The notes beneath the pieces are model-generated. The model was not told the origin of the DNA and did not search any database. It worked only from the letters and a program-made list of their open reading frames with translations. The translations under genes were made by a program, and so were the position numbers. Positions 1-64,000 of a stretch of 64,000 nt of DNA are shown here, in pieces. The stretch's first letter is position 1; each line of letters begins with the position of its first letter. The DNA is from Saccharomycopsis phalli (Eukaryota; Ascomycota; Saccharomycetes; Ascoideales; Saccharomycopsidaceae): positions 806,001 to 870,000 of the forward strand of contig CP073217.1 in the NCBI GenBank assembly GCA_020342235.1. The letters are read 5' to 3'.

Positions 1-1615
1 CGAATTTGAATCTGGCAGTGTACCTGTAGTCGATGATCTGCTGGAGCGGTCCGCCGCCTGGGGCCTGCGGCATTTGCACGGGTACCCGCCCGCAGTAGAG
101 CGGGCTGCCTGCCTCTAGGAGTTCGCGTGCGTCCATGTCGCAGATGGTGTACCACATTTTGCGTGTCAAGTAAACTACGGCGTCGTGGTTGTGGAAATCG
201 ATGCCTGGGTGGGATCGTCCGTCGCGGATGAGCTGGACACGGCTCCAGTCGCGCGAAAGACCGGTATTGACTGCAACGCTGTAGACGTAACCCATGATCA
301 CGGCCCGCTGGCTCTCTGTAAAGGCACAGGAGTATTCCTCCGAGTGTAGGAGGTAGTGGTAGAGGAATATGTACCCCGACAAGGTGACGAGGCTGTTTTT
401 GAGCAATGTCTTGCACTGGAACAAGCACAGGTACGCCAAGTTGATGTAATCGTTGCCAATGTACTGGAGGGAGTTGACGTTGCAAATCTCGCTTTCCACT
501 GGGTCGTGCACTGGGAAAAGCTGCAAGTTTGTCTTGAGTGTGGCGTAGCTGAGTCGGAGGATGATGAGGAACGTGGCAACTAGCGCAAGGTCGACAAACG
601 ACGTCAAGTTGATCTTGTAGGACGCCTGGCCGCCCAACGATTCGAGTCGGAGGCCCGTGATGACCATTTCCAAGTCACGAACAAACGCCGGGAGATCGAG
701 AATCGGCACAAATGGGTACACATAGCGGACAAAGGTGCGCCAAAGAAGGTGGATGACCCGCGGGTCCTTGGGAAGCACCAGCTCGATTTCGCTAACAATC
801 TGAGCGCGGAACTGCTCGGAGGTCCTTACCAGATCAATCTGCAGGTGGATAACGGTGTTTACCTTGCGATTGTTGTAGAGCAGCAAGATGTACTTGAGCG
901 AGTGCGGATACAAGGGACTGGTCTTGTTCAAGTTGCCCCAGATGAGAAATAACGTCTTGGTGGTGCGGAACTCCTCGTTGAGCTGGCTTGCCAACGGCTG
1001 CAGAAGAATGCTCAAGTCGTCGCCCAACTTTTCGTTCTTGAGATGCTGCTTGATCCGGATGTAGTACTGGTTCATGTACATGAACGCGTTCCGGTGGAAC
1101 AAATCCCGGTTGAAGAGACACACGGGATGAAGGGCCTTGAAGTGCGACACGCTGTTGGTGTGTATCACCACCGGCGAGTCTCCTTCCATGAAGTTGATCA
1201 CCTCCAACCCGCTTCCATGCGGGTCCAACCCGCCCGGCCCCCCATCCAACCCGTCGATATCCTCGTCCAACCCGCCCGGATCCAGGCCGCCCCTGCCGGA
1301 GTCGACGCTGCCGACGCGTCCGAGACCGGCTGCCGCGTCTCGGTGCTCAATACGCGAAATGTACTGGCGCAATTCCTGGATTTCCCTCCGCTGGCGCTCA
1401 ATCTCCTCGTCCTTGTCGATTTCAAGCAGCCATCGGTCTAACCCTGGGGTTGCAGCCGAAGGCTCGTCGTAGGAGAAGATGTCGTAGACGCACCCCGCGC
1501 CGTTGTTGTGGTCCTGGCAGTAGCTACAGCAGGGTCTTTTTTTGTCGCACTTCTTTTTCTTTGCCCGGCAGAAGGAGCATGATTGTGGGATTCGTTTCCG
1601 GCGTTTCTTTTCCAT
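1..1615 (-). CDS. Zn(II)2Cys6 fungal transcription factor, C-terminus beyond window
   Basis: The frame is open from the ATG at 1615 to the window edge, 538 codons with no stop. The N-terminus is basic (MEKKRRKRIPQ) and followed by a binuclear zinc cluster with cysteines at 13, 16, 23, 30, 33 and 42 (C-x2-C-x6-C-x6-C-x2-C-x8-C), with one extra Cys at 29. A short charged stretch near residues 60-90 could be the dimerising coiled coil. A Gly/Asp-rich linker with repeated GGLD follows near 108-135. The later part, with the segment LLWRTFVRYVYPFVPILDLP near residue 290, resembles the fungal-specific regulator (middle homology) domain. Proteins of this class are nuclear, DNA-binding regulators of metabolism or drug response. 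The target pathway cannot be read from this sequence. Confidence 0.85.
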   Translation of the reverse strand, partial: MEKKRRKRIPQSCSFCRAKKKKCDKKRPCCSYCQDHNNGAGCVYDIFSYDEPSAATPGLDRWLLEIDKDEEIERQRREIQELRQYISRIEHRDAAAGLGRVGSVDSGRGGLDPGGLDEDIDGLDGGPGGLDPHGSGLEVINFMEGDSPVVIHTNSVSHFKALHPVCLFNRDLFHRNAFMYMNQYYIRIKQHLKNEKLGDDLSILLQPLASQLNEEFRTTKTLFLIWGNLNKTSPLYPHSLKYILLLYNNRKVNTVIHLQIDLVRTSEQFRAQIVSEIELVLPKDPRVIHLLWRTFVRYVYPFVPILDLPAFVRDLEMVITGLRLESLGGQASYKINLTSFVDLALVATFLIILRLSYATLKTNLQLFPVHDPVESEICNVNSLQYIGNDYINLAYLCLFQCKTLLKNSLVTLSGYIFLYHYLLHSEEYSCAFTESQRAVIMGYVYSVAVNTGLSRDWSRVQLIRDGRSHPGIDFHNHDAVVYLTRKMWYTICDMDARELLEAGSPLYCGRVPVQMPQAPGGGPLQQIIDYRYTARFKF

Positions 1616-1685
1616 GTCCAGGGTGCAGATATGAATTGGAATGCACGTCACGGTACGGATCACGATGGAGGATCCAAGAGGGATG

Positions 1686-1868
1686 GATGGGAGTTGGATG
1701 GAATTAGAAGTTGAATGGAATTAGGAGTTGAATGGAATTAGGAGTTGAATGGAATTAGGAGTTGAATGGAATTAGAAGTTGGGATTGAATTAGAAGTTGG
1801 GATTGAATTAGAAGTTGGGATTGAATGGAACTGGAAGTTGGGATTGAATGGAACTAGAAGTTGGGATT
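1686..1868. repeat. 18-bp minisatellite upstream of the zinc-cluster gene
   Basis: About ten tandem units of the form GAATGGAATTAGGAGTTG, changing gradually into TTGGGATTGAATTAGAAG. It begins about 70 bp upstream of the start codon, so it lies in the promoter or 5' leader. Confidence 0.85.
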
Positions 1869-1971
1869 GCGGATAAAAGAGTTGACATGGGATTTCAAGA
1901 ATTTGCGTCCAAGAGGGAGTTGGAAATTGGAAATTGGGAGTTGGAAATTCAGAAAGTTACAAGCTGAAAAT

Positions 1972-2198
1972 TGATAATAATAATAATATTTATTCTTGTA
2001 TTGATTGTATATGCCTGGTCCTCCTTGTTGCCAAGTTTGACTGCTAAATCTCGCCATGTGTTGGATGTTCCAACACGTTCTGTAAACCCAATGAGTTTGT
2101 AGACTGATTGGCAAACACTTTCCGCGTGTTTTGTATTCCATGATTGGAGTCTAGTATTTCATCAATGCATGTAGAATTCGAGCTTCTCAGAGTTCTGA
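1972..2198 (-). mobile_element. Diverged LINE 3' fragment
   Basis: Read on the minus strand it matches the LINE remnants near 17.0-17.4 kb and 61.8-62.0 kb. Shared blocks include the segment around CCAACACGTTCTG, GACTGATTGGCAAACACTTT and GTCTAGTATTTCATCAATGC. It ends in an (ATT)n tail at its plus-strand left end. Unlike the other copies it lacks about 170 bp before the tail, so it is a different subfamily or a deleted copy. Confidence 0.7.
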
Positions 2199-2691
2199 AT
2201 TGAAAATTGGGCATTCAACTACTATAATATTACATTACTTGATTAGACAACCATGGTAAATCAACCTTTGTAAGCAAATATATAGACAACCAACGGTAAT
2301 CAATCTTTATATAAGCAAATATATAGACAAATGGTAAACGACTCGCTGACGTGCGCAATAGGTCCACTCAATGCATCTGTCCATGTACGATGTTACTCGA
2401 AATATCATCAACGTACATTACTCGAAATATCATCCACGTACATTACTCGAAATACCATCATCCAGGTACAATATTACTCGATATATGATCATCCATATAT
2501 GATACTACTCAATATATACACTCGACATCTGACTATCCACATACTATATTCACTCAATACATCAACATTGGACTATCCATGATCTCATACTTCACTCAAC
2601 ATTACCATGTAAATATTCACTCACCACTCAACATTACCATGTAAATAACACTCCTCCCCACTTACCAGTCTATCCCATACAATACTCACCA
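2199..2691. other. Intergenic, AT-rich with short degenerate repeats
   Basis: Contains degenerate repeats of ATTACTCGAAATATCATC (about 2395-2480) and of ACTCAACATTACCATGTAAA (about 2590-2650). I see no gene. Confidence 0.6.
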
Positions 2692-3162
2692 CTACACAGA
2701 TAATCGAAAAATATACGCATCTGGACACTCAAACCCATGCTGCTTGTAATAATCCTTCACCAACTCCCCCTTGTTAAATCCCCGCTTCAAGTACCATTCC
2801 ATGCCCGTCTCATTGCCCACCCACACATGACAACTAATCTCATGGATAAACCCCAGGCGCACCTCCTTCACAAGCCATTCCAACAACCGCTTCCCCACAC
2901 CCAAGTTCCGGTACGCAGGCAACACTGCCACCGTGTCCAAGTATACAAACAGGGTCTTGTCGCGCGTGACTACACGGGCCTTGATGCCACCGACTGCCAT
3001 TTCCTTGTAGTAGGCAAGCTGGACATAATTGCCCTGGTTTGGCTGCAAGCTTTCGGCGTACCAGCTGTCGTCAAAGGTGACGGCAAACACCTCGTTGATT
3101 TTTTTGAGCACGCCAATGTTGTTTGCCGTGGCGTCGTCCAAGGAAATTGGATTGCGGGACAT
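2692..3162 (-). CDS. NAT5: N-alpha-acetyltransferase 50 (NAA50/NAT5-type GNAT)
   Basis: A 156-residue single-domain GNAT acetyltransferase. The N-terminus (ISLDDATANNIGVLKKINEV) and the phrase QLAYYKEMAVGG match the Naa50 family closely. The acetyl-CoA loop is RNLGVGKRLL near residues 85-94 (R-x-x-G-x-G pattern). The end has the YYK motif (VKDYYKQHGF) typical of Naa50. Naa50 associates with the ribosome-bound NatA complex and acetylates nascent N-termini. Family length is about 150-180 residues, so this is complete. The start at 3162 is the only ATG that keeps the conserved N-terminal strand. It diverges from KEX1 across a 359-bp spacer. Confidence 0.85.
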   Translation of the reverse strand: MSRNPISLDDATANNIGVLKKINEVFAVTFDDSWYAESLQPNQGNYVQLAYYKEMAVGGIKARVVTRDKTLFVYLDTVAVLPAYRNLGVGKRLLEWLVKEVRLGFIHEISCHVWVGNETGMEWYLKRGFNKGELVKDYYKQHGFECPDAYIFRLSV

Positions 3163-3521
3163 GATGTTTCAATGGGTTTGGTTTTTCGCCGGGGATTTTT
3201 GCTTTGTTTTTCGCCTGGCTCATTTTTCGCCTGAGATTTTCGCCTGGCTTTGCCCTTTTTTTTCCGAGCTTCCGTCCTATTTTCGCCTAGTTCCCATTTT
3301 GCCCGGCCTCCCATTTGCCTAGTCTCCCATTTGCCATCGCTCATTTGCCATCTCCCATTTGCCATCTCTCATTTGCACCTCCCATTTGCATCTCCCATTT
3401 GCATCTCCCATTTGCATCTCCCATATCTGCATCCCATATCTGCCTGCCCACATTTCACTTGGCAGCCCTCTGCATTGGCATTTTTCAGACGCGATTTTCA
3501 CCCACACTTGTTCCGTCTGGC
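3163..3521. other. Divergent NAT5/KEX1 intergenic region with pyrimidine-rich repeats
   Basis: From about 3305 to 3435 it is built of short repeats of the form CCCATTTGCATCT. An open frame runs through it into KEX1 (from 3315), but those residues are only translated repeat and precede the KEX1 signal peptide, so I treat it as 5' leader. Confidence 0.6.
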
Positions 3522-5381
3522 ATGTTGCTCCTTCTCCTTCACCTCTGCCTAGCCCTTGCGGCTCTCAAGGACAACTACACCGTCACCGATCTTCCCGGAT
3601 TCGACGGCATCGGCACGGCGTTGCAACCCCTCATGTACGCAGGCCATGTCAAGTTGCACCAGGAGAACAACACCCACTACTTCTTTTGGAAGTTCCAGCA
3701 GCCCGACACAAACAGACTCGTCTTCTGGCTAAACGGCGGCCCGGGCTGCTCCTCGATGGACGGCGCCCTCATGGAATCGGGGCCGCTCCGGATCGACCCG
3801 GACAAAAACGTCCGCCTCAACAACGGCTCCTGGCTCCAGCTGGCCGACCTCGTGTTTCTCGACCAGCCCGTCGGCACAGGGTTCAGCTACGGCAACACGT
3901 TCCACAGCGAGCTCACTGCAGTCGCCTGGGACTTTCTCGTGTTTTTGGACCGCTACTTTGCCCTTTTCCCCGAGGATTTGGACCGGCCCATGTACATTGC
4001 AGGCGAAAGCTATGCCGGCCAATACATGCCGTATTTTGCCAAGGCAATTCTCGACCATAACAAAGGAACCGGAGTCCATTATAATATCCAGGGGTTACTC
4101 ATTGGCAACGGCTATGTCTCGCCCACATACACAGGCCTCTCGTACATCGAGTACGCCCTCCAGTCCGGCTTGATCTCCAGCCTGGATCCGTTCATGGGCA
4201 AGCTTCTCGCCTCTCAAGAAATGTGCCAGAACAAGGTCAACCTGCTCACCCCGGATTCCTCCCAGGAAGCCCGAAACGACGCCGACAAATCATGCGACCT
4301 GATCCTCAACACATTGATGCTGCTTCTCCACGACGCAGACGAGCAGAAACAGTGCATCAACGTCTATGACGTCAGGCTCTCTGACTCGTTCCCGTCATGT
4401 GGCATGAACTGGCCTCCCGACTTGCCCAACTTGTACTCCTTTCTCTCTGACCCAGACATCCAACACAGCCTCAACCTTAACCAAGACTATATCGACCTGA
4501 CCCACGCCCATACGGGCACAAACGCGTGGAGCGAGTGCAATAACCGTGTCGGAACCGCACTAGTCAACCGCAACTCTCCGCTGGCTGAAACCCTTCTCCC
4601 AGAGGTGCTCCAGCACATGCCGGTGGTGTTGTTCAACGGCGACAAGGACATTATTTGCAACTACATTGGCGCAGAACGGTTTGTCGCCGACTTGTCCTGG
4701 AACGGCCACAGAGGCTTCTCTACCGATCTCCCCACAGTCGAATGGTACTACAATGGGTCACAGGTCGGCGAAATCCGCTCCGAGCGCAACTTGACCTATA
4801 TAAAAGTGTTCAACGCCAGCCACATGGTGCCGTTCGATCTCCCAGACGTGTCTCGCGGCGTTCTTGACCTCATTACTGGCAACTTTGAGCTCCACAACTC
4901 CACAATCATCACCCCAGTGTATCACGTCACCCTGTCCACCCAGCACAAGCTCGTGCCGGACCATTTCCGCTTTCGCTACCTCATCTACATTGTGCTCTTG
5001 TCGGGAATCGTATACATGCTCTACCACTACAACTCAAAGCACGCGTCCAATCGGCCACAGTCGATCCTCACCAACGGCTCAGAGGACGTCTCGCTTGGAA
5101 TCAACATCCTCCACGGCCTCAGGAAAGAGTCCAAGAAAAAGTCCGTCCAGTGGGCCGATCTCCAGGAACCAAAGAATGAGTACAGGCCCCAGGGCAGGGT
5201 CTCGGGGCTTCTTGCTCGGCTTGGGTTGCGCACGGACAGGGTCAAGTACCATCGGACGAGCAATTTTGATGTCGAGGAGGAGATTGAGATGGTCAGTCAT
5301 ATGGAGAGTTTGCCTGGAGAGCATTTTACTATTGAGGATGACGACGACGGGGACTTGGGTGAGACGAATGAGTTACGATAG
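3522..5381 (+). CDS. KEX1: Pheromone-processing carboxypeptidase Kex1
   Basis: A 619-residue type I membrane serine carboxypeptidase of the late Golgi. It trims C-terminal Lys/Arg left by Kex2 from pheromone and toxin precursors. The chosen ATG starts a clean signal peptide (MLLLLLHLCLALAAL). Landmarks: oxyanion segment NGGPGCSS (71-78), nucleophile Ser163 in GESYAG, the likely catalytic Asp376 in NGDKDIICN, and His434 in NASHMVPFD. One transmembrane helix lies at about 486-503, followed by an acidic cytosolic tail as in yeast Kex1. Several N-glycosylation sequons lie in the lumenal part. An upstream in-frame ATG at 3315 would add 69 repeat-encoded residues before the signal peptide and is unlikely to be used. 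Confidence 0.95.
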   Translation: MLLLLLHLCLALAALKDNYTVTDLPGFDGIGTALQPLMYAGHVKLHQENNTHYFFWKFQQPDTNRLVFWLNGGPGCSSMDGALMESGPLRIDPDKNVRLNNGSWLQLADLVFLDQPVGTGFSYGNTFHSELTAVAWDFLVFLDRYFALFPEDLDRPMYIAGESYAGQYMPYFAKAILDHNKGTGVHYNIQGLLIGNGYVSPTYTGLSYIEYALQSGLISSLDPFMGKLLASQEMCQNKVNLLTPDSSQEARNDADKSCDLILNTLMLLLHDADEQKQCINVYDVRLSDSFPSCGMNWPPDLPNLYSFLSDPDIQHSLNLNQDYIDLTHAHTGTNAWSECNNRVGTALVNRNSPLAETLLPEVLQHMPVVLFNGDKDIICNYIGAERFVADLSWNGHRGFSTDLPTVEWYYNGSQVGEIRSERNLTYIKVFNASHMVPFDLPDVSRGVLDLITGNFELHNSTIITPVYHVTLSTQHKLVPDHFRFRYLIYIVLLSGIVYMLYHYNSKHASNRPQSILTNGSEDVSLGINILHGLRKESKKKSVQWADLQEPKNEYRPQGRVSGLLARLGLRTDRVKYHRTSNFDVEEEIEMVSHMESLPGEHFTIEDDDDGDLGETNELR

Positions 5382-5389
5382 TGGATGAA

Positions 5390-5795
5390 GCACAAAGAGG
5401 TGGACGAAGCACCAGATGTAGCGGCAAAGAGGTGGATGAAGCACCAGATGTAGCGGCAAAGAGGTGGATGAAGCACCAGATGTAGCGGTAAAGAGGTGGA
5501 TGCTAATGACAATGAGTTGAGATATGCATAAGCAAGTGTAAGATTATACATAGAGGTAATTTTAGGATGATAGAAGCAAGTTAAGTTTGTAAGTAAGTTA
5601 ATCATATCAAGTTAAGATAGTAGAGCAAGTTAACCTAGATCAGGCTAGCCGTAGATCAAGTTAATCATAGATCAAGTTAATCATATCAAGTTAATCATAT
5701 CAAGTTAATCATATCAAGTTAATCATATCAAGTTAATCATATCAAGTTAATCATATCAAGTTAATCATATCAAGTTAAGAATGTAGAAATTGTCA
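5390..5795. repeat. Two adjacent minisatellites after KEX1
   Basis: From about 5390 to 5500 there are three units of about 32 bp (GGTGGATGAAGCACCAGATG and onward), starting right after the KEX1 stop. From about 5650 to 5785 there are some nine units of the 14-mer AAGTTAATCATATC. No coding sequence seen. Confidence 0.85.
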
Positions 5796-5943
5796 ATCAT
5801 AAATCAAGTATAAATCGACCTTGTAAGATACAGCAAAACTACCATCTAGCTTGAATTATAAAACGTCAGCCGACATACCATTGTATACCATATTAACTAT
5901 AATCCTCATCGATACGCAAGGTGTGCATTCAGTATTCCCTCTA

Positions 5944-7041
5944 TTATATAGCTATTAACACTCCCATGAAAAATCCAATCATATAATTCATTTTAAGCTG
6001 GTGACTAGCACCGTTCCGAGTCTCGTCTTGGTCACCATCAACCAAAATCGCACTACTTGTTTCCACAGAAGTTGTGTCGACCCTAGACATGTTGTAACGC
6101 CGTAAATTTATCAATGGCAGTGGGCTTGAGTCGTCCACGTTTCGACTAGACTCTGCTTCATTGATTGGAGGTAGCGTCGATTCAATTGCCGAAATCGTCG
6201 GCAAATCACTTGGCGAATGCAATGCTGACAAAGTTTCAGTGGTAACAGCCTTTTCTGGTTCTGTTATCGGCAAAGGATCATATTGGGGAGACGTGTTGCT
6301 TGGTTTTAGCCGGGCTTCTGGGGATTCCTGTCTGGATCGTAATTTTTCTAGCACATCTAGTCTCTGTTTGATCCTGTCATTTTGCAAATCATGATACTCT
6401 GAGTAGTTGGTGCGTGTTTGCGGATAAGTCGAGTCATAAGACGGACTTGATATAAGAAGTGAATCCGGAATAGGAAGAGAATCTGGAATAGGAAGTGGAT
6501 CTGAAAGGTCATCTGGCCCTGAAACCATGTCTGGGTCCAAAACGGTGTCTGGGTCTGAAACCGCGTCTGGGCCCGAAACCGTGTTTGGGTCTGAAACAGC
6601 GTCTTGATCTGCCATATGAGTGCTCAAAGGAATGTGGGCGGTGATATGAGAATCTGTGGCTGTATTCAACGGAACGTGGTCTGTCAATGGATGATTAGTT
6701 GTGGTGCTTTCGGAACTGTCTGCAGTTTTCAAGGTATCAGAGGCACGAGTTGTTGAGTTTGACGAGTTGGAGCCTCCAAAGGTGAAATTGGAGTGACTGG
6801 ACACAGGGAGATAATAAAACAATGTGGATGTATATGTTTCGTAGACCGTTGTAGGAGGAAGAGTGACGTAGATGTACTCGACCTTGGGCTTGATATTGGG
6901 TTCGACATTGGGAAATAAACCAGTTTGGTTAGTAATGTGTTTTGTAACTGTTTCTTGGGTGTCATTGATCTTCACGAGTGAAGCATGAGCTTGGTGGGCG
7001 AGAATGCCAGTGAAGAAGCTGAGTAAATGAAGAAGATTCAT
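5944..7041 (-). CDS. Probable GPI-anchored cell-wall protein, Ser/Thr-rich
   Basis: A 365-residue protein I cannot assign to a named family. The ATG at 7041 opens a signal peptide (MNLLHLLSFFTGILAHQAHA); the frame continues upstream only to a TTG. The mature part is rich in Ser, Thr, Pro and Asp with many N-glycosylation sequons. A degenerate Asp-Pro repeat (SDPNTVSGPDAVSDPDTV, about residues 145-180) is followed by PIPDSLPIPDSL. The C-terminus is a short hydrophobic stretch (MIGFFMGVLIAI) preceded by a small-residue patch NGAS, as expected for GPI attachment. The charged stretch near residues 217-240 could be a coiled coil. Role inferred only from composition: a wall or plasma-membrane surface protein. 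Confidence 0.7.
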   Translation of the reverse strand: MNLLHLLSFFTGILAHQAHASLVKINDTQETVTKHITNQTGLFPNVEPNIKPKVEYIYVTLPPTTVYETYTSTLFYYLPVSSHSNFTFGGSNSSNSTTRASDTLKTADSSESTTTNHPLTDHVPLNTATDSHITAHIPLSTHMADQDAVSDPNTVSGPDAVSDPDTVLDPDMVSGPDDLSDPLPIPDSLPIPDSLLISSPSYDSTYPQTRTNYSEYHDLQNDRIKQRLDVLEKLRSRQESPEARLKPSNTSPQYDPLPITEPEKAVTTETLSALHSPSDLPTISAIESTLPPINEAESSRNVDDSSPLPLINLRRYNMSRVDTTSVETSSAILVDGDQDETRNGASHQLKMNYMIGFFMGVLIAI

Positions 7042-7986
7042 TTGGAGTTGGCACAGTTGTGGCTGTATATGAAAATGGTGCAATTATAGTTGCAGGTGAT
7101 GATGTTATTACGTTGGTACAATTATATTGGTACAATTATGGTGGTACAATGATCTTGGTACAATTATACTTGCAAGGGTGGAAATTGCAAGTGCAGCATG
7201 GCACAATTGTAATGTGGTAACCACGATATGAGTAATTAATTCATACACTTGAATGTAAAAGTCTGGATATAAATAGTTGTAACCAGGACAATACTTTTGG
7301 TGATGGATGAAAATTGTAGTAGCGAGGACAATACTTTTGGTGATGGATGAAAATTGTAGTCAGCTCATATTGTATATTAACTATTGATACAGGGGAGTGT
7401 CGAATGGCGAGACCTAGAATAAAGACAAGCGCAAGTTCCCTGAGTAGTGTAGTATAAAAACACAAGTGCTACAATGGAACAATTTAAAATCGAGGTCTTT
7501 GTAATGAAGATTGTGCTTTTTGACAGCATTTTGACCCAAACTATTGTTATAAGGTAGCCTATCCAAGTTATTTTCTTTCTACAGCTACGTGGTATTTCCA
7601 TAGCTTTTTATCTTCTAACTTCTAACTTCTTCTTCTAATTTCTTCTTCTAATTTCTTCTTCTAATTTCTTCTAACTTCTAACTTCGTCTTTCTTGTAGCA
7701 TGTATTACTCTTCAAATACATGTTAGCTATTTCACCAACTCACCTATACACTGTACCGTCTTGTAGCAATGTATAAAATTAGTACTCTGCCTACAACAGT
7801 ATATTCAGATGGCATTCCACCGTAATACAGTGCCATCCATGATTCTTGTGAATATTCCAACGTTTATAATTTCCCGTGGTACGAGTCTTGCCAAGTTCTT
7901 AAAGTCTCTTCAGCTGTAGTAACGTCTGAATACATTAGCTAAATTACCACTATATACAATTGATATATACAAGAGAGTCACTGCAA
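7042..7986. other. Intergenic, AT-rich with several short repeats
   Basis: Holds repeats of GGTACAATTATNTTG (about 7110-7165), a 41-bp direct repeat containing AGGACAATACTTTTGGTGAT (about 7285-7360), and a CTTCTAATTTCTT run (7610-7690). Short open frames here look like chance. No gene supported. Confidence 0.55.
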
Positions 7987-8565
7987 TCACCCATACAACT
8001 TCTTATACACGGTAAACAAGCTCTTTCTAATATCCTTCTCGGTGGTCTTCCACTCCTTCTCCAACTTCGCCAAGTCAAGCAGCTTCAACACATTTACTGC
8101 CATTGGCATCGGCTCGCCGTCCTTTTTCAAGCCGCCAAGCAACTCAGCCATGTACTTGTCAATTGCACTGGCATCAGACACTGGGATCTTCTTCAAATAC
8201 TCGTCCAACAAGCGTTTCTGGGCGATTTCCAGCTCGGCACGATCGAGTCTGCCCAACTTGACATACTCATCATACGACTTTTGTCTGGTGTTTGCCATGC
8301 TGCTGAGCACCTTGAATATCCCGTGCTCGGTATCCGACTCACCCTTTGCCTGGATCAGAAAGTTTTTCAACTCGGCACGGACCATCTTGACGGTGTTTTT
8401 GCGCAACTCGTCCTTGGCAAGCATGCTGGCCTTGAGGTCGGCAGTCAAGCTCTTGAGGAATTCGGCATAGAACTGGTTGGCATAGACGCGAGGCGATGTG
8501 GAAAACTGGCGGAGTGGCGAGGTAGAAAGCCGGTTTAGTGGCACGGAGGAAAGCTGGCGGAACAT
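7987..8565 (-). CDS. AIM41: Mitochondrial YqeY/GatB-domain protein (Aim41-like)
   Basis: 192 residues from the ATG at 8565. The N-terminus is basic and hydroxylated (MFRQLSSVPLNRLSTSPLRQ), as in a mitochondrial presequence. The rest is a YqeY-like helical domain: FLKSLTADLKASMLAKDELR, VKMVRAELKNF, then LLDEYLKKIPVSD. Yeast Aim41 has about 185 residues and the same plan. Its biochemical role is not established; the domain is shared with tRNA-amidotransferase GatB tails. The frame continues 21 residues further upstream through a non-ATG start, which would overlap the CDC50-family promoter. Only 56 bp separate its start codon from that of the divergent CDC50-family gene. Confidence 0.85.
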   Translation of the reverse strand: MFRQLSSVPLNRLSTSPLRQFSTSPRVYANQFYAEFLKSLTADLKASMLAKDELRKNTVKMVRAELKNFLIQAKGESDTEHGIFKVLSSMANTRQKSYDEYVKLGRLDRAELEIAQKRLLDEYLKKIPVSDASAIDKYMAELLGGLKKDGEPMPMAVNVLKLLDLAKLEKEWKTTEKDIRKSLFTVYKKLYG

Positions 8566-8621
8566 GGGAGAGTTTTTCACGCGTGCAAATTTGCCCCGTT
8601 TTTCCCGCACATTGCTTCCTG

Positions 8622-9806
8622 ATGCCACACTTGAAACGAAAGGACCACGACTTTGACGAAACCGACTCGATCTCGGACTTTGAGCAAGAGCGGCCGGTCA
8701 AGGTGCTCACGCGGAAACCGGCGGAAAATGCCTTTCGGCAGCAACGCTTGAAGGCGTACCACCCGATCATCACCCCCAAGACCGTGATCCCGCTATTGTT
8801 TGCGATTGCAATTATATTTGTGCCCCTCGGCGCCGGAATGTACTACGGCTCCAGCAAGGTCGAGGAAATGACGTTGGAGTATACCCAGTGCGAGCGTTTG
8901 GCGTCAGACACCTTCCAGGATGTCCCGCTGCAGTTCTACACCTGGCACTTTGCCTCCAACGTGACCTTCCAGCCCCAGTGGCGGCTCACGTCCAACAGCT
9001 CGATCTCCGATCCGGTCGAGAATAAGGTGTGCCAGCTCCAGTTCCAGATCCCCAATGATATTGGCGGACCAGTGTACTTTTTCTACCAGCTCGACAATTT
9101 CTATGCAAATCACCGACGGTACGCCAAGTCGTTTAGCGAGGACCAGTTGAATGGACTTGCTGCCAGTGTCAGTGACGTCACTGACACCGTCGGAATAAAC
9201 TGCCAGCCAATGGCCACCAACGACCAGGGCAAGATATTCTACCCGTGCGGTTTGATTGCAAACTCTCTCTTCAACGACACCTACACCTCGCCCATGGGAA
9301 TTGACGGCACAGACAACTACACCATGAACCAGGACGGGATTGCCTGGAGCCATGACAAGAACCGTTTGAAGAAGACAAAGTATGATGCGTCCCAAGTGGT
9401 TCCGCCGCCAAACTGGGTGAAACGCTTCCCCAACGGATACACAAACGATACCATCCCTGACATTTCCACCTGGCCCGAGTTCCAGAACTGGATGCATCCC
9501 GCTGGCCTTTCCAAGTTCTCCAACATGTACTTCAGAGCCAACCTGACAATGAAGCTGGGCAAGTACCAGGTCGATGTGGGCTTGCACTGGCCCGTGCTAC
9601 AGTTTAACGGCAAAAAATCAGTGTATATCAGCACCCGTTCCGTCATCGGAGGCAAGAACCCGTTCTTGGGGATTGCCTGGATCGCGTCTGGGGGATTGTG
9701 TTTCTTGTTGGCCATTGGCTTTTTGGTTATACATTTGGTGGTGCCCCGCAAGACTGGCGATGTGAATCTCTTGTCTTGGAACAGGGAGAAGCAGCACGTT
9801 GAATGA
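8622..9806 (+). CDS. CDC50: Cdc50/Lem3-family lipid-flippase subunit
   Basis: A 394-residue protein with two transmembrane helices: one near residues 55-75 (VIPLLFAIAIIFVPLGAGMY) and one near the C-terminus (FLGIAWIASGGLCFLLAIGF). Between them is a large glycosylated lumenal domain with the family marks CGLIANSLFND and the segment YTMNQDGIAWSHDK. Cdc50 proteins are obligate beta subunits of P4-ATPases such as Drs2, which flip phospholipids in Golgi and endosomal membranes. Length fits the family (390-415). The ATG at 8622 was chosen because it gives a normal hydrophilic N-terminus; the frame is open upstream but runs into AIM41. Which family member (Cdc50, Lem3 or Crf1) cannot be settled by eye. 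Confidence 0.88.
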   Translation: MPHLKRKDHDFDETDSISDFEQERPVKVLTRKPAENAFRQQRLKAYHPIITPKTVIPLLFAIAIIFVPLGAGMYYGSSKVEEMTLEYTQCERLASDTFQDVPLQFYTWHFASNVTFQPQWRLTSNSSISDPVENKVCQLQFQIPNDIGGPVYFFYQLDNFYANHRRYAKSFSEDQLNGLAASVSDVTDTVGINCQPMATNDQGKIFYPCGLIANSLFNDTYTSPMGIDGTDNYTMNQDGIAWSHDKNRLKKTKYDASQVVPPPNWVKRFPNGYTNDTIPDISTWPEFQNWMHPAGLSKFSNMYFRANLTMKLGKYQVDVGLHWPVLQFNGKKSVYISTRSVIGGKNPFLGIAWIASGGLCFLLAIGFLVIHLVVPRKTGDVNLLSWNREKQHVE

Positions 9807-9904
9807 ATGGGTAGATCTTAGTAATTTTTTTCGTGTATTCTACGGTATGTTTATTTGTGTATTCTACGGTATCTGTATGGTAATTTCAGTGTGTTTCTTT
9901 GAAG

Positions 9905-10155
9905 AGTTGCTTCGAAAAACTCCTTCTATGGAGCTCCTTCTATGGAGCTCCTTCTATAGAGCTCCTTATATAGAGTTCCTTCTATAGAGCTTCTGATTTA
10001 CGTACTCCTTCTTTACGTGCTCCTTCTTTACGTACTCCTTCTTTACGTACTCCTTCTTTACGTACTCCTTCTTTACGTACTCCTTCTTTACGTACTCCTT
10101 CTTTACGTACTCCTTCTTTACGTACTCCTTCTTTACGTACTCCTTCTTTACGCAT
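9905..10155. repeat. 15-bp minisatellite TTTACGTACTCCTTC
   Basis: From about 9985 to 10152 there are about eleven near-perfect head-to-tail copies of TTTACGTACTCCTTC. They are preceded by four copies of a related unit, TCCTTCTATGGAGC (9928-9985). It lies about 100 bp past the CDC50-family stop. Open frames on both strands here are only translated repeat. Confidence 0.95.
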
Positions 10156-11160
10156 TATATTTCTCATACATCAGTTTATCAATTATTCAGCCTCGCCAAA
10201 ACTCAGCCTCATTAACTATGAGGTTCACCACATATGGCTATGTCGAGGATTGTGCTTATATGCAGGAGCCACGTTCTTTCTAGGTAGTCAATTATCAATC
10301 GCTTTAATATAATTGGGGTAATGAGATTATTCATATTCAGCTATATTGTCTCCGGAAGCACATCAAATGTACATTGATTTGGAAAAACAAAGGCAGTTGA
10401 AGAAAGTTTATCCGCTCGTAGCTATTAGAAATAAAAATGTGCTATTTTGTTGGCGAGGATATTTGACAAGCAGTCGTCCTTGTTTAGGTCATGACGTCAC
10501 GTATGGGAGCAATTGGCAGGCGTATATTGAGAACCAGTGCACTGCAGCGAATGCGATAGTTTGCAGTGTATTTCAGCTTATCCTTTTTATTATCAACCGG
10601 TAATTTACCTTGGCGATGATTTGCTTCTTTTCCTCGGGTAGTTCAAAGGAAGCAAGCAGATGGATTGTGTATTTGCCAATGGCCGAGTGATTATTTACAG
10701 ATGCCAGACATTTATACCAAGACAATGTTGCAGGCAATTTATCAACAATTGTAATTGGTAATTTGCAGTTGGTGGTTTGCAGTTGGTGGTTTGCAGTTGG
10801 TAGTTTTAATTGGTGATTCTAATTGGTAGTTTTAATTGGTGATTTTAATTGGTAGTTTTAATTGGTAGTCTTGCCATGTTTTGCCGAGTACAACCCTAGG
10901 TATGCCTCCAAATGACACAACTCTGATTATCTTACCATCAATTTCAATTGCACTAAAAATCAATCTCTTCAATTTCAATTGCACTGTAAATCAGTCTCGT
11001 CAATTTCATTTGCACTATAAATCTGTTATGGTAGCCTCGTCTTTTGGCTTATCCCATTGCAATATACAGTGCTGGAAATGACTAGCATATTAAAAATATT
11101 AAAAATACGATTCGTGCGATATAACCATAACAGAAATACACTATATTTGATAAATCTGCC
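10156..11160. other. Intergenic with LINE-tail scrap and possible coding relic
   Basis: 10343-10362 matches the reversed LINE tail motif (AGCTATATTGTCTCCGGAA). A minus-strand frame from about 10760 to 10570 is open, with a protein-like core (WYKCLASVNNHSAIGKYTIH) and the segment LASFELPEEKKQIIAK. I cannot assign it. 10775-10870 is a TTTAATTGGTAG repeat. 10945-11030 has repeats of CAATTTCAATTGCACT. Confidence 0.4.
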
Positions 11161-11164
11161 GTAT

Positions 11165-11432
11165 ATAGAATAATCTAGTCATCAGTCCCCAATGTAGGGC
11201 GTTCTAGTACCCTGGGGTGGCTCAAGTCACCAAGATCAAGGCGAAAAGCTCATTGCCCCCCCAATGCCCATTACCTTATATATTTACAAGCTCTAGTCGA
11301 AAGTTTACATCTCTGTTGCAGAGTTTTCTTTCGACGACTACATAGCAGCACCGTCCTTGGTCTTGGACGGCAAAGTGTAAACCTCCTCTGAGAGCCTAGT
11401 ATAGCTATAGCCTTGAATAAATATTATTATTA
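11165..11432 (+). mobile_element. Retroposon fragment, repeat family B
   Basis: One of three related copies in the window (others at 46248-46440 on the minus strand and 50450-50690). Shared blocks are GGCGAAAAGCTCATTGCCC, the segment around GTCGAAAGTTTACATCTCTG, CGACTACATAGCAGC, and the end GAGAGCCTAGTATAGC then CTTGAATAAATATTATTATT. The (ATT)n 3' tail is shared with the local LINE family, so it is a LINE 3' end or a SINE mobilised by one. No open frame. Confidence 0.7.
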
Positions 11433-11569
11433 TAATCCTAATGTTCCTTCACTTTGACTTTTGCACTACATGTCGAGCAAATTACCGCAATACAGTGGTG
11501 CTGATTCAGCTCGGTTCTGAGATTAATCTAGATAACAGAGCTAGAGAATATAGCTATAGCCATGCATAT

Positions 11570-11655
11570 TAATATCCAAGAATAGCCTTGAATATTATAT
11601 CCAAGAATAGCCTTGAATATTATATCCAAGAATAGACTTGAATATTATATCCACC
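11570..11655. repeat. 28-bp minisatellite resembling the family B tail
   Basis: Three to four copies of a 28-bp unit containing AATAGCCTTGAATATTATAT. The unit resembles the family B end (ATAGCCTTGAATAAATATT) found 130 bp upstream, so it may have grown from a retroposon tail. Confidence 0.75.
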
Positions 11656-11748
11656 TACACACCACGTCTTACAACCTGCACTTCAACAAAGCCAACACCT
11701 CTCATCATACCCAGCATCAATAACTACACTCTCAAAATCGTACATTAC

Positions 11749-12987
11749 TTACAACTTCTGGTACTCTAACTTGCCCTCCAACTTCTTGGTCTCATTCACT
11801 TTCCGCACGGCCTTCATTATATCCTCCTGAACAATATAGTCGCGGTCCTCGCGAATGGCAAAAAACCCTGCTTCCGTCACCACGTTCCGAATATCTGCTC
11901 CGTTGAACCCGTCGCTCATCTTCACGGCGGCCTCAAAGTTGAACTCGCCCTGCTTATTGATCTTGGCCGTGTGGATCTTAAACACCTCGAGCCGGCCTGC
12001 CTCGTTGGGCAACGGGATCTCGATCTTCCGGTCCAATCTTCCCGCACGAAGAAGAGCAGGGTCCAAAGTATCTGGCCGGTTGGTGGCCATAATCACCTTG
12101 GTCTGACCCAAGTAGTCGAATCCGTCCATTTGGTTCAACAACTCCATCAACGTCCGCTGGATCTCACGGTCGGCCGAGGTTCCCTCGGAGAATCGCCGCC
12201 CGCCAATCGCATCCACCTCGTCCATGAAAATGATACACGGCTCGTGCTCCTTGGCGTATGCAAACATCTCACGAATCAACCGCGCAGACTCGCCAATATA
12301 CTTATCCACAATTGCGCTGGCAGGACTGAAGATAAAGTTTGCGCCCAACGTGGCTGCCACTGCTTTTGCAAGAAGCGTCTTGCCTGTTCCCGGAGGACCG
12401 TACAACAACACCCCCTTGGGAGGCTTGATGCCGACCCGGAGAAACAACTCTGGGTTTTTCAACGGCAACTCAATGACCTCACGCAACTCGCGTATTTGCT
12501 CGTTCAAGCCGCCCACCCCATTGAACGAGATCTCGCCGGACTTGAACGTGGTCATGTTGTACACCAACGGATCGACCTCGCGCGGCAAAATCCGCATAAT
12601 CGTCAAGGTCGTGATGTCGAGCGCCACCCGCACACCCTTCACCAACTTTTCCTTGTTGATGGTGCTGCGGCAGCCCACAATGTACCGCGGTCCATTTGCG
12701 GCCTTGACAATGTACTTTTCTTCCGTAAGCGCCTTCAACACCTCCCCAATGATCTGCCCAACGCTCTGGAGCGCCTTGATGTCGTCCTCGGTCTTCTGGT
12801 AGTCCTTCTCCAAGGCGCGAATGTCGAGCCGCGTCTTCTTCAACTTGCTCTCAGACTCGCGGAGCTCCACGAGCTTCTTCTTGAACTTCCGCAACGCCTC
12901 GCTCCGCTCCGGATCGGCTTCCGGCACAACAATACCCTCCGCCTTCTCCTCCGTGTTCAATGCTGCAAGTAACGGATCCTCACTCAT
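11749..12987 (-). CDS. RPT4: 26S proteasome regulatory ATPase Rpt4
   Basis: 412 residues, near full-length identity in plan to yeast Rpt4 (437). It is one of six AAA ATPases of the 19S base that unfold and translocate substrates into the 20S core. An N-terminal coiled coil covers about residues 30-75, followed by an OB domain. Walker A GPPGTGKT is at 197-204 and Walker B IIFMDE at 252-257. The second region of homology carries RAGR (314-317), where Rpt4 proteins normally have RPGR. The C-terminus is EYQKL, as in Rpt4. The ATG at 12987 aligns with the family start (MSEDPLLA). Divergent from EMC3 with 92 bp between start codons, holding a PACE-like site. Confidence 0.97.
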
Positions 12988-13006
12988 GTGTAACTTTACA
13001 AACTAC

Positions 13007-13014
13007 AGTGGCAA
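13007..13014 (+). promoter_or_regulatory. PACE-like Rpn4 site in RPT4/EMC3 promoter
   Basis: AGTGGCAA lies 20 bp upstream of the RPT4 start, close to the yeast proteasome control element GGTGGCAAA and its known variants. The same octamer occurs on the minus strand upstream of PRE4. Function is inferred from this sharing. Confidence 0.6.
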
Positions 13015-13079
13015 TTTTCACAACTATACAGTTACCCGGACACGACATTATCCCCAAATTTCCACCATCACTGGTCCAC

Positions 13080-13877
13080 ATGTCCAATGTGCCAAACCTC
13101 ATCATAGACCCCAGTCTCAGGTACTGGGTTCTTCTTCCAATCACGTTTGTCATGGCGTTGGTCGGCGTTCTCCGGACCAACATCCAGAATTTGATCACCT
13201 CTGCCCCAAAACAAGAGTGGTTCACCAAGGTCAAGCAGGAGCAGCTCTTTAACCGAATCGAGCATTTCAAACGCAATTACAGGGTCTTGCCATTCACAGA
13301 CTTTGAGCTCCAGAAGCAGGCATTGATAGAGGCGATCTCCTCGCGGATATCTGAGGTGGAGAAGGAAAAGGCCGAGAAGGAACTCCGCCAGAAGAATGAC
13401 CCAGATGCACTTCCACCAAACCCGTTGACCGACGGCAAGCTTACAGACCAGATGGGCGCAATGATGAAGGGAAACATGGCGAATTTCATCCCTCAGACGT
13501 TGATTATGGCGTGGGTCAACTATTTTTTCAGCGGGTTCGTGGTGATGAAACTTCCGTTCCCGCTCACAGCTAAGTTCAAGCAGATGCTCCAGAGCGGTGT
13601 CAACACCAGCGATTTAGACGTCCGATGGGTGTCGTCAATCTCTTGGTACATTGTGAACTTGCTTGGGCTCCGGTCCGTATACAACTTGCTACTCGATGAT
13701 GCGTCGATAGGCGACCAAATGCTCATGAATAACAACCAGGCCCTTGCGCAGCTCGACATGCCGGGCGGAGTAACCACTGAGGGCTTGTTGAAATCCGAGA
13801 TTGACAATATTCGCATTCTTAGCCATGTCTACGACTTGGCGGACGTGGAGTCACGTGTCTTGGATAAGTATACATAG
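13080..13877 (+). CDS. EMC3: ER membrane protein complex subunit 3
   Basis: A 265-residue member of the Emc3/TMCO1/YidC-like insertase family and core subunit of the EMC, which inserts tail-anchored and multipass proteins into the ER membrane. The start (MSNVPNLIIDPSLRYWVLLP) fits the family N-terminus and first transmembrane helix. A cytosolic coiled coil (about 75-115) is followed by QMGAMMKGNMANFIPQTLIM and two more hydrophobic segments, including WVNYFFSGFVVMKLPFPLT. The LPFPLT phrase and SSISWYIVNLLGLRS are strongly conserved in Emc3. The frame is open 40 codons upstream into RPT4, so I use the internal ATG at 13080. Confidence 0.93.
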   Translation: MSNVPNLIIDPSLRYWVLLPITFVMALVGVLRTNIQNLITSAPKQEWFTKVKQEQLFNRIEHFKRNYRVLPFTDFELQKQALIEAISSRISEVEKEKAEKELRQKNDPDALPPNPLTDGKLTDQMGAMMKGNMANFIPQTLIMAWVNYFFSGFVVMKLPFPLTAKFKQMLQSGVNTSDLDVRWVSSISWYIVNLLGLRSVYNLLLDDASIGDQMLMNNNQALAQLDMPGGVTTEGLLKSEIDNIRILSHVYDLADVESRVLDKYT

Positions 13878-14043
13878 TCAGACCACGAGCCAATTGGCTG
13901 GAGTAGTGCAAGATAGAATAGGGCAATGTCTGGGATTAAGGAGCGGTCCATGAGCGGCGAATTGGGCGTGGAATACGGCCCTGATAGACCTGGACTGGTG
14001 TTGACAAGTACAGAAAACATTGTGGGTTTAGTCACGTATAGCA

Positions 14044-15123
14044 TTAGTTAGTGTTGTTTATGTACTGGGCGATTTTTTCCAACGTAGGGTCTTTTTTGCT
14101 TTTCTGGACTTTTTGTTTAATCTGCTCAAACTGGTCGTCCTCATACGCATAACTGCGCTCTGGTTTGGACATGTCATCTTCCAAATCAGAAAGCACATCA
14201 ACCTCTTCTTCTTCTGCTTCTTCCTCTTCCTTCTCCTCCTTCTTCTTCCCCTCAATTCCCAAATCACTCACCAATTTGCTGAGATTCTGCAACTTGCGCT
14301 GCTCCTCCTCGGCCTTTTGTTCCTTCAATAGCCTCTCTTGCTCCACCTTGTACTCCTCGTTGTATTCCTTCACCTTGCCATCGACCTTGTCCAAAAACTC
14401 GTCAAAACCTTTTCCCGTGTACGAGCTCACGCCCACGACATCGAGCTGCGAGTAAAACTCCTCCAACATTAGAGACATGGAGTTGATAAGCGAGTCCATG
14501 TACCCCGAGTCGCTGTGAGGATCCTGCTCACTCATGGATTTCTGAAACGCCTCAAAGTCGGTCATCCACTCCTTTGCAAACTGGTAGTCCTTGATGTCGC
14601 ACTTGTTGAACACCACCATCATTGGGAGCTTTGTCTTGTACAAGATGGAGCATGCATAGAGCATGTTTGACATGAAGGTGGACGGCGAAGTAGTGCGCGG
14701 GGTGTCAATCAAATACACAATGATCGTAGGGAACGTCGACGCAAGAGACTGGGTGATGATGGCACCGGATGCCGACCAGATGAAACACTCAATCTGCCCG
14801 GGGGTATCGATGATGATGTGCTTGTAGTCGTCGGCACGCTTGTCAAGAAGCTCCATGACCTGGTCGATTTTCGTGGAAAACAAGTTGAGCGACGTGACAA
14901 TCGCGCCATTTGGTCCGAGATTGTAGTGATCCATCACCTTGCTGTAATTGATGGAATCACGGATGTCGATGTTGCATCCGTACGGCACCTTTACCACTGC
15001 GGGATCAAGATTGATGACATATGGTGTGGATTTCTTGGTGCGGAGATGTGAATTTAGCCGTTGGATGAATGTGGTTTTGCCGGAGCCGGCCATTCCAATG
15101 ACGAGTAAAGTGGCTGGGGGCAT
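14044..15123 (-). CDS. NPA3: GPN-loop GTPase 1 (Npa3)
   Basis: 359 residues. P-loop GMAGSGKT at 10-17, the GPN insertion Gly70-Pro71-Asn72, DTPGQIECF as the G3 region, and NKCD as the G4 base-recognition motif. Npa3/GPN1 acts in assembly and nuclear import of RNA polymerase II. The last 100 residues are a charged coiled coil with an acidic run rich in Glu and Lys (about 290-325), then a conserved end IAQYINN. The ATG at 15123 matches family starts. The frame stays open another 171 residues upstream, but these are low-complexity and overlap the neighbour's promoter. Divergent from the GT15 gene with about 256 bp between. Confidence 0.95.
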
Positions 15124-15379
15124 GGTTGGATGAAAAAGAATTTCAGGTGAAAATGAAAACCACTGGTGTCGAGAATACAGGTACGAGAAGGAGCGAGAAG
15201 GAGCAAGAAGGAGCGAGATAAGAGCGAGATAAGAGCGAGATAGGAACGAGATAGGATATAAGGATAGGATATAAGGATAACGATAGGGATAGGATATAAG
15301 GATATACTGATACAGTGGTAGAAAAGATACAGTGGTAGAAAATACAGTGGTAGAAAATACAGTGGGCTTAAACCATAAA

Positions 15380-16879
15380 ATGGGTATAAAAGATAAAATG
15401 AGCTTAAAAGATAAAGTTGGTATAAAAGATACAGTCGGTATAAAAGATACAGTCAGTATAAAAGATACAGTCGGTATAAAAGATACAGCAGGTATAAAAG
15501 ATAAAACCAGTACAGAAATTAAAGCCTCTACAAAAAACAAAGCCTCTACAAAAGATATTAAACCAAAACCACAGAATAGACCAAAACAAAACTCAAATCT
15601 ACCAAAACCAAGCAGCTTGCTCAGATTATTCCTCATATCATTAATCCCCCTCTTGGCATTCTACAAAATCAGCCCTCAATACCTCCAATGGAAACATCAC
15701 AACGCCGTTGCCAACCAATATCGTGAATTACTCAACGCCGTTTCCAAGCCACACTCGTCACGGACAAAAACCCCGCCTAGACAGCACAAGTTGGCCACCA
15801 ACTCGTACCTCTACGAGGGTCTGGAGTACAAGCAGTACTTAAAGACATACTACGATGCTCCGCTGGTGGAACGAGAAAATGCCACCATTCTCATGCTTGT
15901 GCGAAACTGGGAACTCAATGGAGCACTTCTGTCCATGAGATCGTTGGAGGACCGCTTCAACAGACACTACAACTATCCCTGGGTGTTTCTAAACGACGTG
16001 CCATTCACAGACGAGTTTAGAGAGGCCACTTCAATGATGGCCAGTGGCAAGACTTTCTACGGGCTAATTCCTACCGAGGACTGGGACAGACCACTGTGGA
16101 TCAATGAGACGAGGTTTGAGCAGAACTTGGTGCAGTCAGAGGACGACGGTGTTCTTTATGGGAACTCCAAGTCGTACCGGAACATGTGCCGCTTCAACTC
16201 AGGCAAGTTTTACCGGCAGCAGCTTCTCAATGACTATGACTGGTACTTCCGGGTCGAGCCCAACGTCGAGTACTACTGCGACTTCAACTATGACCCGTTC
16301 AAAGTGCTCCGGGCAAACAACAAGACATATGGCTTTGTCATCAGTCTTTATGAGTACGAGAATACCATCCCGTCGTTGTGGAATACCACCATGGACTTCT
16401 TCCGGCTCCATCCTGAATATCTTCACGAAAATAACTCATATGACTTTCTCACAGATACCCTGCCAATTGGCAACCATGATGTTGCATTGGAGCTTGGTAG
16501 TGACTACAACTTGTGCCATTTCTGGTCCAACTTTGAGGTTGCCAGCCTCAACTTCTTTCGCTCGAAACAGTACAATGACTACTTTGACCATCTTGACCAG
16601 GCTGGCGGGTTCTATTACGAACGATGGGGCGATGCTCCGGTGCACTCCATTGCGCTAGGTTTGCTCGAGGACCGGCACAAGTTGCACCATTTTGAAGATA
16701 TAGGGTATAGCCACTTGCCCTTTGATACGTGCCCGGTGTCGATGTCGCTCCGGTATGCTAAGCGGTGTATCTGTGACGGTGCCAGTGATTCGAATATAGA
16801 TACTCAGGCCCACAGTTGTTTGAAGCGGTGGTGGAAATTGGGTGCGGGCAAGACGTTTCTTCGGCAAAAGTATGAGTGA
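15380..16879 (+). CDS. Alpha-1,2-mannosyltransferase, KRE2/MNT1 (GT15) family
   Basis: 499 residues, a type II Golgi membrane enzyme that adds mannose from GDP-mannose to O- and N-linked chains. The transmembrane anchor is near 82-97 ([14 protein letters not shown]). The lumenal catalytic domain shows [48 protein letters not shown] and [15 protein letters not shown], all GT15 hallmarks. The cytosolic tail before the anchor is unusual: a hexapeptide repeat GIKDTV encoded by tandem 18-mers, Lys-rich. No ATG lies between the repeat and the anchor, so translation must start at 15380 or 15401. Which of the KRE2, KTR or MNT genes it matches is not decidable by eye. Confidence 0.9.
15396..15510 (+). 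repeat. 18-bp coding minisatellite with embedded TATAAAA
   Basis: About six units of GGTATAAAAGATACAGTC, each encoding Gly-Ile-Lys-Asp-Thr-Val. Every unit contains TATAAAA on the coding strand. It forms the N-terminal tail of the mannosyltransferase. Confidence 0.9.
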
Positions 16880-16999
16880 TGGAGAGTTGATGTAATGTAG
16901 AAATTAGGATAGGAGTGGTAAAATAGCTAAAATATAATGCTTGACAATTCAAAGACCAATGAATCAGCGATGTGCCAAGTTTGGTATAATCGCTTGAAA

Positions 17000-17450
17000 G
17001 TGAGATGGTTCCATCATACATTACCTACGATGTCCAGAGCTCTTAGAAGCTCGAATTCTATCGCGCATTGATGAAATACTAGATTCCACTCATGGCATAG
17101 GCAATACGCTTGGAAAAGTGTTTGCCAATCAGTCCACAAACTCCTTGAGGTTTACCAGAACGTGTTGCAATATGATTCCTCCAACACATGATGAGATTCA
17201 GCGGTCACATTCGACAACAAGAGTGACCAGGCTTCTTACACAATCAATACAAGCACGAAGTACCGACAATACGACTACTCCCATTGAAGTTTTTAATCCC
17301 AAGCAACCAAGTGAGGGTTGACAAAGGGTTTTCTTCAACAGCAATGCTGCCTCATGATGTTCCTGAGTGAAAATATATCTGTCGAATAACCGTATTGCCG
17401 GAGACAATATATAGCTAAATACAAAAATAAATATTATTATTATTATTACA
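17000..17450 (+). mobile_element. LINE 3' fragment with (ATT)n tail
   Basis: Matches the minus-strand LINE at 61.6-62.1 kb over its whole length. Shared blocks: ATGTCCAGAGCTCTTAGAA, GTTTGCCAATCAGTCCACAA, CATTGAAGTTTTTAATCCCA, and CGGAGACAATATATAGC before an (ATT)n tail. It encodes only debris of the ORF2 C-terminus. The stretch from the mannosyltransferase stop to 17000, and 17451-17886, shows no gene; 17760-17886 is homologous to the 3' flank of the protease-like gene at 60.3 kb. Confidence 0.85.
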
Positions 17451-17886
17451 ACTACCCTTGTTATGTAAAATGGTACTGCTGGTTAGAGACCCTGATATTA
17501 CATGCACGCAATTGAGAGTAAAGCCTTGGCTATGGGCGATCATAAACTGTGTAAGCATTTATACATACAAAGAAGGAAGCATTGGTGCCTTACTCATAAA
17601 AATCATCATAATAGCGAGTAGATCGGATCTACCCGGTTACAGTGTTGTATATTTGTGTTCAATGGCATAGGAAATGTGGCTTGGATAATTATCAAAGAGT
17701 AATCTTAGAAATTTGAGCTTTATATCCGAATGATTTAAGGTAGGTATGGACTTTATTACAATACGATATATATTGATACTACGAGAACAGATTGAATCAT
17801 TTGACAAATTCTGCATTTTTTAAATTTTCAAACCTCTTTACCAGAATGAGGTTAGAAATATACCTATCAGATATTTATCATCTCGC

Positions 17887-19089
17887 TCAAGCATCTTTCC
17901 CAGTACCTTTAATACTACCAATAACTGGAGTGACAATATTAGTTGGTGTGGTGCTTTCTGCTATAGCTGCCTTTGCTAATCCAATCCGAGGAGTTTCATT
18001 GTCATAATAGACATATGCAGCTTTCAAAAATGGTACGCCTAGAACAATATCTTCAGTCTGTCCAAAGGTGATCGCAAACTTACACAAATTGTTACCATTA
18101 GGAACACTGTTAAGCATCATCATCTCAGGCAGAACAGTAAAACTGCGATCATTGATGTGAAAGGTCAAGTCTCCAATGCCGCTCCCGTCACAGTCACTAA
18201 AAGTGTTTCCGCCATCTGTAGTTACTTCAAAATACTGTTTGAGGCTCTCAGGTAAAACAATCATATTGGATCCAGTATTAATAGGAACTAAAGCTGGGGC
18301 AATAAGTTCTTCAAATAATCGATCACCACTAATACCAGACAACATTAAACCTAATTGGTCATTTTTGGTTATGAAAGCAGGAAACATTGACAAAGCCCCT
18401 GTGAATCGGTTTTTGTCTACTCCACCAAAGACAATCTGTCCATTATCTTTACCACTGACCAGGTTCATGTGAATTCCATACTCTTGACGCTTTATATATT
18501 TTGATGCTTCGAGAATCTCTACTATTCCTGGTTTTGAAATAGTTTTGCTTTTCGGACCCAAGCCCATAATAGCATATGGATAGCCACTTGCCCAGGCCAA
18601 ACCAAATCGATAATCTGATAATTTAGCCAGACCAAGACCAATATCGTCCTTATAATAGCGTCCACTTGCTTCAGAATAGTCAAAATAGGTTTTATCAAAC
18701 CTGTTGGCTATCGATACTTCTCCATTAGGCTCATCTATCTTATAGATATAATTCGCCTCTGAGTACCTTTTGAAAAATCTCTTACTGACTTTAAATTTTG
18801 TCGGGAGCACTTTATGGTCAACCGTATCTTTGGATTGAGCGAACCATGTCAAACTTGATCCAGTGTCACAAAGTGCATTTAGGGTTTGATCACCAACTTT
18901 GAGAGTTACTTGCGGAAAGTTATATCTGTTATCAAAATTAGTGATAACATAACCGGGCTTTTCATCAGTTGATTTACCTGCCTCGTTTTCGTCTCCAGGA
19001 GCTCGCTTTTCAAATAAACTGTCTGGAGAGCCCAATGTCGCGGAGAAAGCAGGACTCAAGATAAGGAATAATAATACTAACAATTGCAT
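17887..19089 (-). CDS. Secreted aspartyl-protease-like protein, second catalytic Asp replaced
   Basis: 400 residues, pepsin-fold (A1) family, related to yeast yapsins and Candida SAPs. Signal peptide MQLLVLLFLILSPAFSATLG, then a short propeptide ending at a Kex2-type Lys28-Arg29. The first active-site motif is intact (DTGSS, Asp75). In the second lobe the expected DTG/DSG reads NTGSN, with Asn271 in place of Asp. The residues around it (VLPESLKQYF) and the C-terminal PRIGLAKA are conserved, so the fold is probably kept. Without the second Asp no proteolysis is expected, so it may be a binding protein or a decaying copy. No GPI signal at the end (IGSIKGTGKDA). Two relatives lie at 60.3 and 63.4 kb. 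Confidence 0.88.
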   Translation of the reverse strand: MQLLVLLFLILSPAFSATLGSPDSLFEKRAPGDENEAGKSTDEKPGYVITNFDNRYNFPQVTLKVGDQTLNALCDTGSSLTWFAQSKDTVDHKVLPTKFKVSKRFFKRYSEANYIYKIDEPNGEVSIANRFDKTYFDYSEASGRYYKDDIGLGLAKLSDYRFGLAWASGYPYAIMGLGPKSKTISKPGIVEILEASKYIKRQEYGIHMNLVSGKDNGQIVFGGVDKNRFTGALSMFPAFITKNDQLGLMLSGISGDRLFEELIAPALVPINTGSNMIVLPESLKQYFEVTTDGGNTFSDCDGSGIGDLTFHINDRSFTVLPEMMMLNSVPNGNNLCKFAITFGQTEDIVLGVPFLKAAYVYYDNETPRIGLAKAAIAESTTPTNIVTPVIGSIKGTGKDA

Positions 19090-19395
19090 TTGATACTGTT
19101 ACTGCTGGAAAATAATTGTATTTATGTCATTTATTCTGGGCACTAAAAGGCTTGGATAATTTTGCGCCTCATACATGTTTGGATATGGTGCCGTAAGATG
19201 CATGGTGCTGTAAATTCGAAATTTTGGAATCCAGAAAACATCTCATGCAATAAAATTTGATCTCCATGAAACATTGAATACTATACTTAGAATCCATAAA
19301 ATATCCGATGTCATAATACTTGTGATCCCATAAAATGCACAGTATCTGTAATACAAGGCTATGCCCCTGATCCGCTTGTATCAAGATTAGATCTG

Positions 19396-19937
19396 TCTCA
19401 GGTCCGCTCGAGTTTGTTCCAAACTACCATGATAGATGGAAGCACAAGAGTCAGAGAAGAGACTACACCAAGTACGTCAAGTCATAATTCCTAAGAGTCC
19501 TCTTATCCATCATATGATACAGGCAACAATCCCGCCATAACCCAGATATTAGGACGATTGATGCAGTCGCCTGAATACTTGAAAAACGAGCGGATTACTC
19601 ACTAAAAGAAAAACGACTCGGAGACGACCCAACACTGAGATAAAACGAGACGCCTCTGTAAGGAGCTTGCATGCCTCAAGGCAATCCTCAGTTTTACACT
19701 ACAGCTACTTAGTGGAAATAGCCACACAGACGACTCGTTGCTCAAACTATTTAGCAATACAACCGCTCATATTGAAGTTTTTAATCCCAAGACACTGGAT
19801 GTGGGCTGGGAATGGGATTTCTTTAACAGCTATGCTGCCCCAGGATGTTCCTGAGTGGAAGTACATTTGTCGAACAACCGTAATGCCGGAGACAATATAT
19901 AACTAACTACAAAAATAAATATTATTATTATAAGTGA
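19396..19937 (+). mobile_element. LINE fragment, internally deleted, with 3' tail
   Basis: The left part (CCGCTCGAGTTTGTTCCAAA and the following ACTACCATGAT) matches the minus-strand LINE at 62.78-62.82 kb. The right part (CATTGAAGTTTTTAATCCCA, CAGGATGTTCCTGAGTGG, CGGAGACAATATATAAC, AATAAATATTATTATTAT) is the common LINE 3' end. It is inserted in the upstream region shared by the protease-like genes: homology with the 59.6 kb upstream region stops at CTGAGACAGATCT, exactly at the left boundary. Confidence 0.75.
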
Positions 19938-20149
19938 GATGGTGCGTTTGTCAAGAGACTTGTGTTGGTGTAAATGGATTAGTGTAGCTTTAGGAAGAGA
20001 TGTGAATCTCATTTTATTACAGTTGAAGAGATTTGAGAGATGGGAATTGAGAGGTGGTTAGTATATTGTATAGATGGGGATGCAAAGGTATGGTATGTTG
20101 CATGAAATGTGATTAGCAAGTGTATAGTATAGATGTGGTGCATGTCAGT

Positions 20150-20370
20150 TTGATGTCAGTTTGATATTCAGATGTCTTTAGATTTGTCTGGATTTTTCGT
20201 TAGATTTGTCTTTGGATTTTTCGTTAGATTTGTCTTTGGATTTGTCTTTAGACTTGTCTTTAGATTATGTCTTTTGACTTGTCTTTAAATTTGTCGTTAG
20301 ACTTATCTTCGACTTATCGTAGACTCATCTTTGACTCATCTTTGACTCATCTTTGACTCATCTTACACTC
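20150..20370. repeat. Degenerate GATTTGTCTTTG / GACTCATCTTT repeat
   Basis: Runs of TTAGATTTGTCTTTGGATTT change into TTTGACTCATC units. The SINE at 20372 is inserted in this array, and its target-site duplication ATCTTACACTCA is a variant of the unit. Confidence 0.8.
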
Positions 20371-20371
20371 A

Positions 20372-20833
20372 AGGGGCAGGAGGTTTGGCCGAATGGAAAA
20401 CACCTCATGCCTTATGGAGGGCGCATCATGAGGTAGTTACCGGGTTCGAGCCCCACCAAACCGCCCCAATACTCAAGAAAGTCTCCAGAAAGAGCACACT
20501 ACGCCTCAGAAGGGCAATACAAGGAAGTCTCGCAAACGAGCAATGAACGACCCCGACGAGTCGTGCGCCCATCGTCACGAGATTCAGCGGCCGGATAGCG
20601 CCGGCATTTAGCCGAAGGATGGCCAGGCTTCTCGCATAACCAATAGCCAGTCACGTTAAACCACTAACAACACTGCTCCCATTGAAGTTTTTCAGCCCAT
20701 ATAACCGTTTAGGGTTATAAAGGGTTTTCTTCAATAGAATGCTGCCTCAGGATGTTCCTGAGTGAAAATATATCTGTCGAATCACCGTGTTTCCGGAGAC
20801 AATATATAGCTAAATACAGAACTAAATATACTT
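20372..20833 (+). mobile_element. Full-length tRNA-headed SINE, copy 1
   Basis: A 462-bp element flanked by a perfect 12-bp target-site duplication ATCTTACACTCA (20360-20371 and 20834-20845). The head has a Pol III A box TGGCCGAATGG (20386-20396) and a B box GGTTCGAGCC (20443-20452), spaced as in a tRNA with a long variable arm (Leu/Ser type). Inverted pairs GGTTTGG/CCAAACC and ACCTCATG/CATGAGGT give it a folded structure. From about GAGATTCAGCGG (20579) to the end it aligns with the local LINE 3' end, with CATTGAAGTTTTT, CAGGATGTTCCTGAGTG and CGGAGACAATATATAGC. It ends in AACTAAATATACTT, not in the (ATT)n tail of the LINE. Copy 2 at 46949-47416 looks identical by eye. Confidence 0.9.
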
Positions 20834-20977
20834 ATCTTACACTCATCTTAGGCTCATCTTAATACACGATAAACAAGCACCTGTGTACATGTCTTGCAAC
20901 ATCTCATAATTAGGTAGTCTCATGTGTACACCTCATCTCACGGCACGTTTCTCTACAATTACAACACACATATATTC

Positions 20978-23587
20978 TTAGCTATCAGCCAATGGCTCGA
21001 CGTTCCAGATCAAGTCGGCATACTCCTCGATACATCTGTCGGAACTAAAAAAGCCCATGTTGGCGACAGAGATGATCGACTTCTGCACCCAGAGGTCGTG
21101 GTCCTTCTTGTAGGTTGCGTCAATCAACTCCTGGGCCTCCAAGTACGAGTCAAAGTCGTCGGAAACGAGGTAGTAGTCGCTGTGGTGTCTGACCGAGTCC
21201 AACAACGGCTTGTACTCGTGGGCATCGCCAAACAAGTTCGAGTCAATTGCGTTAAACACCTTTGCCAACGACGATGGGAGGTTGACCTTGCCAAACTGGT
21301 GCGACTCGCGGACGCTTTCGACGTTCTCGGACAAGTGGCCAAACAAAAACACATTGTCCTCGCCGACTTCACGGGCAATTTCGACGGTAGCACCGTCCAA
21401 CGTTCCGATGATCAAGCCGCCGTTGAGCACAAACTTCATGTTGGACGTGCCCGAAGCCTCAGTTCCTGCGGTGGAAATGTGCTCGGAGACGTCGGACGCT
21501 GGGATGATGATCTGGGCCTTGGAGACGTTGTAGTCAGGGATAAACACGCACTGCAAGTAGTCCTTGGTGTCTGGGTCGTTGTTGATGACGTCTGCGACGC
21601 TGTTGACCAACTTGATGATGCGTTTTGCCATGTAGTATCCTGGAGCGGCTTTACCACCAATGAGGGTGACACGAGGCTGGAACTTTGCGCGATCGGCTGG
21701 CGATAACTCCTTCAACTTCAAGTAGCGGTGGATGACGCCAAAGATGTTCAACTGCTGACGCTTGTACTCGTGGATACGCTTGACCTGGATGTCAAACAAA
21801 AACTCTGGGTTGATGGAGTAGCCGGTCAAGGACTTGACCAAGGCAGCGAGACGGGCCTTATTTGCCTTTTTGATGTCGTCCCAGTCGCGCTTGAACTTTG
21901 CGTCGCCCAAGAACTTTTCCAAGTTCTTGAGAAGGTCCAAGTTGCGCAAGTAGTCATCGCCGCCCAACTTGGAAGCAATCAAGTCGGCCAACTTTGGGTT
22001 TGCCTGTTTCAACCAGCGGCGCGGGGTGATTCCGTTGGTGACGTTGATGAACTTGTCTGAGCCAAAGATCTTGACAAAGTCCTTGAAGATGGTGATCTTG
22101 ATCAAGTCAGAGTGCAACGCAGCAACACCATTGACCTTGTGGGAGCCAATGACTGCCAAGTTGGCCATGCGGATCTGCTTCGGGTTGGACTCCTCAATCA
22201 CCGAGACGCGGCCCAACAAGTCGGAGTCACCTGGGAACTTCTTGGCGACCTTCTGGAGGAAGAAGAAGTTGATGTCGTAGATGATCTCGGTGTGGCGCGG
22301 CAACAAGTTCTGGAAGATGTTGATTGGCCACTTCTCCAAGGCCTCCTGCATCACAGTGTGGTTGGTGTACGCAATCGTGTTGACAACAATGTCCCAAGCC
22401 TCATCCCATTCCAAGCCCTCGAGATCAACCAAGATGCGCTGTAACTCGACAATCGCCAACGTCGGGTGGGTATCGTTCAACTGGATTGCCACCTGGTCCG
22501 GGAACTCTCTCCAAGGCCGTCTGGACTTTTTGAAACGGCGCACAATGTCGTGCAACGATGCAGCCACCCAGAAGTACTGCTGCTTCAAGCGCAACTCCTT
22601 GCCCGAGTCGAAGTTGTCGTTGGGATACAACACTGCGGTGATGGACTCGGCGCCCTGTTGTGCGGCCACCGACGATTGATAGTCACCGGCATTGAACTTG
22701 TTAAAGTCAAATTCGGCGGTGGGTTTCGCAGACCACAACCGCAAATTGTTGACGTTGGTTCCGCCATATCCTGGGATTGGGAAATCGTATGCCAACGCCA
22801 AGACCCGGTTCCCACCAACCCATACCTTCTTGGTGTGTTCTGAGCCCTCATACACCGGCTCCTCCTGGACATAACCATAAAAGTCCACCGGGTACTGGAT
22901 CTCCAAGCGGGCAATCTCCCATGGGTTGGAGTACGTCAACCAGTAGTCTGGGGTCTCGACTTGATACCCATTGATGATCTTTTGGGCAAAGATCCCATAC
23001 TCGTAGCGCAATCCGTAACCCCAGGACGGGTAGTTGCCCGTGCTGAGGGAGTCAAGAAAACACGCTGCCAACCGGCCAAGTCCACCATTCCCCAATGCGG
23101 CATCTGGCTCTTCGCTGATCAAGTCCTCGAGATTGAAACCAAGTTCTCCGACAGCGTCGTTGACGACGTCCTTGATGCCGGTGTTGATCATGGCGTTGTC
23201 CATGGCACGGCCCATGAGAAACTCCAACGAAAGGTAGTAGATGCGCTTCTGGTCCAAGGTGGTTTGCAACTGCTGGGTACGGTTCCACTCGACAATCAAC
23301 TTGTCGCGGATGGACGACGACGCAGCAAGGTACGCGGCCAAGTTGTCGCAGTTGTAGATGGACCGTGCCAATGTTGTCTCGACATGGTTGACAAAGTCCC
23401 GCTCAAACTCCGCCTTGGTCTTGATATCCTTGGTTGCAAACTTCTTCCAAATCTCCCGCGACTCGAGCGGGATCTGGGACTCAATCGACTTGATCTCGTT
23501 GACCGAGAATCCCGTGAGCCGCCGCTTGTGGAGAAACCGCGGGTCGTTTGGGCTCGGTGTGTCTTCGTCTGTTAATCGAAACGACAT
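20978..23587 (-). CDS. GPH1: Glycogen phosphorylase
   Basis: 869 residues, a PLP-dependent enzyme that releases glucose-1-phosphate from glycogen in the cytosol. Family marks: YYLSLEFLMGRAMDNAM near residue 120, the substrate and PLP-binding region EASGTSNMKFVLNG with the Schiff-base Lys near 718, then GTLDGATVEIAREVGEDN. The segment GYSINPEFLFDIQVKRIHEY is also typical. The N-terminal extension with TPSPNDPRFLHKRRLTGFSV resembles yeast Gph1, whose N-terminus carries a regulatory Thr phosphorylation site. Length (yeast 902) fits. It lies downstream of UTP30 on the same strand, 115 bp apart, and its promoter has an STRE and a TATA box. Confidence 0.97.
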   Translation of the reverse strand: MSFRLTDEDTPSPNDPRFLHKRRLTGFSVNEIKSIESQIPLESREIWKKFATKDIKTKAEFERDFVNHVETTLARSIYNCDNLAAYLAASSSIRDKLIVEWNRTQQLQTTLDQKRIYYLSLEFLMGRAMDNAMINTGIKDVVNDAVGELGFNLEDLISEEPDAALGNGGLGRLAACFLDSLSTGNYPSWGYGLRYEYGIFAQKIINGYQVETPDYWLTYSNPWEIARLEIQYPVDFYGYVQEEPVYEGSEHTKKVWVGGNRVLALAYDFPIPGYGGTNVNNLRLWSAKPTAEFDFNKFNAGDYQSSVAAQQGAESITAVLYPNDNFDSGKELRLKQQYFWVAASLHDIVRRFKKSRRPWREFPDQVAIQLNDTHPTLAIVELQRILVDLEGLEWDEAWDIVVNTIAYTNHTVMQEALEKWPINIFQNLLPRHTEIIYDINFFFLQKVAKKFPGDSDLLGRVSVIEESNPKQIRMANLAVIGSHKVNGVAALHSDLIKITIFKDFVKIFGSDKFINVTNGITPRRWLKQANPKLADLIASKLGGDDYLRNLDLLKNLEKFLGDAKFKRDWDDIKKANKARLAALVKSLTGYSINPEFLFDIQVKRIHEYKRQQLNIFGVIHRYLKLKELSPADRAKFQPRVTLIGGKAAPGYYMAKRIIKLVNSVADVINNDPDTKDYLQCVFIPDYNVSKAQIIIPASDVSEHISTAGTEASGTSNMKFVLNGGLIIGTLDGATVEIAREVGEDNVFLFGHLSENVESVRESHQFGKVNLPSSLAKVFNAIDSNLFGDAHEYKPLLDSVRHHSDYYLVSDDFDSYLEAQELIDATYKKDHDLWVQKSIISVANMGFFSSDRCIEEYADLIWNVEPLADS

Positions 23588-23616
23588 TACAGCTCAATTC
23601 CGGAGCGCATCGTGTA

Positions 23617-23636
23617 TTATATATACATCCCAGGGG
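23617..23636 (-). promoter_or_regulatory. TATA box and STRE upstream of GPH1
   Basis: On the minus strand CCCCT (23632-23636) is the stress-response element bound by Msn2/4, followed by TATATATAA (23617-23625) about 30 bp before the ATG. In S. cerevisiae GPH1 is a classic stress-induced, STRE-controlled gene, so the sites are plausible. Confidence 0.55.
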
Positions 23637-23702
23637 GACATCCCAAAGATACCTTGCTTTCATGCAGCGCAACGCACCTGCACTCTCCCCCATCGGCCCA
23701 CC

Positions 23703-24427
23703 CTAGTAAGCGTCTGAGACAGCCTCGGAGTCGGCTGTCGAAAATAGCGGCATGCTTGCACTCTCCTTAGCCTTGACGTGCGCAGTCTTGACCTGGGCCT
23801 GAAGCTCACGCTGCAAATACTCCACGACTGCCTGGGCATTGGCTACCAAATCGCCCGCCGCCATGTCGCCCGTGCCAATGCAAACCGACACCGTGGTTCC
23901 CGCTTCGGGACACACGGCATGGGTGTTGCGGAGTATCGACTTCACCTGCCGATACACATGCCGGGTGTCAACAGGCTCCCGGAAATCCACCATAAACACC
24001 TTCCGCGGACCGAGCACCGCCCGCAACTTGTGGTGCACCCTCATGTCGCACATGACCACGTCGTACTGCGCAAACTTCCCGCGCCGCCGGCTCCGGAGCG
24101 TCTTGAGTCCCACCACTCCGGCGAAAACGTCCTCGGTGCCGCTGTCGCGCGCCTCAATCGCGTCCCGCACCGGCTTGCTCGGGTCCTTGGTCACTAGGAG
24201 AATCGTGTGTCCGCGCACCAGGCCAAACTTGTGTGGGATTGGTCTGCCCGTCAGTACTGGCACATGTGCTGGGTTCGAGATACTTACATTATCCGGGGGA
24301 TGTGGTCGCCGCGCTTCACCAACGGCCGCACCGTGTTCACTAGCATGTATATGGGCTGCTGCTTGTCCTGCAAATGGCCCACGAGTGCCCCCACTGACCG
24401 GTTCGCAGTCTTTTGGTCTAGCGACAT
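23703..24427 (-). CDS. UTP30: Ribosomal L1-fold ribosome biogenesis protein Utp30, one intron
   Basis: Two exons: 24427-24288 and 24243-23703, joined across a 44-nt intron to give 226 residues. Exon 1 starts MSLDQKTANRSVGALVGHLQ and ends ..DHIPRI; exon 2 continues IPIPHKFGLVRGHTILLVTKD. The join restores DHIPRIIPIP, which matches Utp30 (DNIPRIIPLT). Utp30 is a non-essential U3 processome component of the 90S pre-ribosome with an L1 fold; VVMCDMRVHHKLRAVLGPRK is the conserved core. Yeast Utp30 has 274 residues. The tail after residue 200 is short and not conserved. Confidence 0.9.
24244..24287 (-). other. UTP30 intron, 44 nt
   Basis: Donor GTAAGT, acceptor GGGCAG, with a branch candidate TACTGAC whose last base lies six bases from the end of the intron. 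Splicing keeps the frame (phase 2) and restores a conserved segment. An unspliced message would stop at once at GTAA (TAA in frame). Confidence 0.9.
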
Positions 24428-25085
24428 TGTGAAAATTTGGGTGAAATTTTCATGCATGTAGACAACCCTCGGGCACCTGACTGGGCTGGCATGGATGTAT
24501 CGCCGAGATTGCTCTAGAGATTGCTTGGTGATGGTTTAATTATGGTGTGTGAAGGTCAAAGTGTGTGAAGGTCAAAGTGTGCCAAGGTCCAAAGCCTATG
24601 AAGGTCCATGAATGCACAATGAACCATTGATATTCACCCAAGTCCCAGGTGCATATCCTATATCCACATATCCCCGTACCATGCCACTCGCAATTCACAT
24701 CCTAGCTCACATCCCACTACATATCCCATGACCAAGACTATAATATGTATACACTGTCCCAAAACATTGCCCACTCAATTTCCTCCACCCAATTTCTCCA
24801 CCCAAGTCATTACCAAGTCATTACCAAACCATTACCCCTACCATCCAGTAGCATCACGTGAGCCACACTGCTCAACCCATTTACACTGAACATTTTCCTT
24901 GCCAATAAAGCAGCCTCTTTTATCAATCAAAATAGCCAATTCTCCTCTCCTCCTTGTCTCTATTTCTTCCTCTCTCCCTCCACTCTCTCCACCCTCTCCA
25001 CTCCCTCCACCACCTCCCCTCCCACGTGACCAGGCGATCCGCGAAAAGTCGTCTTGCTAGCAATTCACACTGGCACTCTGCTGAC
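24428..25085. promoter_or_regulatory. Divergent UTP30/YAK1 intergenic region
   Basis: 658 bp. It has repeats of GTGTGAAGGTCAAA (24545-24585) and of ACATATCCC-type units (24650-24730). TCACGTGA lies at about 24855-24862 and CCACGTGACC at about 25021-25030, the latter some 60 bp before the YAK1 ATG. A CT-rich tract (24935-25020) precedes the gene. No coding sequence beyond the flanks. Confidence 0.5.
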
Positions 25086-27308
25086 ATGTCTGGCCACAAC
25101 GACCCCTTGTACCAGCAACAAAACAACGAAACGTTGCCTGCCAGCGACATTGGGTTTGCGTACACGCCGACGTCGCAGCTCTCTGGCGGATCCAAGAAGA
25201 AGCCGCTCAAATTGTCCATCAACCCAAACGCCTCCCTTGGCAATCTCGCCGGCCTGCTTCGCAACACGCCCCTCACGCCAGGATCCGCAGGGCTCTACAT
25301 TGGCGACGCGCTCTTTGCCCAGGCAGCCCAGCCGCCGCTGCAGGCCCACGACGTGCTTTCCCCCGTGCATCCAGGCCGCTTCCAGCCGCCCAGCCTCTAC
25401 CACCAGCGGCTGTCGTCATCGCATCTCAGCGGGTCGTACTTCAGCGAGAACGCGTCGCCCCTCAACGCGTCGCTCAAGTTTGCCTGGCAGCACACCCCAA
25501 CCCAGTCGCCAAGCCACCGACAATTGCCCGATCTCGAGCAAAGCCCGACCGACGACTGGCACCCACCGTCACGCGCCCCAGGACCCATCCCTTACTTCTC
25601 GGAAAACATCCAACCTGGCCATAAACGCGGCCAGAGCGTCGGTAACTTGGCACGTGACTTTCACCTACGGCATTACCCGCTCCCACGCTTGACACATGAG
25701 GAGCCGGTGAGTCACGTGAAGCTTCCGGTGCCTCGGGCCGTAAAGGTATCGTCGCGCGACGAGCTTCTGCCCCGGATAAACCGTGAGCCAAAGTTCCGAA
25801 GGGCCTCCGCGGGCTCCGAGCAGATTTCTCCGCTCAAGGCTTTGACCACGTCAATTGTCACATCATACTCGCTTTGTCGCCCTGAGTTTAGCTACGAGTC
25901 TTCGTGTAATCCCCGTCGCGTCTTGACAAAGCCGCTGGACCCGAAAATGAACCACAACTATGACAACGCTGACAGCGACTACATCCTCTACGTGAATGAC
26001 GTGCTTGGCGTCGAGGAAAGCCGCCGGTTTCTCGTGTTGGACATCCTCGGCAAGGGCACGTTTGGCCAGGTGGTCAAGTGCCAGAACCTTGCTACCAAGG
26101 AGATTGTCGCAGTCAAGGTGATCAAGTCCAAGCCCGCGTACATGAACCAGTCGCTCACCGAGGTATCAATCCTCGAGACAATCAACAACAAAATCGATCC
26201 GCAGGACCGTCATCACTTCTTGCGGCTCAAGGACCGGTTCATGCACCAGCGGCACTTGTGCATTGCCTTTGAGCTCCTCTCCAACAACTTGTACGAGCTC
26301 ATCAAGCAGAACCAGTTCAACGGCCTCGACATTGAGCTCATCCAGTCGTTTGCCAGGCAGTTGCTCAACTCCCTCACCGTGCTCAAGTCTTACAAGATCA
26401 TCCACTGCGACTTGAAGCCGGAAAACGTCTTGCTCGTCTACCCTGACAAGCCAGAGTTGAAGATCATCGACTTTGGAAGCGCATGCTACGAGCGTCAGAC
26501 AGTCTACACATACATCCAGTCGCGCTTCTATCGCTCCCCAGAGATCATCCTTGGCCTCCCATACACTTGTGCCATCGACATGTGGTCCTTTGGCTGCATC
26601 ATCGCAGAACTCTTCCTTGGCTTGCCGTTGCTTCCTGGAAGCAGCGAGTACAACCAGTTGTCCCGCATCATCGATACGTTCGGCTACCCTCCCTCTTGGA
26701 TGATCGAAATGGGCAAAAACACCGCAAACTACATGGAAAAAATCCCCACATACCCGTCCTCCAGCTCCTTCAGCAATCAGGACGTCGCCGCTTCCACATT
26801 CTACAAGTACCGTCTCAAATCGCTTGAAAAGTACTCCGCCGAAAACAACGTCCAGGAAAAACCCTCCAAGAACTACTTCAACTCGTTGAACTTGCCCGAG
26901 ATCATCGCAAACTACCAGCCCCGCTCATCCAAGCCAAAACGCCTTACCGACCGCCAGCAAAATGACAGGTTGAACTTGATCCATTTTCTTTCGGGAACGC
27001 TCAACATCAACCCCTTGGAGAGATGGACGCCCCAGCAGGCAATCGCACATCCTTTCCTCAATGGTCAGCCCTATGATGAACTCTGGAAGCCCCAATGCGT
27101 CCTGGCTCCAAAGCTAGCTACCCGCAGCCTGAGGGGTATCCACAAGAGAGGGCAGTTGTCCACATCGGCCATTAATTTTTCATCTGGCATGAGCAACATT
27201 AATGGCGAAATGTTTGTGCTGGCCGATGATGACAAGCGGAACTTGTATCTTCGACCAAATGAGTTTACCAAAGAGGGTATTAATAATTTCAAGTTTCCAT
27301 TGAACTAG
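25086..27308 (+). CDS. YAK1: DYRK-family protein kinase Yak1
   Basis: 740 residues. A long disordered Ser/Pro/Gln-rich N-terminal half precedes a kinase domain of about residues 315-670. ATP loop GKGTFGQVVK near 322, catalytic loop HCDLKPENVLL near 440, DFGSA, then the DYRK activation-loop YTYIQSRFYRSPE (autophosphorylated second Tyr, near 474-476). Yak1 is a stress and glucose-responsive kinase opposing PKA growth signals; it shuttles between nucleus and cytosol. The ATG at 25086 (MSGHNDPLYQQQNNE) starts a family-like N-terminus; an upstream in-frame ATG at 24954 would translate the CT-rich leader. Yeast Yak1 has 807 residues. Confidence 0.95.
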   Translation: MSGHNDPLYQQQNNETLPASDIGFAYTPTSQLSGGSKKKPLKLSINPNASLGNLAGLLRNTPLTPGSAGLYIGDALFAQAAQPPLQAHDVLSPVHPGRFQPPSLYHQRLSSSHLSGSYFSENASPLNASLKFAWQHTPTQSPSHRQLPDLEQSPTDDWHPPSRAPGPIPYFSENIQPGHKRGQSVGNLARDFHLRHYPLPRLTHEEPVSHVKLPVPRAVKVSSRDELLPRINREPKFRRASAGSEQISPLKALTTSIVTSYSLCRPEFSYESSCNPRRVLTKPLDPKMNHNYDNADSDYILYVNDVLGVEESRRFLVLDILGKGTFGQVVKCQNLATKEIVAVKVIKSKPAYMNQSLTEVSILETINNKIDPQDRHHFLRLKDRFMHQRHLCIAFELLSNNLYELIKQNQFNGLDIELIQSFARQLLNSLTVLKSYKIIHCDLKPENVLLVYPDKPELKIIDFGSACYERQTVYTYIQSRFYRSPEIILGLPYTCAIDMWSFGCIIAELFLGLPLLPGSSEYNQLSRIIDTFGYPPSWMIEMGKNTANYMEKIPTYPSSSSFSNQDVAASTFYKYRLKSLEKYSAENNVQEKPSKNYFNSLNLPEIIANYQPRSSKPKRLTDRQQNDRLNLIHFLSGTLNINPLERWTPQQAIAHPFLNGQPYDELWKPQCVLAPKLATRSLRGIHKRGQLSTSAINFSSGMSNINGEMFVLADDDKRNLYLRPNEFTKEGINNFKFPLN

Positions 27309-29401
27309 AGGATTGAATGGTATCAGAGTTGAAATATGATCAGAGTTGAGATATGATCAGAGTTGAAATATAATCAGACTTGAAATATGATCAGACTTGA
27401 AATATAATCAGATTTGAGACTATAATCAGACTAGAGAATATAATCAGACTCGAGACTATAATCAAACTTGAGACTATTATTAGGCAATAGTAGCCAGGTA
27501 AAAGTGCCCAGGTTATAGTTCTTTAGATGGCTTAATCCGGCAGTTAACAGACACCGATACCGATGGCTTCTATCCAGGGAATGGTACCCATTAAAGACTA
27601 ATGCATTCATCTGGACTATAATGGTACTTGATATGTTATCTACCAAAGACTAGTAGTATACCAATGTCGTACCATTGACCTTTATTTGAAACAGTTGGAT
27701 ATTAATACGTGAGCATTGGAATTAGTGGCAGGCCTCTGCTTACTGCCCCACTAACGCAAACTCTCAGATTGTCTCATTTTTGCATACCGACTCGTATCGA
27801 CACATGTCTTTTCGGTCATAGGATCGAATTAATGGCGGACTAGCCTGTACCCGCTAGAAACTTTTCCGGCTACACTTTTACATTGAAAACTTGCTAAACA
27901 CAATCAACGTATACTGAGTCATGATTACTCCATGCTCATTGTCTACATAATGTTCACTCACACCTCAGGAAATCGCATTGGGTAGAATCATATACGACCA
28001 CATAGTGGTCCCATCAAGACAAAAATTTTACAATACTTGTACATTTAATACTAGAGTATATTAGTGACCTAGTGACGTACGTTATATCAATTAGTGTCAT
28101 ATAGGAGTTTCAACTGTCCAACTGGTTAAAATAGTAACAGCCCAGGAGCATTCTGTTTACAATATGGCGATGTCTATAAGCCGCATTAGAACGCCGGGTG
28201 ATGGGTTCAAACTGCAATACAATGTATTTCTTTCGACGATATTATTATACCAAATGTGAAAATACAACCTGGCTTTACTAAAGCATTATGGTTTTGACAT
28301 GCGCATAGCCGCTTACGCGTAAATCGTAGCTGGCTAAAATGATAGAGCCTACATGAGTAATATAACATGAATTGGAGCATAGTGGGTTTTTGAGACGATG
28401 GATATACTGTCAAGTCCTTGAGTTGAATGAAAAACCCAAAGGGTGATGCTACCCAAGGAAACAGAAAGTGGCATCGTTTTAGCTTCAATTTGTAGAGTAG
28501 CTGGATATATATACTTGATAAACTGAATATTTGGCAATCATTTTTTCAATTGCAATGGCACATGTTTTCCTGTTTTAATATTGGTTGACTTCAACCATTG
28601 TAGTCCAATCCAGAAATCAAACAATATAAAAAGAGAGTCCAAGGTGATCGAAACATGTCGTAACTTTTTTCTAAAAATAGTAGTGTCTAAGCAGTATTCG
28701 CTGTATATGGAAATAAAGCTGATGTTTTATTATGGGGGTTGAAATGGTTGTACTTATGCAGGGAAGCAATTTTAGTAATTTTGATGTTCTGATTGTTTCT
28801 AATCGGGCAAGAATGGAAGTTTCTAGCGGAATTGAATCAACGTAGTCTTTGTCTATGGAACAATCCATCTATTTTAAGCGATGGATGTGCCATTGTTGGC
28901 ATATCCAATCTTGGTCAATGCGTTGTCTTACCTAACCTCTGTCGGTGTTTCACACGTCACGGAATGTACATAGTCTATTATGTGGAATATCGTATTCTAT
29001 GATGGTGCAATGGTGACCAAATGTAGCGTAGGAAATGTGAATTCAGTAGGAAGATGATATTGCGGAGACGATTAGTTTGACGATTTTTCAGAAGACTTTC
29101 AGCATCAGTTTAACGGATGACTATCCGGAAATTGTTGACGATTTAGTAGATTGAGTTGGATCCATGATTTAGTCCACAGTGTAGATGGATCCATGATTTA
29201 GACCAGTTTAGTTGGATCCATGATTTAGACCAGTTTAGTTGGATCCATGATTAATCCAGCCTAGTTGGATCCATGATTAATCCATCAATCCACCAATCCT
29301 CGACACCTACACAGTCTATAATAGTATATTAGGGTTGCTGATATTATATAGGCAGAGCCTGTATAGCACCGTAGCCTAGAACCCTACATCGAGGCTAGGA
29401 A
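27309..29401. other. 2.1-kb intergenic region, no gene recognised
   Basis: 27316-27480 is a 17-bp array of GATCAGAGTTGAAATAT. 29155-29285 has repeats of GTTGGATCCATGATTTAGAC. Between them the sequence is unique and AT-rich. Short frames of up to 93 codons at 28207-28488 and 28671-29002 have no family features and I treat them as chance. A lone B-box-like GGTTCAAA at 28205 lacks a matching tRNA fold. Confidence 0.5.
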
Positions 29402-30841
29402 CTATACCTTTTCAAATGTAAACGTCTCAAACCCATTAACCGGCTGGCTATGGTCCGGCTCGATGCTGGAATTCTGGGTTATGCTGAGTTTCTGGGATAT
29501 GCCGGGTTTCTGGGATATGCCGGGCTTGTTTTGGTTGAGCTTCACCAAGCGCAGCTTTATGCCATTGATCTGCAGAAGCCAGCGTTTCTGGTTCATCTGC
29601 CGCTGCTTCTTGATGGTTTCGATGTTGCACGACGAGTACCATCCGGACTCGACCAAACGGATCTCGGTGGTTTCGTAGGCGGCATCTTCGGCGTTCATGC
29701 GTTCAATGGCATCTGTCAATTGCCTCACAAGCGAGTCGACCATGGGAGTCTCGCGATACTCGGTGTCCGAGTGGATGTCAAGCATGTCCACTTTGGAAGA
29801 AAGGGTGCTGACGTTGATCACTGGGGACGTGATCTGCGGCTCGAAGCTATCTTCACTGCCTGAATCTTCGACGCTGACTGGTTCAGTGTGCTTGATGTTA
29901 CTCAAGGACGCCTTTTTCACCAAGGTGCGTGCCCGGAAAGCAAGGCTTGGTTCCTCGAACGAAGGTGTGGTTACTGCGTCGATGGACTGGCCAAGCACCT
30001 GCATCCGTGGTGACACAGGGCTGGACAATTTCTTGATGCCGAGCTTGAGCTTGCCAATGACGTTTGATGCTGACGGCACGGTCACAAGCTTCGGCTTCTC
30101 AAAGCTCTCAATCACCGAGTGCGAGTTCGACTTGCGGTGGCTCTTCTCAATTGGCCCGTCAAACAGCGACGTCTGTGACAAGTTCATGCGGTGGGTGAAC
30201 CGCAGGCTCTTCTTGGGCCGCAAATCAGGCCGCCGCGTGATTGTGCCAATGCCTCTGAGCTGAGGGAGCGATTTGGCGTTCTTCAACTCGGGCTTGCCAA
30301 ACGACTCGCTGCGCTTGGTTGAAAACGTGCGGCGTATCTGGGTGAACGACGGCTTGCTATATTCCTTGGTTTCCGCTGTGCTAAAGTCTAGCTCGCTCTC
30401 AGACACGTCCTTGATTGACGGCACGTCGTAGATCGAACTGGTGTCAAGTTCCACCACTGATGCAGCGGTGTCAAACGGATCTATATAGCTAAGAACATAA
30501 TCCCGGTTCCGCTGCCGCACAGGACTGTCTACAAACACCAATGGGGCGTCCACTAACCGTCCCAGGTCCCGGTCCTCTCGCTTGAATGCCATCTCCAACG
30601 GAGTGTCGAGGAGCCGGCCCAGGTCCCTATCGTCCCGCTTAAACGTCATCTCCAATGGTGTGGTGCTGATCGACTCGTTGCTATCCTTGGAGCTCGTAAT
30701 GAGATTGTACCCGCGATGCGCAAGCGACTCATAACTGTCGTTCATCATGCCCTTGTAGTAATTGATCACCTGCGATTCGCTCACACCTCGCCAGTCGTCC
30801 TCAGTGGTATCAATGCTGGCTTGTCGACTGGGCACCGTCAT
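29402..30841 (-). CDS. Unknown, largely disordered 479-residue protein
   Basis: The frame is clean, and codon use looks like the neighbouring genes. I do not recognise the family. It is rich in Ser, Lys and charged residues with few hydrophobic blocks. Near residues 60-103 a module is duplicated: TPLEMTFKRDDRDLGRLLD, then TPLEMAFKREDRDLGRLVD, then a partial third start APLVF. The only compact-looking part is near 400-440 (ESGWYSSCNIETIKKQRQMN and a following KRWLLQINGIKLRLVKL), which could be a short conserved domain. The last 40 residues contain a small GISQKP repeat. Many Ser-Pro and Arg-x-x-Ser sites suggest a phosphoprotein of cortex or bud neck, but that is a guess. Confidence 0.75.
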   Translation of the reverse strand: MTVPSRQASIDTTEDDWRGVSESQVINYYKGMMNDSYESLAHRGYNLITSSKDSNESISTTPLEMTFKRDDRDLGRLLDTPLEMAFKREDRDLGRLVDAPLVFVDSPVRQRNRDYVLSYIDPFDTAASVVELDTSSIYDVPSIKDVSESELDFSTAETKEYSKPSFTQIRRTFSTKRSESFGKPELKNAKSLPQLRGIGTITRRPDLRPKKSLRFTHRMNLSQTSLFDGPIEKSHRKSNSHSVIESFEKPKLVTVPSASNVIGKLKLGIKKLSSPVSPRMQVLGQSIDAVTTPSFEEPSLAFRARTLVKKASLSNIKHTEPVSVEDSGSEDSFEPQITSPVINVSTLSSKVDMLDIHSDTEYRETPMVDSLVRQLTDAIERMNAEDAAYETTEIRLVESGWYSSCNIETIKKQRQMNQKRWLLQINGIKLRLVKLNQNKPGISQKPGISQKLSITQNSSIEPDHSQPVNGFETFTFEKV

Positions 30842-31371
30842 TTGTGTCTAGTTTTCTAAAAAAAAAAATATGCCTTGTATGCTAATGTTATCCGGGGTAT
30901 CGTGTCTCGTATCGTATATCTGCCCTTGCTATTCTCCTCTTTGCTATTCTCCTCGTCTCTTGCTATCCCTAGCAATTCTAATTTGGTATGCTAAATGCCG
31001 GTACTATCTGTCCTCTGTACATGGACGTGGACCAAAATCTATCTCGAATCTATATCCTCAACAACGCCACGATGGAGATCCGTGGAAAACGTTATTTAAC
31101 AAAGTTATAGCAATTTCACTGATCCAGAGCCCCAGACTTATAAATAGTATCACTCAGCCGAAATCCTAATGACGCTGTCTGAAAATTTAAAACAAGTGTC
31201 TAAAAAAACAATGCTTAGCTCAAAAATCAATATTTCTGAGTACCGAAAATTCTAGGGGGGTTAAACTGACAAACGTACCTTTGAGAATAATGCAGATCGG
31301 TGTGAATAATGCCGTTGTCCAAATTTGGCAAAAGTTTCAAAAGAAAATTTATAGTTTGTCCCGGCAAAAAA
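30842..31371. other. Intergenic region between unknown gene and tRNA-Val
   Basis: No gene seen. A minus-strand A-run at 31366-31371 (T6 in the transcript) is the likely Pol III terminator of the tRNA. Confidence 0.5.
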
Positions 31372-31445
31372 TGATTTCACCCAGGATCGAACTGGGGACG
31401 TTCTGCGTGTTAAGCAGATGCCATAACCTACTAGACCATGAAACC
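31372..31445 (-). tRNA. tRNA-Val (AAC)
   Basis: The 74-nt sequence starts GGTTTCATGGTCTAGTAGG and has the anticodon arm TCTGCTTAACACGCAGA (anticodon AAC). The T arm is GTTCGATCC and the 3' end GGTGAAATCA pairs with the 5' end. It is nearly the same as S. cerevisiae tRNA-Val(AAC). No intron. A T6 run follows immediately. Confidence 0.97.
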
Positions 31446-31564
31446 ATCTCTGATGTGTAGTTTTTTCGAAAGGCTCTATGAGCGCAGAGTTGAAATAAAG
31501 GCAGCCAAACTAAGCCACTTAGTATAAAACTCTTTTATACAGTACTATTTACACCAATACAACA

Positions 31565-31712
31565 TTCATAGGATGACCATATATTTCTGAGATAACCATC
31601 TCACCACATTTTTTGAGATAACCATCTCACCATACATTTCTGAGAGAACCATCTCACCATACATTTCTGAGAGAACCATCTCACCGTACATTTGAGAGAA
31701 AACCATTTAACC
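31565..31712. repeat. Minisatellite downstream of ROT1
   Basis: Four to five units containing TTTCTGAGATAACCATCTCA or TTTCTGAGAGAACCATCTCA, about 28 bp apart, ending just before the ROT1 3' end. Confidence 0.8.
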
Positions 31713-31744
31713 ACATACTTCTAATCATAAGCACATGTCCATGC

Positions 31745-32455
31745 CTACATGAACACATAAGAAAGACCACCTAAACTAAACAATCCCAACCCAGCATACC
31801 AGTAGCGACTAAAGTCCGGCTCTATTCTCACTGCGTTTGTCTTGCGTCGGTTTTCCAAGCTCCGCTTGATTAGACTTCTCTTCGAAGTACTGGTGGCAGC
31901 TGCTGCAGTAGGATTCAATGTTATCGTAGGAAGCATCAATGGCGGACGGTATGCAAGGTAAAGAGGCTGGATCGGAGTGCCGTCAAAGTCAAAGAGCTGC
32001 AACTCGTATCTACCGCTGTATCCGTCTATGCTGAGTTCGTACTTGCTAAAGGTCCCATTTCCATCAAACCGACTGTACACCGACACACCATTATCGCTGC
32101 ATGGGTCTGACAACAACTGCCGGCCGTCTTCTGTAATTGGCTGGAGTTGGATACCGCCATCTTGGATAGTGTACGTCCCGTGGGAAAATTGTAAAACCGC
32201 AGTAGGACACCCATGGTTCTTTGGATTACTCTGTACCAAGTAGAGAGCTGCCTCGTAGTGTCCATCGTCGGTAAAGGAATAACTTCTACCAGGCAATCCT
32301 GGTTCGATCAACAACTCGTCAACCGGGTCGTAGAACCCTGGTCCAGTGAATACCTGATTGGATTTACTGGTCCATGTTCCCGTGAGACTTAGCGAATTAT
32401 CAGCCACCACGGAACTTATGCAAAAAGCAATGCTCAAGGCGTTGAGGAAAAGCAT
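31745..32455 (-). CDS. ROT1: ER chaperone Rot1
   Basis: 236 residues with a signal peptide (MLFLNALSIAFCISSVVA) and a C-terminal hydrophobic anchor (YWYAGLGLFSLGGLSYVFM). The core GTWTSKSNQVFTGPGFYDPV and DELLIEPGLPGRSYSFTDDG is almost invariant in Rot1, as is LYLAYRPPLMLPT. Rot1 is an essential fungal ER protein needed for folding of glycoproteins and for beta-1,6-glucan synthesis. Length fits (yeast 256). The ATG at 32455 starts the signal peptide directly. Confidence 0.96.
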   Translation of the reverse strand: MLFLNALSIAFCISSVVADNSLSLTGTWTSKSNQVFTGPGFYDPVDELLIEPGLPGRSYSFTDDGHYEAALYLVQSNPKNHGCPTAVLQFSHGTYTIQDGGIQLQPITEDGRQLLSDPCSDNGVSVYSRFDGNGTFSKYELSIDGYSGRYELQLFDFDGTPIQPLYLAYRPPLMLPTITLNPTAAAATSTSKRSLIKRSLENRRKTNAVRIEPDFSRYWYAGLGLFSLGGLSYVFM

Positions 32456-32800
32456 GGTGAATCAAGAGGAGGGAAGTAGAGTGCAAAAAAAACCTGATAC
32501 GCTGCGCCCGGGTAACACACAAGAGGGCGGTGCAGAATGCCAGGACAAGGGCCCAAAGTATGGTTTAGGGCAGGTGTGGGTATTTACAGGAATATGCTCA
32601 TAATGCTATTAATATAATATTTATTGGAAAATGTCTGTAAGCCGTAACAAGCGGATTGAAGTAGGTGTCTTATATTCGACAAGCGGATTGAAGTAGATGT
32701 CTTATATTCGACAAGCGGATTGAACCAAGTGTCTTATATTAGTCAGGTGATTGATAGACACGACGCGGTATTGATTCACTGGTTATCATCTGATTACCGG
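32456..32800. repeat. ROT1-ORC4 spacer with 31-bp repeat
   Basis: 32655-32745 holds three units of a 31-mer containing GACAAGCGGATTGAAGTAG and GTCTTATATT. The rest shows no gene. Confidence 0.7.
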
Positions 32801-34609
32801 TTATAGTTTCGTATACCTCTTCAAGGGATTCTCCTTGTCTAAGAAGTTGGATATGTCCTTCATGTCAATCTGCAACTCAAATGGCATGACATCATAATTG
32901 TTCAAGTCGGTGACAATGGCCTTTCTTGAAGAAGTGCTTGCCCGGGTCTTGGACGGGGCAATAATCAACTCCAAGTGCTCGAGCTTCTCCCAGATGTGTC
33001 TGCAGCCATTCTTGGACCACACTTTGTAGCCAAACATGTTCATATGGCCCTCAGTGGAAAGCGAGTTCTTTGCGTTGATGACATATTCCGCTTGGCGCAG
33101 CTGGTTGACCTTTTGCGAGAGCCTTGAGTACTCCTGGTAACACAAGTTGAAGTTGACAAAGTTAAGCCCGAGCCGGACCAGGACTCTGGCGCAGCAAATG
33201 AGGAGGAAAAGCTGCAATTCGGAAAGCGACTCGTTCAACGTTTGCTTGAGAACGTTGTTCCGGGCACTAAACCCCTTGATGTTGGAGGTGTCGTTGTAGA
33301 TGGCAAAGTCGCTTGATTGCGGATATGGATTCTCAGCCGAGATTTGCGATACTGGGTAGATCCAGGAGTTGAGCAAGTCGAACTGGGACTTGGTTGTAAG
33401 GAACACTTTGTAGAGAAGCAGCTTGAACTGAAGAGCAAATTCCGGCTGGTAGAAGAGCGCATTGACGTAGTCGTTCCATAGCAAGCAGTACTTTCTGTTT
33501 GGCAGGGACTCGATCTCGTCCATGGTCAAGCAGAGCCGATGCCTGATGTCTATCCAGAAGAACTCAACCTCGGAGTTCATGTGGACGTTGATTAGCTCCT
33601 GTCTTTTCACGCTGGCCCCGGTAAAGTGGCCAAAGAACGTGATTATTCGCTGGGAGAACCGGGAGTTGACACGCTTCTCAAGCATCTCCTTGATGTTGAT
33701 CCGGGTGGTCAAGCCAATGACCGAGATTGGAATCGTGTGGTTGCCCGACGACAACTCAAATAGATTGTATAGCAACGTCTGTCGGTTATGGGCAGTGAAC
33801 TTCTCAAAGTCCTCGAGAATAAACACAAGCGTCATCGAGGTTTCCTTGGACCCGCCGATATTCTCCAAGCTGGTGAGAATCGACGAGAACGTCTCGCTGA
33901 TGGAGCGTTTTTCAAAGGCTCTGTCGACCTCGTCGTCAGCTTCGGCATAGAGATCTGCCAAGTCGGTGTTCTTGCCCAAGCGACTCAAATTCGCATCTAG
34001 CTGCCTGGCAATTTCCCGAACAGCCGACTTGTCGTCGTTCTGCAATACCCCAGACAAGTTGATCTGGATAAACGAGTTGCTGTCGCCACTATTGTACTTG
34101 TCATCCAACTCCCGAAGCACGTTGTTCAACACAAGCTTCTTCCCACACTGCCGGTCGCCAATCAAAATACATGACGACGAGTCCCCATTGACGATCCCGT
34201 GCTCGAGAAACGAGTATATTTCGCCGTATTGTGGCATCAACGAATGCGTGAGTACGTTGACATCCTGGCTGGGGTCAAAAAGACCCGGACGATGGACTAC
34301 AAACGGCACAATCTTGTTTATATACCCTGAGTTTGGGCTGCTGAGTTTCTGCACGACCGTCGAGCGCACAAACGCCACGTCCGGCTCGGTTATGGTCTCC
34401 AAAGGCTGTGTATTGTATTCCTGAAGTAGGCTGGTGATGGTAGAATTGGGGTGGGAAATAGTTTGCGATTGCTGGAGAGACGCGATCCGGGCAACAACCT
34501 CGGTCTCTGTGATCTTGTCGGTGTCGTCGAATCCACTTTCGTTTGGCCTCGAGCGCAACGATCGGGAAAAATCCACCTTGGGCTTTTTCCGCGGCCCTTG
34601 TATAGTCAT
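32801..34609 (-). CDS. ORC4: Origin recognition complex subunit 4
   Basis: 602 residues, AAA+-like subunit of the six-protein complex that marks replication origins and loads MCM. A disordered basic N-terminus (about 1-130) precedes the ATPase fold. The P-loop is altered: GDRQCGKKLVL, with Gly-Lys kept but Lys for the usual Thr/Ser. A Walker-B-like LVFILEDFEKF follows, then ARVLVRLGLNFVNFNLCYQE and a winged-helix C-terminal domain. Yeast Orc4 has 529 residues; the extra length is in the N-terminus. The ATG at 34609 (MTIQGPRKKPKVDFSR) is preferred over one 23 codons upstream that adds a hydrophobic stretch unfit for a nuclear protein. Confidence 0.88.
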   Translation of the reverse strand: MTIQGPRKKPKVDFSRSLRSRPNESGFDDTDKITETEVVARIASLQQSQTISHPNSTITSLLQEYNTQPLETITEPDVAFVRSTVVQKLSSPNSGYINKIVPFVVHRPGLFDPSQDVNVLTHSLMPQYGEIYSFLEHGIVNGDSSSCILIGDRQCGKKLVLNNVLRELDDKYNSGDSNSFIQINLSGVLQNDDKSAVREIARQLDANLSRLGKNTDLADLYAEADDEVDRAFEKRSISETFSSILTSLENIGGSKETSMTLVFILEDFEKFTAHNRQTLLYNLFELSSGNHTIPISVIGLTTRINIKEMLEKRVNSRFSQRIITFFGHFTGASVKRQELINVHMNSEVEFFWIDIRHRLCLTMDEIESLPNRKYCLLWNDYVNALFYQPEFALQFKLLLYKVFLTTKSQFDLLNSWIYPVSQISAENPYPQSSDFAIYNDTSNIKGFSARNNVLKQTLNESLSELQLFLLICCARVLVRLGLNFVNFNLCYQEYSRLSQKVNQLRQAEYVINAKNSLSTEGHMNMFGYKVWSKNGCRHIWEKLEHLELIIAPSKTRASTSSRKAIVTDLNNYDVMPFELQIDMKDISNFLDKENPLKRYTKL

Positions 34610-34813
34610 TGGCCAGTAGGTGAAACCTAGGATTGGTAAGATCAATGGTACTATGCGCACTCCAAAAATACTTTTCAAAGGGTAGAGCCTTGAGTTGGTG
34701 TGATCAATAGTGCTATGCGCCCCAACACTATTTCACAGGGTACAGCCAGGATTGGTACCAATAGTGCTATGCGCACCCAGCACTATTTCCACTAAGCTCA
34801 TCTCAGGCAAACC

Positions 34814-36049
34814 ATGAAAGGTTTTGATGTCGAGGGCCTTTTAAAGTTGGTGGTGGAGGACCCGATGCGGCTCCCTGAGCTCGGCCATCTTCTCAACAGC
34901 AACGAAATCACACACTATGAATTGGTAACGAGCTACTGCACCCGGCTCCAGATCGCACTCGACCAGCAGGATATGGCACTTCTCAGCAGCTTATTGGACT
35001 TAATTGACCTGCTCGTGAAGGTCGGCAGCGTGAACTTGGCCTTGTACTTGTTTGTCCCCGAACTGGTCTCTGGAGAAGTGGTGAAACTTTCGTTCTTCTG
35101 TGACACTCTTCTTGGCATGATGCGAGGATCCATGCCCCAGCAGGTGACAGAAAAGGCCCGCTACTATTTGACCAACTGGATCATGCATTTTAAAGAAGTT
35201 CTTGGAACCAAGGCGGTTTTTGATACCGTACTTGCCACGTTACATAACCTTGGCGTATATCTGTCGAGCGACGAGCCGCGGCCGCTCACCGAGGAGTTTC
35301 TCGGCTCAACAAAAGTGCCAGAGGACGTTATCAGCGACTACTGCTTGTATTCAATGGTGTCCTTTGCAAATACTACTAGTAGAAAGCTCCGCTGCAGAAA
35401 CTGCGGCGGATTATACCTCCAGGAACACTGCCAATTGCTTCCGTTGGTCCATCTTGACATCTACGACCCGGTCGAGGTGTGCGTGTCGTGCTTTGGCCTT
35501 GTGAAATTAAAGTACGAGCGTCGTTGGGAAAAGGCCCAAAAGGTCCCAGCCAGACGGTCCACTGTACTTTCGGTACACAGTTTACCGCTAATCCCCGAGG
35601 TCAATCCACCATCGGAGGAGCCCTTTGTCACCAGTCTGGTCCCACAGACTAATTTCTCAGGTCGCCCGGGCCAGAAGACCACCAGTCTTCCCCATTTGCA
35701 TTCACCCATTTCTGCTCCTCCAAAGCATGCCAGCTCGCCCAATCTTTCATTGGAGCCTCCGCTACCGAATCGGCCGCTTCTGGATCAGCAAATCAACGTG
35801 ATCATAGAGCATCTTGATGAGACACAGCTTTCGTCGGCGGAAGTCGACGTCATTGGCTATCTTTCGTCTCAGGTATCGCAAATGGACCGTGGTGTGTCCC
35901 GGGAGCAGTTGCAGGCGATTGGGATGGATCGGGCGATGTTGCTTCGCAAGCGGATTTCCGGGATCCAAAGGGTGGTTTCTGGGCGAATTGAGGAGCTTGA
36001 GAGAACGGAGCGGTTGATGGATGAGATGAGTGGATGGAGGCTTGCGTGA
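34814..36049 (+). CDS. VPS27-like protein with degenerate FYVE finger
   Basis: 411 residues. Residues 1-150 are helical and resemble a VHS domain. Residues 177-226 align with the Vps27 FYVE finger (RKLRCRNCGGLYLQEH... DIYDPVEVCVSC against RKHHCRSCGGVFCQEH... GIYEPVRVCDSC). Two zinc ligands are lost: Ser180 for the second Cys and Leu202 for the fifth. The PI3P-binding HH of RKHHCR is replaced by LR. The Ser/Pro-rich linker lacks ubiquitin-interacting motifs. The C-terminus (about 320-405) is a helical region like the part of Vps27 that binds Hse1. Vps27 is the ESCRT-0 endosomal sorting subunit (622 residues in yeast). This may be a divergent VPS27 or a paralogue. 204 bp separate it from divergent ORC4. 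Confidence 0.65.
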   Translation: MKGFDVEGLLKLVVEDPMRLPELGHLLNSNEITHYELVTSYCTRLQIALDQQDMALLSSLLDLIDLLVKVGSVNLALYLFVPELVSGEVVKLSFFCDTLLGMMRGSMPQQVTEKARYYLTNWIMHFKEVLGTKAVFDTVLATLHNLGVYLSSDEPRPLTEEFLGSTKVPEDVISDYCLYSMVSFANTTSRKLRCRNCGGLYLQEHCQLLPLVHLDIYDPVEVCVSCFGLVKLKYERRWEKAQKVPARRSTVLSVHSLPLIPEVNPPSEEPFVTSLVPQTNFSGRPGQKTTSLPHLHSPISAPPKHASSPNLSLEPPLPNRPLLDQQINVIIEHLDETQLSSAEVDVIGYLSSQVSQMDRGVSREQLQAIGMDRAMLLRKRISGIQRVVSGRIEELERTERLMDEMSGWRLA

Positions 36050-36061
36050 TGGAATGGATGG

Positions 36062-36420
36062 AGGGGTAATGGGGAATTATTGAGATGTGGAATTATTGAG
36101 ATGTGGAATTATTGAGATGTGGAATTATTGAGATGTGGAATTATTGAGATTACTGTGGAGTCGTTGAGATTATTGTGGAATGATTGAGATTATTGCGGAA
36201 TCGTCGAGATTACTAAGAGTTGGAATCGTCGATATTACTGTGGAATCATTGTGATTATTAAGTTGGAATCATTGTGATTACTGAGTTGGAATCATTGTGA
36301 TTACTGTATAATCATTGTCGTTACTGAGTTAGAATCGTCGATATTGTTGTGGAATCGTCGAAATTGCTGTGGAATTGTGGAGATTGTTGAGTTGGAATGA
36401 TTGTAATCACTGAGAGTAGT
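36062..36420. repeat. Degenerate 16-18 bp minisatellite
   Basis: Starts just after the VPS27-like stop with perfect units of ATTATTGAGATGTGGA and decays into variants of GTGGAATCATTGTGATTACT. Confidence 0.85.
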
Positions 36421-36544
36421 TGGGAATCGTATGAGAATCTCAAACCAGTTGGCTAGATGATTAAATTGAGAAATTGGCAGAGCTTTCTAATTGTGGTTTA
36501 GAGGTTTATGAGAATCGCGCTGCATTCAATAGAATGGTGTTTAT

Positions 36545-36795
36545 TTGAGCATTCATTTGAATATTCATTTGAATATTCATTTGAGGCATTCAAAAGGCAT
36601 TCAAAAGGCATTCAAAAGACATTCAAAAGACATTCAAAAGACATTCACTTGAACATTCACTTGAGTATTCACTTGAACATTCACTTGAACATTCACTTGA
36701 GTATTCACTTGAACATTCACTTGAGTATCCATTCGAGTATCCATTTGACATCCATTCGAATATCCATTTGACATCCATTTGAGTATCCATTGGAC
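36545..36795. repeat. 12-bp minisatellite ATTCACTTGAAC
   Basis: About twenty tandem units that change from TATTCATTTGAA through GGCATTCAAAA to ATTCACTTGAAC and ATCCATTTGAGT. Frames on both strands through it are only translated repeat. Confidence 0.9.
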
Positions 36796-37084
36796 ATCCA
36801 CTTGATACAATACACTGCCAATGTGTGCGTTTAAACTCTGATACACAATTAGTGTATACTACAATACTGTGTCATATGTTCGTTAGTCTACCTTAATAAT
36901 ATACATGCCATGTATCTTGGACTGAAGTCAGTCGTATACTACGATTCCTGTCGTGTCTCATTATTGTCAGGATCTTTGACGTGTGTTGTATGTTCGTAGG
37001 TTGTCATCTTGTTGTCCATGTCTCCAGAATGCTAGTCATGGCGTCTTTGTATCCACTTTCGGTAGCTCCTCGTTGGGTCTTTAG

Positions 37085-37257
37085 GTATGTCATTCAGCCT
37101 TGCTCAAGTATCCATTCAGCCTTGCTCAAGTATCCATTCAGCCTTGCTCAAGTATCCATTCAGCCTTGCTCAAGTATCCATTCAGCCTTGCTCAAGTATC
37201 CATCCAGCCTTGCTCAAGTATCCATCCAGCCTTGCTCAAGTATCCATCCAGCCTTCT
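37085..37257. repeat. 22-bp minisatellite abutting EAF1 3' end
   Basis: Eight near-perfect units of CCTTGCTCAAGTATCCATTC (plus AG). The last unit touches the EAF1 stop codon at 37258, so the array lies in its 3' UTR. Confidence 0.95.
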
Positions 37258-40139
37258 TCATTCACGCCTTTGGCTTGGACCCTTCAGGTCAAATCCCTCA
37301 TTCACGCCCTTGGTTTGGTTCCGCGGCTGCAACTGCTGCTGCTGCTGTTGCTGCTGCTGTCGTTGCAACACTTGCAACATAAGATGGTTCTTCTGTTGGG
37401 GCGTCAATGAGTTCAAATTTATACGGAGTCCTTGGAGACCAGGCACGGTTCCTGTCGGCTGAGGACTGACAGAAGCACTGGTTTTCCCCATGAGCGATTG
37501 CGAAATCATGTTCTTGCTCATGTTAATAGTCTTGCCAATGGGCTGCTTGGCATTAAACTGGGAAACCGGCCCGTTGATGGTGGCAGATGGAGCTGGAGGC
37601 GCCTGGACGGGCTTTGGAGGGTTTGGAGCCGGAGCTGCTGCGCCGTTGCGTTGTCTGATCTGGTTCTGGATGCTGACAAAGTGCCTGGCTGCGGCCCGAG
37701 TGACCTCTTCGTTGGTCCAGGTGGGGTTCTGTGCCTGGATCTTGTTGATGAACGCCGACACCTGCATGTGGATCGGGCTGCGGGTCGACTCCGGCAACAC
37801 TGCGCCGGGTTTGTTGTCTGTATCGGCGTTTTTCTGCGCCTGGTTCTTCTGGTTCAACTGCATGAGCTTTTGGAGCTGTGCCAGAACATACTGCTGGGTG
37901 TTTGCCGGCACCTGGCCGACGACGCTCTCGGAACTCGCTCCACTCGTAGACTTGCTCTCATCGTCGCTCTTGGACTCGGTCTTGCGCCGCGCCATGTTGT
38001 GCACGTACACGTCACGTGCGGCACGTTCGCGCTCCTGCTTCATCTGCGAAAGCTCGCCAGGAGAGAGGATTTTCAGTTTTTCCTCGGCAGACAATTGTTG
38101 TCGTTTGAATGACGATGGATTGCTGGGCTTGGGCGCGTTCTCCCGCTTCTTCATTGTCTTGCGCATCGCCTCAAACATACTTGCCCACCGGAGCCGAGTG
38201 TGGCCCCGCTGGATCGATTCCTTGCCGACTCCTAGTGGTGAGATCCGTCGCTTGGTCGTGGTCTGCGCCTTGTGAGCCGCTTCAAGCCACACCTGCGCCG
38301 CCTGGGCGTTTGGTCCGCGCATATCCGAGAACTGGAACTTCTCAGTGAGCTGGATGTACCGTTCAAAACACTGCCACGGGGTACGTCGCTCGATGTTCGA
38401 GGTATAGCTGCGGGTGGCCTTCGAGCCAAGATGTGCCGAGATCACGTTCCAGTTGTACGAGAACTCGTCGGCGTACTTGATCAAAAGCGCGTCGTCCTGC
38501 GGAAGCCAGATCGTCGGGGTGCGGAGATCAATGAACTTCAACGGCGGAGGAGGCGGCGGCCGGATCGGATGGTGCCGCCGGCTGTTTCCCTCGGCGAAAA
38601 GCCCCTTTTTCCCGTCGCTAATCCGCTCGGGCTCCGGGTGCTTCTTCTCCTTCTGCACCACTTTGTACCACCCCTGGTCGTCTTCAAACGGAAGCAAGAG
38701 CTTCGACACCGCCACTATCGGAGTCTCATTGTACTCTGTGCCCGGTACCTTGCTCCCGTCAAACGCACTGTACCCGGGCAAACTCTCCACCAACGACCGG
38801 TCAAGCCCGCCCAACGAGTCCCCATAGAGATAGAGCTTGAACGGAAAGTTGTCAAACTCCTTCCCAGCACCCACCTCGGTCTCCGTGAGAATCTCTTGCG
38901 GCGTCTTGTGCAACACAATCTCCTGGGGAGTGTCCGTTTGGAGAAGTGCCACATCCACAGTCTCAGGCACATCGTCCTTGGCATCAAGATCGAATTTCGA
39001 GTCCTCAAACACCTCCAATCCTTGCATCTCCTCGCTTTCCCGCTTCTCCTCAATGTACGCCTGGTTCCGCGCCTCAATCTCCTCGTCACTCAAAAATCGC
39101 ACCTCCTTGCGACTCACACACACAGCCTTTCCATGCTTGTGATACTCCATCACCTCGTTCGCCAAGAACAAGCACATGGAAAGCTGGAACTTCCGGCCCT
39201 CTTTAAAATCAGTCGACATCCAGCACGCCTCCTGGAGCAAACTGTCCCAGTGAGTCACAGCCAGCGACTGTGTCTTGAACGGATCAACATACCGCCGCGG
39301 CTGCTTCAAACACCACTTGCCATGCTTCTGCAACTCCTCGATTCGCGAGTGCACCACCAGTATCTTCCCTTCAAGGAACAGACTCTCGAAAATACCAGTC
39401 GTAAGCACCTTGTGCGAGTTCGCTAGAAGCTTCACCATCTGGAGACTCTTGGAATAGTAAAATAGCTTCGCCAACGGCATCGTCTTGATCACCTTCGTCG
39501 GTAAACTCTCCTTCAATAATATATAGATCGAGTCCTCTTTGGTCATCCCATGCTCTGGTTTGGCCAATTTCTTCTGCTTCTCAATCAACTGGTTATTCTG
39601 GTTGATCTTCGCCAATTCAAACGACGACTCCTGGATCGGTACCGGCTTGCTCACTTTGCGCAATTTCTTGTCTTGCGTACTGCTACTCTGCTCCATCTTT
39701 CTCTTGCCAGACACCCCAGATTCAGTCGTAACTTCAAAGCCCCCATTTTCCAGTGCCTTCGACTCAGTGTCCACAATTTCTGCTTGCTTCGGCGCCTGGC
39801 TCGGCTCTTGTAACGCGGTTTCTAGTCCCGCATTGCTAGCGTCCACCCCGCCATTTAACGTCACTTTCGTGTCCTCTATTAATCTATTTTCGTTAAATGC
39901 ACCTTTCAGAATGTCATTGCTGTTTAAAAAGTCTATTATGTGCTTCGAAAGGTCGTCTATTTGCGCTTCTTTGATTGACGTGTATGGAAAATTACTAAGA
40001 AGATATAGCTGCGTCAACTTCTTTTTGCGCTGTCTCACAATCTCTTGGATCGCTGACTTTCGGCGATCAATCGACTGTTGCTTCAAACGATCCTATTGGT
40101 TAATATTGACCAAGCTTATGTTGCCAGTGTACATACCAT
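37258..40139 (-). CDS. EAF1: NuA4 histone acetyltransferase scaffold Eaf1 (Vid21), intron after the start codon
   Basis: 945 residues from two exons: 40139-40137 (only the ATG) and 40092-37258. Exon 2 has no ATG of its own at the 5' end: an in-frame TAG precedes it. Splicing a 44-nt intron joins ATG to GATCGTTTG, giving MDRLKQQSIDRRKSA. Domains: an HSA domain near 260-335 (RRYVDPFKTQSLAVTHWDSL), which binds actin and Arp4, and a SANT/Myb domain near 525-590 (TIWLPQDDALLIKYADEFSY). A Gln run near 915 closes the protein. Eaf1 is the platform subunit of NuA4, which acetylates H4 and H2A. Yeast Eaf1 has 982 residues. Confidence 0.93.
40093..40136 (-). other. EAF1 intron, 44 nt, directly after ATG
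   Basis: Donor GTATGT follows the ATG immediately. The acceptor is ACCAATAG, and the branch candidate ATTAAC has its last base seven bases from the intron end. It has the same length as the UTP30 intron. Without it the downstream frame has no ATG start. Confidence 0.85.
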
Positions 40140-41049
40140 CAGTAGTGAAGCACTGTAGGAGATGAAATTGTAAAATATATCATGGTAGGGTAATGCTGCG
40201 CTACATGACAGATGTGATCATGACAGATGTGATAATGTCAAACGAGGCGACGAGAATTATTATCTTGTATTTTTGCTATTTATTGTCTTTGGCGATGCCG
40301 TGATTTTATAGATGTTTGTTTGTTTACAAGTCTCACAAGGCGGCAATGCCGTTGTAAAACATTTATTTGCTCGCGGCGGAAATAGCGGCTTATATGGGAG
40401 ACGTGTTTTGGTTTAAAGTGTTTGATATGAGGGTATTAAAAGTTGGATCGTCGCTTCCAAAGGCAAATACTTTTTTAAATAAGTTGCTCCACTAGGAGAG
40501 TCGAGTATTCCAACTCTATATAAGACGGTTTGTAAATGAACTAGAGGTCAGGTATAGCAAAGAGGAAATTGTTTCCACGTTGTTTACATTTCTTGCCAGT
40601 TGTAGCAATAAATTGTCCGCGATTCAGGCTTTATTTTGCAATTGTAAACTGATATGAGAAATTGAGACTGGGTATAGACCATATAAGCTATTACCACTGA
40701 TTAATTCTGGCTATTTGACCTGTAGGTTAAATGTGTGTCACTTGTTAAAACAAAGATTGATAATTATTGGTTTTCTGATCAGGTATGTTGTGCCCAATGA
40801 GCTAGAAATTGGACTTTATGGGTTGTATATAAACACAAGGTCAACAATCAAGGGACAACTCATGAGCTGAGTACTTTGACTCTTTTATTCTAATATTATG
40901 CTGCACTAAAATGGAACCTCGAATATTAATTCAAATCTCGAATATCAATACAAACTTGACTCCGATATTAATACAAACTTGGTATTACAAGATTGAATCA
41001 GCACCACGACAGGGTTAATAATTTCTTACATAAGGAAGCATGGCTGAAA
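40140..41049. other. EAF1-TAD1 intergenic region
   Basis: Unique AT-rich sequence, no gene recognised. Short direct repeats of CTCGAATATTAATTCAAA type occur near 40918-40985. The TAD1 frame is open from 40993 but only through a TTG. Confidence 0.5.
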
Positions 41050-42123
41050 ATGCAAGGCCGAGGCTTGAGAGACATGTCTCCGGACGAAATTGTTACTTTA
41101 ATACATGAGACGTTTGATCTGTTAGCAAAAAAAGGCAAGCCTGGCGTGCGTAGTAATGGTACAAAGGAATGGACGGTGATGGCGAGTATTTTCAGTGTTG
41201 AAAACGGCAAGGTGGAGGTGTTGGTCATTACTACTGGAGTCAAGACCACTCCCGACACGGTGCTACAGAGGAACAGTAATAAAGGATACATTGTGCATGA
41301 CTGTCACGCTGAGATCTTGGCCTTGAGGCTTTTGAATTATTATTTCATGAGGCAATTGGACGATCCCCGGATCATAGTCGCAGGTCAAGGCAAGTACCGA
41401 TTGAGACCGGGTGTGGAGTTGGGGATGTATGTTTCACAGCTTCCTTGTGGAGATTGTAGCATGGGCGAAGTGCAAGGCGACCGGGAAGCATGGTCTGAGG
41501 ACTTTGGAAGTACGGAGATTCTTCGGGGACGTGCGCAGTTTGGTAAAGTTGGGGTGGTGCGGACGAAACCCGGTCGGCCAGATAGCAATGTTTCGTACAG
41601 CAAGTCGTGTAGCGACAAGTTGGCTATTCGGCAGTACTTGGGGGTGTTGAACCATGTAGCCAGCCGGTTTATTGAGCCTGTGTACCTCCGATGGATGATT
41701 TTCCCCGAGGTTGAAGACCCGCGAGACATTGAGCGGAGCTTCCGGACCCGATTTGCGCCGGCACAGGTGGGAGAGTACCGGCTACATCGCTACGAGATTT
41801 GTCACACGGCAGTTCCGTTTGTGTATCGGCAAGACGAGTCGCTGGTTCCATGTGCGGATGCGATACTTTACTGTGAGGGGGTGCACCAGGTGATTAACCA
41901 CGGGGTTAAATTGGGAGGAAAGGCCAAGGTAGTGAAGCTCCGGAATTCTGTGGTGGTTTCGCGGTACAATTTTCTACAAATGGCGATTGGCCAAGGCGTG
42001 AGTGGGATGCATTCTTATCAGGAATTAAAGCAACAGGAGCCACGATCGGCAGCCGTGCAGGAAGCCAAGGCTGCACTTGACGGCTGGTTTCCTGGCTCGG
42101 CTGACGACTTTGTGTGTAAATAG
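41050..42123 (+). CDS. TAD1: tRNA-specific adenosine deaminase 1 (A37 to inosine)
   Basis: 357 residues from the ATG at 41050; a second ATG at 41074 (MSPDEIVTLIHETFD) is equally possible. Tad1 deaminates A37 of tRNA-Ala. Catalytic marks: the zinc ligand and proton shuttle Cys-His-Ala-Glu (His86, Glu88), the second zinc motif PCGDC near 131-135, and the ADAR-type SCSDKLAIRQYLGV region with the third zinc Cys. The N-terminal KGKPGVRSNGTKEWTVMASI block is family-typical. Length fits (yeast 400). Confidence 0.93.
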   Translation: MQGRGLRDMSPDEIVTLIHETFDLLAKKGKPGVRSNGTKEWTVMASIFSVENGKVEVLVITTGVKTTPDTVLQRNSNKGYIVHDCHAEILALRLLNYYFMRQLDDPRIIVAGQGKYRLRPGVELGMYVSQLPCGDCSMGEVQGDREAWSEDFGSTEILRGRAQFGKVGVVRTKPGRPDSNVSYSKSCSDKLAIRQYLGVLNHVASRFIEPVYLRWMIFPEVEDPRDIERSFRTRFAPAQVGEYRLHRYEICHTAVPFVYRQDESLVPCADAILYCEGVHQVINHGVKLGGKAKVVKLRNSVVVSRYNFLQMAIGQGVSGMHSYQELKQQEPRSAAVQEAKAALDGWFPGSADDFVCK

Positions 42124-42149
42124 CGGGGGTGGTAGTATTTATGAGGGCA

Positions 42150-42262
42150 GAGTAACTAGATGCCTAGAGCAGAGTAACTAGATGCCTAGAGCAGAGTAAC
42201 TAGATGCCTCGAGCAGAGTAACTAGATGCCTCGAGCAAAGCAACTAGATGCCTAGAGCAAAG
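42150..42262. repeat. 22-bp minisatellite after TAD1
   Basis: Five units of AGAGCAGAGTAACTAGATGC (plus CT), starting 30 bp after the TAD1 stop and filling most of the gap to the convergent KAP114. Confidence 0.9.
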
Positions 42263-42327
42263 CAAATTGTAGATGATTCACCCAATGCAACTTGTAAACA
42301 CCTCACCCAATGCAACTTGCAACCACC

Positions 42328-45306
42328 TCAAGCAAAGCCAATGACAGCCAACGTCAGCTTCTCCGAGTCGTGCAACTGGTCAAAGTACGTGGCAAAGCGC
42401 AGCCCCTGGTTCTGGATGGTCTCCTTGAGAAAGTTTATCAACAAATCCTTCAAGTCCAGCGACAGTTCGGGGCTTGGCGTGCCTTCGGCATAGGACTGCA
42501 ATTGGCGCAAGCTAGGAACACCGACGTCGTCCAAATCTTCCCATGCGTCATCGTCGGTGGCATCCTTGACGAAATCGGCGGGGTCCGGCTGCTGCTGCTG
42601 GAACGAGAGTTCCTGGATGAACAACTTCAAGATCTTCAACTCTGCCGAGATGCGGGTGTGCTTGATTGGGGTGTTTTTCGCGACTGAGCGGGTGACAATG
42701 ACGTTGGAGTCGTTAGGAATGATGTCACCATCAACGATCAAGGCGGCGACACGAGGGTCGTTGAGCATGAAGATTTTGCCCAAGGCCATGATGTTACTCT
42801 TGATTTTGTCATGGCCACGGGTGGTGGTGAAGCTGTCTAGCCATATTGGAAGCACGACGTCAATGCCTGAGCGGGAATCAAACGCCAAGGACGCCAAGAA
42901 GTCCAAAGTGTTTGCTGGCGAAGAGAGGACAAGGTAGCAGAACACGGAGATGATGTTTTCGATGATGATGGTGTGCTTGGCGATGAGAAGACGGGTGGTG
43001 GCGGAGCGCAAGATCTGGGGGATGAACAGGCTCAACTGGGCGTTGAAGCGCAGCACGATGCTGCCGATGATGCTGCCGACGTTCATGGCCGCGCTGTCGG
43101 ACAATTCGGGCGAGAGAAGCTTCTCCAAGACCAGCAAGACCGCCTTGATCTCGTCATCGTGGAAAAACGATATGTCTGCGTGCACCAAGACGGTGTTGAA
43201 GACCTCACCACCGGTCTGGAGGATCTGGTCGTCAGCTGCGCGGAGAAGGAGCGACAGAAGCGGGGCAAAGACGAACTTGAAGAGGGACTCTGGGAGGCGG
43301 CCCGGGCGGTTTTCAATGAAGATGTTGAGCAACTCCAACGAGATGTTCAAGCTCGGGGAGTAGTCAACGACCCGGTGCAGAGAAATGGTGGCAGAGATGT
43401 TTTCGACAAGAAGCGGCACGCCAAACTCGCACTGTGCCAAGTAGTTTGTCTCGGAGATGGACTTCAACAAGCTCTCGAGGCAGTCCTTTGCGGTTTGGAT
43501 CACCGCCAAGTTCGAGTAGTCAATGTTGGAGATCCGGAACACAAGCGTGATATCGTCGGTCGACTGCTGTGCCTGGGCGAGGTTGATGTCGACGGCGATC
43601 TCCAACGCCTCCAAGAGCACAGCCGGAGTGTCTTCTTCTGCCTCGTCAAGAAGCCGGAAGATGATCTTGTGGATGAGCAGCTGGACCTCACGGTTCAAGG
43701 CAATGTCTGAGAAGTCGAGGAAGTTGCGGAAGTACGTCACCGATATTAGGGCTGCCAGCATGACGAGCTTTGCTGCGTCGTCGCTGCCCTCAGGTGCGGC
43801 AAGCGATGCCGACAAACTGCCGACCAACGCCCGGTAGTTTTCGTCATTTCCAAGCGGGAACCGCTCCAAGAACTTTGCCGTGACCAATACGCTGCGGAGA
43901 ACCACAAACGGATCGCTGTCGCTGCTGTATGCTGCGATTTTCGCAGGCCCAGCCGCGTGGCCACGTGACGGCAGCAGACCGTCGTCCTCATTTGCGACAA
44001 GACCCTCGACGATCTTCAACAAGGACTCGGAGTCCGGCGAGTCCGGCCGCAACTCTGCGAGCGCAGCTTCTAGAAGCCCGTCGGCATGGCTCGACGGGAG
44101 ATCCGAGAGGTAGTCGCCGATGGAGTTGCGAAGCGTGAACTGGCCAGACATCTCGGTCTCGTCGGTGATAAAGAGGTTGTAGTTGCCGAGGTACGCGGCA
44201 CGGGTCTCATGCGGGAGCGTGTTGAAGAGCACGAGGTTCTTGAGAAACGAGCCGTCGACCGGGATCTGCGAAAGACTGCTGAGCGAGTCAAAGAGCTCGG
44301 TGGCCAAGTTGCGCAAACACCCGCTGCCGTCGGCAAACTCCGGCTCGGGGGTCTGGCTGTGGACCACAAACTTGTCCAGTGGGCACGGCACAACAAACAC
44401 GTTGCGGTAAAACGGCGCCATGTGGTCGAGCATGGTAAGCACGGTTTGCTGGATGTCGGCCTTGAGCTGCGGAGGAAACAACCGGCTGCTGAACGTGTCG
44501 AGAAGATAGTGCACGGTCTCCAAGAGCTTGGTTGCGAGCACCACGTTTTCGCTGTTGACAGTGCCGCTGGCCAGAGCCTCACCAAAGTACGTGCACTGCT
44601 GCTTGACCAAGTCATAGGCTACATGGAGCGACTGCGGGAGAATCTCAGCTGCAGCCTGGGCCCGTTGCGCGTTGCCAAACACCTCAGGGCCTTGGATCTG
44701 CTTGAGCGCAGTCTCAAACAACCTGGCGACCTGGTTCTTAACAACAAGCGAGACCGACGGCAGCGTGAGGAGCCGAATACAGTGCTCAATGGTGTTGCTG
44801 CCCACAAGCCCTTCAAAAAACTGCGACTCGGTGATCAAGTCGTCATAGATCTCGTGCAACACATACAAGCCGCCAAGCATGGCATTCTCGGGGCTCCGCG
44901 CATCGATAAACGAGTACAACACATGCAACAAGTCCGGCCACTCGTCGGGATAGTCCGAGATCGCCACGTGGAGAATCAAATTCGACGCAATGCGCCGAGT
45001 CTTGGAGTCGCTGGTCCGGCTCACAATCTCCAACAACCCGCCCCGGATCTGCGCCTTGGTCTGTGGGTCCATTGGCAGCCCGGCAAAACTCGCCATGGCT
45101 ATCGACCAGTGCTGGAGAATCACTGTCTTTAAATAGAGAAGCCCGGGCAGCTGGTACATGCCTCCACCAACACTCAACTGGACAAGGGCCTGGCCGACTT
45201 CCGACGGATTGCGAGCCACCATCGCAAAGAAGTCTTGCTCTGCCTGCGAGCGGATCTGGTTGTCGGGCAACTGCGATTTCTTGATTACGTCTAGTATCGA
45301 CTCCAT
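42328..45306 (-). CDS. KAP114: Karyopherin/importin-beta Kap114
   Basis: 992 residues, an all-helical HEAT-repeat importin of the importin-9 type (yeast Kap114, 1004). It carries TBP, histones H2A/H2B and other cargo into the nucleus and binds Ran-GTP. The N-terminus has the importin-N pattern (IRSQAEQDFFAMVARNP and the following PGLLYLKTVILQHW). The C-terminal acidic loop (DDDAWEDLDDVG near 938-950) is the Kap114/Imp9 histone-binding feature. The ATG at 45306 (MESILDVIKKSQLPDNQIRS) starts the first helix; an in-frame extension of 13 codons upstream uses a non-ATG codon. Confidence 0.93.
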   Translation of the reverse strand: MESILDVIKKSQLPDNQIRSQAEQDFFAMVARNPSEVGQALVQLSVGGGMYQLPGLLYLKTVILQHWSIAMASFAGLPMDPQTKAQIRGGLLEIVSRTSDSKTRRIASNLILHVAISDYPDEWPDLLHVLYSFIDARSPENAMLGGLYVLHEIYDDLITESQFFEGLVGSNTIEHCIRLLTLPSVSLVVKNQVARLFETALKQIQGPEVFGNAQRAQAAAEILPQSLHVAYDLVKQQCTYFGEALASGTVNSENVVLATKLLETVHYLLDTFSSRLFPPQLKADIQQTVLTMLDHMAPFYRNVFVVPCPLDKFVVHSQTPEPEFADGSGCLRNLATELFDSLSSLSQIPVDGSFLKNLVLFNTLPHETRAAYLGNYNLFITDETEMSGQFTLRNSIGDYLSDLPSSHADGLLEAALAELRPDSPDSESLLKIVEGLVANEDDGLLPSRGHAAGPAKIAAYSSDSDPFVVLRSVLVTAKFLERFPLGNDENYRALVGSLSASLAAPEGSDDAAKLVMLAALISVTYFRNFLDFSDIALNREVQLLIHKIIFRLLDEAEEDTPAVLLEALEIAVDINLAQAQQSTDDITLVFRISNIDYSNLAVIQTAKDCLESLLKSISETNYLAQCEFGVPLLVENISATISLHRVVDYSPSLNISLELLNIFIENRPGRLPESLFKFVFAPLLSLLLRAADDQILQTGGEVFNTVLVHADISFFHDDEIKAVLLVLEKLLSPELSDSAAMNVGSIIGSIVLRFNAQLSLFIPQILRSATTRLLIAKHTIIIENIISVFCYLVLSSPANTLDFLASLAFDSRSGIDVVLPIWLDSFTTTRGHDKIKSNIMALGKIFMLNDPRVAALIVDGDIIPNDSNVIVTRSVAKNTPIKHTRISAELKILKLFIQELSFQQQQPDPADFVKDATDDDAWEDLDDVGVPSLRQLQSYAEGTPSPELSLDLKDLLINFLKETIQNQGLRFATYFDQLHDSEKLTLAVIGFA

Positions 45307-46247
45307 GGTGAGAAGACGGACCAACGAATTTGTCAATCTGCCCAAGGCAGGGTAGCCGGGCTGCTCGGGCCGCCGGCCAAGTCATTTATTTCGAGGTTCC
45401 ATCGCTAGTGGTGTATTTGGCGATGCTCTGGTCGGACAGTGGGTTATATTAGGTGGATAGGATATGCTTACATAGTCTTACTTAGAGTTGTGGTCGATGC
45501 ATTTGTTGGCCGGTGGATGCGTCATGGAGTGTCTGAGGTGAATATGATTTTGGTCATGTGAGATTGATATTTGTAGATGGGAAATGTAGATTGGAAATGT
45601 AGATTGGAAATGTAGATTGGTTATATTGATGTGATTTGTAGATTGGTCATGTAGATTGGTCATGTAGATAGTTGGTTGCTGAATGCAAATATAATGCGAT
45701 ATCGTACTTGTCTGAGCATCTATTAAAGCTGCACAGACCATTGCTCTCGCAGTGGGTCTCTGTTGGAATGATGGAATATTCCACTCAGTAGATTAATTGC
45801 CATTTGTTTCCAATGTATTTTCCATGTGTTTTCCAATGGTGTCGATTGCAGTTGTTATTGCAAGATGTAATGTTTCATACATGCGTCAATAGCTGCATTC
45901 TAAACCGACATGAAGTGTTCTTGGCTAATAATCAGCGCATAACACGGGCATAATATAGAATGATGGATGCCATAATAATGGATGCCAAAAGGAATCCCAG
46001 AAGAAGTAATCCCAGAAGAAGTAATCCCAGAAGAAGCAATTCCATAAAACACCATAGAACATGGACTAAGCGATATGCCCAGCACGTTATATGCCAAACA
46101 TTATAGACGTCAAACGACATGAAATATGAAAAATACATGGCAACAAACATACACTTTGCCTTTCTCCAACGGAAAATTACATAATCAGTGTTTTCCATAA
46201 TCACCGATAATAATCTCATCATCAGATTGTTGCTCAAACTATTTGGC
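45307..46247. other. Intergenic, repeats only
   Basis: 45550-45675 is a TGTAGATTGGAAA / TGTAGATTGGTCA array. 45985-46035 has three units of GTAATCCCAGAAGAA. 46229-46251 (TTGCTCAAACTATTTGGCAA) matches 19739-19760. No gene recognised. Confidence 0.5.
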
Positions 46248-46440
46248 AATATAACAACATTTATTCAAGGCTATAGCTATACTAGGCTCCCAGGGAAATT
46301 GATGCTTTGCCGTAACGGCAAAGGACGGCTATGTAGTCGTTGAAAGAAAACTCTGCGACAGAGATGTAAACTGTTGACTATCGCTAGTGAAGATGTAACG
46401 TAGTGGGCAATGAGCTTTGCCTAGATCATTAGAGGTCTGT
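46248..46440 (-). mobile_element. Retroposon fragment, repeat family B
   Basis: On the minus strand it reads AGGCAAAGCTCATTGCCCAC, then GTTTACATCTCTGTCGCAG, CGACTACATAGCCGTCC, GGGAGCCTAGTATAGC and CTTGAATAAATG. These are the blocks of the family B copies at 11165 and 50450. Confidence 0.7.
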
Positions 46441-46499
46441 TTGGTAATGAGAACCCGCATGCAAAAAATGTCAAATACATTCCCCTCCAGTGTACATAA

Positions 46500-46850
46500 T
46501 CTCTGTTGCCAGAGCTCTTGGTCTGAATTCGATTGTAATTGATAATACTAGACTCCTCTGTGTAATGCACACTTGTAGCAATCGTCAATCGGACCATAGG
46601 TATAGTTTTACCAGACGGTGTGGGGATATGATCTCCACATGGCAAGATCGTCAAACTTGGTAAGGGCAATACCTTATCTAGCCTCAACTACTAGTATTGA
46701 TAAAGCTGGGAAATTAAAGTTTAATCCTAGGCTACGATTTGAAAGCCGGCCAAGGTTTCAACAGCCTCGGGATGTTCCTGAGTGAATGTATACTTGGCGA
46801 AAAACTGTGCCGGAAGCAGTGTATGACTAAAATTAAATATTATAGTGAAA
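46500..46850 (+). mobile_element. Old, diverged LINE 3' fragment
   Basis: Weak but ordered similarity to the 17.0 kb copy: CCAGAGCTCTTGGTCTGAAT, GATAATACTAGACTCC, CAGCCTCGGGATGTTCCTGA and GTGCCGGAAGCAGTGTATGA, then a short AT tail. More diverged than the other copies, so older. Confidence 0.6.
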
Positions 46851-46948
46851 CAAATTAGTGTGAATTTTATTTGTTTAGACAATTTTCATTGAGCATTCTG
46901 ACAATGCCGTGCGACTCAGGTGGATGGTTCAAGATTTGAGGGTGAGGT

Positions 46949-47416
46949 TAAGTTAAGTATATTTAGTTCTGTATTTAGCTATATATTGTCTCCGGAAACA
47001 CGGTGATTCGACAGATATATTTTCACTCAGGAACATCCTGAGGCAGCATTCTATTGAAGAAAACCCTTTATAACCCTAAACGGTTATATGGGCTGAAAAA
47101 CTTCAATGGGAGCAGTGTTGTTAGTGGTTTAACGTGACTGGCTATTGGTTATGCGAGAAGCCTGGCCATCCTTCGGCTAAATGCCGGCGCTATCCGGCCG
47201 CTGAATCTCGTGACGATGGGCGCACGACTCGTCGGGGTCGTTCATTGCTCGTTTGCGAGACTTCCTTGTATTGCCCTTCTGAGGCGTAGTGTGCTCTTTC
47301 TGGAGACTTTCTTGAGTATTGGGGCGGTTTGGTGGGGCTCGAACCCGGTAACTACCTCATGATGCGCCCTCCATAAGGCATGAGGTGTTTTCCATTCGGC
47401 CAAACCTCCTGCCCCC
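46949..47416 (-). mobile_element. Full-length tRNA-headed SINE, copy 2
   Basis: A 468-bp element with its head at the right end. Perfect 11-bp target-site duplication GAGGGTGAGGT (46938-46948 and 47417-47427). A box at 47402-47392 and B box at 47345-47336 are the same as in copy 1. By eye the whole body is identical to copy 1 (20372-20833); the only differences are one base at the 5' end and an extra AACTTA-type tail. Different target sites and identical bodies point to recent, separate insertions. Confidence 0.9.
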
Positions 47417-47427
47417 GAGGGTGAGGT

Positions 47428-48187
47428 AGGATATGAAGGAATGTATATAGATGTATATGAAGGAATGTATATAGATGTATATGAAGGAATGTATACGATG
47501 AATGTACACAATGAAATGTAAATGGCTTGGATTAATCTGTTGGCATGGATAAGGTTGTAGAATCACCATTGAGGAATCACGGTGTGATGGAGTTGGTGCA
47601 ACTGTGCGGATCTCCAAAGGGAATAGGACGGAAATGATGTAATATAAATGTATTGGATGTATGTAGTAGTGTGATGAACAGATGTTTCTCGGCTCCATTC
47701 TGGTCAATCGATTACAAGGTAGTCTAGCCAAGTTTATTGTAAAGAAATGACAATGTGTGTGAATAGTTTAATATTTAGCTTTTCCATCAACTGATTGTAG
47801 TCATTAGAGCTCATAATCCCGTCACCATCGTCACATTACAACCATTCTAATCACATTACAACTCGTATACAGCCACGAGATCCATTGGTCACTATCATGC
47901 TGTGCAGCAGAATCCACAAGTATAGCCACATGGATTACTCCAGCTTGCTTGTCTACTCGGTCATTTCATTGCTGTTTATTCTGTCGATTATTTACCAATC
48001 TACATTCTCTTATTCTGCCGTCCTTTCACCATTGTCCAGGTGTAGCTCGTTTAACCATGTACAGCACCAGCAGACCATCCTACAACAACTCTCCTCAACT
48101 CTCTTCAACTCTCTTCAACTCTCCTCAACTCTCTTCAACTCTCCTCAACTCTCTTCAACTCTCCTCAACTCTCCTCAACCTTCCCCA
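47428..48187. other. Intergenic with CT-rich repeat before YAR1
   Basis: 47430-47500 has four units of ATGAAGGAATGTATATAG. 48090-48180 has units of CTCAACTCTCTTCAACTCTC, just past the YAR1 stop. No gene recognised between. Confidence 0.6.
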
Positions 48188-48712
48188 TCAATCCTCGTCA
48201 GACTCCGACGCCTCGCCCTCAGCCTCAGCCTCAGCCTCGCGCAGCTCAGGCACCTTCACCACCGCAGTGAATTCGGCCTCCTCAAGCAAGTCGCGCAAGT
48301 CCTGCAACTCCTTGGAGTCGCCAAACACCAACTGCACCGGCTTGTCGCCGTGCTTGTTCTGGATCTTTGGGTCTGCGTCCACGCCAAGTAGCTCCTCGAC
48401 CAAGAACTTGCCATACTCGTAGTCGTCGCCCGCGTATTTCACGGCCAAATGGAGCGGGGTGTCGCCGTCGATGGTGTTTTGCACGTTGACGTCGACGTCG
48501 GCGTCCAACAACAAGTCCAACACCTCGTAGTGGCCGGCCTTGGTGGCCAAGTGGACTGCGGTGTTGCCGAGCGGGTCCCGGGCTTGATTCGCCAACAACG
48601 TGAACTCAGAGGCACCCAACTCCTCAAGGATGCTCCGCAACAACCCGTCGTTGTTGCGGCGACAGCAGTCCAACAACTGCTCGCGGTGGCTTGCTCCAGT
48701 AGTGTCTGCCAT
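48188..48712 (-). CDS. YAR1: Ankyrin-repeat protein Yar1 (Rps3 chaperone)
   Basis: 174 residues. Ankyrin repeats run from about 15 to 125: DPLGNTAVHLATKAGHYEVL and DGDTPLHLAVKYAGDDYEYG are the clear ones, followed by a third degenerate repeat. The acidic tail alternates Glu and Ala (REAEAEAEGEASESDED). Yar1 binds nascent Rps3 and keeps it soluble until it joins the pre-40S particle. Yeast Yar1 has 200 residues with the same plan. Only 51 bp separate it from the divergent RMD1-like gene. Confidence 0.85.
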   Translation of the reverse strand: MADTTGASHREQLLDCCRRNNDGLLRSILEELGASEFTLLANQARDPLGNTAVHLATKAGHYEVLDLLLDADVDVNVQNTIDGDTPLHLAVKYAGDDYEYGKFLVEELLGVDADPKIQNKHGDKPVQLVFGDSKELQDLRDLLEEAEFTAVVKVPELREAEAEAEGEASESDED

Positions 48713-48763
48713 GGATTACTCGTGGGGTTGCTTTTTTCAAACGTGTCCCAACTAAACCACCAT

Positions 48764-50182
48764 ATGCCTGACAGGAACCCGACGGCCAAACGAAGCCCCT
48801 CCATCTTGGTCACCGACGTCCGAAACCAGCCGGCCAACCGGTCCACTGCGCCGTTTGCCGGCGCGTCTCGGTCGCGTTCCTCCGAGTTGAAGCACTCCAA
48901 GTTCCACAACATCTCCGTCACCAAGATCCTCGGCAACGCCAGCGAAATCCCCTCGGCATTGGGCAGATCGCCTCGCTTGCCACTCGCCCGTCGCGGATTG
49001 CCTGCTCCGAAACAGCCTCTTCCGTCGCGTACCTCCAAGACCTCCGAGAAATTGGTCTACATCCCCGAGGAGGTGCTGGGCCAGGACCACGAGTTGCGCA
49101 AACTCGCCGACAAGGACTCCTTGCCCAGAGTCACCGCATACTACGTCGCCGACGGCATCAACTTGGACAGCTGTGCCCGCTTTCTCAAGCGCAACCACAA
49201 GGTATGGTGCAAGTTGTACGACGAGGTGGTGTATGCCCCGTACCAGCTCCCGCTCATGGAAGGCGACGGGGGGTTCCGCGTAAAGTCCAACATCTACAAA
49301 AAGGACTCCATTGGACAGAACAAGTTGGAGACCAGCATCCGGCAGTCCGAGGAACGCGACTACCACTTTGAGTACTACTCCGGCCAACACAACCCCAGCC
49401 ATCCGGACTTTGATCCGCACGAGCCCCAGTTCTTCAACTACAAGGAGAGCCCCATGCCGGTGGAGGCCATTGACCACTCAGAGGTGTTTGTCTTCAGCTA
49501 CGGCGTCATTGTCTTTTGGAACTTTTCCAAGTCCCAGGAGGAAAACATCTTGGCTGACATCTCCTTCTACAGCGACATGCTCCTCAGCAAGCTCGGCGAA
49601 CTGGAAATCGAAACTGAGGAGTTCCACGTGCAGTACGACAAGCTGACAAAGTTGCCCCGCATCTTCAACGACTTGATCACCCTCAAATCCCAGGACCATC
49701 TCATCAAAATGACCCTCAGCCACGCAATCGCACAGTCAACAAAGTTGTGCCGCTTCGAGTCCCGCGTCCTCGACGTCCTCAACTCCGTCGCTAGACTCCC
49801 GAAAATCCTCGCCTTGACCGGCCAGTTGGGCATCAATCGCCAGCAGCTTCTCCGCAAATCGGGCAAGCTCTTCAAACTCCGGGTCGACGTCAACTTGTCC
49901 TCCAACGTCCTCGACGTCCCGGAGTTTTTCTGGAGCTTCGAGCCTTCTTTGAACCCTCTCTACTCCGCCGCAAGAGACTATCTAGAGATTGACGAACGTG
50001 TCGAGGTGATTAACGATCGGTGCAAGGTGTTTATGGACTTTATTGACGTGATATCTGACAGCATTGCCGAGTTGAACATGAATAAGATTACCTGGGTGAT
50101 TATCATCATCATTGCCATCAGCTTGGTGGTTTCGTGCTTGGAGATTTTCATACGGTATAAGATGATTCACAAGGGGATGTGA
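48764..50182 (+). CDS. RMD1: RMD1/RMND1-family (DUF155) protein
   Basis: 472 residues. A disordered basic N-terminus (1-110) is followed by the DUF155 domain with the hallmark SEVFVFSYGVIVFWNFSKSQ and the segment EEFHVQYD. Near the C-terminus it has DISDS-like INDRCKVFMDFIDVISDS and a single transmembrane helix (ITWVIIIIIAISLVVSCLEI). Yeast Rmd1 (430) and Rmd8 (662) are needed for sporulation-related growth; the human relative RMND1 is mitochondrial. I name it RMD1-like by size. The ATG at 48764 is the first after the YAR1 divergent spacer; the frame is open upstream on the antisense of YAR1 and that part is not used. Confidence 0.85.
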   Translation: MPDRNPTAKRSPSILVTDVRNQPANRSTAPFAGASRSRSSELKHSKFHNISVTKILGNASEIPSALGRSPRLPLARRGLPAPKQPLPSRTSKTSEKLVYIPEEVLGQDHELRKLADKDSLPRVTAYYVADGINLDSCARFLKRNHKVWCKLYDEVVYAPYQLPLMEGDGGFRVKSNIYKKDSIGQNKLETSIRQSEERDYHFEYYSGQHNPSHPDFDPHEPQFFNYKESPMPVEAIDHSEVFVFSYGVIVFWNFSKSQEENILADISFYSDMLLSKLGELEIETEEFHVQYDKLTKLPRIFNDLITLKSQDHLIKMTLSHAIAQSTKLCRFESRVLDVLNSVARLPKILALTGQLGINRQQLLRKSGKLFKLRVDVNLSSNVLDVPEFFWSFEPSLNPLYSAARDYLEIDERVEVINDRCKVFMDFIDVISDSIAELNMNKITWVIIIIIAISLVVSCLEIFIRYKMIHKGM

Positions 50183-50449
50183 TGTCGGCTGCAGTAGGTG
50201 GTTGGATGGATTGGTATTGATTTGAGATTACTGATGGTCTGGGTAGTCCAAACTCTATCTACAATCATCCTACATTTGCTGGTATTTCCTCATGTTTTTT
50301 TATATTTCCACTCATACGATTTAGCTTACGATAATACATTTCAATTTCCACGTTCATGTCCATTCTACATCATGTCCATTCTACATCATGTCCATTCTAC
50401 ACATGTCCATTCTACACATGTCCATTCTACATTCATATTTCTTTTAACC
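50183..50449. other. Spacer with CATGTCCATTCTACA repeat
   Basis: 50357-50430 has about five units of CATGTCCATTCTACA. No gene seen. Confidence 0.6.
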
Positions 50450-50690
50450 TCTAAAGTTCGAGGCGAAAGCTCGTTATCTTACATAGTTACAAGCTCTAGT
50501 CGAAAGTTTATATCTTTGTCACAGAGTTTTCTTTCAGCAATTACATAGCAGCACCGTCTTTAGCCTAATTAATATGTTTATTTACTTCTTTACTTCTAAC
50601 CGTTCTTAGTCTTGGATGGGAGGTATAAATCTCCTCTGGGAGCCTAGTATAGCATAGCCTTGAATAAATAATATGAATATTATTTCCATT
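50450..50690 (+). mobile_element. Retroposon copy, repeat family B
   Basis: Blocks GTTCGAGGCGAAAGCTCG, AAGCTCTAGTCGAAAGTTTA, CAGAGTTTTCTTTCAGC, ATTACATAGCAGCACCGTC, GGAGCCTAGTATAGC and CCTTGAATAAATAATA match the 11.2 kb copy. About 45 bp of AT-rich sequence is inserted after the middle block. GTTCGAGGC is B-box-like, so family B may be Pol III-derived, but no matching A box is clear. Confidence 0.7.
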
Positions 50691-50855
50691 CTACGTTTCA
50701 ATTTCCGCGTTCATATCCATTCTACATTATATCATTCTACATTCATTTCCATTCTACATTCATTTCCATTCCATTGCCATGCCCATGCCCATGGCTCATG
50801 CATGCGGATGCCGGACGCAAGCCAATTGACAAATTATCTCACTTCCATTCCAACC

Positions 50856-51451
50856 ATGAGAGCTACAATCAGTCTGTTGGCTAAACATGTGCCATTAATG
50901 AAGTTTCCAAACAGAAAGGCGCCAGGTAAGTAGCTGACATTTTTTTTGGTGGATTTTTGGATAGGAAATGGCATGCCTAATTAATGGCGTGGGGTATCTC
51001 AGTCTTTTGATCTGTTTTAATTATATTTATCAACGTCTCTTTTACATACTGTTGCCTTGCTACCTTTTTTTCTTCTTCTCTTTATTCTCCTCTTTATTCT
51101 TTACTTCTTTACTTCACTTCCTACTTCCTTCCTACTTCCTTCCTACTTCCTTCCTACTTCCTTCCTACTTCCTACTTCCTACTTCCTACTTCCTACTTCC
51201 TACTTCCTCACTTCATTCTTTTTCTCCCACCTCTCCTCTCTCCTCCACACCATCCCATCAAACTCACTAACATAGTTCACATTGAGCAAGTGAGCCCCCA
51301 CTTCTTCTCCGGAGGACTCCTTCCAAGCACCATTTCCGGATCAAACGGCGTCGGCTTGAGATCCCAGTTGCCGCTACGATTCAGATACAGACCAATCGAG
51401 GAACCTGAAATCGAGGACATTAATTTCGGCGGCTCCGAAATCATTCAATAG
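50856..51451 (+). CDS. KGD4: Alpha-ketoglutarate dehydrogenase subunit 4 (Kgd4/Ymr31), one intron
   Basis: Two exons, 50856-50925 and 51276-51451, give 81 residues. Exon 1: MRATISLLAKHVPLMKFPNR. Exon 2 ends LPLRFRYRPIEEPEIEDINF then GGSEIIQ, matching the Kgd4 signature LPARFRYKPINEHELESIN with its terminal GG. Kgd4 (MRPS36 in animals) tethers the E3 to the E2 core of mitochondrial 2-oxoglutarate dehydrogenase. The N-terminus is amphipathic and basic, as for a mitochondrial import signal. It is shorter than yeast Kgd4 (123): the middle region is reduced. The intron is long and holds a CT-rich repeat. PRE4 follows after 84 bp. Confidence 0.9.
50926..51275 (+). other. KGD4 intron, 350 nt, with CT-rich minisatellite
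   Basis: Donor GTAAGT, branch CACTAAC (51265-51271) immediately followed by ATAG, so the branch A lies five bases from the intron end. 51105-51215 is a run of CTTCCTACTTCCTTCCTACT-type repeats before the branch site. It is eight times longer than the other two introns here. Confidence 0.9.
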
Positions 51452-51479
51452 TTGAATATACACACCTACCTACCTGTAG

Positions 51480-51499
51480 TCACGTGACCGTTTGCCACT
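51480..51499 (-). promoter_or_regulatory. PACE-like site and CACGTGA box upstream of PRE4
   Basis: On the minus strand AGTGGCAAA (51491-51499) resembles the Rpn4 proteasome element. It overlaps the alternative upstream ATG at 51500. TCACGTGAC (51480-51488), a Cbf1-type palindrome, is next to it. Both lie 40-55 bp before the preferred PRE4 start. Confidence 0.55.
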
Positions 51500-51535
51500 A
51501 TGAAAATCGACACTGGTTGTCTAGAGTTGTACAAG

Positions 51536-52333
51536 ATGGATCACGATCCTTTTAAATGGGGGAGACCAGACGACGCCACGTACGGAAAGTACAGTTACGA
51601 GATTGCCAATGCCACCAAGAGTGAGTTTCCCACGATGAATACGCAGCAGCCAATCATCACCGGAACTTCGGTGGTAGCCCTCAAGTACAACAACGGGATT
51701 ATCATTGCCGCGGACCATTTGGGTTCCTACGGCTCGTTGGCGCGGTTCACAAACATCGAGCGGTTGATTCAAGTGGGAAAAGATACCGTTGTCGGCATCT
51801 CAGGAGACGTCTCTGACTTGCAACAGATTGAGCGTACGTTGGACGAATTGGAGATTGAAAACAGCTATGACGACGTGGACTATCCATTCAAGGCGGACCA
51901 TGTGCACGAGTACTTGACCCGGTTGATGTACCACCGAAGAAGCCAGATTGACCCGTTGTGGAACGCCACCATTGTTGGCGGATTCGACAGCAAGAACCAG
52001 CCATTTTTGGCGTACACCGACTTGTTGGGAATCCAGTACTCGTCGCCGTCGATTGCCACTGGATTTGGTGCGCATTTGGCCATTCCTTTGTTGCGAAAAG
52101 TGGTGGACAGCGAGGAAGACGTGAAGAAGGTTACCAAAGAACAGGCACGTGCTGCGGTGCTCGAGTCGATGAAGGTGTTGTTTTATCGGGATGCGCGGTC
52201 GATGAATGAGTTTAGTTTGGTGACCATTGACCGGGAGGAGGGATACACTTTGGAGAAGAGCTTGAAGGTGGAGGATATGAGCTGGAAGTTTGCCGAGACG
52301 ATCAAGGGGTACGGGAACCTCCAGAAGATTTAA
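51536..52333 (+). CDS. PRE4: 20S proteasome subunit beta-7 (Pre4)
   Basis: 265 residues (yeast Pre4: 266). The start MDHDPFKWGRPDDATYG aligns with yeast MNHDPFSWGRPADSTYG, so I prefer the ATG at 51536 to the in-frame one at 51500. Core: TQQPIITGTSVVALKYNNGI, IIAADHLGSYGSLARF, VVGISGDVSDLQQIER and GIQYSSPSIATGFGAHLA. Pre4 is a non-catalytic beta subunit whose C-terminal tail stabilises the half-proteasome and the neighbouring beta-1 site. The end KGYGNLQKI is conserved (yeast KGYGTQKI). Confidence 0.96.
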   Translation: MDHDPFKWGRPDDATYGKYSYEIANATKSEFPTMNTQQPIITGTSVVALKYNNGIIIAADHLGSYGSLARFTNIERLIQVGKDTVVGISGDVSDLQQIERTLDELEIENSYDDVDYPFKADHVHEYLTRLMYHRRSQIDPLWNATIVGGFDSKNQPFLAYTDLLGIQYSSPSIATGFGAHLAIPLLRKVVDSEEDVKKVTKEQARAAVLESMKVLFYRDARSMNEFSLVTIDREEGYTLEKSLKVEDMSWKFAETIKGYGNLQKI

Positions 52334-53580
52334 GTAGGATGCCAATGTATGCTAAATGGAGATGTAGAAAGAGGGGGGTATGCAGTGTGGGTGATGGAGG
52401 ATGGTAAAGACGGTAAGTTGTGTTGATATGGAGTAGATATGTATAGTGTGCGACTATTCAATCATTCAATTTTAAAGGAACAACGAAGTATATAGGGTTT
52501 ATAATAAGAGCTTCATAGACATTCACTATCCCTATATTAATAAACTCTGACAAACAACTGATGGAGGATAGTAAAGATGGCAAGTTGTGTTTATTGAAGT
52601 AGGACAGTAAGATGGATGTTGTGTTAAAGTAGATCCGTATAGTGTACGAGTGATGTAAGACAGTAAGATGGATGTTGTGTTAAAGTAGATCCGTATAACA
52701 AATGATAGGAATGTGAAAAAGATGGATAAAATTTTAGACAAATACGATAAAAGTACAACAGTCCAGTTACAAGTATGAGCAATGTGGAAAAGTTGGACGA
52801 GGCATGTTTGACGGAGGTGCGATGGAGATGAAACTAGAGTTTACATGTACGACAGAGTACACTGTACAAGGCATGATAATACCAGGTACGTTGAGAAAGG
52901 CTACCTAGCAAGAGTGAAATTTTGCAGAGTGAAATTCCCAGAAGCATGGGGACAGTTGGTGATAGTGGCAGTAATAGACAGGAGACGACAGAGGTGTGTG
53001 AATGAGGAAATAGCGATAATCAGCCGGAGACAATAGGCGAGAGTGGAAACAATTTGTGGCGAATGAATACATAAACAAGATGAATAGAGTTGTGAGACAA
53101 TGGACATGAGTAGAGACAATAGGCACGAGTAGAGACAATAGGCACGAGTATAAACGAGCGGTGGAGGAAGCAGTTTGTGAATACTGAGGATAGCCGGAAC
53201 AATAGAGAGCAACAACCGGTGGAAAACAATGGAAGCAACAGCAACAGCCACGACAATTGAAGCAAAAGCCAAAAACAATAGGAGCAAAAGCCAAAACAAT
53301 TGAAGTAAAAGCCAAAAACAATAGGAGCAAAGGCCAAAACAATAGGAGCAAAAGCCAAAACAATAGGAACAAAAGCCCAAAATTATGGGAGCAATTGCAA
53401 GAGCCAAGAGTGACGGGTGGGAGAAATGGCAAGCCGAGAGCACTGGCTGGTACCAGGGGATTAGTAATGACAGAGTCGATGCGTCAGTGTCTAGGATAAG
53501 ATTATGAAACTGGCAGTTTGAGTGAGTACGGCGAGGCAATAATCTAGTATAGCATGGAAAATTAGCTACAGGAGAATGCA
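52334..53580. repeat. Repeat-rich intergenic region after PRE4
   Basis: 52600-52695 has two copies of a 48-bp unit containing GACAGTAAGATGGATGTTGT. 53095-53150 has three units of GTAGAGACAATAGGCACGA. 53240-53395 has eight units of GGAGCAAAAGCCAAAACAAT. Minus-strand frames of up to 226 codons through this stretch are translated repeat (FCSYCFG type), with no family feature. Confidence 0.8.
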
Positions 53581-53589
53581 TGTTCTATT

Positions 53590-54050
53590 GTAGTGGTTTG
53601 TCGACATGTACTAAATTAGGCTCGGTCCGAGGACGAGAGTAGGATGGAGCGGCACGGGAAAGCGAGTGGCCGGAGCAACCTCCAGGAACCGGAGGCCACG
53701 GGAAGACGAGCTGAGACAGCCGAGGGGTTCCAGAAGCTGGAATGGAGTGAAAATTGTGAGTGCTGCAGGTCCAATAGCTCGGGCCACGACTCAGAGACAA
53801 CTACCTGCATACGGCGGACGAATATGGAGGTCCTAGTTCCAGAAAGACAGGTGGGGTGCGACACCGGGATGCATTCAGAGGACCAGGGTAGCTGGCCTGA
53901 TTGGTATCTGGGTCGCACCATTTTGGTGCAGTTACATTGTCGATCGTTACACTTTCCCAATCCAACTTAGCGAATCTCAGCTTGCTCGACTTCCCTTGCA
54001 CCACTGACATTTCCTGGATCGTGAATCCTCCTATGAGCTGCAACAACACT
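53590..54050. other. GC-rich unexplained segment upstream of PDE1
   Basis: Clearly more GC-rich than any other intergenic stretch here and free of repeats. It contains a hairpin GTGGCC...GGCCAC at 53666-53699 with smaller nested complements. All long frames here overlap each other and show no known family. It could be a structured non-coding RNA, a fast-evolving short gene, or a long 5' leader of PDE1. I tested by eye for U1, U2, U3, U4, U5, U6, RNase P and SRP signatures and saw none. Confidence 0.35.
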
Positions 54051-54055
54051 TCGCA

Positions 54056-55243
54056 ATGAGCAATGGCTCCTTTTACGCCCACCCCAGCACTTTGCCCGGC
54101 CCTGGGTTCGACGTCACCGTGCTTGGCTCCTCTGGTGGCCCGCTTGACGGCAGAACATGTTCCTACTTGATCAAGACCGCAGACACGTCCTATCTGGACA
54201 TTATTGCCCGAAACCTTGTCGGGGCCGTCGTCTGTGTCGACGCAGGATGCGGTCTCTCGGCCATCAACGACATCATTCTCCAGGAAAACACCCACCTCTA
54301 CACGAAAAAGTACCGCAGGCTCTTCTCCCGCTCCGACATCGACACCATGGCCTCTTGCTACACCAGGCCCTTGCTCTCCTACTCAGACTCCCTCGCGTTC
54401 CGCGACTACACCGCGTGCCCAGTCAAGCTTCTCGGCTTGAACTGCGACAAACTCAGCCGCTCTCCGCTCCAGCTCGCAACCAGCCTCTTGCTGAACGTCG
54501 CAGACTACTTTGTCACCCATCCGCACCTCGATCACGTCGCAGGTCTCGTGGTCAATTCCGCGGGGTTCTCCCACCCGAAGAACGTGTTAGGCCTGCGTTT
54601 CACCATCGAGGCCCTCAAGAAACACGTATTCAACGGTATCATCTGGCCGAACCTCCACTGCCAGTCCAACGGCGGCGCAATCAACCTCCTCGAGCTCCTG
54701 CCGGACTCGCCCTGCGTCACAAACCGCTACTTCCACGTGAAATCCTTCCAAGTCAACCACGGAATCATCTCTGACGGGCTTCATTTGCAGGATACTGGCC
54801 TGCTCTACCATTCCAGCACTTTCCTCATCAAGTCGGTGCAGCACCACAACTTTCTTCTCATATTCGGCGACTTGGAGACCTCCAGCACCAACAACTTGGT
54901 CTGGGACTCAGTTGCTCGTCTCGTGCCGGCTCGTAGATTATCAGGAATAATCATCGAGTGTTCTACCGAGGACCTTCCAGACGACACTCCGCTTTTCGGC
55001 CACTTGACTCCCACTCATCTTTTTAACGAGCTCCTCTACTTGGCCAAAAGGGTCCGTGGCATTTCCCAGTGCGACCCGCCTTTGGCTGGACTCAAGGTTA
55101 TCATTTCGCATGTCAAGGAGAAGCAGGACTCGTCAAATGACCCTCGGAGAGTCATTCTTGGACAGTTGAACCGGTTGAATCGCACCCACAAGTTGGGATG
55201 CACGTTTACCGTGGCTTTGCCGGGAGTGACTTATAGTCTATGA
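54056..55243 (+). CDS. PDE1: Low-affinity cAMP phosphodiesterase (class II) Pde1
   Basis: 395 residues, class II cyclic-nucleotide phosphodiesterase with a metallo-beta-lactamase-like fold. The zinc motif is THPHLDHVAGLVVNSAG (H-x-H-x-D-H, near 160). N-terminal FDVTVLGSSGGPLDGRTCSY and the later LLIFGDLETSS and IIIECSTED are family-typical. Pde1 hydrolyses cAMP made after glucose signalling and so damps PKA. Yeast Pde1 has 369 residues. The ATG at 54056 sits right before the first strand. Confidence 0.93.
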   Translation: MSNGSFYAHPSTLPGPGFDVTVLGSSGGPLDGRTCSYLIKTADTSYLDIIARNLVGAVVCVDAGCGLSAINDIILQENTHLYTKKYRRLFSRSDIDTMASCYTRPLLSYSDSLAFRDYTACPVKLLGLNCDKLSRSPLQLATSLLLNVADYFVTHPHLDHVAGLVVNSAGFSHPKNVLGLRFTIEALKKHVFNGIIWPNLHCQSNGGAINLLELLPDSPCVTNRYFHVKSFQVNHGIISDGLHLQDTGLLYHSSTFLIKSVQHHNFLLIFGDLETSSTNNLVWDSVARLVPARRLSGIIIECSTEDLPDDTPLFGHLTPTHLFNELLYLAKRVRGISQCDPPLAGLKVIISHVKEKQDSSNDPRRVILGQLNRLNRTHKLGCTFTVALPGVTYSL

Positions 55244-56805
55244 GTATGGATGGTGAGATGGGAAAGGTGGGCGAGATGGGCAATGTGAAGATAAGATGGA
55301 CAAGATGAAGTCAATATGAAGTCAAGATAACGAGGATAAGATAACGAGGATAAGATAATGAAGATAAGATAATGAAGACAAGATAATAAAGACAAGATAA
55401 TAAAGATAAGATAATAAAGACAAGATAATAAAGATAAGATAATAAAGCCAAGACAAGACAAGATAATAAAGACACGATAATAAGACAAGATTCGTATAAA
55501 AGTCAAGATGCAGATAATGAAAAACTTGGTGCAATAATAAAATAACCAGTTCAAGATTTCAACTATCCAAATCAAGTCACCAAGGACTGACACTAGCCAT
55601 TCAAGATACTCAGCTTGTATACTGTATGCTGGAATCAAGTACAACCGACCACTACTTATATTGAGGTATGCTGGAATTTCATACTACGATATTCTCACTG
55701 GTTCACGCACAATACAATGCTGGAATGCTTACAGTCTGAAATAAACAAACCCATCTATTCGATGGAAATTACAACTTAATCGCACCACATTGCGAACCAA
55801 GAACTGCCTCCACGCCAGTCAAGCAAAATGCTTACAATTCAATTCTTTTGTACTAGTTAAAATCCAAAGCTTCTCCGCTTACCATTGAACAGGATCCAGG
55901 TACTTTAATAGGATTAAAGTCGGCAAAATGTTTCATGACCAGAGGTATAGAAAATCCAGGGATGTATCCAATACATTAGAATTGATGAAATTTTCATTTA
56001 GCAATGGATATCAATCCATTAGAGTTGATGAAATTCTCATTTAACAATGGATATCAACCCATTAGAGTTGATGAAATTTTCGTTCAACAATGGATATCAA
56101 TCCATTGGAGTTGATGAAATTTTCATTTAGTTTCATGAAAATACAAATTGTTGATGTCATGCGTCACAGAAACATTCACTATGTAATATTTGGATATCTG
56201 CAGTGGCAACTGCTCTATTTAGAAATACATCTGTAAAGATATTTGATGCTGAGATTCTGAATCCGATGCCGAGCTGCTGAATACCGTGCTACGTAATTGC
56301 TGCATACCATGCTACGCAAATGCTGCATATCATGCTAAGCAAATGCTGAATACCGTGCTAAGCAAGTAGAGAAACATGCTAACAAATACGGGATACCCTG
56401 CCAATGGCCAAGCTATTGTGTATTGAAGCAAGGGTATTATGTGGGACGAATGGTTATAACTGGGTAGAAGATATTGTTATGAGTTGTACATCCAATGGAT
56501 CAATCTATTACGTTGAAATCCAATGGACCAATCTATTACGTTGAAATCCAATGGACCAATCTATTACGTTTAAATCCAATGAACCAATCTACTACGTTCA
56601 CATCCAATGAACCAATCTACTACGTTCACATCCAATGAACCAATCTATTACATTCTACGTCCGATGTCGGCACCCATGTTACATGCATAATCTGGTTGAT
56701 ATTTAGTATAAACAGTTGCTCAACTAGCTTGTAGTTATTACCCATACACAACTCTCAGATTGTCACTAGCAAATACAACTCCCAGATTGTCACTAGCAGC
56801 CCAGC
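55244..56805. repeat. 1.56-kb convergent spacer filled with minisatellites
   Basis: 55310-55490: units of AGATAATAAAGACA. 55965-56140: three to four 45-bp units containing TTGATGAAATTTTCATTTAG and AATGGATATCAATCCATTAG. 56270-56375: CGTGCTAAGCAAATGCTGAA type units. 56485-56660: six 28-bp units containing AATCCAATGGACCAATCTAT. No gene recognised. Confidence 0.85.
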
Positions 56806-58353
56806 CTAGATAATACTATAGTTCTCGCTGGTGACATTGGTCACGAAATCATACGGCAAGGACTCCTCCTCGTTGTCGACACTCAACACATCTTGCACCT
56901 CGACATTTGCAAAATTCACACGGTTGCCCTGGATGACAAAGTTTATGTACATTGGGAACAAGTAGTCCTCATCGCTGGTCTCGACGGAAAACTCAATCGA
57001 CCCGCTTGGATCCTCGTAGCTGAGCTCCTTAATGACAAACTGCAACGAGTCCTCACGATGATGGAACTCCACTCCATCTCGCTCGGATTTGAGGTACGCC
57101 GGAGCCCCGACGTCTGGAACAAGAATCTCAACGTCCTTCAACACGACCTGCTCGTCAATGAGCTTTTCCTGCAACTCGTACTCCACGGTGAAGTTGAGTG
57201 CAGACTCGGTTTGGGTCGGCCAGATGGAAAACACAATCGGCAAGTACAGGGTGTCGTCGCCCTTCCCCACGGCACGCCATCTCAAGACGCCCAACGACTG
57301 GTCGTTGGACGGGAACGGCTTCGACGCGTCCTTCAATGTGATCACGTGGTTGTGGAACTGGGTCTTGTCCACGTTTGGGTGGGTCTTGAACAGAACCCCG
57401 CCTTTCTTGTCAAGCGCACTGAGAATCAACTTGCAGTGCGCCAAGTTTGGGTCGTTGATCCGCAACTGCAAGTCGCCCTTGACCTCCGACGACTTCACCA
57501 GACCGTCCCGCATAAACTCCGCCGAGATTTTCTCATTCACACTCACCAAAATCCCATTGTTGGCCACCTCTGGAACCTCTGGCACCACCGGCTTGCTATA
57601 GCTCTGTGGACGCTCCTGCTTCAACAATGGAGTGAAATCAGAGTTCCCAGCGGCTTTCTTCTTCTTGCCCAATTGCAATCCACGGCCAACCGCCCCTGTC
57701 TTGTAGTTTGCGGCCTTCGAATACGCAGTAGTAGGATCGTCCTCCTCTTCAGCAAAGGTGGGGGTCGAGTAGCTAGGCTGGGCTGCAAATCCAGGATTGC
57801 CCATCGACCCTGCGGCCTTACGCGCCAACTCCTTGCGCTGGATCTCCTTTGCCTTTCGCTTGCGCTCCTCAGTCGCCTCCAACTCCTTGTTCTTGTCAAT
57901 TGTCTCCTGGATCTTCTCCTCGTACGAGTTCATCTCCAAGAACGTGTTGATCTGGCCAATCGTCAAGTTCTCTTTGTACCCCTCGGTGATGATCTCGTCA
58001 AACGCATTCAAAATCTCAAAGCTATTGAGAAAAATATCGTTCACCGTGGCAGAGCTGCTCGACGTCCGCAACAACGACGAAATCGTCTTTGCAAACAACT
58101 GCAACGTGTCAATGTCCTGGATAATATTAGAGTTCAAGTTCGTGATCACAAGCAAAATAAAACTCTCCACCGGCTGGTAAATGTACCGTATCAAATCGCT
58201 CTCAATCGTAGTGTGCTGCGAGTTGTTCTCCAACAACAACCCACTGAAGTTCGTCAAGTACGCCGTGACCGAGTCCTTCGACATCTCCTTGAATTGCCGC
58301 GCAAGCAACGGCTTACCAGTATTTGAGCAGATTGCCGCTGATAACACAACCAT
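56806..58353 (-). CDS. RET2: Coatomer delta subunit Ret2
   Basis: 515 residues (yeast 546). The N-terminal longin-like sigma domain starts MVVLSAAICSNTGKPLLARQ, matching yeast MVVLAASITTRQGKA. A linker with a charged coiled coil (ELEATEERKRKAKEIQRKEL near 150-180) leads to a C-terminal mu-homology domain (about 260-515) with LQLRINDPNLAHCKLILSAL and VLRWRAVGKGDDTLYLPIVF. Delta-COP is part of the COPI coat for Golgi-to-ER transport and binds WxW/Dsl1 motifs. The frame is open eight codons upstream to a TTG; the ATG at 58353 fits the family. A TCACGTGA box lies 49 bp before it. Confidence 0.95.
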   Translation of the reverse strand: MVVLSAAICSNTGKPLLARQFKEMSKDSVTAYLTNFSGLLLENNSQHTTIESDLIRYIYQPVESFILLVITNLNSNIIQDIDTLQLFAKTISSLLRTSSSSATVNDIFLNSFEILNAFDEIITEGYKENLTIGQINTFLEMNSYEEKIQETIDKNKELEATEERKRKAKEIQRKELARKAAGSMGNPGFAAQPSYSTPTFAEEEDDPTTAYSKAANYKTGAVGRGLQLGKKKKAAGNSDFTPLLKQERPQSYSKPVVPEVPEVANNGILVSVNEKISAEFMRDGLVKSSEVKGDLQLRINDPNLAHCKLILSALDKKGGVLFKTHPNVDKTQFHNHVITLKDASKPFPSNDQSLGVLRWRAVGKGDDTLYLPIVFSIWPTQTESALNFTVEYELQEKLIDEQVVLKDVEILVPDVGAPAYLKSERDGVEFHHREDSLQFVIKELSYEDPSGSIEFSVETSDEDYLFPMYINFVIQGNRVNFANVEVQDVLSVDNEEESLPYDFVTNVTSENYSII

Positions 58354-58401
58354 GTTTCTCGAGTTGTTTTTTGACAAGTTTCAAGAATTCAATTCGATCG
58401 G

Positions 58402-58409
58402 TCACGTGA
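58402..58409. promoter_or_regulatory. TCACGTGA palindrome upstream of RET2
   Basis: Perfect eight-base palindrome of the Cbf1/bHLH type, 49 bp before the RET2 start. The same core occurs upstream of PRE4 and YAK1. Confidence 0.45.
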
Positions 58410-58563
58410 TAACCCGCTGGGCGTCGCTATAGGTTTTCCAACTTTATTTAACAATTGCCATCATATTATTGCAGACTGTATTTTTATTCAACTAGACTCC
58501 ATCATAACTTAATTGGGTTATTCAACACCCTGGTGCCACAACCGAGCAAAAAAGAAAAGGAAA

Positions 58564-58647
58564 TGACATGGACAGGAATTGAACCTGCAACCCTTCGATT
58601 ACACTGGGTTACTGGAGTCGAAAGCTCTACCATTGAGCCACCACATC
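58564..58647 (-). tRNA. tRNA-Trp (CCA) with short intron
   Basis: The 84-nt gene begins GATGTGGTGGCTCAATGGTA and ends GTTCAATTCCTGTCCATGTCA minus CCA, pairing GATGTGG with CCATGTC. The anticodon arm TTCGACTCCAG...ATCGAA gives anticodon CCA and an intron of about 12 nt at the usual place after position 37. The body is close to S. cerevisiae tRNA-Trp, which has a longer intron. T-runs follow on the minus strand (58551-58556). Confidence 0.95.
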
Positions 58648-58654
58648 ATCCTTA

Positions 58655-59904
58655 AAAGTTAATTTTTGAAAAAGGCTTTACTAGCGGACAAAAGAAATAA
58701 ATGAAAAAGTGACTGGGTGGTTTTCTTCACACTGTAAAGATCTACCATAACTAATCTTGATGAACATACATGCGATAGTACTGTGAACATGCGTGGCATA
58801 TTTCTGTATGTGAAATTTAATCAGATCGCATAGCAGGACGGAAGCTTGCGCCGCGTTTTTCAAATCAGCATCAGATTAAGCTATACAGTATTTTTTACTC
58901 CTTTGCGATTCAACAGCCCAATGAAATAGCCAACTAGTCAATAATAACCAGCTAAGATCGTTCGACTTTACTGTCTTATTAGCCAGATATTGTCCTTATA
59001 CTTTGAGTATCAAGCTCCTATACTCTAACTTCGATTATCGTGGCCGTACGGTTCTAGTACACAGCCTACCACAATACTATTTGTTTCATTGGTACTTAGT
59101 ATCACAGTTACTAATTACTGATCGAACGCATGATCGATTATGCACTGATTAATTATGTTTGGTTTAACCACAACACAAGCCTACACTACTTTCCTTGATA
59201 TCATCAAGAACAGAGACCCATGCTGTAGCTCCAATGGTACACCCAAGATGTATACAAAGGCCGAAATTGATACGTTACACTCCTTGGTTCAACATTGATA
59301 TATCAAAAATTTTAGACAGTGGGGTGTCAAAAAGAAATACTTGACATCTGAAGTACCGTGAGTTATCTCCCTCGGTTGATGTAGGGTTGGCAAAGGAAAT
59401 TAAATCACAAAAGGCTGAGTATAAAAGTTTGTGTGACTAATAGAGATTCCACCAAGCTAAATTGTTGCTGTAACAAACTAACTTCCAGTTCATCTTACGA
59501 AGACTAAAATGCGGATACTTGAAGTTGTGTGATGGTAAGAACTAAACAGGCTTCTATGAGTCGTTCTCAAAACATCTCAATCACTGCAACTGAAAATAGA
59601 GGTTTCAATCTGAGACAGATCTACTCTTGATTCAACCCTATCAGGAGTACAATCATGTACTTTAGATATTGGATATTTTATAGATTTATAAACGTTATAG
59701 CATTAGATGTTTTATGGGTGCAAATGTTCTAACATTGAATGTTTTATGGATTCTAAGTATAGTATTCAATGTTTCATGGATTCCAAATTTTATTATATGG
59801 GATGTTTTCTGGATTCTTAATTTTCGAATTTACGGCACCATCCATCTTACGGCACCATCCATCTTACGGTACCATCCATCTTACGGCACCATCCATATCC
59901 AAAC
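58655..59904. other. Intergenic; right part is the shared upstream region of the protease family
   Basis: 58655-59600 shows no gene. From about 59605 (CTGAGACAGATCT) to 59904 it is homologous to the upstream region of the gene at 17.9 kb and, for its last part, of the one at 63.4 kb: TTCTGGATTC, TTTTCGAATTTACGGCACC and ATCTTACGGCACCAT. The CATCTTACGGCACCATC unit is locally repeated four times (59836-59895). Confidence 0.65.
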
Positions 59905-60246
59905 TGTCGTGGTTAACAACCACGGCAGAATAGGTCTAGTATTCAAGGAGGAGTTCGGAGTAGCTTACCGGACTCAGCCACAGAATACAGTAGCGCGTCC
60001 GTCGATCAATGGTAACCACCATCTGATTAAAGGACAACAACCTCTTAGGAGGATCGGCGTTCTCTATAAGAAGGCCGACATTACGCTACAAACATTAACG
60101 ATCACAAGACCAATTCAGCTGGATATCTATATCTAGCACAACCCATTCCGGTTATCCAAATCCTAAAGGAACAAAACAAACAATTAAGTAGTTTATAGTT
60201 TGCTGTAATACTATGTCTAATCAGGATACACCTATAAACTACGACA
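59905..60246 (+). mobile_element. Solo LTR of an LTR retrotransposon (fossil)
   Basis: 342 bp, starting TGTCGT and ending ACGACA (matching inverted ends), flanked by a perfect 5-bp target duplication CAAAC. It has a TATA-like region in its middle and no internal coding part. It resembles the LTR at 62426-62773 along its length, with clear divergence. The family (Ty1/copia or Ty3-like) cannot be told from an LTR alone. It is inserted in the promoter of the protease-like gene at 60.3 kb. Confidence 0.85.
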
Positions 60247-60341
60247 CAAACATGTATGTGGCACAAAATTATCCAATAAGCCTCTTGGCGCCCAAAATAA
60301 ATGACATATATACTATCATTTTCCAGCAAAAACAATATCGA

Positions 60342-61545
60342 ATGCAATTGTTAGTATTATTATTCCTTGTCTTGAGTCCTGCTTTCTCCGCGACATTGGG
60401 CTCTCCTGACAGTTTATTTGAAAAACGAGCTCCTGGAGACAAAAAAAAAGGCAGGTAAATCAACTGATAAAAGTCCCGGTTATCTCATCGATAATTTTGA
60501 TAACCGACACAATCTTCCGTATACAAGTATCAAAGTTGGTGATCAAACTCTAAATGTACTTTACAGCACGGGATCAGGTGTGACATGGTTCCCTACACTG
60601 AGCTCCATGAAAAAGACTAAACCGGACACAGCAATCTTCAATCTCGATAAGAAATATTTGAAAGAGTATCCAGTCACAAAGTTCATCTACAATACAAAGA
60701 AGTCTAAAGCAAAAGTTATCAGTAACTCAGGGTTTAGCCAACTCTATTTGGACGGTTCCATTGTATACGGACTGCATTATTCCAATAATATAGTTTTTGC
60801 TCTGGCTAAATTGCCAGATGCTCCATTTGGTCTCGCCTCAAGAACTGATTATCCATTTGCTATTATGGGCTTGGGTCCACAAGACTCCTCCGTTTCACAA
60901 CCTGGAATAGTGCAGATGCTCCAAACATCAAAATATATAAATCGTCAAGAGTACGGGATTCACATGAACCTGGTCAGTGGTAAGGATAATGGACAGATTG
61001 TCTTTGGTGGAGTAGACACGAACCGATTCACAGGGCCTTTGACAATGTTTCCTGCTTCCAGAAACCCAAGTGGACGTTTGAATGCATCCTTGTCTGGCAT
61101 AGGCGGTAAACTTTTCAATAAATTATATAGTACCCCAGTTGCAGCTACTATTGATTCGGGTGCTAATTCGATTGTTTTACCCAAGAGGTTACAAAAGTAT
61201 TTTCAAGTAACTATAGTGAACGGGAACACTTATAGTGCGTGTGACGGGAGTGGCATTGGAGATTTAGACTTTTACTTTAATACAAGCTTTTATACTGTTC
61301 TGTCTGAAATGATGAAGCTTGAGTCATATGTTAAACATGAAGGGCAATGTATGTTTGCACTCGCCTTTAAGAATACGCCAGAAATAATTCTAGGCGTACC
61401 GTTTATGAAAGCTGCATATGTCTATTATGACAATGAAACTCCTCGGATTGGATTGGCAGAAGCAGTTAAAGCGGAAAGCACCACACCAACTAATATTGTC
61501 ACTCCAGTTATTGGTAGTATTAAAGGTACTGGGAAAGATGCTTGA
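60342..61545 (+). pseudogene. Aspartyl-protease-like gene with frameshift and lost first Asp
   Basis: Paralogue of the gene at 17.9 kb. The signal peptide frame runs from ATG 60342 (MQLLVLLFLVLSPAFSATLG) through the Kex2-type KR, then breaks in a run of nine A at 60441-60449: one extra base compared with the paralogue. The rest (from about 60450 to 61545) is fully open. The first catalytic motif reads STGSG where DTGSS is expected, while the second is intact (DSGAN). So this copy keeps the Asp that the 17.9 kb copy lost, and lacks the one it kept. Other parts (EYGIHMNLVSGKDNGQIVFG, PRIGLAEA) are well conserved. It may be a pseudogene, or be rescued by slippage on the A9 run; a sequencing error in the run is also possible. 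Confidence 0.8.
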
Positions 61546-61631
61546 GCGAAATGATAAATATCTGATTGGTATATTTCTAACCTCTTTCTGGTAAAGAGGT
61601 TTGTAAGTTTAATATATGCTAAATTTGTCAA

Positions 61632-63188
61632 ATAATAATAATAATAATAATAATATTTATTTTTGTATTTAGCTATATATTGTCTCCGGCATTACGGTTA
61701 TTCGACAGGTATATTTTCACTCAGGAACATCCTGAGGCAGCATTGCTGTTGAAGAAAACCCTTTGTCAACCCTCATTTGGTTGCTTGGGATTAAAAACTT
61801 CAATGGGACCAGTCGTATTGTCGGTACTTCGTGCTTGTATTGATTGTGTGAAAAGCCTGGTCACCTGTTTTATCGAGTGTGACCACTGAATCTCATCAAG
61901 TGTTGGAGGAATCATATTCCAACACGTTCTGGTAAAACTCAAGGAGTTTGTGGACTGATTGGCAAACACTTTTCAAAACGTATTGCGTATGCCATGAGTG
62001 GAATCTAGTATGTCATCAATGCGTGATAGAATTTGAGTTTCTAAGAGCTCTGGACATTGGAGGTCGTGTATGATGGAGGGGGAGTGAATCTCGCATCTTT
62101 TGCACTTTGAGCAGTATGGCACTGATTTTACGTGCATTCCTATAGTGGTTTGGAAGTGAGTCACAGGTAGAGGTGGCCATTTCCTGCCACTCTTTGGTAG
62201 CCGTTTCTGAGGCCATTTTCTTGAGCAACTGGATGCGAGACCGCTATAGATCTTGTATCGGTGGTGGGTCGTTTTCGAGTTGTTGTTCCTCTAGTACATA
62301 ATCTGCTCGATGTTCAAGTAAGCGGGTGACTGCATCAAAACGTTCTGATATCTGGGTTGTGGGGGCTGTTGCCTGTAACATTTCCTGGATAAGAAGGAGC
62401 TTGGGAATTGTGTTTCTTGTGTTTCTGTCGTGGTTGAGAACCACTGCAGAACAAGTTCACTAGTGCAACATCGGTGTCGGTAATATCTTTACCGACTCCC
62501 GGTTTTGATCAGACTAAAGTAATCCAACCAATGATGTTTTTGATAAGATATTATTGGAGGATAAAGATCTGATAAGAGATCCAGAATAGTCTATATAAGA
62601 AGGGCTTCCTTCTTATAGAAAACACACAATTCAACTGAACAGTTCAGCTAGATATTATATCTAGCAAAGCCCAATCCGGTTATCCAAATCCTAAAGGAAC
62701 AAAACAAATAATTAAGTAGTTTATAGTTCACATAATACTATGTCTATTTCAGGCGATACTATTAACTACGACAGTTTCCATTGATCGTGGTAGTTTGGAA
62801 CAAACTTGAGCGGACTGGGTTTTGGCGTGATGTATTCATGAACCATCTCATGGATTTCATTATTGCCAAGGACTTGAGTAGGATCGTTGGTGGTGGAATA
62901 CCACTTTCGATATAGATGATTGGGGTCCATCAATATTTAGCCGAGTGCTTCTATTTTGGAGAAAGTTACTAGTCCAATTGATTATCTCAGGTGGTGCGCC
63001 GACGGCCCTCATCTTTCTTAGTAGGATCGGGTGGCTTATGTTGTTGAAGGCACCTTCGATATCTACAAGGACTGCTCCGGAATGGTGGGAGTTGTCTATT
63101 AACTGCATGCTGTGCAGTATCATGAGTTCATTCAAACGGAGAACAGATCTCCGCTATCGGTGACTTACTTGTGGTGTTCAACCTCAAA
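61632..63188 (-). mobile_element. 5'-truncated LINE with nested solo LTR
   Basis: A non-LTR retrotransposon copy between two protease-family genes. Its (ATT)n tail is at 61632-61653, its 3' end at 61654-62000, and its ORF2 C-terminus with a Cys/His cluster (YCSKCKRCEIHS..HDLQC) at about 62040-62130. Reverse-transcriptase residues are at 62860-63135: AVLVDIEGAFNNISHPILLR (motif A) and FLQNRSTRLNIDG, like the Tad/I-type LINEs. Less sequence lies between these than a LINE needs, so it is also internally deleted. A solo LTR interrupts it at 62426-62773. It sits right after the shared 3' flank TTTGTCAAAT of the upstream gene. Confidence 0.85.
62426..62773 (+). mobile_element. Solo LTR nested in the LINE (fossil)
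   Basis: 348 bp, TGTCGT to ACGACA, with a perfect 5-bp duplication GTTTC (62421-62425 and 62774-62778). It contains CTATATAAGAAGG as a promoter-like element. No internal region remains. Because it splits the LINE, it inserted after the LINE did. Confidence 0.88.
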
Positions 63189-63405
63189 ATAATGTTTCAT
63201 GGATTCTAAGTATATTGAATGTTTCATAGATCCCAAATTTTATTGCATGAGATGTTTTCTGGATTCCAAATTTTCGAATTTACAGCACCATGCATCTTAC
63301 GGCACCATATTCAAACATGTATGAGGCGCGAAATTATCCAAGAAGCCTCATGATGCCCAGGAAAATGACATAAATACAATAATTTTCCAGCAGTAACAGT
63401 ATCAA

Positions 63406-64000
63406 ATGCAATTATTAGTATTATTATTCCTTGTCTTGAGTCCTGCTTTCTCTGCGACATTGGGCTCTCCTGACAGTTTATTTGAAAAACGAGCTCCGCA
63501 AGACAAAAAACCCGGTTATGTTATCACTAATTTTGATAACAGATTCAATTTTCCGCAAGTAACTCTCAAGGTTGGCAAGCAAACCCTAAATGCACTTTAC
63601 GACACCGGATCAAGTCTGACTTGGTTCCCTAGACTCGGTGCCATGATTAACCGTAAAGAGCTTAAGAATCAATTTAAAGTCGACGTGGAATATTTGAAAG
63701 AGTACCCAAAGACGAATTACATCTACAATCCAGAGAATCTTAAAGAACCAGGATTAGGAATCCCTGTGTTGCATGAAACCTATTTTGATGGTTCCAAAGT
63801 AAAAGCAACCTATCGTAAAAGTGATATAGTTCTTGGTCTGGCCATATTGCCATCCACTATATTTGGTTGGGCCTGGGTAAGTGACTATCCATATGCTATT
63901 ATGGGCTTGGGTCCGCAAAGCGAACCCCTATCGCAACCGGGAATAGTGCAGACGCTCCAAACATCAGGTTATATTAGTCGTCAAGAGTACGGGATTCACA
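63406..64000 (+). CDS. Aspartyl-protease-like gene, third copy, cut by window edge
   Basis: Open from ATG 63406 to the window end (198 codons). Signal peptide MQLLVLLFLVLSPAFSATLG and Kex2-type KR are the same as in the other two copies. The propeptide is shorter by several residues (APQDKKPGYVI). The first active-site motif is intact (DTGSS in NALYDTGSSLTWF). PYAIMGLGPQSEPLSQPGIV and RQEYGIH are shared with the paralogues. The second Asp lies outside the window, so activity cannot be judged. The upstream region (63190-63405) lacks the solo LTR that splits the promoter of the second copy, and shows the ancestral promoter. Confidence 0.85.
   Translation, partial: MQLLVLLFLVLSPAFSATLGSPDSLFEKRAPQDKKPGYVITNFDNRFNFPQVTLKVGKQTLNALYDTGSSLTWFPRLGAMINRKELKNQFKVDVEYLKEYPKTNYIYNPENLKEPGLGIPVLHETYFDGSKVKATYRKSDIVLGLAILPSTIFGWAWVSDYPYAIMGLGPQSEPLSQPGIVQTLQTSGYISRQEYGIH

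Follow-up and report, generated by a model that had tools for sequence, protein, structure and literature searches.

A young SINE family in the budding yeast Saccharomycopsis phalli, very probably mobilized by a resident LINE

Results

Two copies of a short retroelement in one window

The stretch of DNA analysed here, hereafter the window, comprises 64,000 nucleotides of the S. phalli genome (assembly GCA_020342235.1, contig CP073217.1, positions 806,001 to 870,000), has a G+C content of 46.9 %, and carries two copies of a short interspersed element, or SINE (Table 1). The glycogen phosphorylase encoded in the window marks the host as a budding yeast: its best named hits are from Saccharomycopsis crataegensis (78 %) and Ascoidea rubescens (74 %), and one further record reaches 91 %. 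Aligned in opposite orientation, the copies are 99 % complementary over 473 nt, with 450-bp bodies that are identical. The initial annotation had described a perfect 12-bp duplication around copy 1 and a second copy near 46949-47416 with an 11-bp duplication of its own, and both were recovered by our analysis. The element contains no long reading frame, the frames that touch it being either an internal one of 74 aa or derived from the flanks. Elsewhere in the window lie tandem arrays at 9960-10184 (15 bp), 37069-37304 (22 bp), 53222-53413 (about 21 bp) and 55969-56129 (43 bp).

Table 1. Coordinates of SINE-associated features in the window
Feature	Position	Strand	Remarks
Left target-site duplication, copy 1 (ATCTTACACTCA)	20360-20371	+	Exact 12-bp match with 20834-20845
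SINE copy 1	20373-20834	+	nt 1 to end of CTTA tail; boundaries common to 34 full-length copies
A box, RNA polymerase III type-2 internal promoter (TGGCCGAATGG)	20386-20396	+	SINE nt 14-24; candidate from pattern search
B box (GGTTCGAGCCC)	20443-20453	+	46 nt after A box; candidate from pattern search
LINE-like 3′ region	20580-20834	+	Related to 3′UTR of the LINE with 1124-aa ORF2
17-nt palindrome (CTCAGGATGTTCCTGAG)	20746-20762	+	Identical sequence in SINE and LINE; may form a stem-loop
CTTA tail repeat, one unit in copy 1	20831-20834	+	
Right target-site duplication, copy 1	20834-20845	+	Exact 12-bp match with 20360-20371
Copy 2 duplication, 3′-end side	46938-46948	-	Exact 11-bp match with 47417-47427
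SINE copy 2 (L017)	46949-47415	-	Antisense to copy 1
Copy 2 duplication, 5′-end side	47417-47427	-	Exact 11-bp match with 46938-46948

A dispersed family of near-identical copies

The genome assembly spans 14.15 Mb in eight contigs of 1.0-2.3 Mb. Whole-genome BLAST gave at least 44 matches, and the repeat of about 460 bp is present in at least 36 copies, about 95-100 % identical and distributed over all eight contigs; the count is a lower bound because only 40 of 321 BLAST candidates were scored. With four short BLAST rows left out, 40 places (L009-L048) were taken with flanks of approximately 1 kb. They comprise 34 full-length copies, two copies cut at the 5′ end (L042, which starts at nt 25, and L044, which starts at nt 65 and is 95 % identical) and four older copies with identities of 84 % (L045), 79 % (L046), 83 % (L047) and 76 % (L048). 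One full-length copy, L040, begins a single base later than the others. The dispersed, near-identical copies with distinct duplications that the initial annotation expected from a genome-wide search are therefore present in number.

Thirty of the 34 full-length copies have the same 450-bp body, without a single base difference. The deviating copies are L037, L040, L041 and L043, the last of which departs most (two substitutions and 14 gap positions). With L043 excluded, mean divergence over the 528 pairs formed by 33 copies is 0.053 %. There are about three substitution events across roughly 15 kb, which, with yeast mutation rates of a few 1e-10 per base per generation, by a rough estimate dates the burst of SINE insertion to within about 1e5 to 1e6 generations. 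Near-zero divergence among the copies also indicates that retroposition is probably ongoing. The proposal that this budding yeast harbours a young SINE family, originally made from two copies, accordingly stands on 36 dispersed ones.

A tRNA gene was detected by ARAGORN within 1 kb at just one of the 40 loci, and there is thus no sign of targeting to tRNA genes. At L021, the SINE copy (C1:530943-531411) interrupts a stop-free frame some 355 codons long, neither piece of which has a Pfam match; insertions may therefore inactivate genes.

Target duplications, flanks and empty sites

Target duplications with an effective length of at least 10, defined as the length minus three per mismatch, flank 33 of 36 loci, compared with 1 of 150 mismatched pairings of left and right ends. 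They measure about 10-15 bp and differ in sequence at each locus. Among the 36 loci, a clear duplication is absent at L025, L031 and L038, and the lengths at L040 and L041 are uncertain because these duplications sit in local repeats. Private duplications at 33 of 36 loci, taken with the near-zero divergence, bear out the recent retroposition suggested at the outset.

Near-perfect identity between copies could in principle reflect segmental duplication of a single-copy sequence, a possibility already raised when the element was first described. The flank comparison refutes it, and we assign it a negligible probability: no two of the 40 loci, copy 1 and copy 2 included, share flanks in the same register, which excludes segmental duplication, and the duplications vary among loci. 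Empty sites also exist. For three of the 40 loci (L012, L027 and L028), paralogous repeats in the same genome provide the uninterrupted sequence; the hosts of the insertions are LINE copies for L012 and L028 and another repeat for L027. In these insert-free paralogues the two flank matches overlap by 10-12 bp, or by 8 bp in one case, which is the signature of a single copy of the duplicated target. L027 has one further, less clean match adjoining another SINE locus, and a low-identity candidate for L029 (overlap 5) was left out of the count. A search for empty sites was among the checks that the initial annotation had proposed.

Between duplication and element, three copies (L028, L033 and L041) have 18-25 additional nt, most of them head sequence, which we interpret as template jumping at the 5′ end. 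The head duplications of these copies and the truncation of L042 break at about SINE nt 16-25, within or just past the A box, and L044 breaks at nt 65. The breakpoints at nt 16-25 could be explained if the reverse transcriptase stopped at a fixed point or if short fragments of SINE RNA were involved.

A promoter head of unproven origin

The pattern of an A box, a gap and a B box occurs exactly twice in the window, once in each SINE copy, whereas 100 shuffled sequences contained it 0.01 times on average and in no case twice. A box pair 13 nt from the 5′ end of the element resembles the arrangement in known SINEs. The description of the element as ‘tRNA-headed’, which stems from the initial annotation, holds only as far as these boxes, because no tRNA similarity was found with ARAGORN, Rfam or BLAST. 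ARAGORN reported no tRNA gene in the head, the Rfam tRNA model did not match it at E≤10, and at E≤5 the same model matched none of the older copies L043-L046 and L048. All 36 whole-genome BLAST matches of the head, in a search that skipped very common words, were SINE copies and none was a tRNA gene. Searching viral_contigs and genome_contigs with the head gave no match, a result that says little because neither is a collection of eukaryotes. Nor are the misses of ARAGORN and Rfam on the head proof, since one tRNA gene of the window was found by ARAGORN but not by Rfam, and another by Rfam but not by ARAGORN.

A tRNA parentage of the head was unsupported by four tests. The single local alignment made, with one tRNA gene of the window, gave a z of -0.2 relative to shuffles and was thus no better than these; the gene is an intron-bearing tRNA-Arg and not a Leu/Ser tRNA, which makes it a poor comparison. 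Judged from its sequence, and given the limited sensitivity of both tRNA-finding tools, the head is best described as a putative RNA polymerase III type-2 promoter of unproven origin. Its predicted fold is one long arm. Further downstream, five consecutive T (20688-20692) may terminate polymerase III transcripts prematurely.

A resident LINE with a related 3′ end

The 3′ half of the SINE resembles the 3′UTR of a LINE present in the same genome, which the initial annotation had not noticed and which is an addition to it. Starting at about SINE nt 248, identity is 81.5 % over 222 alignment columns, the match in the reference LINE copy L065 starting 36 nt past the ORF2 stop, and it is 93 % over the last 117 bp or so; in the alignment of SINE with LINE, similarity begins at about nt 208. 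A related 3′ end, that of L068, is closer to the SINE (85.8 % over 183 columns).

The LINE is approximately 5.07 kb long and has two ORFs. Five copies are 99.90-100 % identical to L065 over 5,069-5,074 bp; for a sixth the identity is 99.98 % over 4,696 bp, and for L076 it is 97.1 %. The 1124-codon frame of ORF2 is open in five copies, and in L065 it encodes a PF14529 endonuclease and a PF00078 reverse transcriptase domain. Target duplications of 13-14 bp, the same size as those of the SINE, are clear in four of the seven LINE copies checked; none was clear at L064, L074 and L076. The 5′ end of the LINE (L065:545) falls just a few bases ahead of the first ORF's ATG and is the same in L064, L071, L072 and L073, which leaves almost no 5′UTR.

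The endonuclease domain alone had no match in the PDB, and the reverse transcriptase matched R2 and L1 structures about equally. In a protein search, among the 8000 candidates scored, matches with PF14529 reached up to 354 bits and those with PF03372 but without PF14529 up to 60 bits. Based on Pfam assignments and these bit scores among the 8000 candidates, the LINE would be placed away from L1. A second LINE family (L066 and L067) has a 1152-aa ORF2 with both PF14529 and PF03372, and its 3′UTR is different, yet has ATT repeats at its end; the tails of L077 and L078 resemble those of this second family. Within the window, a diverged LINE-type tail (75 % identical) lies at 46763-46847, about 100 bp from SINE copy 2.

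The likeness of the 3′ halves invites the alternative that the element is a non-autonomous LINE derivative transcribed by RNA polymerase II, in which the 5′ part came from elsewhere and the A and B boxes are accidental. The unrecognizable tRNA character of the head would fit such a derivative, as would the internal T5 run, at which polymerase III transcripts could end. Against it, SINE nt 1-242 matched none of the 30 reverse-transcriptase loci that were fetched (BLAST, E≤1e-3), the box pair is present in both copies at a frequency far above expectation and close to the 5′ end, and the SINE lacks a poly(A) tail. We regard this alternative as improbable and favour a polymerase III-transcribed SINE.

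Tail repeats and annealing to the target

The SINE copies end in repeated CTTA, CTTAA or CTTAT units (absent from L041), and no copy has poly(A). The fetched LINE copies terminate in ATT repeats, so that the terminal simple repeat is not common to the two elements. Genome-wide, the CTTA form of the tail is found at 36 exact places, all of which are SINE copies by position, and at a 37th that carries one mismatch and reads AAATATTCTTA, whereas the ATT form is found at 159 places with up to one mismatch. No LINE with a CTTA tail, which would be a closer partner, was found among the exact CTTA places. Of the older SINE copies, L046 ends in ATT, L047 in ATT followed by ATTAA-like units, and L045 and L048 in CTTA; given this mixture, the end of the SINE seems to have switched at some time.

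At 30 of 32 insertion sites the target continues the tail repeat, by 1-4 bases in 29 cases and by 5 in one. The mean match is 2.19 bases, compared with 0.88 under a simulated null that also allows leftward extension, and none of 20,000 resamples was as high. L025, L031, L038 and L041 were excluded because no duplication could be assigned to them clearly or without ambiguity. For L018 and L023 the duplication was trimmed manually to its exact part, and L040 was included despite the position of its duplication in a local repeat. At 31 of 32 sites the duplication starts with A or T, partly because this base often coincides with a tail base. Such matches are what an RNA tail annealing to a nicked target would leave.

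Short length and direct repeats at both sides are also features of DNA transposons and MITEs. The structure of the ends refutes an origin of this kind, to which we give almost no credence: duplication length varies between 10 and about 15 bp, a constant end is paired with one made of a variable simple repeat, 5′ truncations are present, the ends are not inverted repeats, and the 3′ end is shared with a LINE.

The palindrome in the common 3′ region showed no covariation across 19 tails (RNAalifold found no pairs, and the helix had no double-sided changes and was no better than shuffles), so a stem-loop recognized by ORF2 is a guess made by analogy with the pairs described in PMC4176376.

Discussion

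Our data are consistent with a model in which a young SINE family is mobilized by a resident LINE of the stringent type, an explanation in which we have high confidence. RNA polymerase III would transcribe the SINE from its internal A and B boxes. The 3′ half of the transcript would mimic the 3′UTR of the LINE, and from this common sequence we infer that the LINE ORF2 protein takes the SINE RNA instead of its own. The partner LINE would thereby supply the machinery that the SINE is missing. ORF2, with its endonuclease and reverse transcriptase, would nick the target, the tail repeat would anneal to the nicked end through a few of its bases, and target-primed reverse transcription would then produce the cDNA and give rise to duplications of about 10-15 bp. 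Slippage during priming could generate tails that vary in length and unit, and template jumping at the 5′ end could account for the additional nucleotides in three copies. Several points weigh against this model: the head is not recognizable as a tRNA, the internal T5 run could stop polymerase III, the tail repeats of SINE and LINE differ, the common palindrome lacks covariation, three of the 36 SINE loci and three of the seven LINE copies have no clear duplication, and the identity of SINE and LINE in the common region is moderate, at 81.5 % in the youngest LINE copies.

A broader claim, towards which we lean by a small margin, is that the pair combines the first SINE described in the Saccharomycotina with a stringent-type LINE outside L1, that both are active now, and that the SINE has swapped ATT for CTTA, with the old copy L046 retaining ATT. 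If this were true, the 3′ repeat would be a primer-annealing site of a few nucleotides, drifting separately from the 3′UTR that ORF2 recognizes. The elements that are new here are the partner LINE, the differing tail repeat, the empty sites and the annealing of tail and target.

Fungal SINEs provide the closest comparisons, as far as the excerpted descriptions go, and those named in the available part of PMC5063351 belong to filamentous fungi. MgSINE of Magnaporthe grisea, a tRNA-derived element of 472 bp in ca. 100 copies (PMC5063351), is the same size as the SINE described here, but it has a filamentous host and is described as tRNA-derived, a character not found for the head here. The excerpts on AfuSINE2-1a of Aspergillus fumigatus describe a 3′ end like the 3′UTR of a resident LINE and a short simple-repeat terminus, as in S. 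phalli, and the duplications of the AfuSINE2 group (4-14 bp) can be likened to ours (PMC5063351). The reported heads of AfuSINE2 are tRNA-like, unlike the head here, and the copies of its LINE are mostly not intact (PMC5063351), whereas in S. phalli both partners are near-identical among copies and several ORF2 frames are open.

Pairs of LINEs and SINEs are on record for the CR1, Tad1 and RTE clades, according to the part of PMC4176376 available to us. In Tad1-clade pairs the 3′ tail is common to LINE and SINE, as here, and in the stringent pairs of fish and eel the SINE likewise has the 3′ tail of its LINE (PMC4176376). A palindrome in the common tail is a further likeness to the fish and eel pairs; the terminal repeat, which differs between SINE and LINE in S. 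phalli, sets our pair apart from them.

Among the LINEs of the Saccharomycotina, Ylli of Yarrowia lipolytica and Zorro of Candida albicans are the described counterparts of the S. phalli LINE in the sections consulted (PMC5014426, PMC7175516). Both are called L1-like there, whereas the LINE described here has an ORF2 with PF14529. Ylli has two ORFs like our LINE and an apurinic-type endonuclease, and it has poly(A) (PMC5014426), where our LINE ends in ATT repeats.

A described SINE of a budding yeast was not found among the literature matches listed, which consisted of titles and abstract openings and included few subscription journals. The nearest approach among those matches is the speculation that tRNA genes of Yarrowia were spread by LINEs (PMC5014426, in extract). 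In the portions of text available, the report of the Saccharomycopsis schoenii assembly (33.9 % G+C, six nuclear chromosomes) contains no SINE term (PMC13148404), the S. fibuligera genome paper mentions neither SINE nor non-LTR elements (PMC5106798), and a review covering the transposons of four model yeasts includes no SINE (PMC7175516).

A LINE/SINE pair would be a rare case in yeast, and a near-identical pair in a 14-Mb genome represents a small eukaryotic system. Such a system would allow tests of how the LINE enzyme chooses a parasite RNA, of the role of the 3′ repeat, and of how an RNA with a polymerase III promoter is diverted into retroposition.

Other traces of LINEs are visible in the window. 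The segments 17010-20000 and 59700-64000 are inverted relative to each other and 75-94 % similar, and they carry aspartyl protease genes (17887-19089 on the minus strand and 60607-61545 on the plus strand) that LINE 3′ ends adjoin; the protease family may have spread jointly with LINE debris. Across the genome there are 91 reverse-transcriptase matches, many of them in long open frames, and the genome seems retroelement-rich for a 14-Mb yeast.
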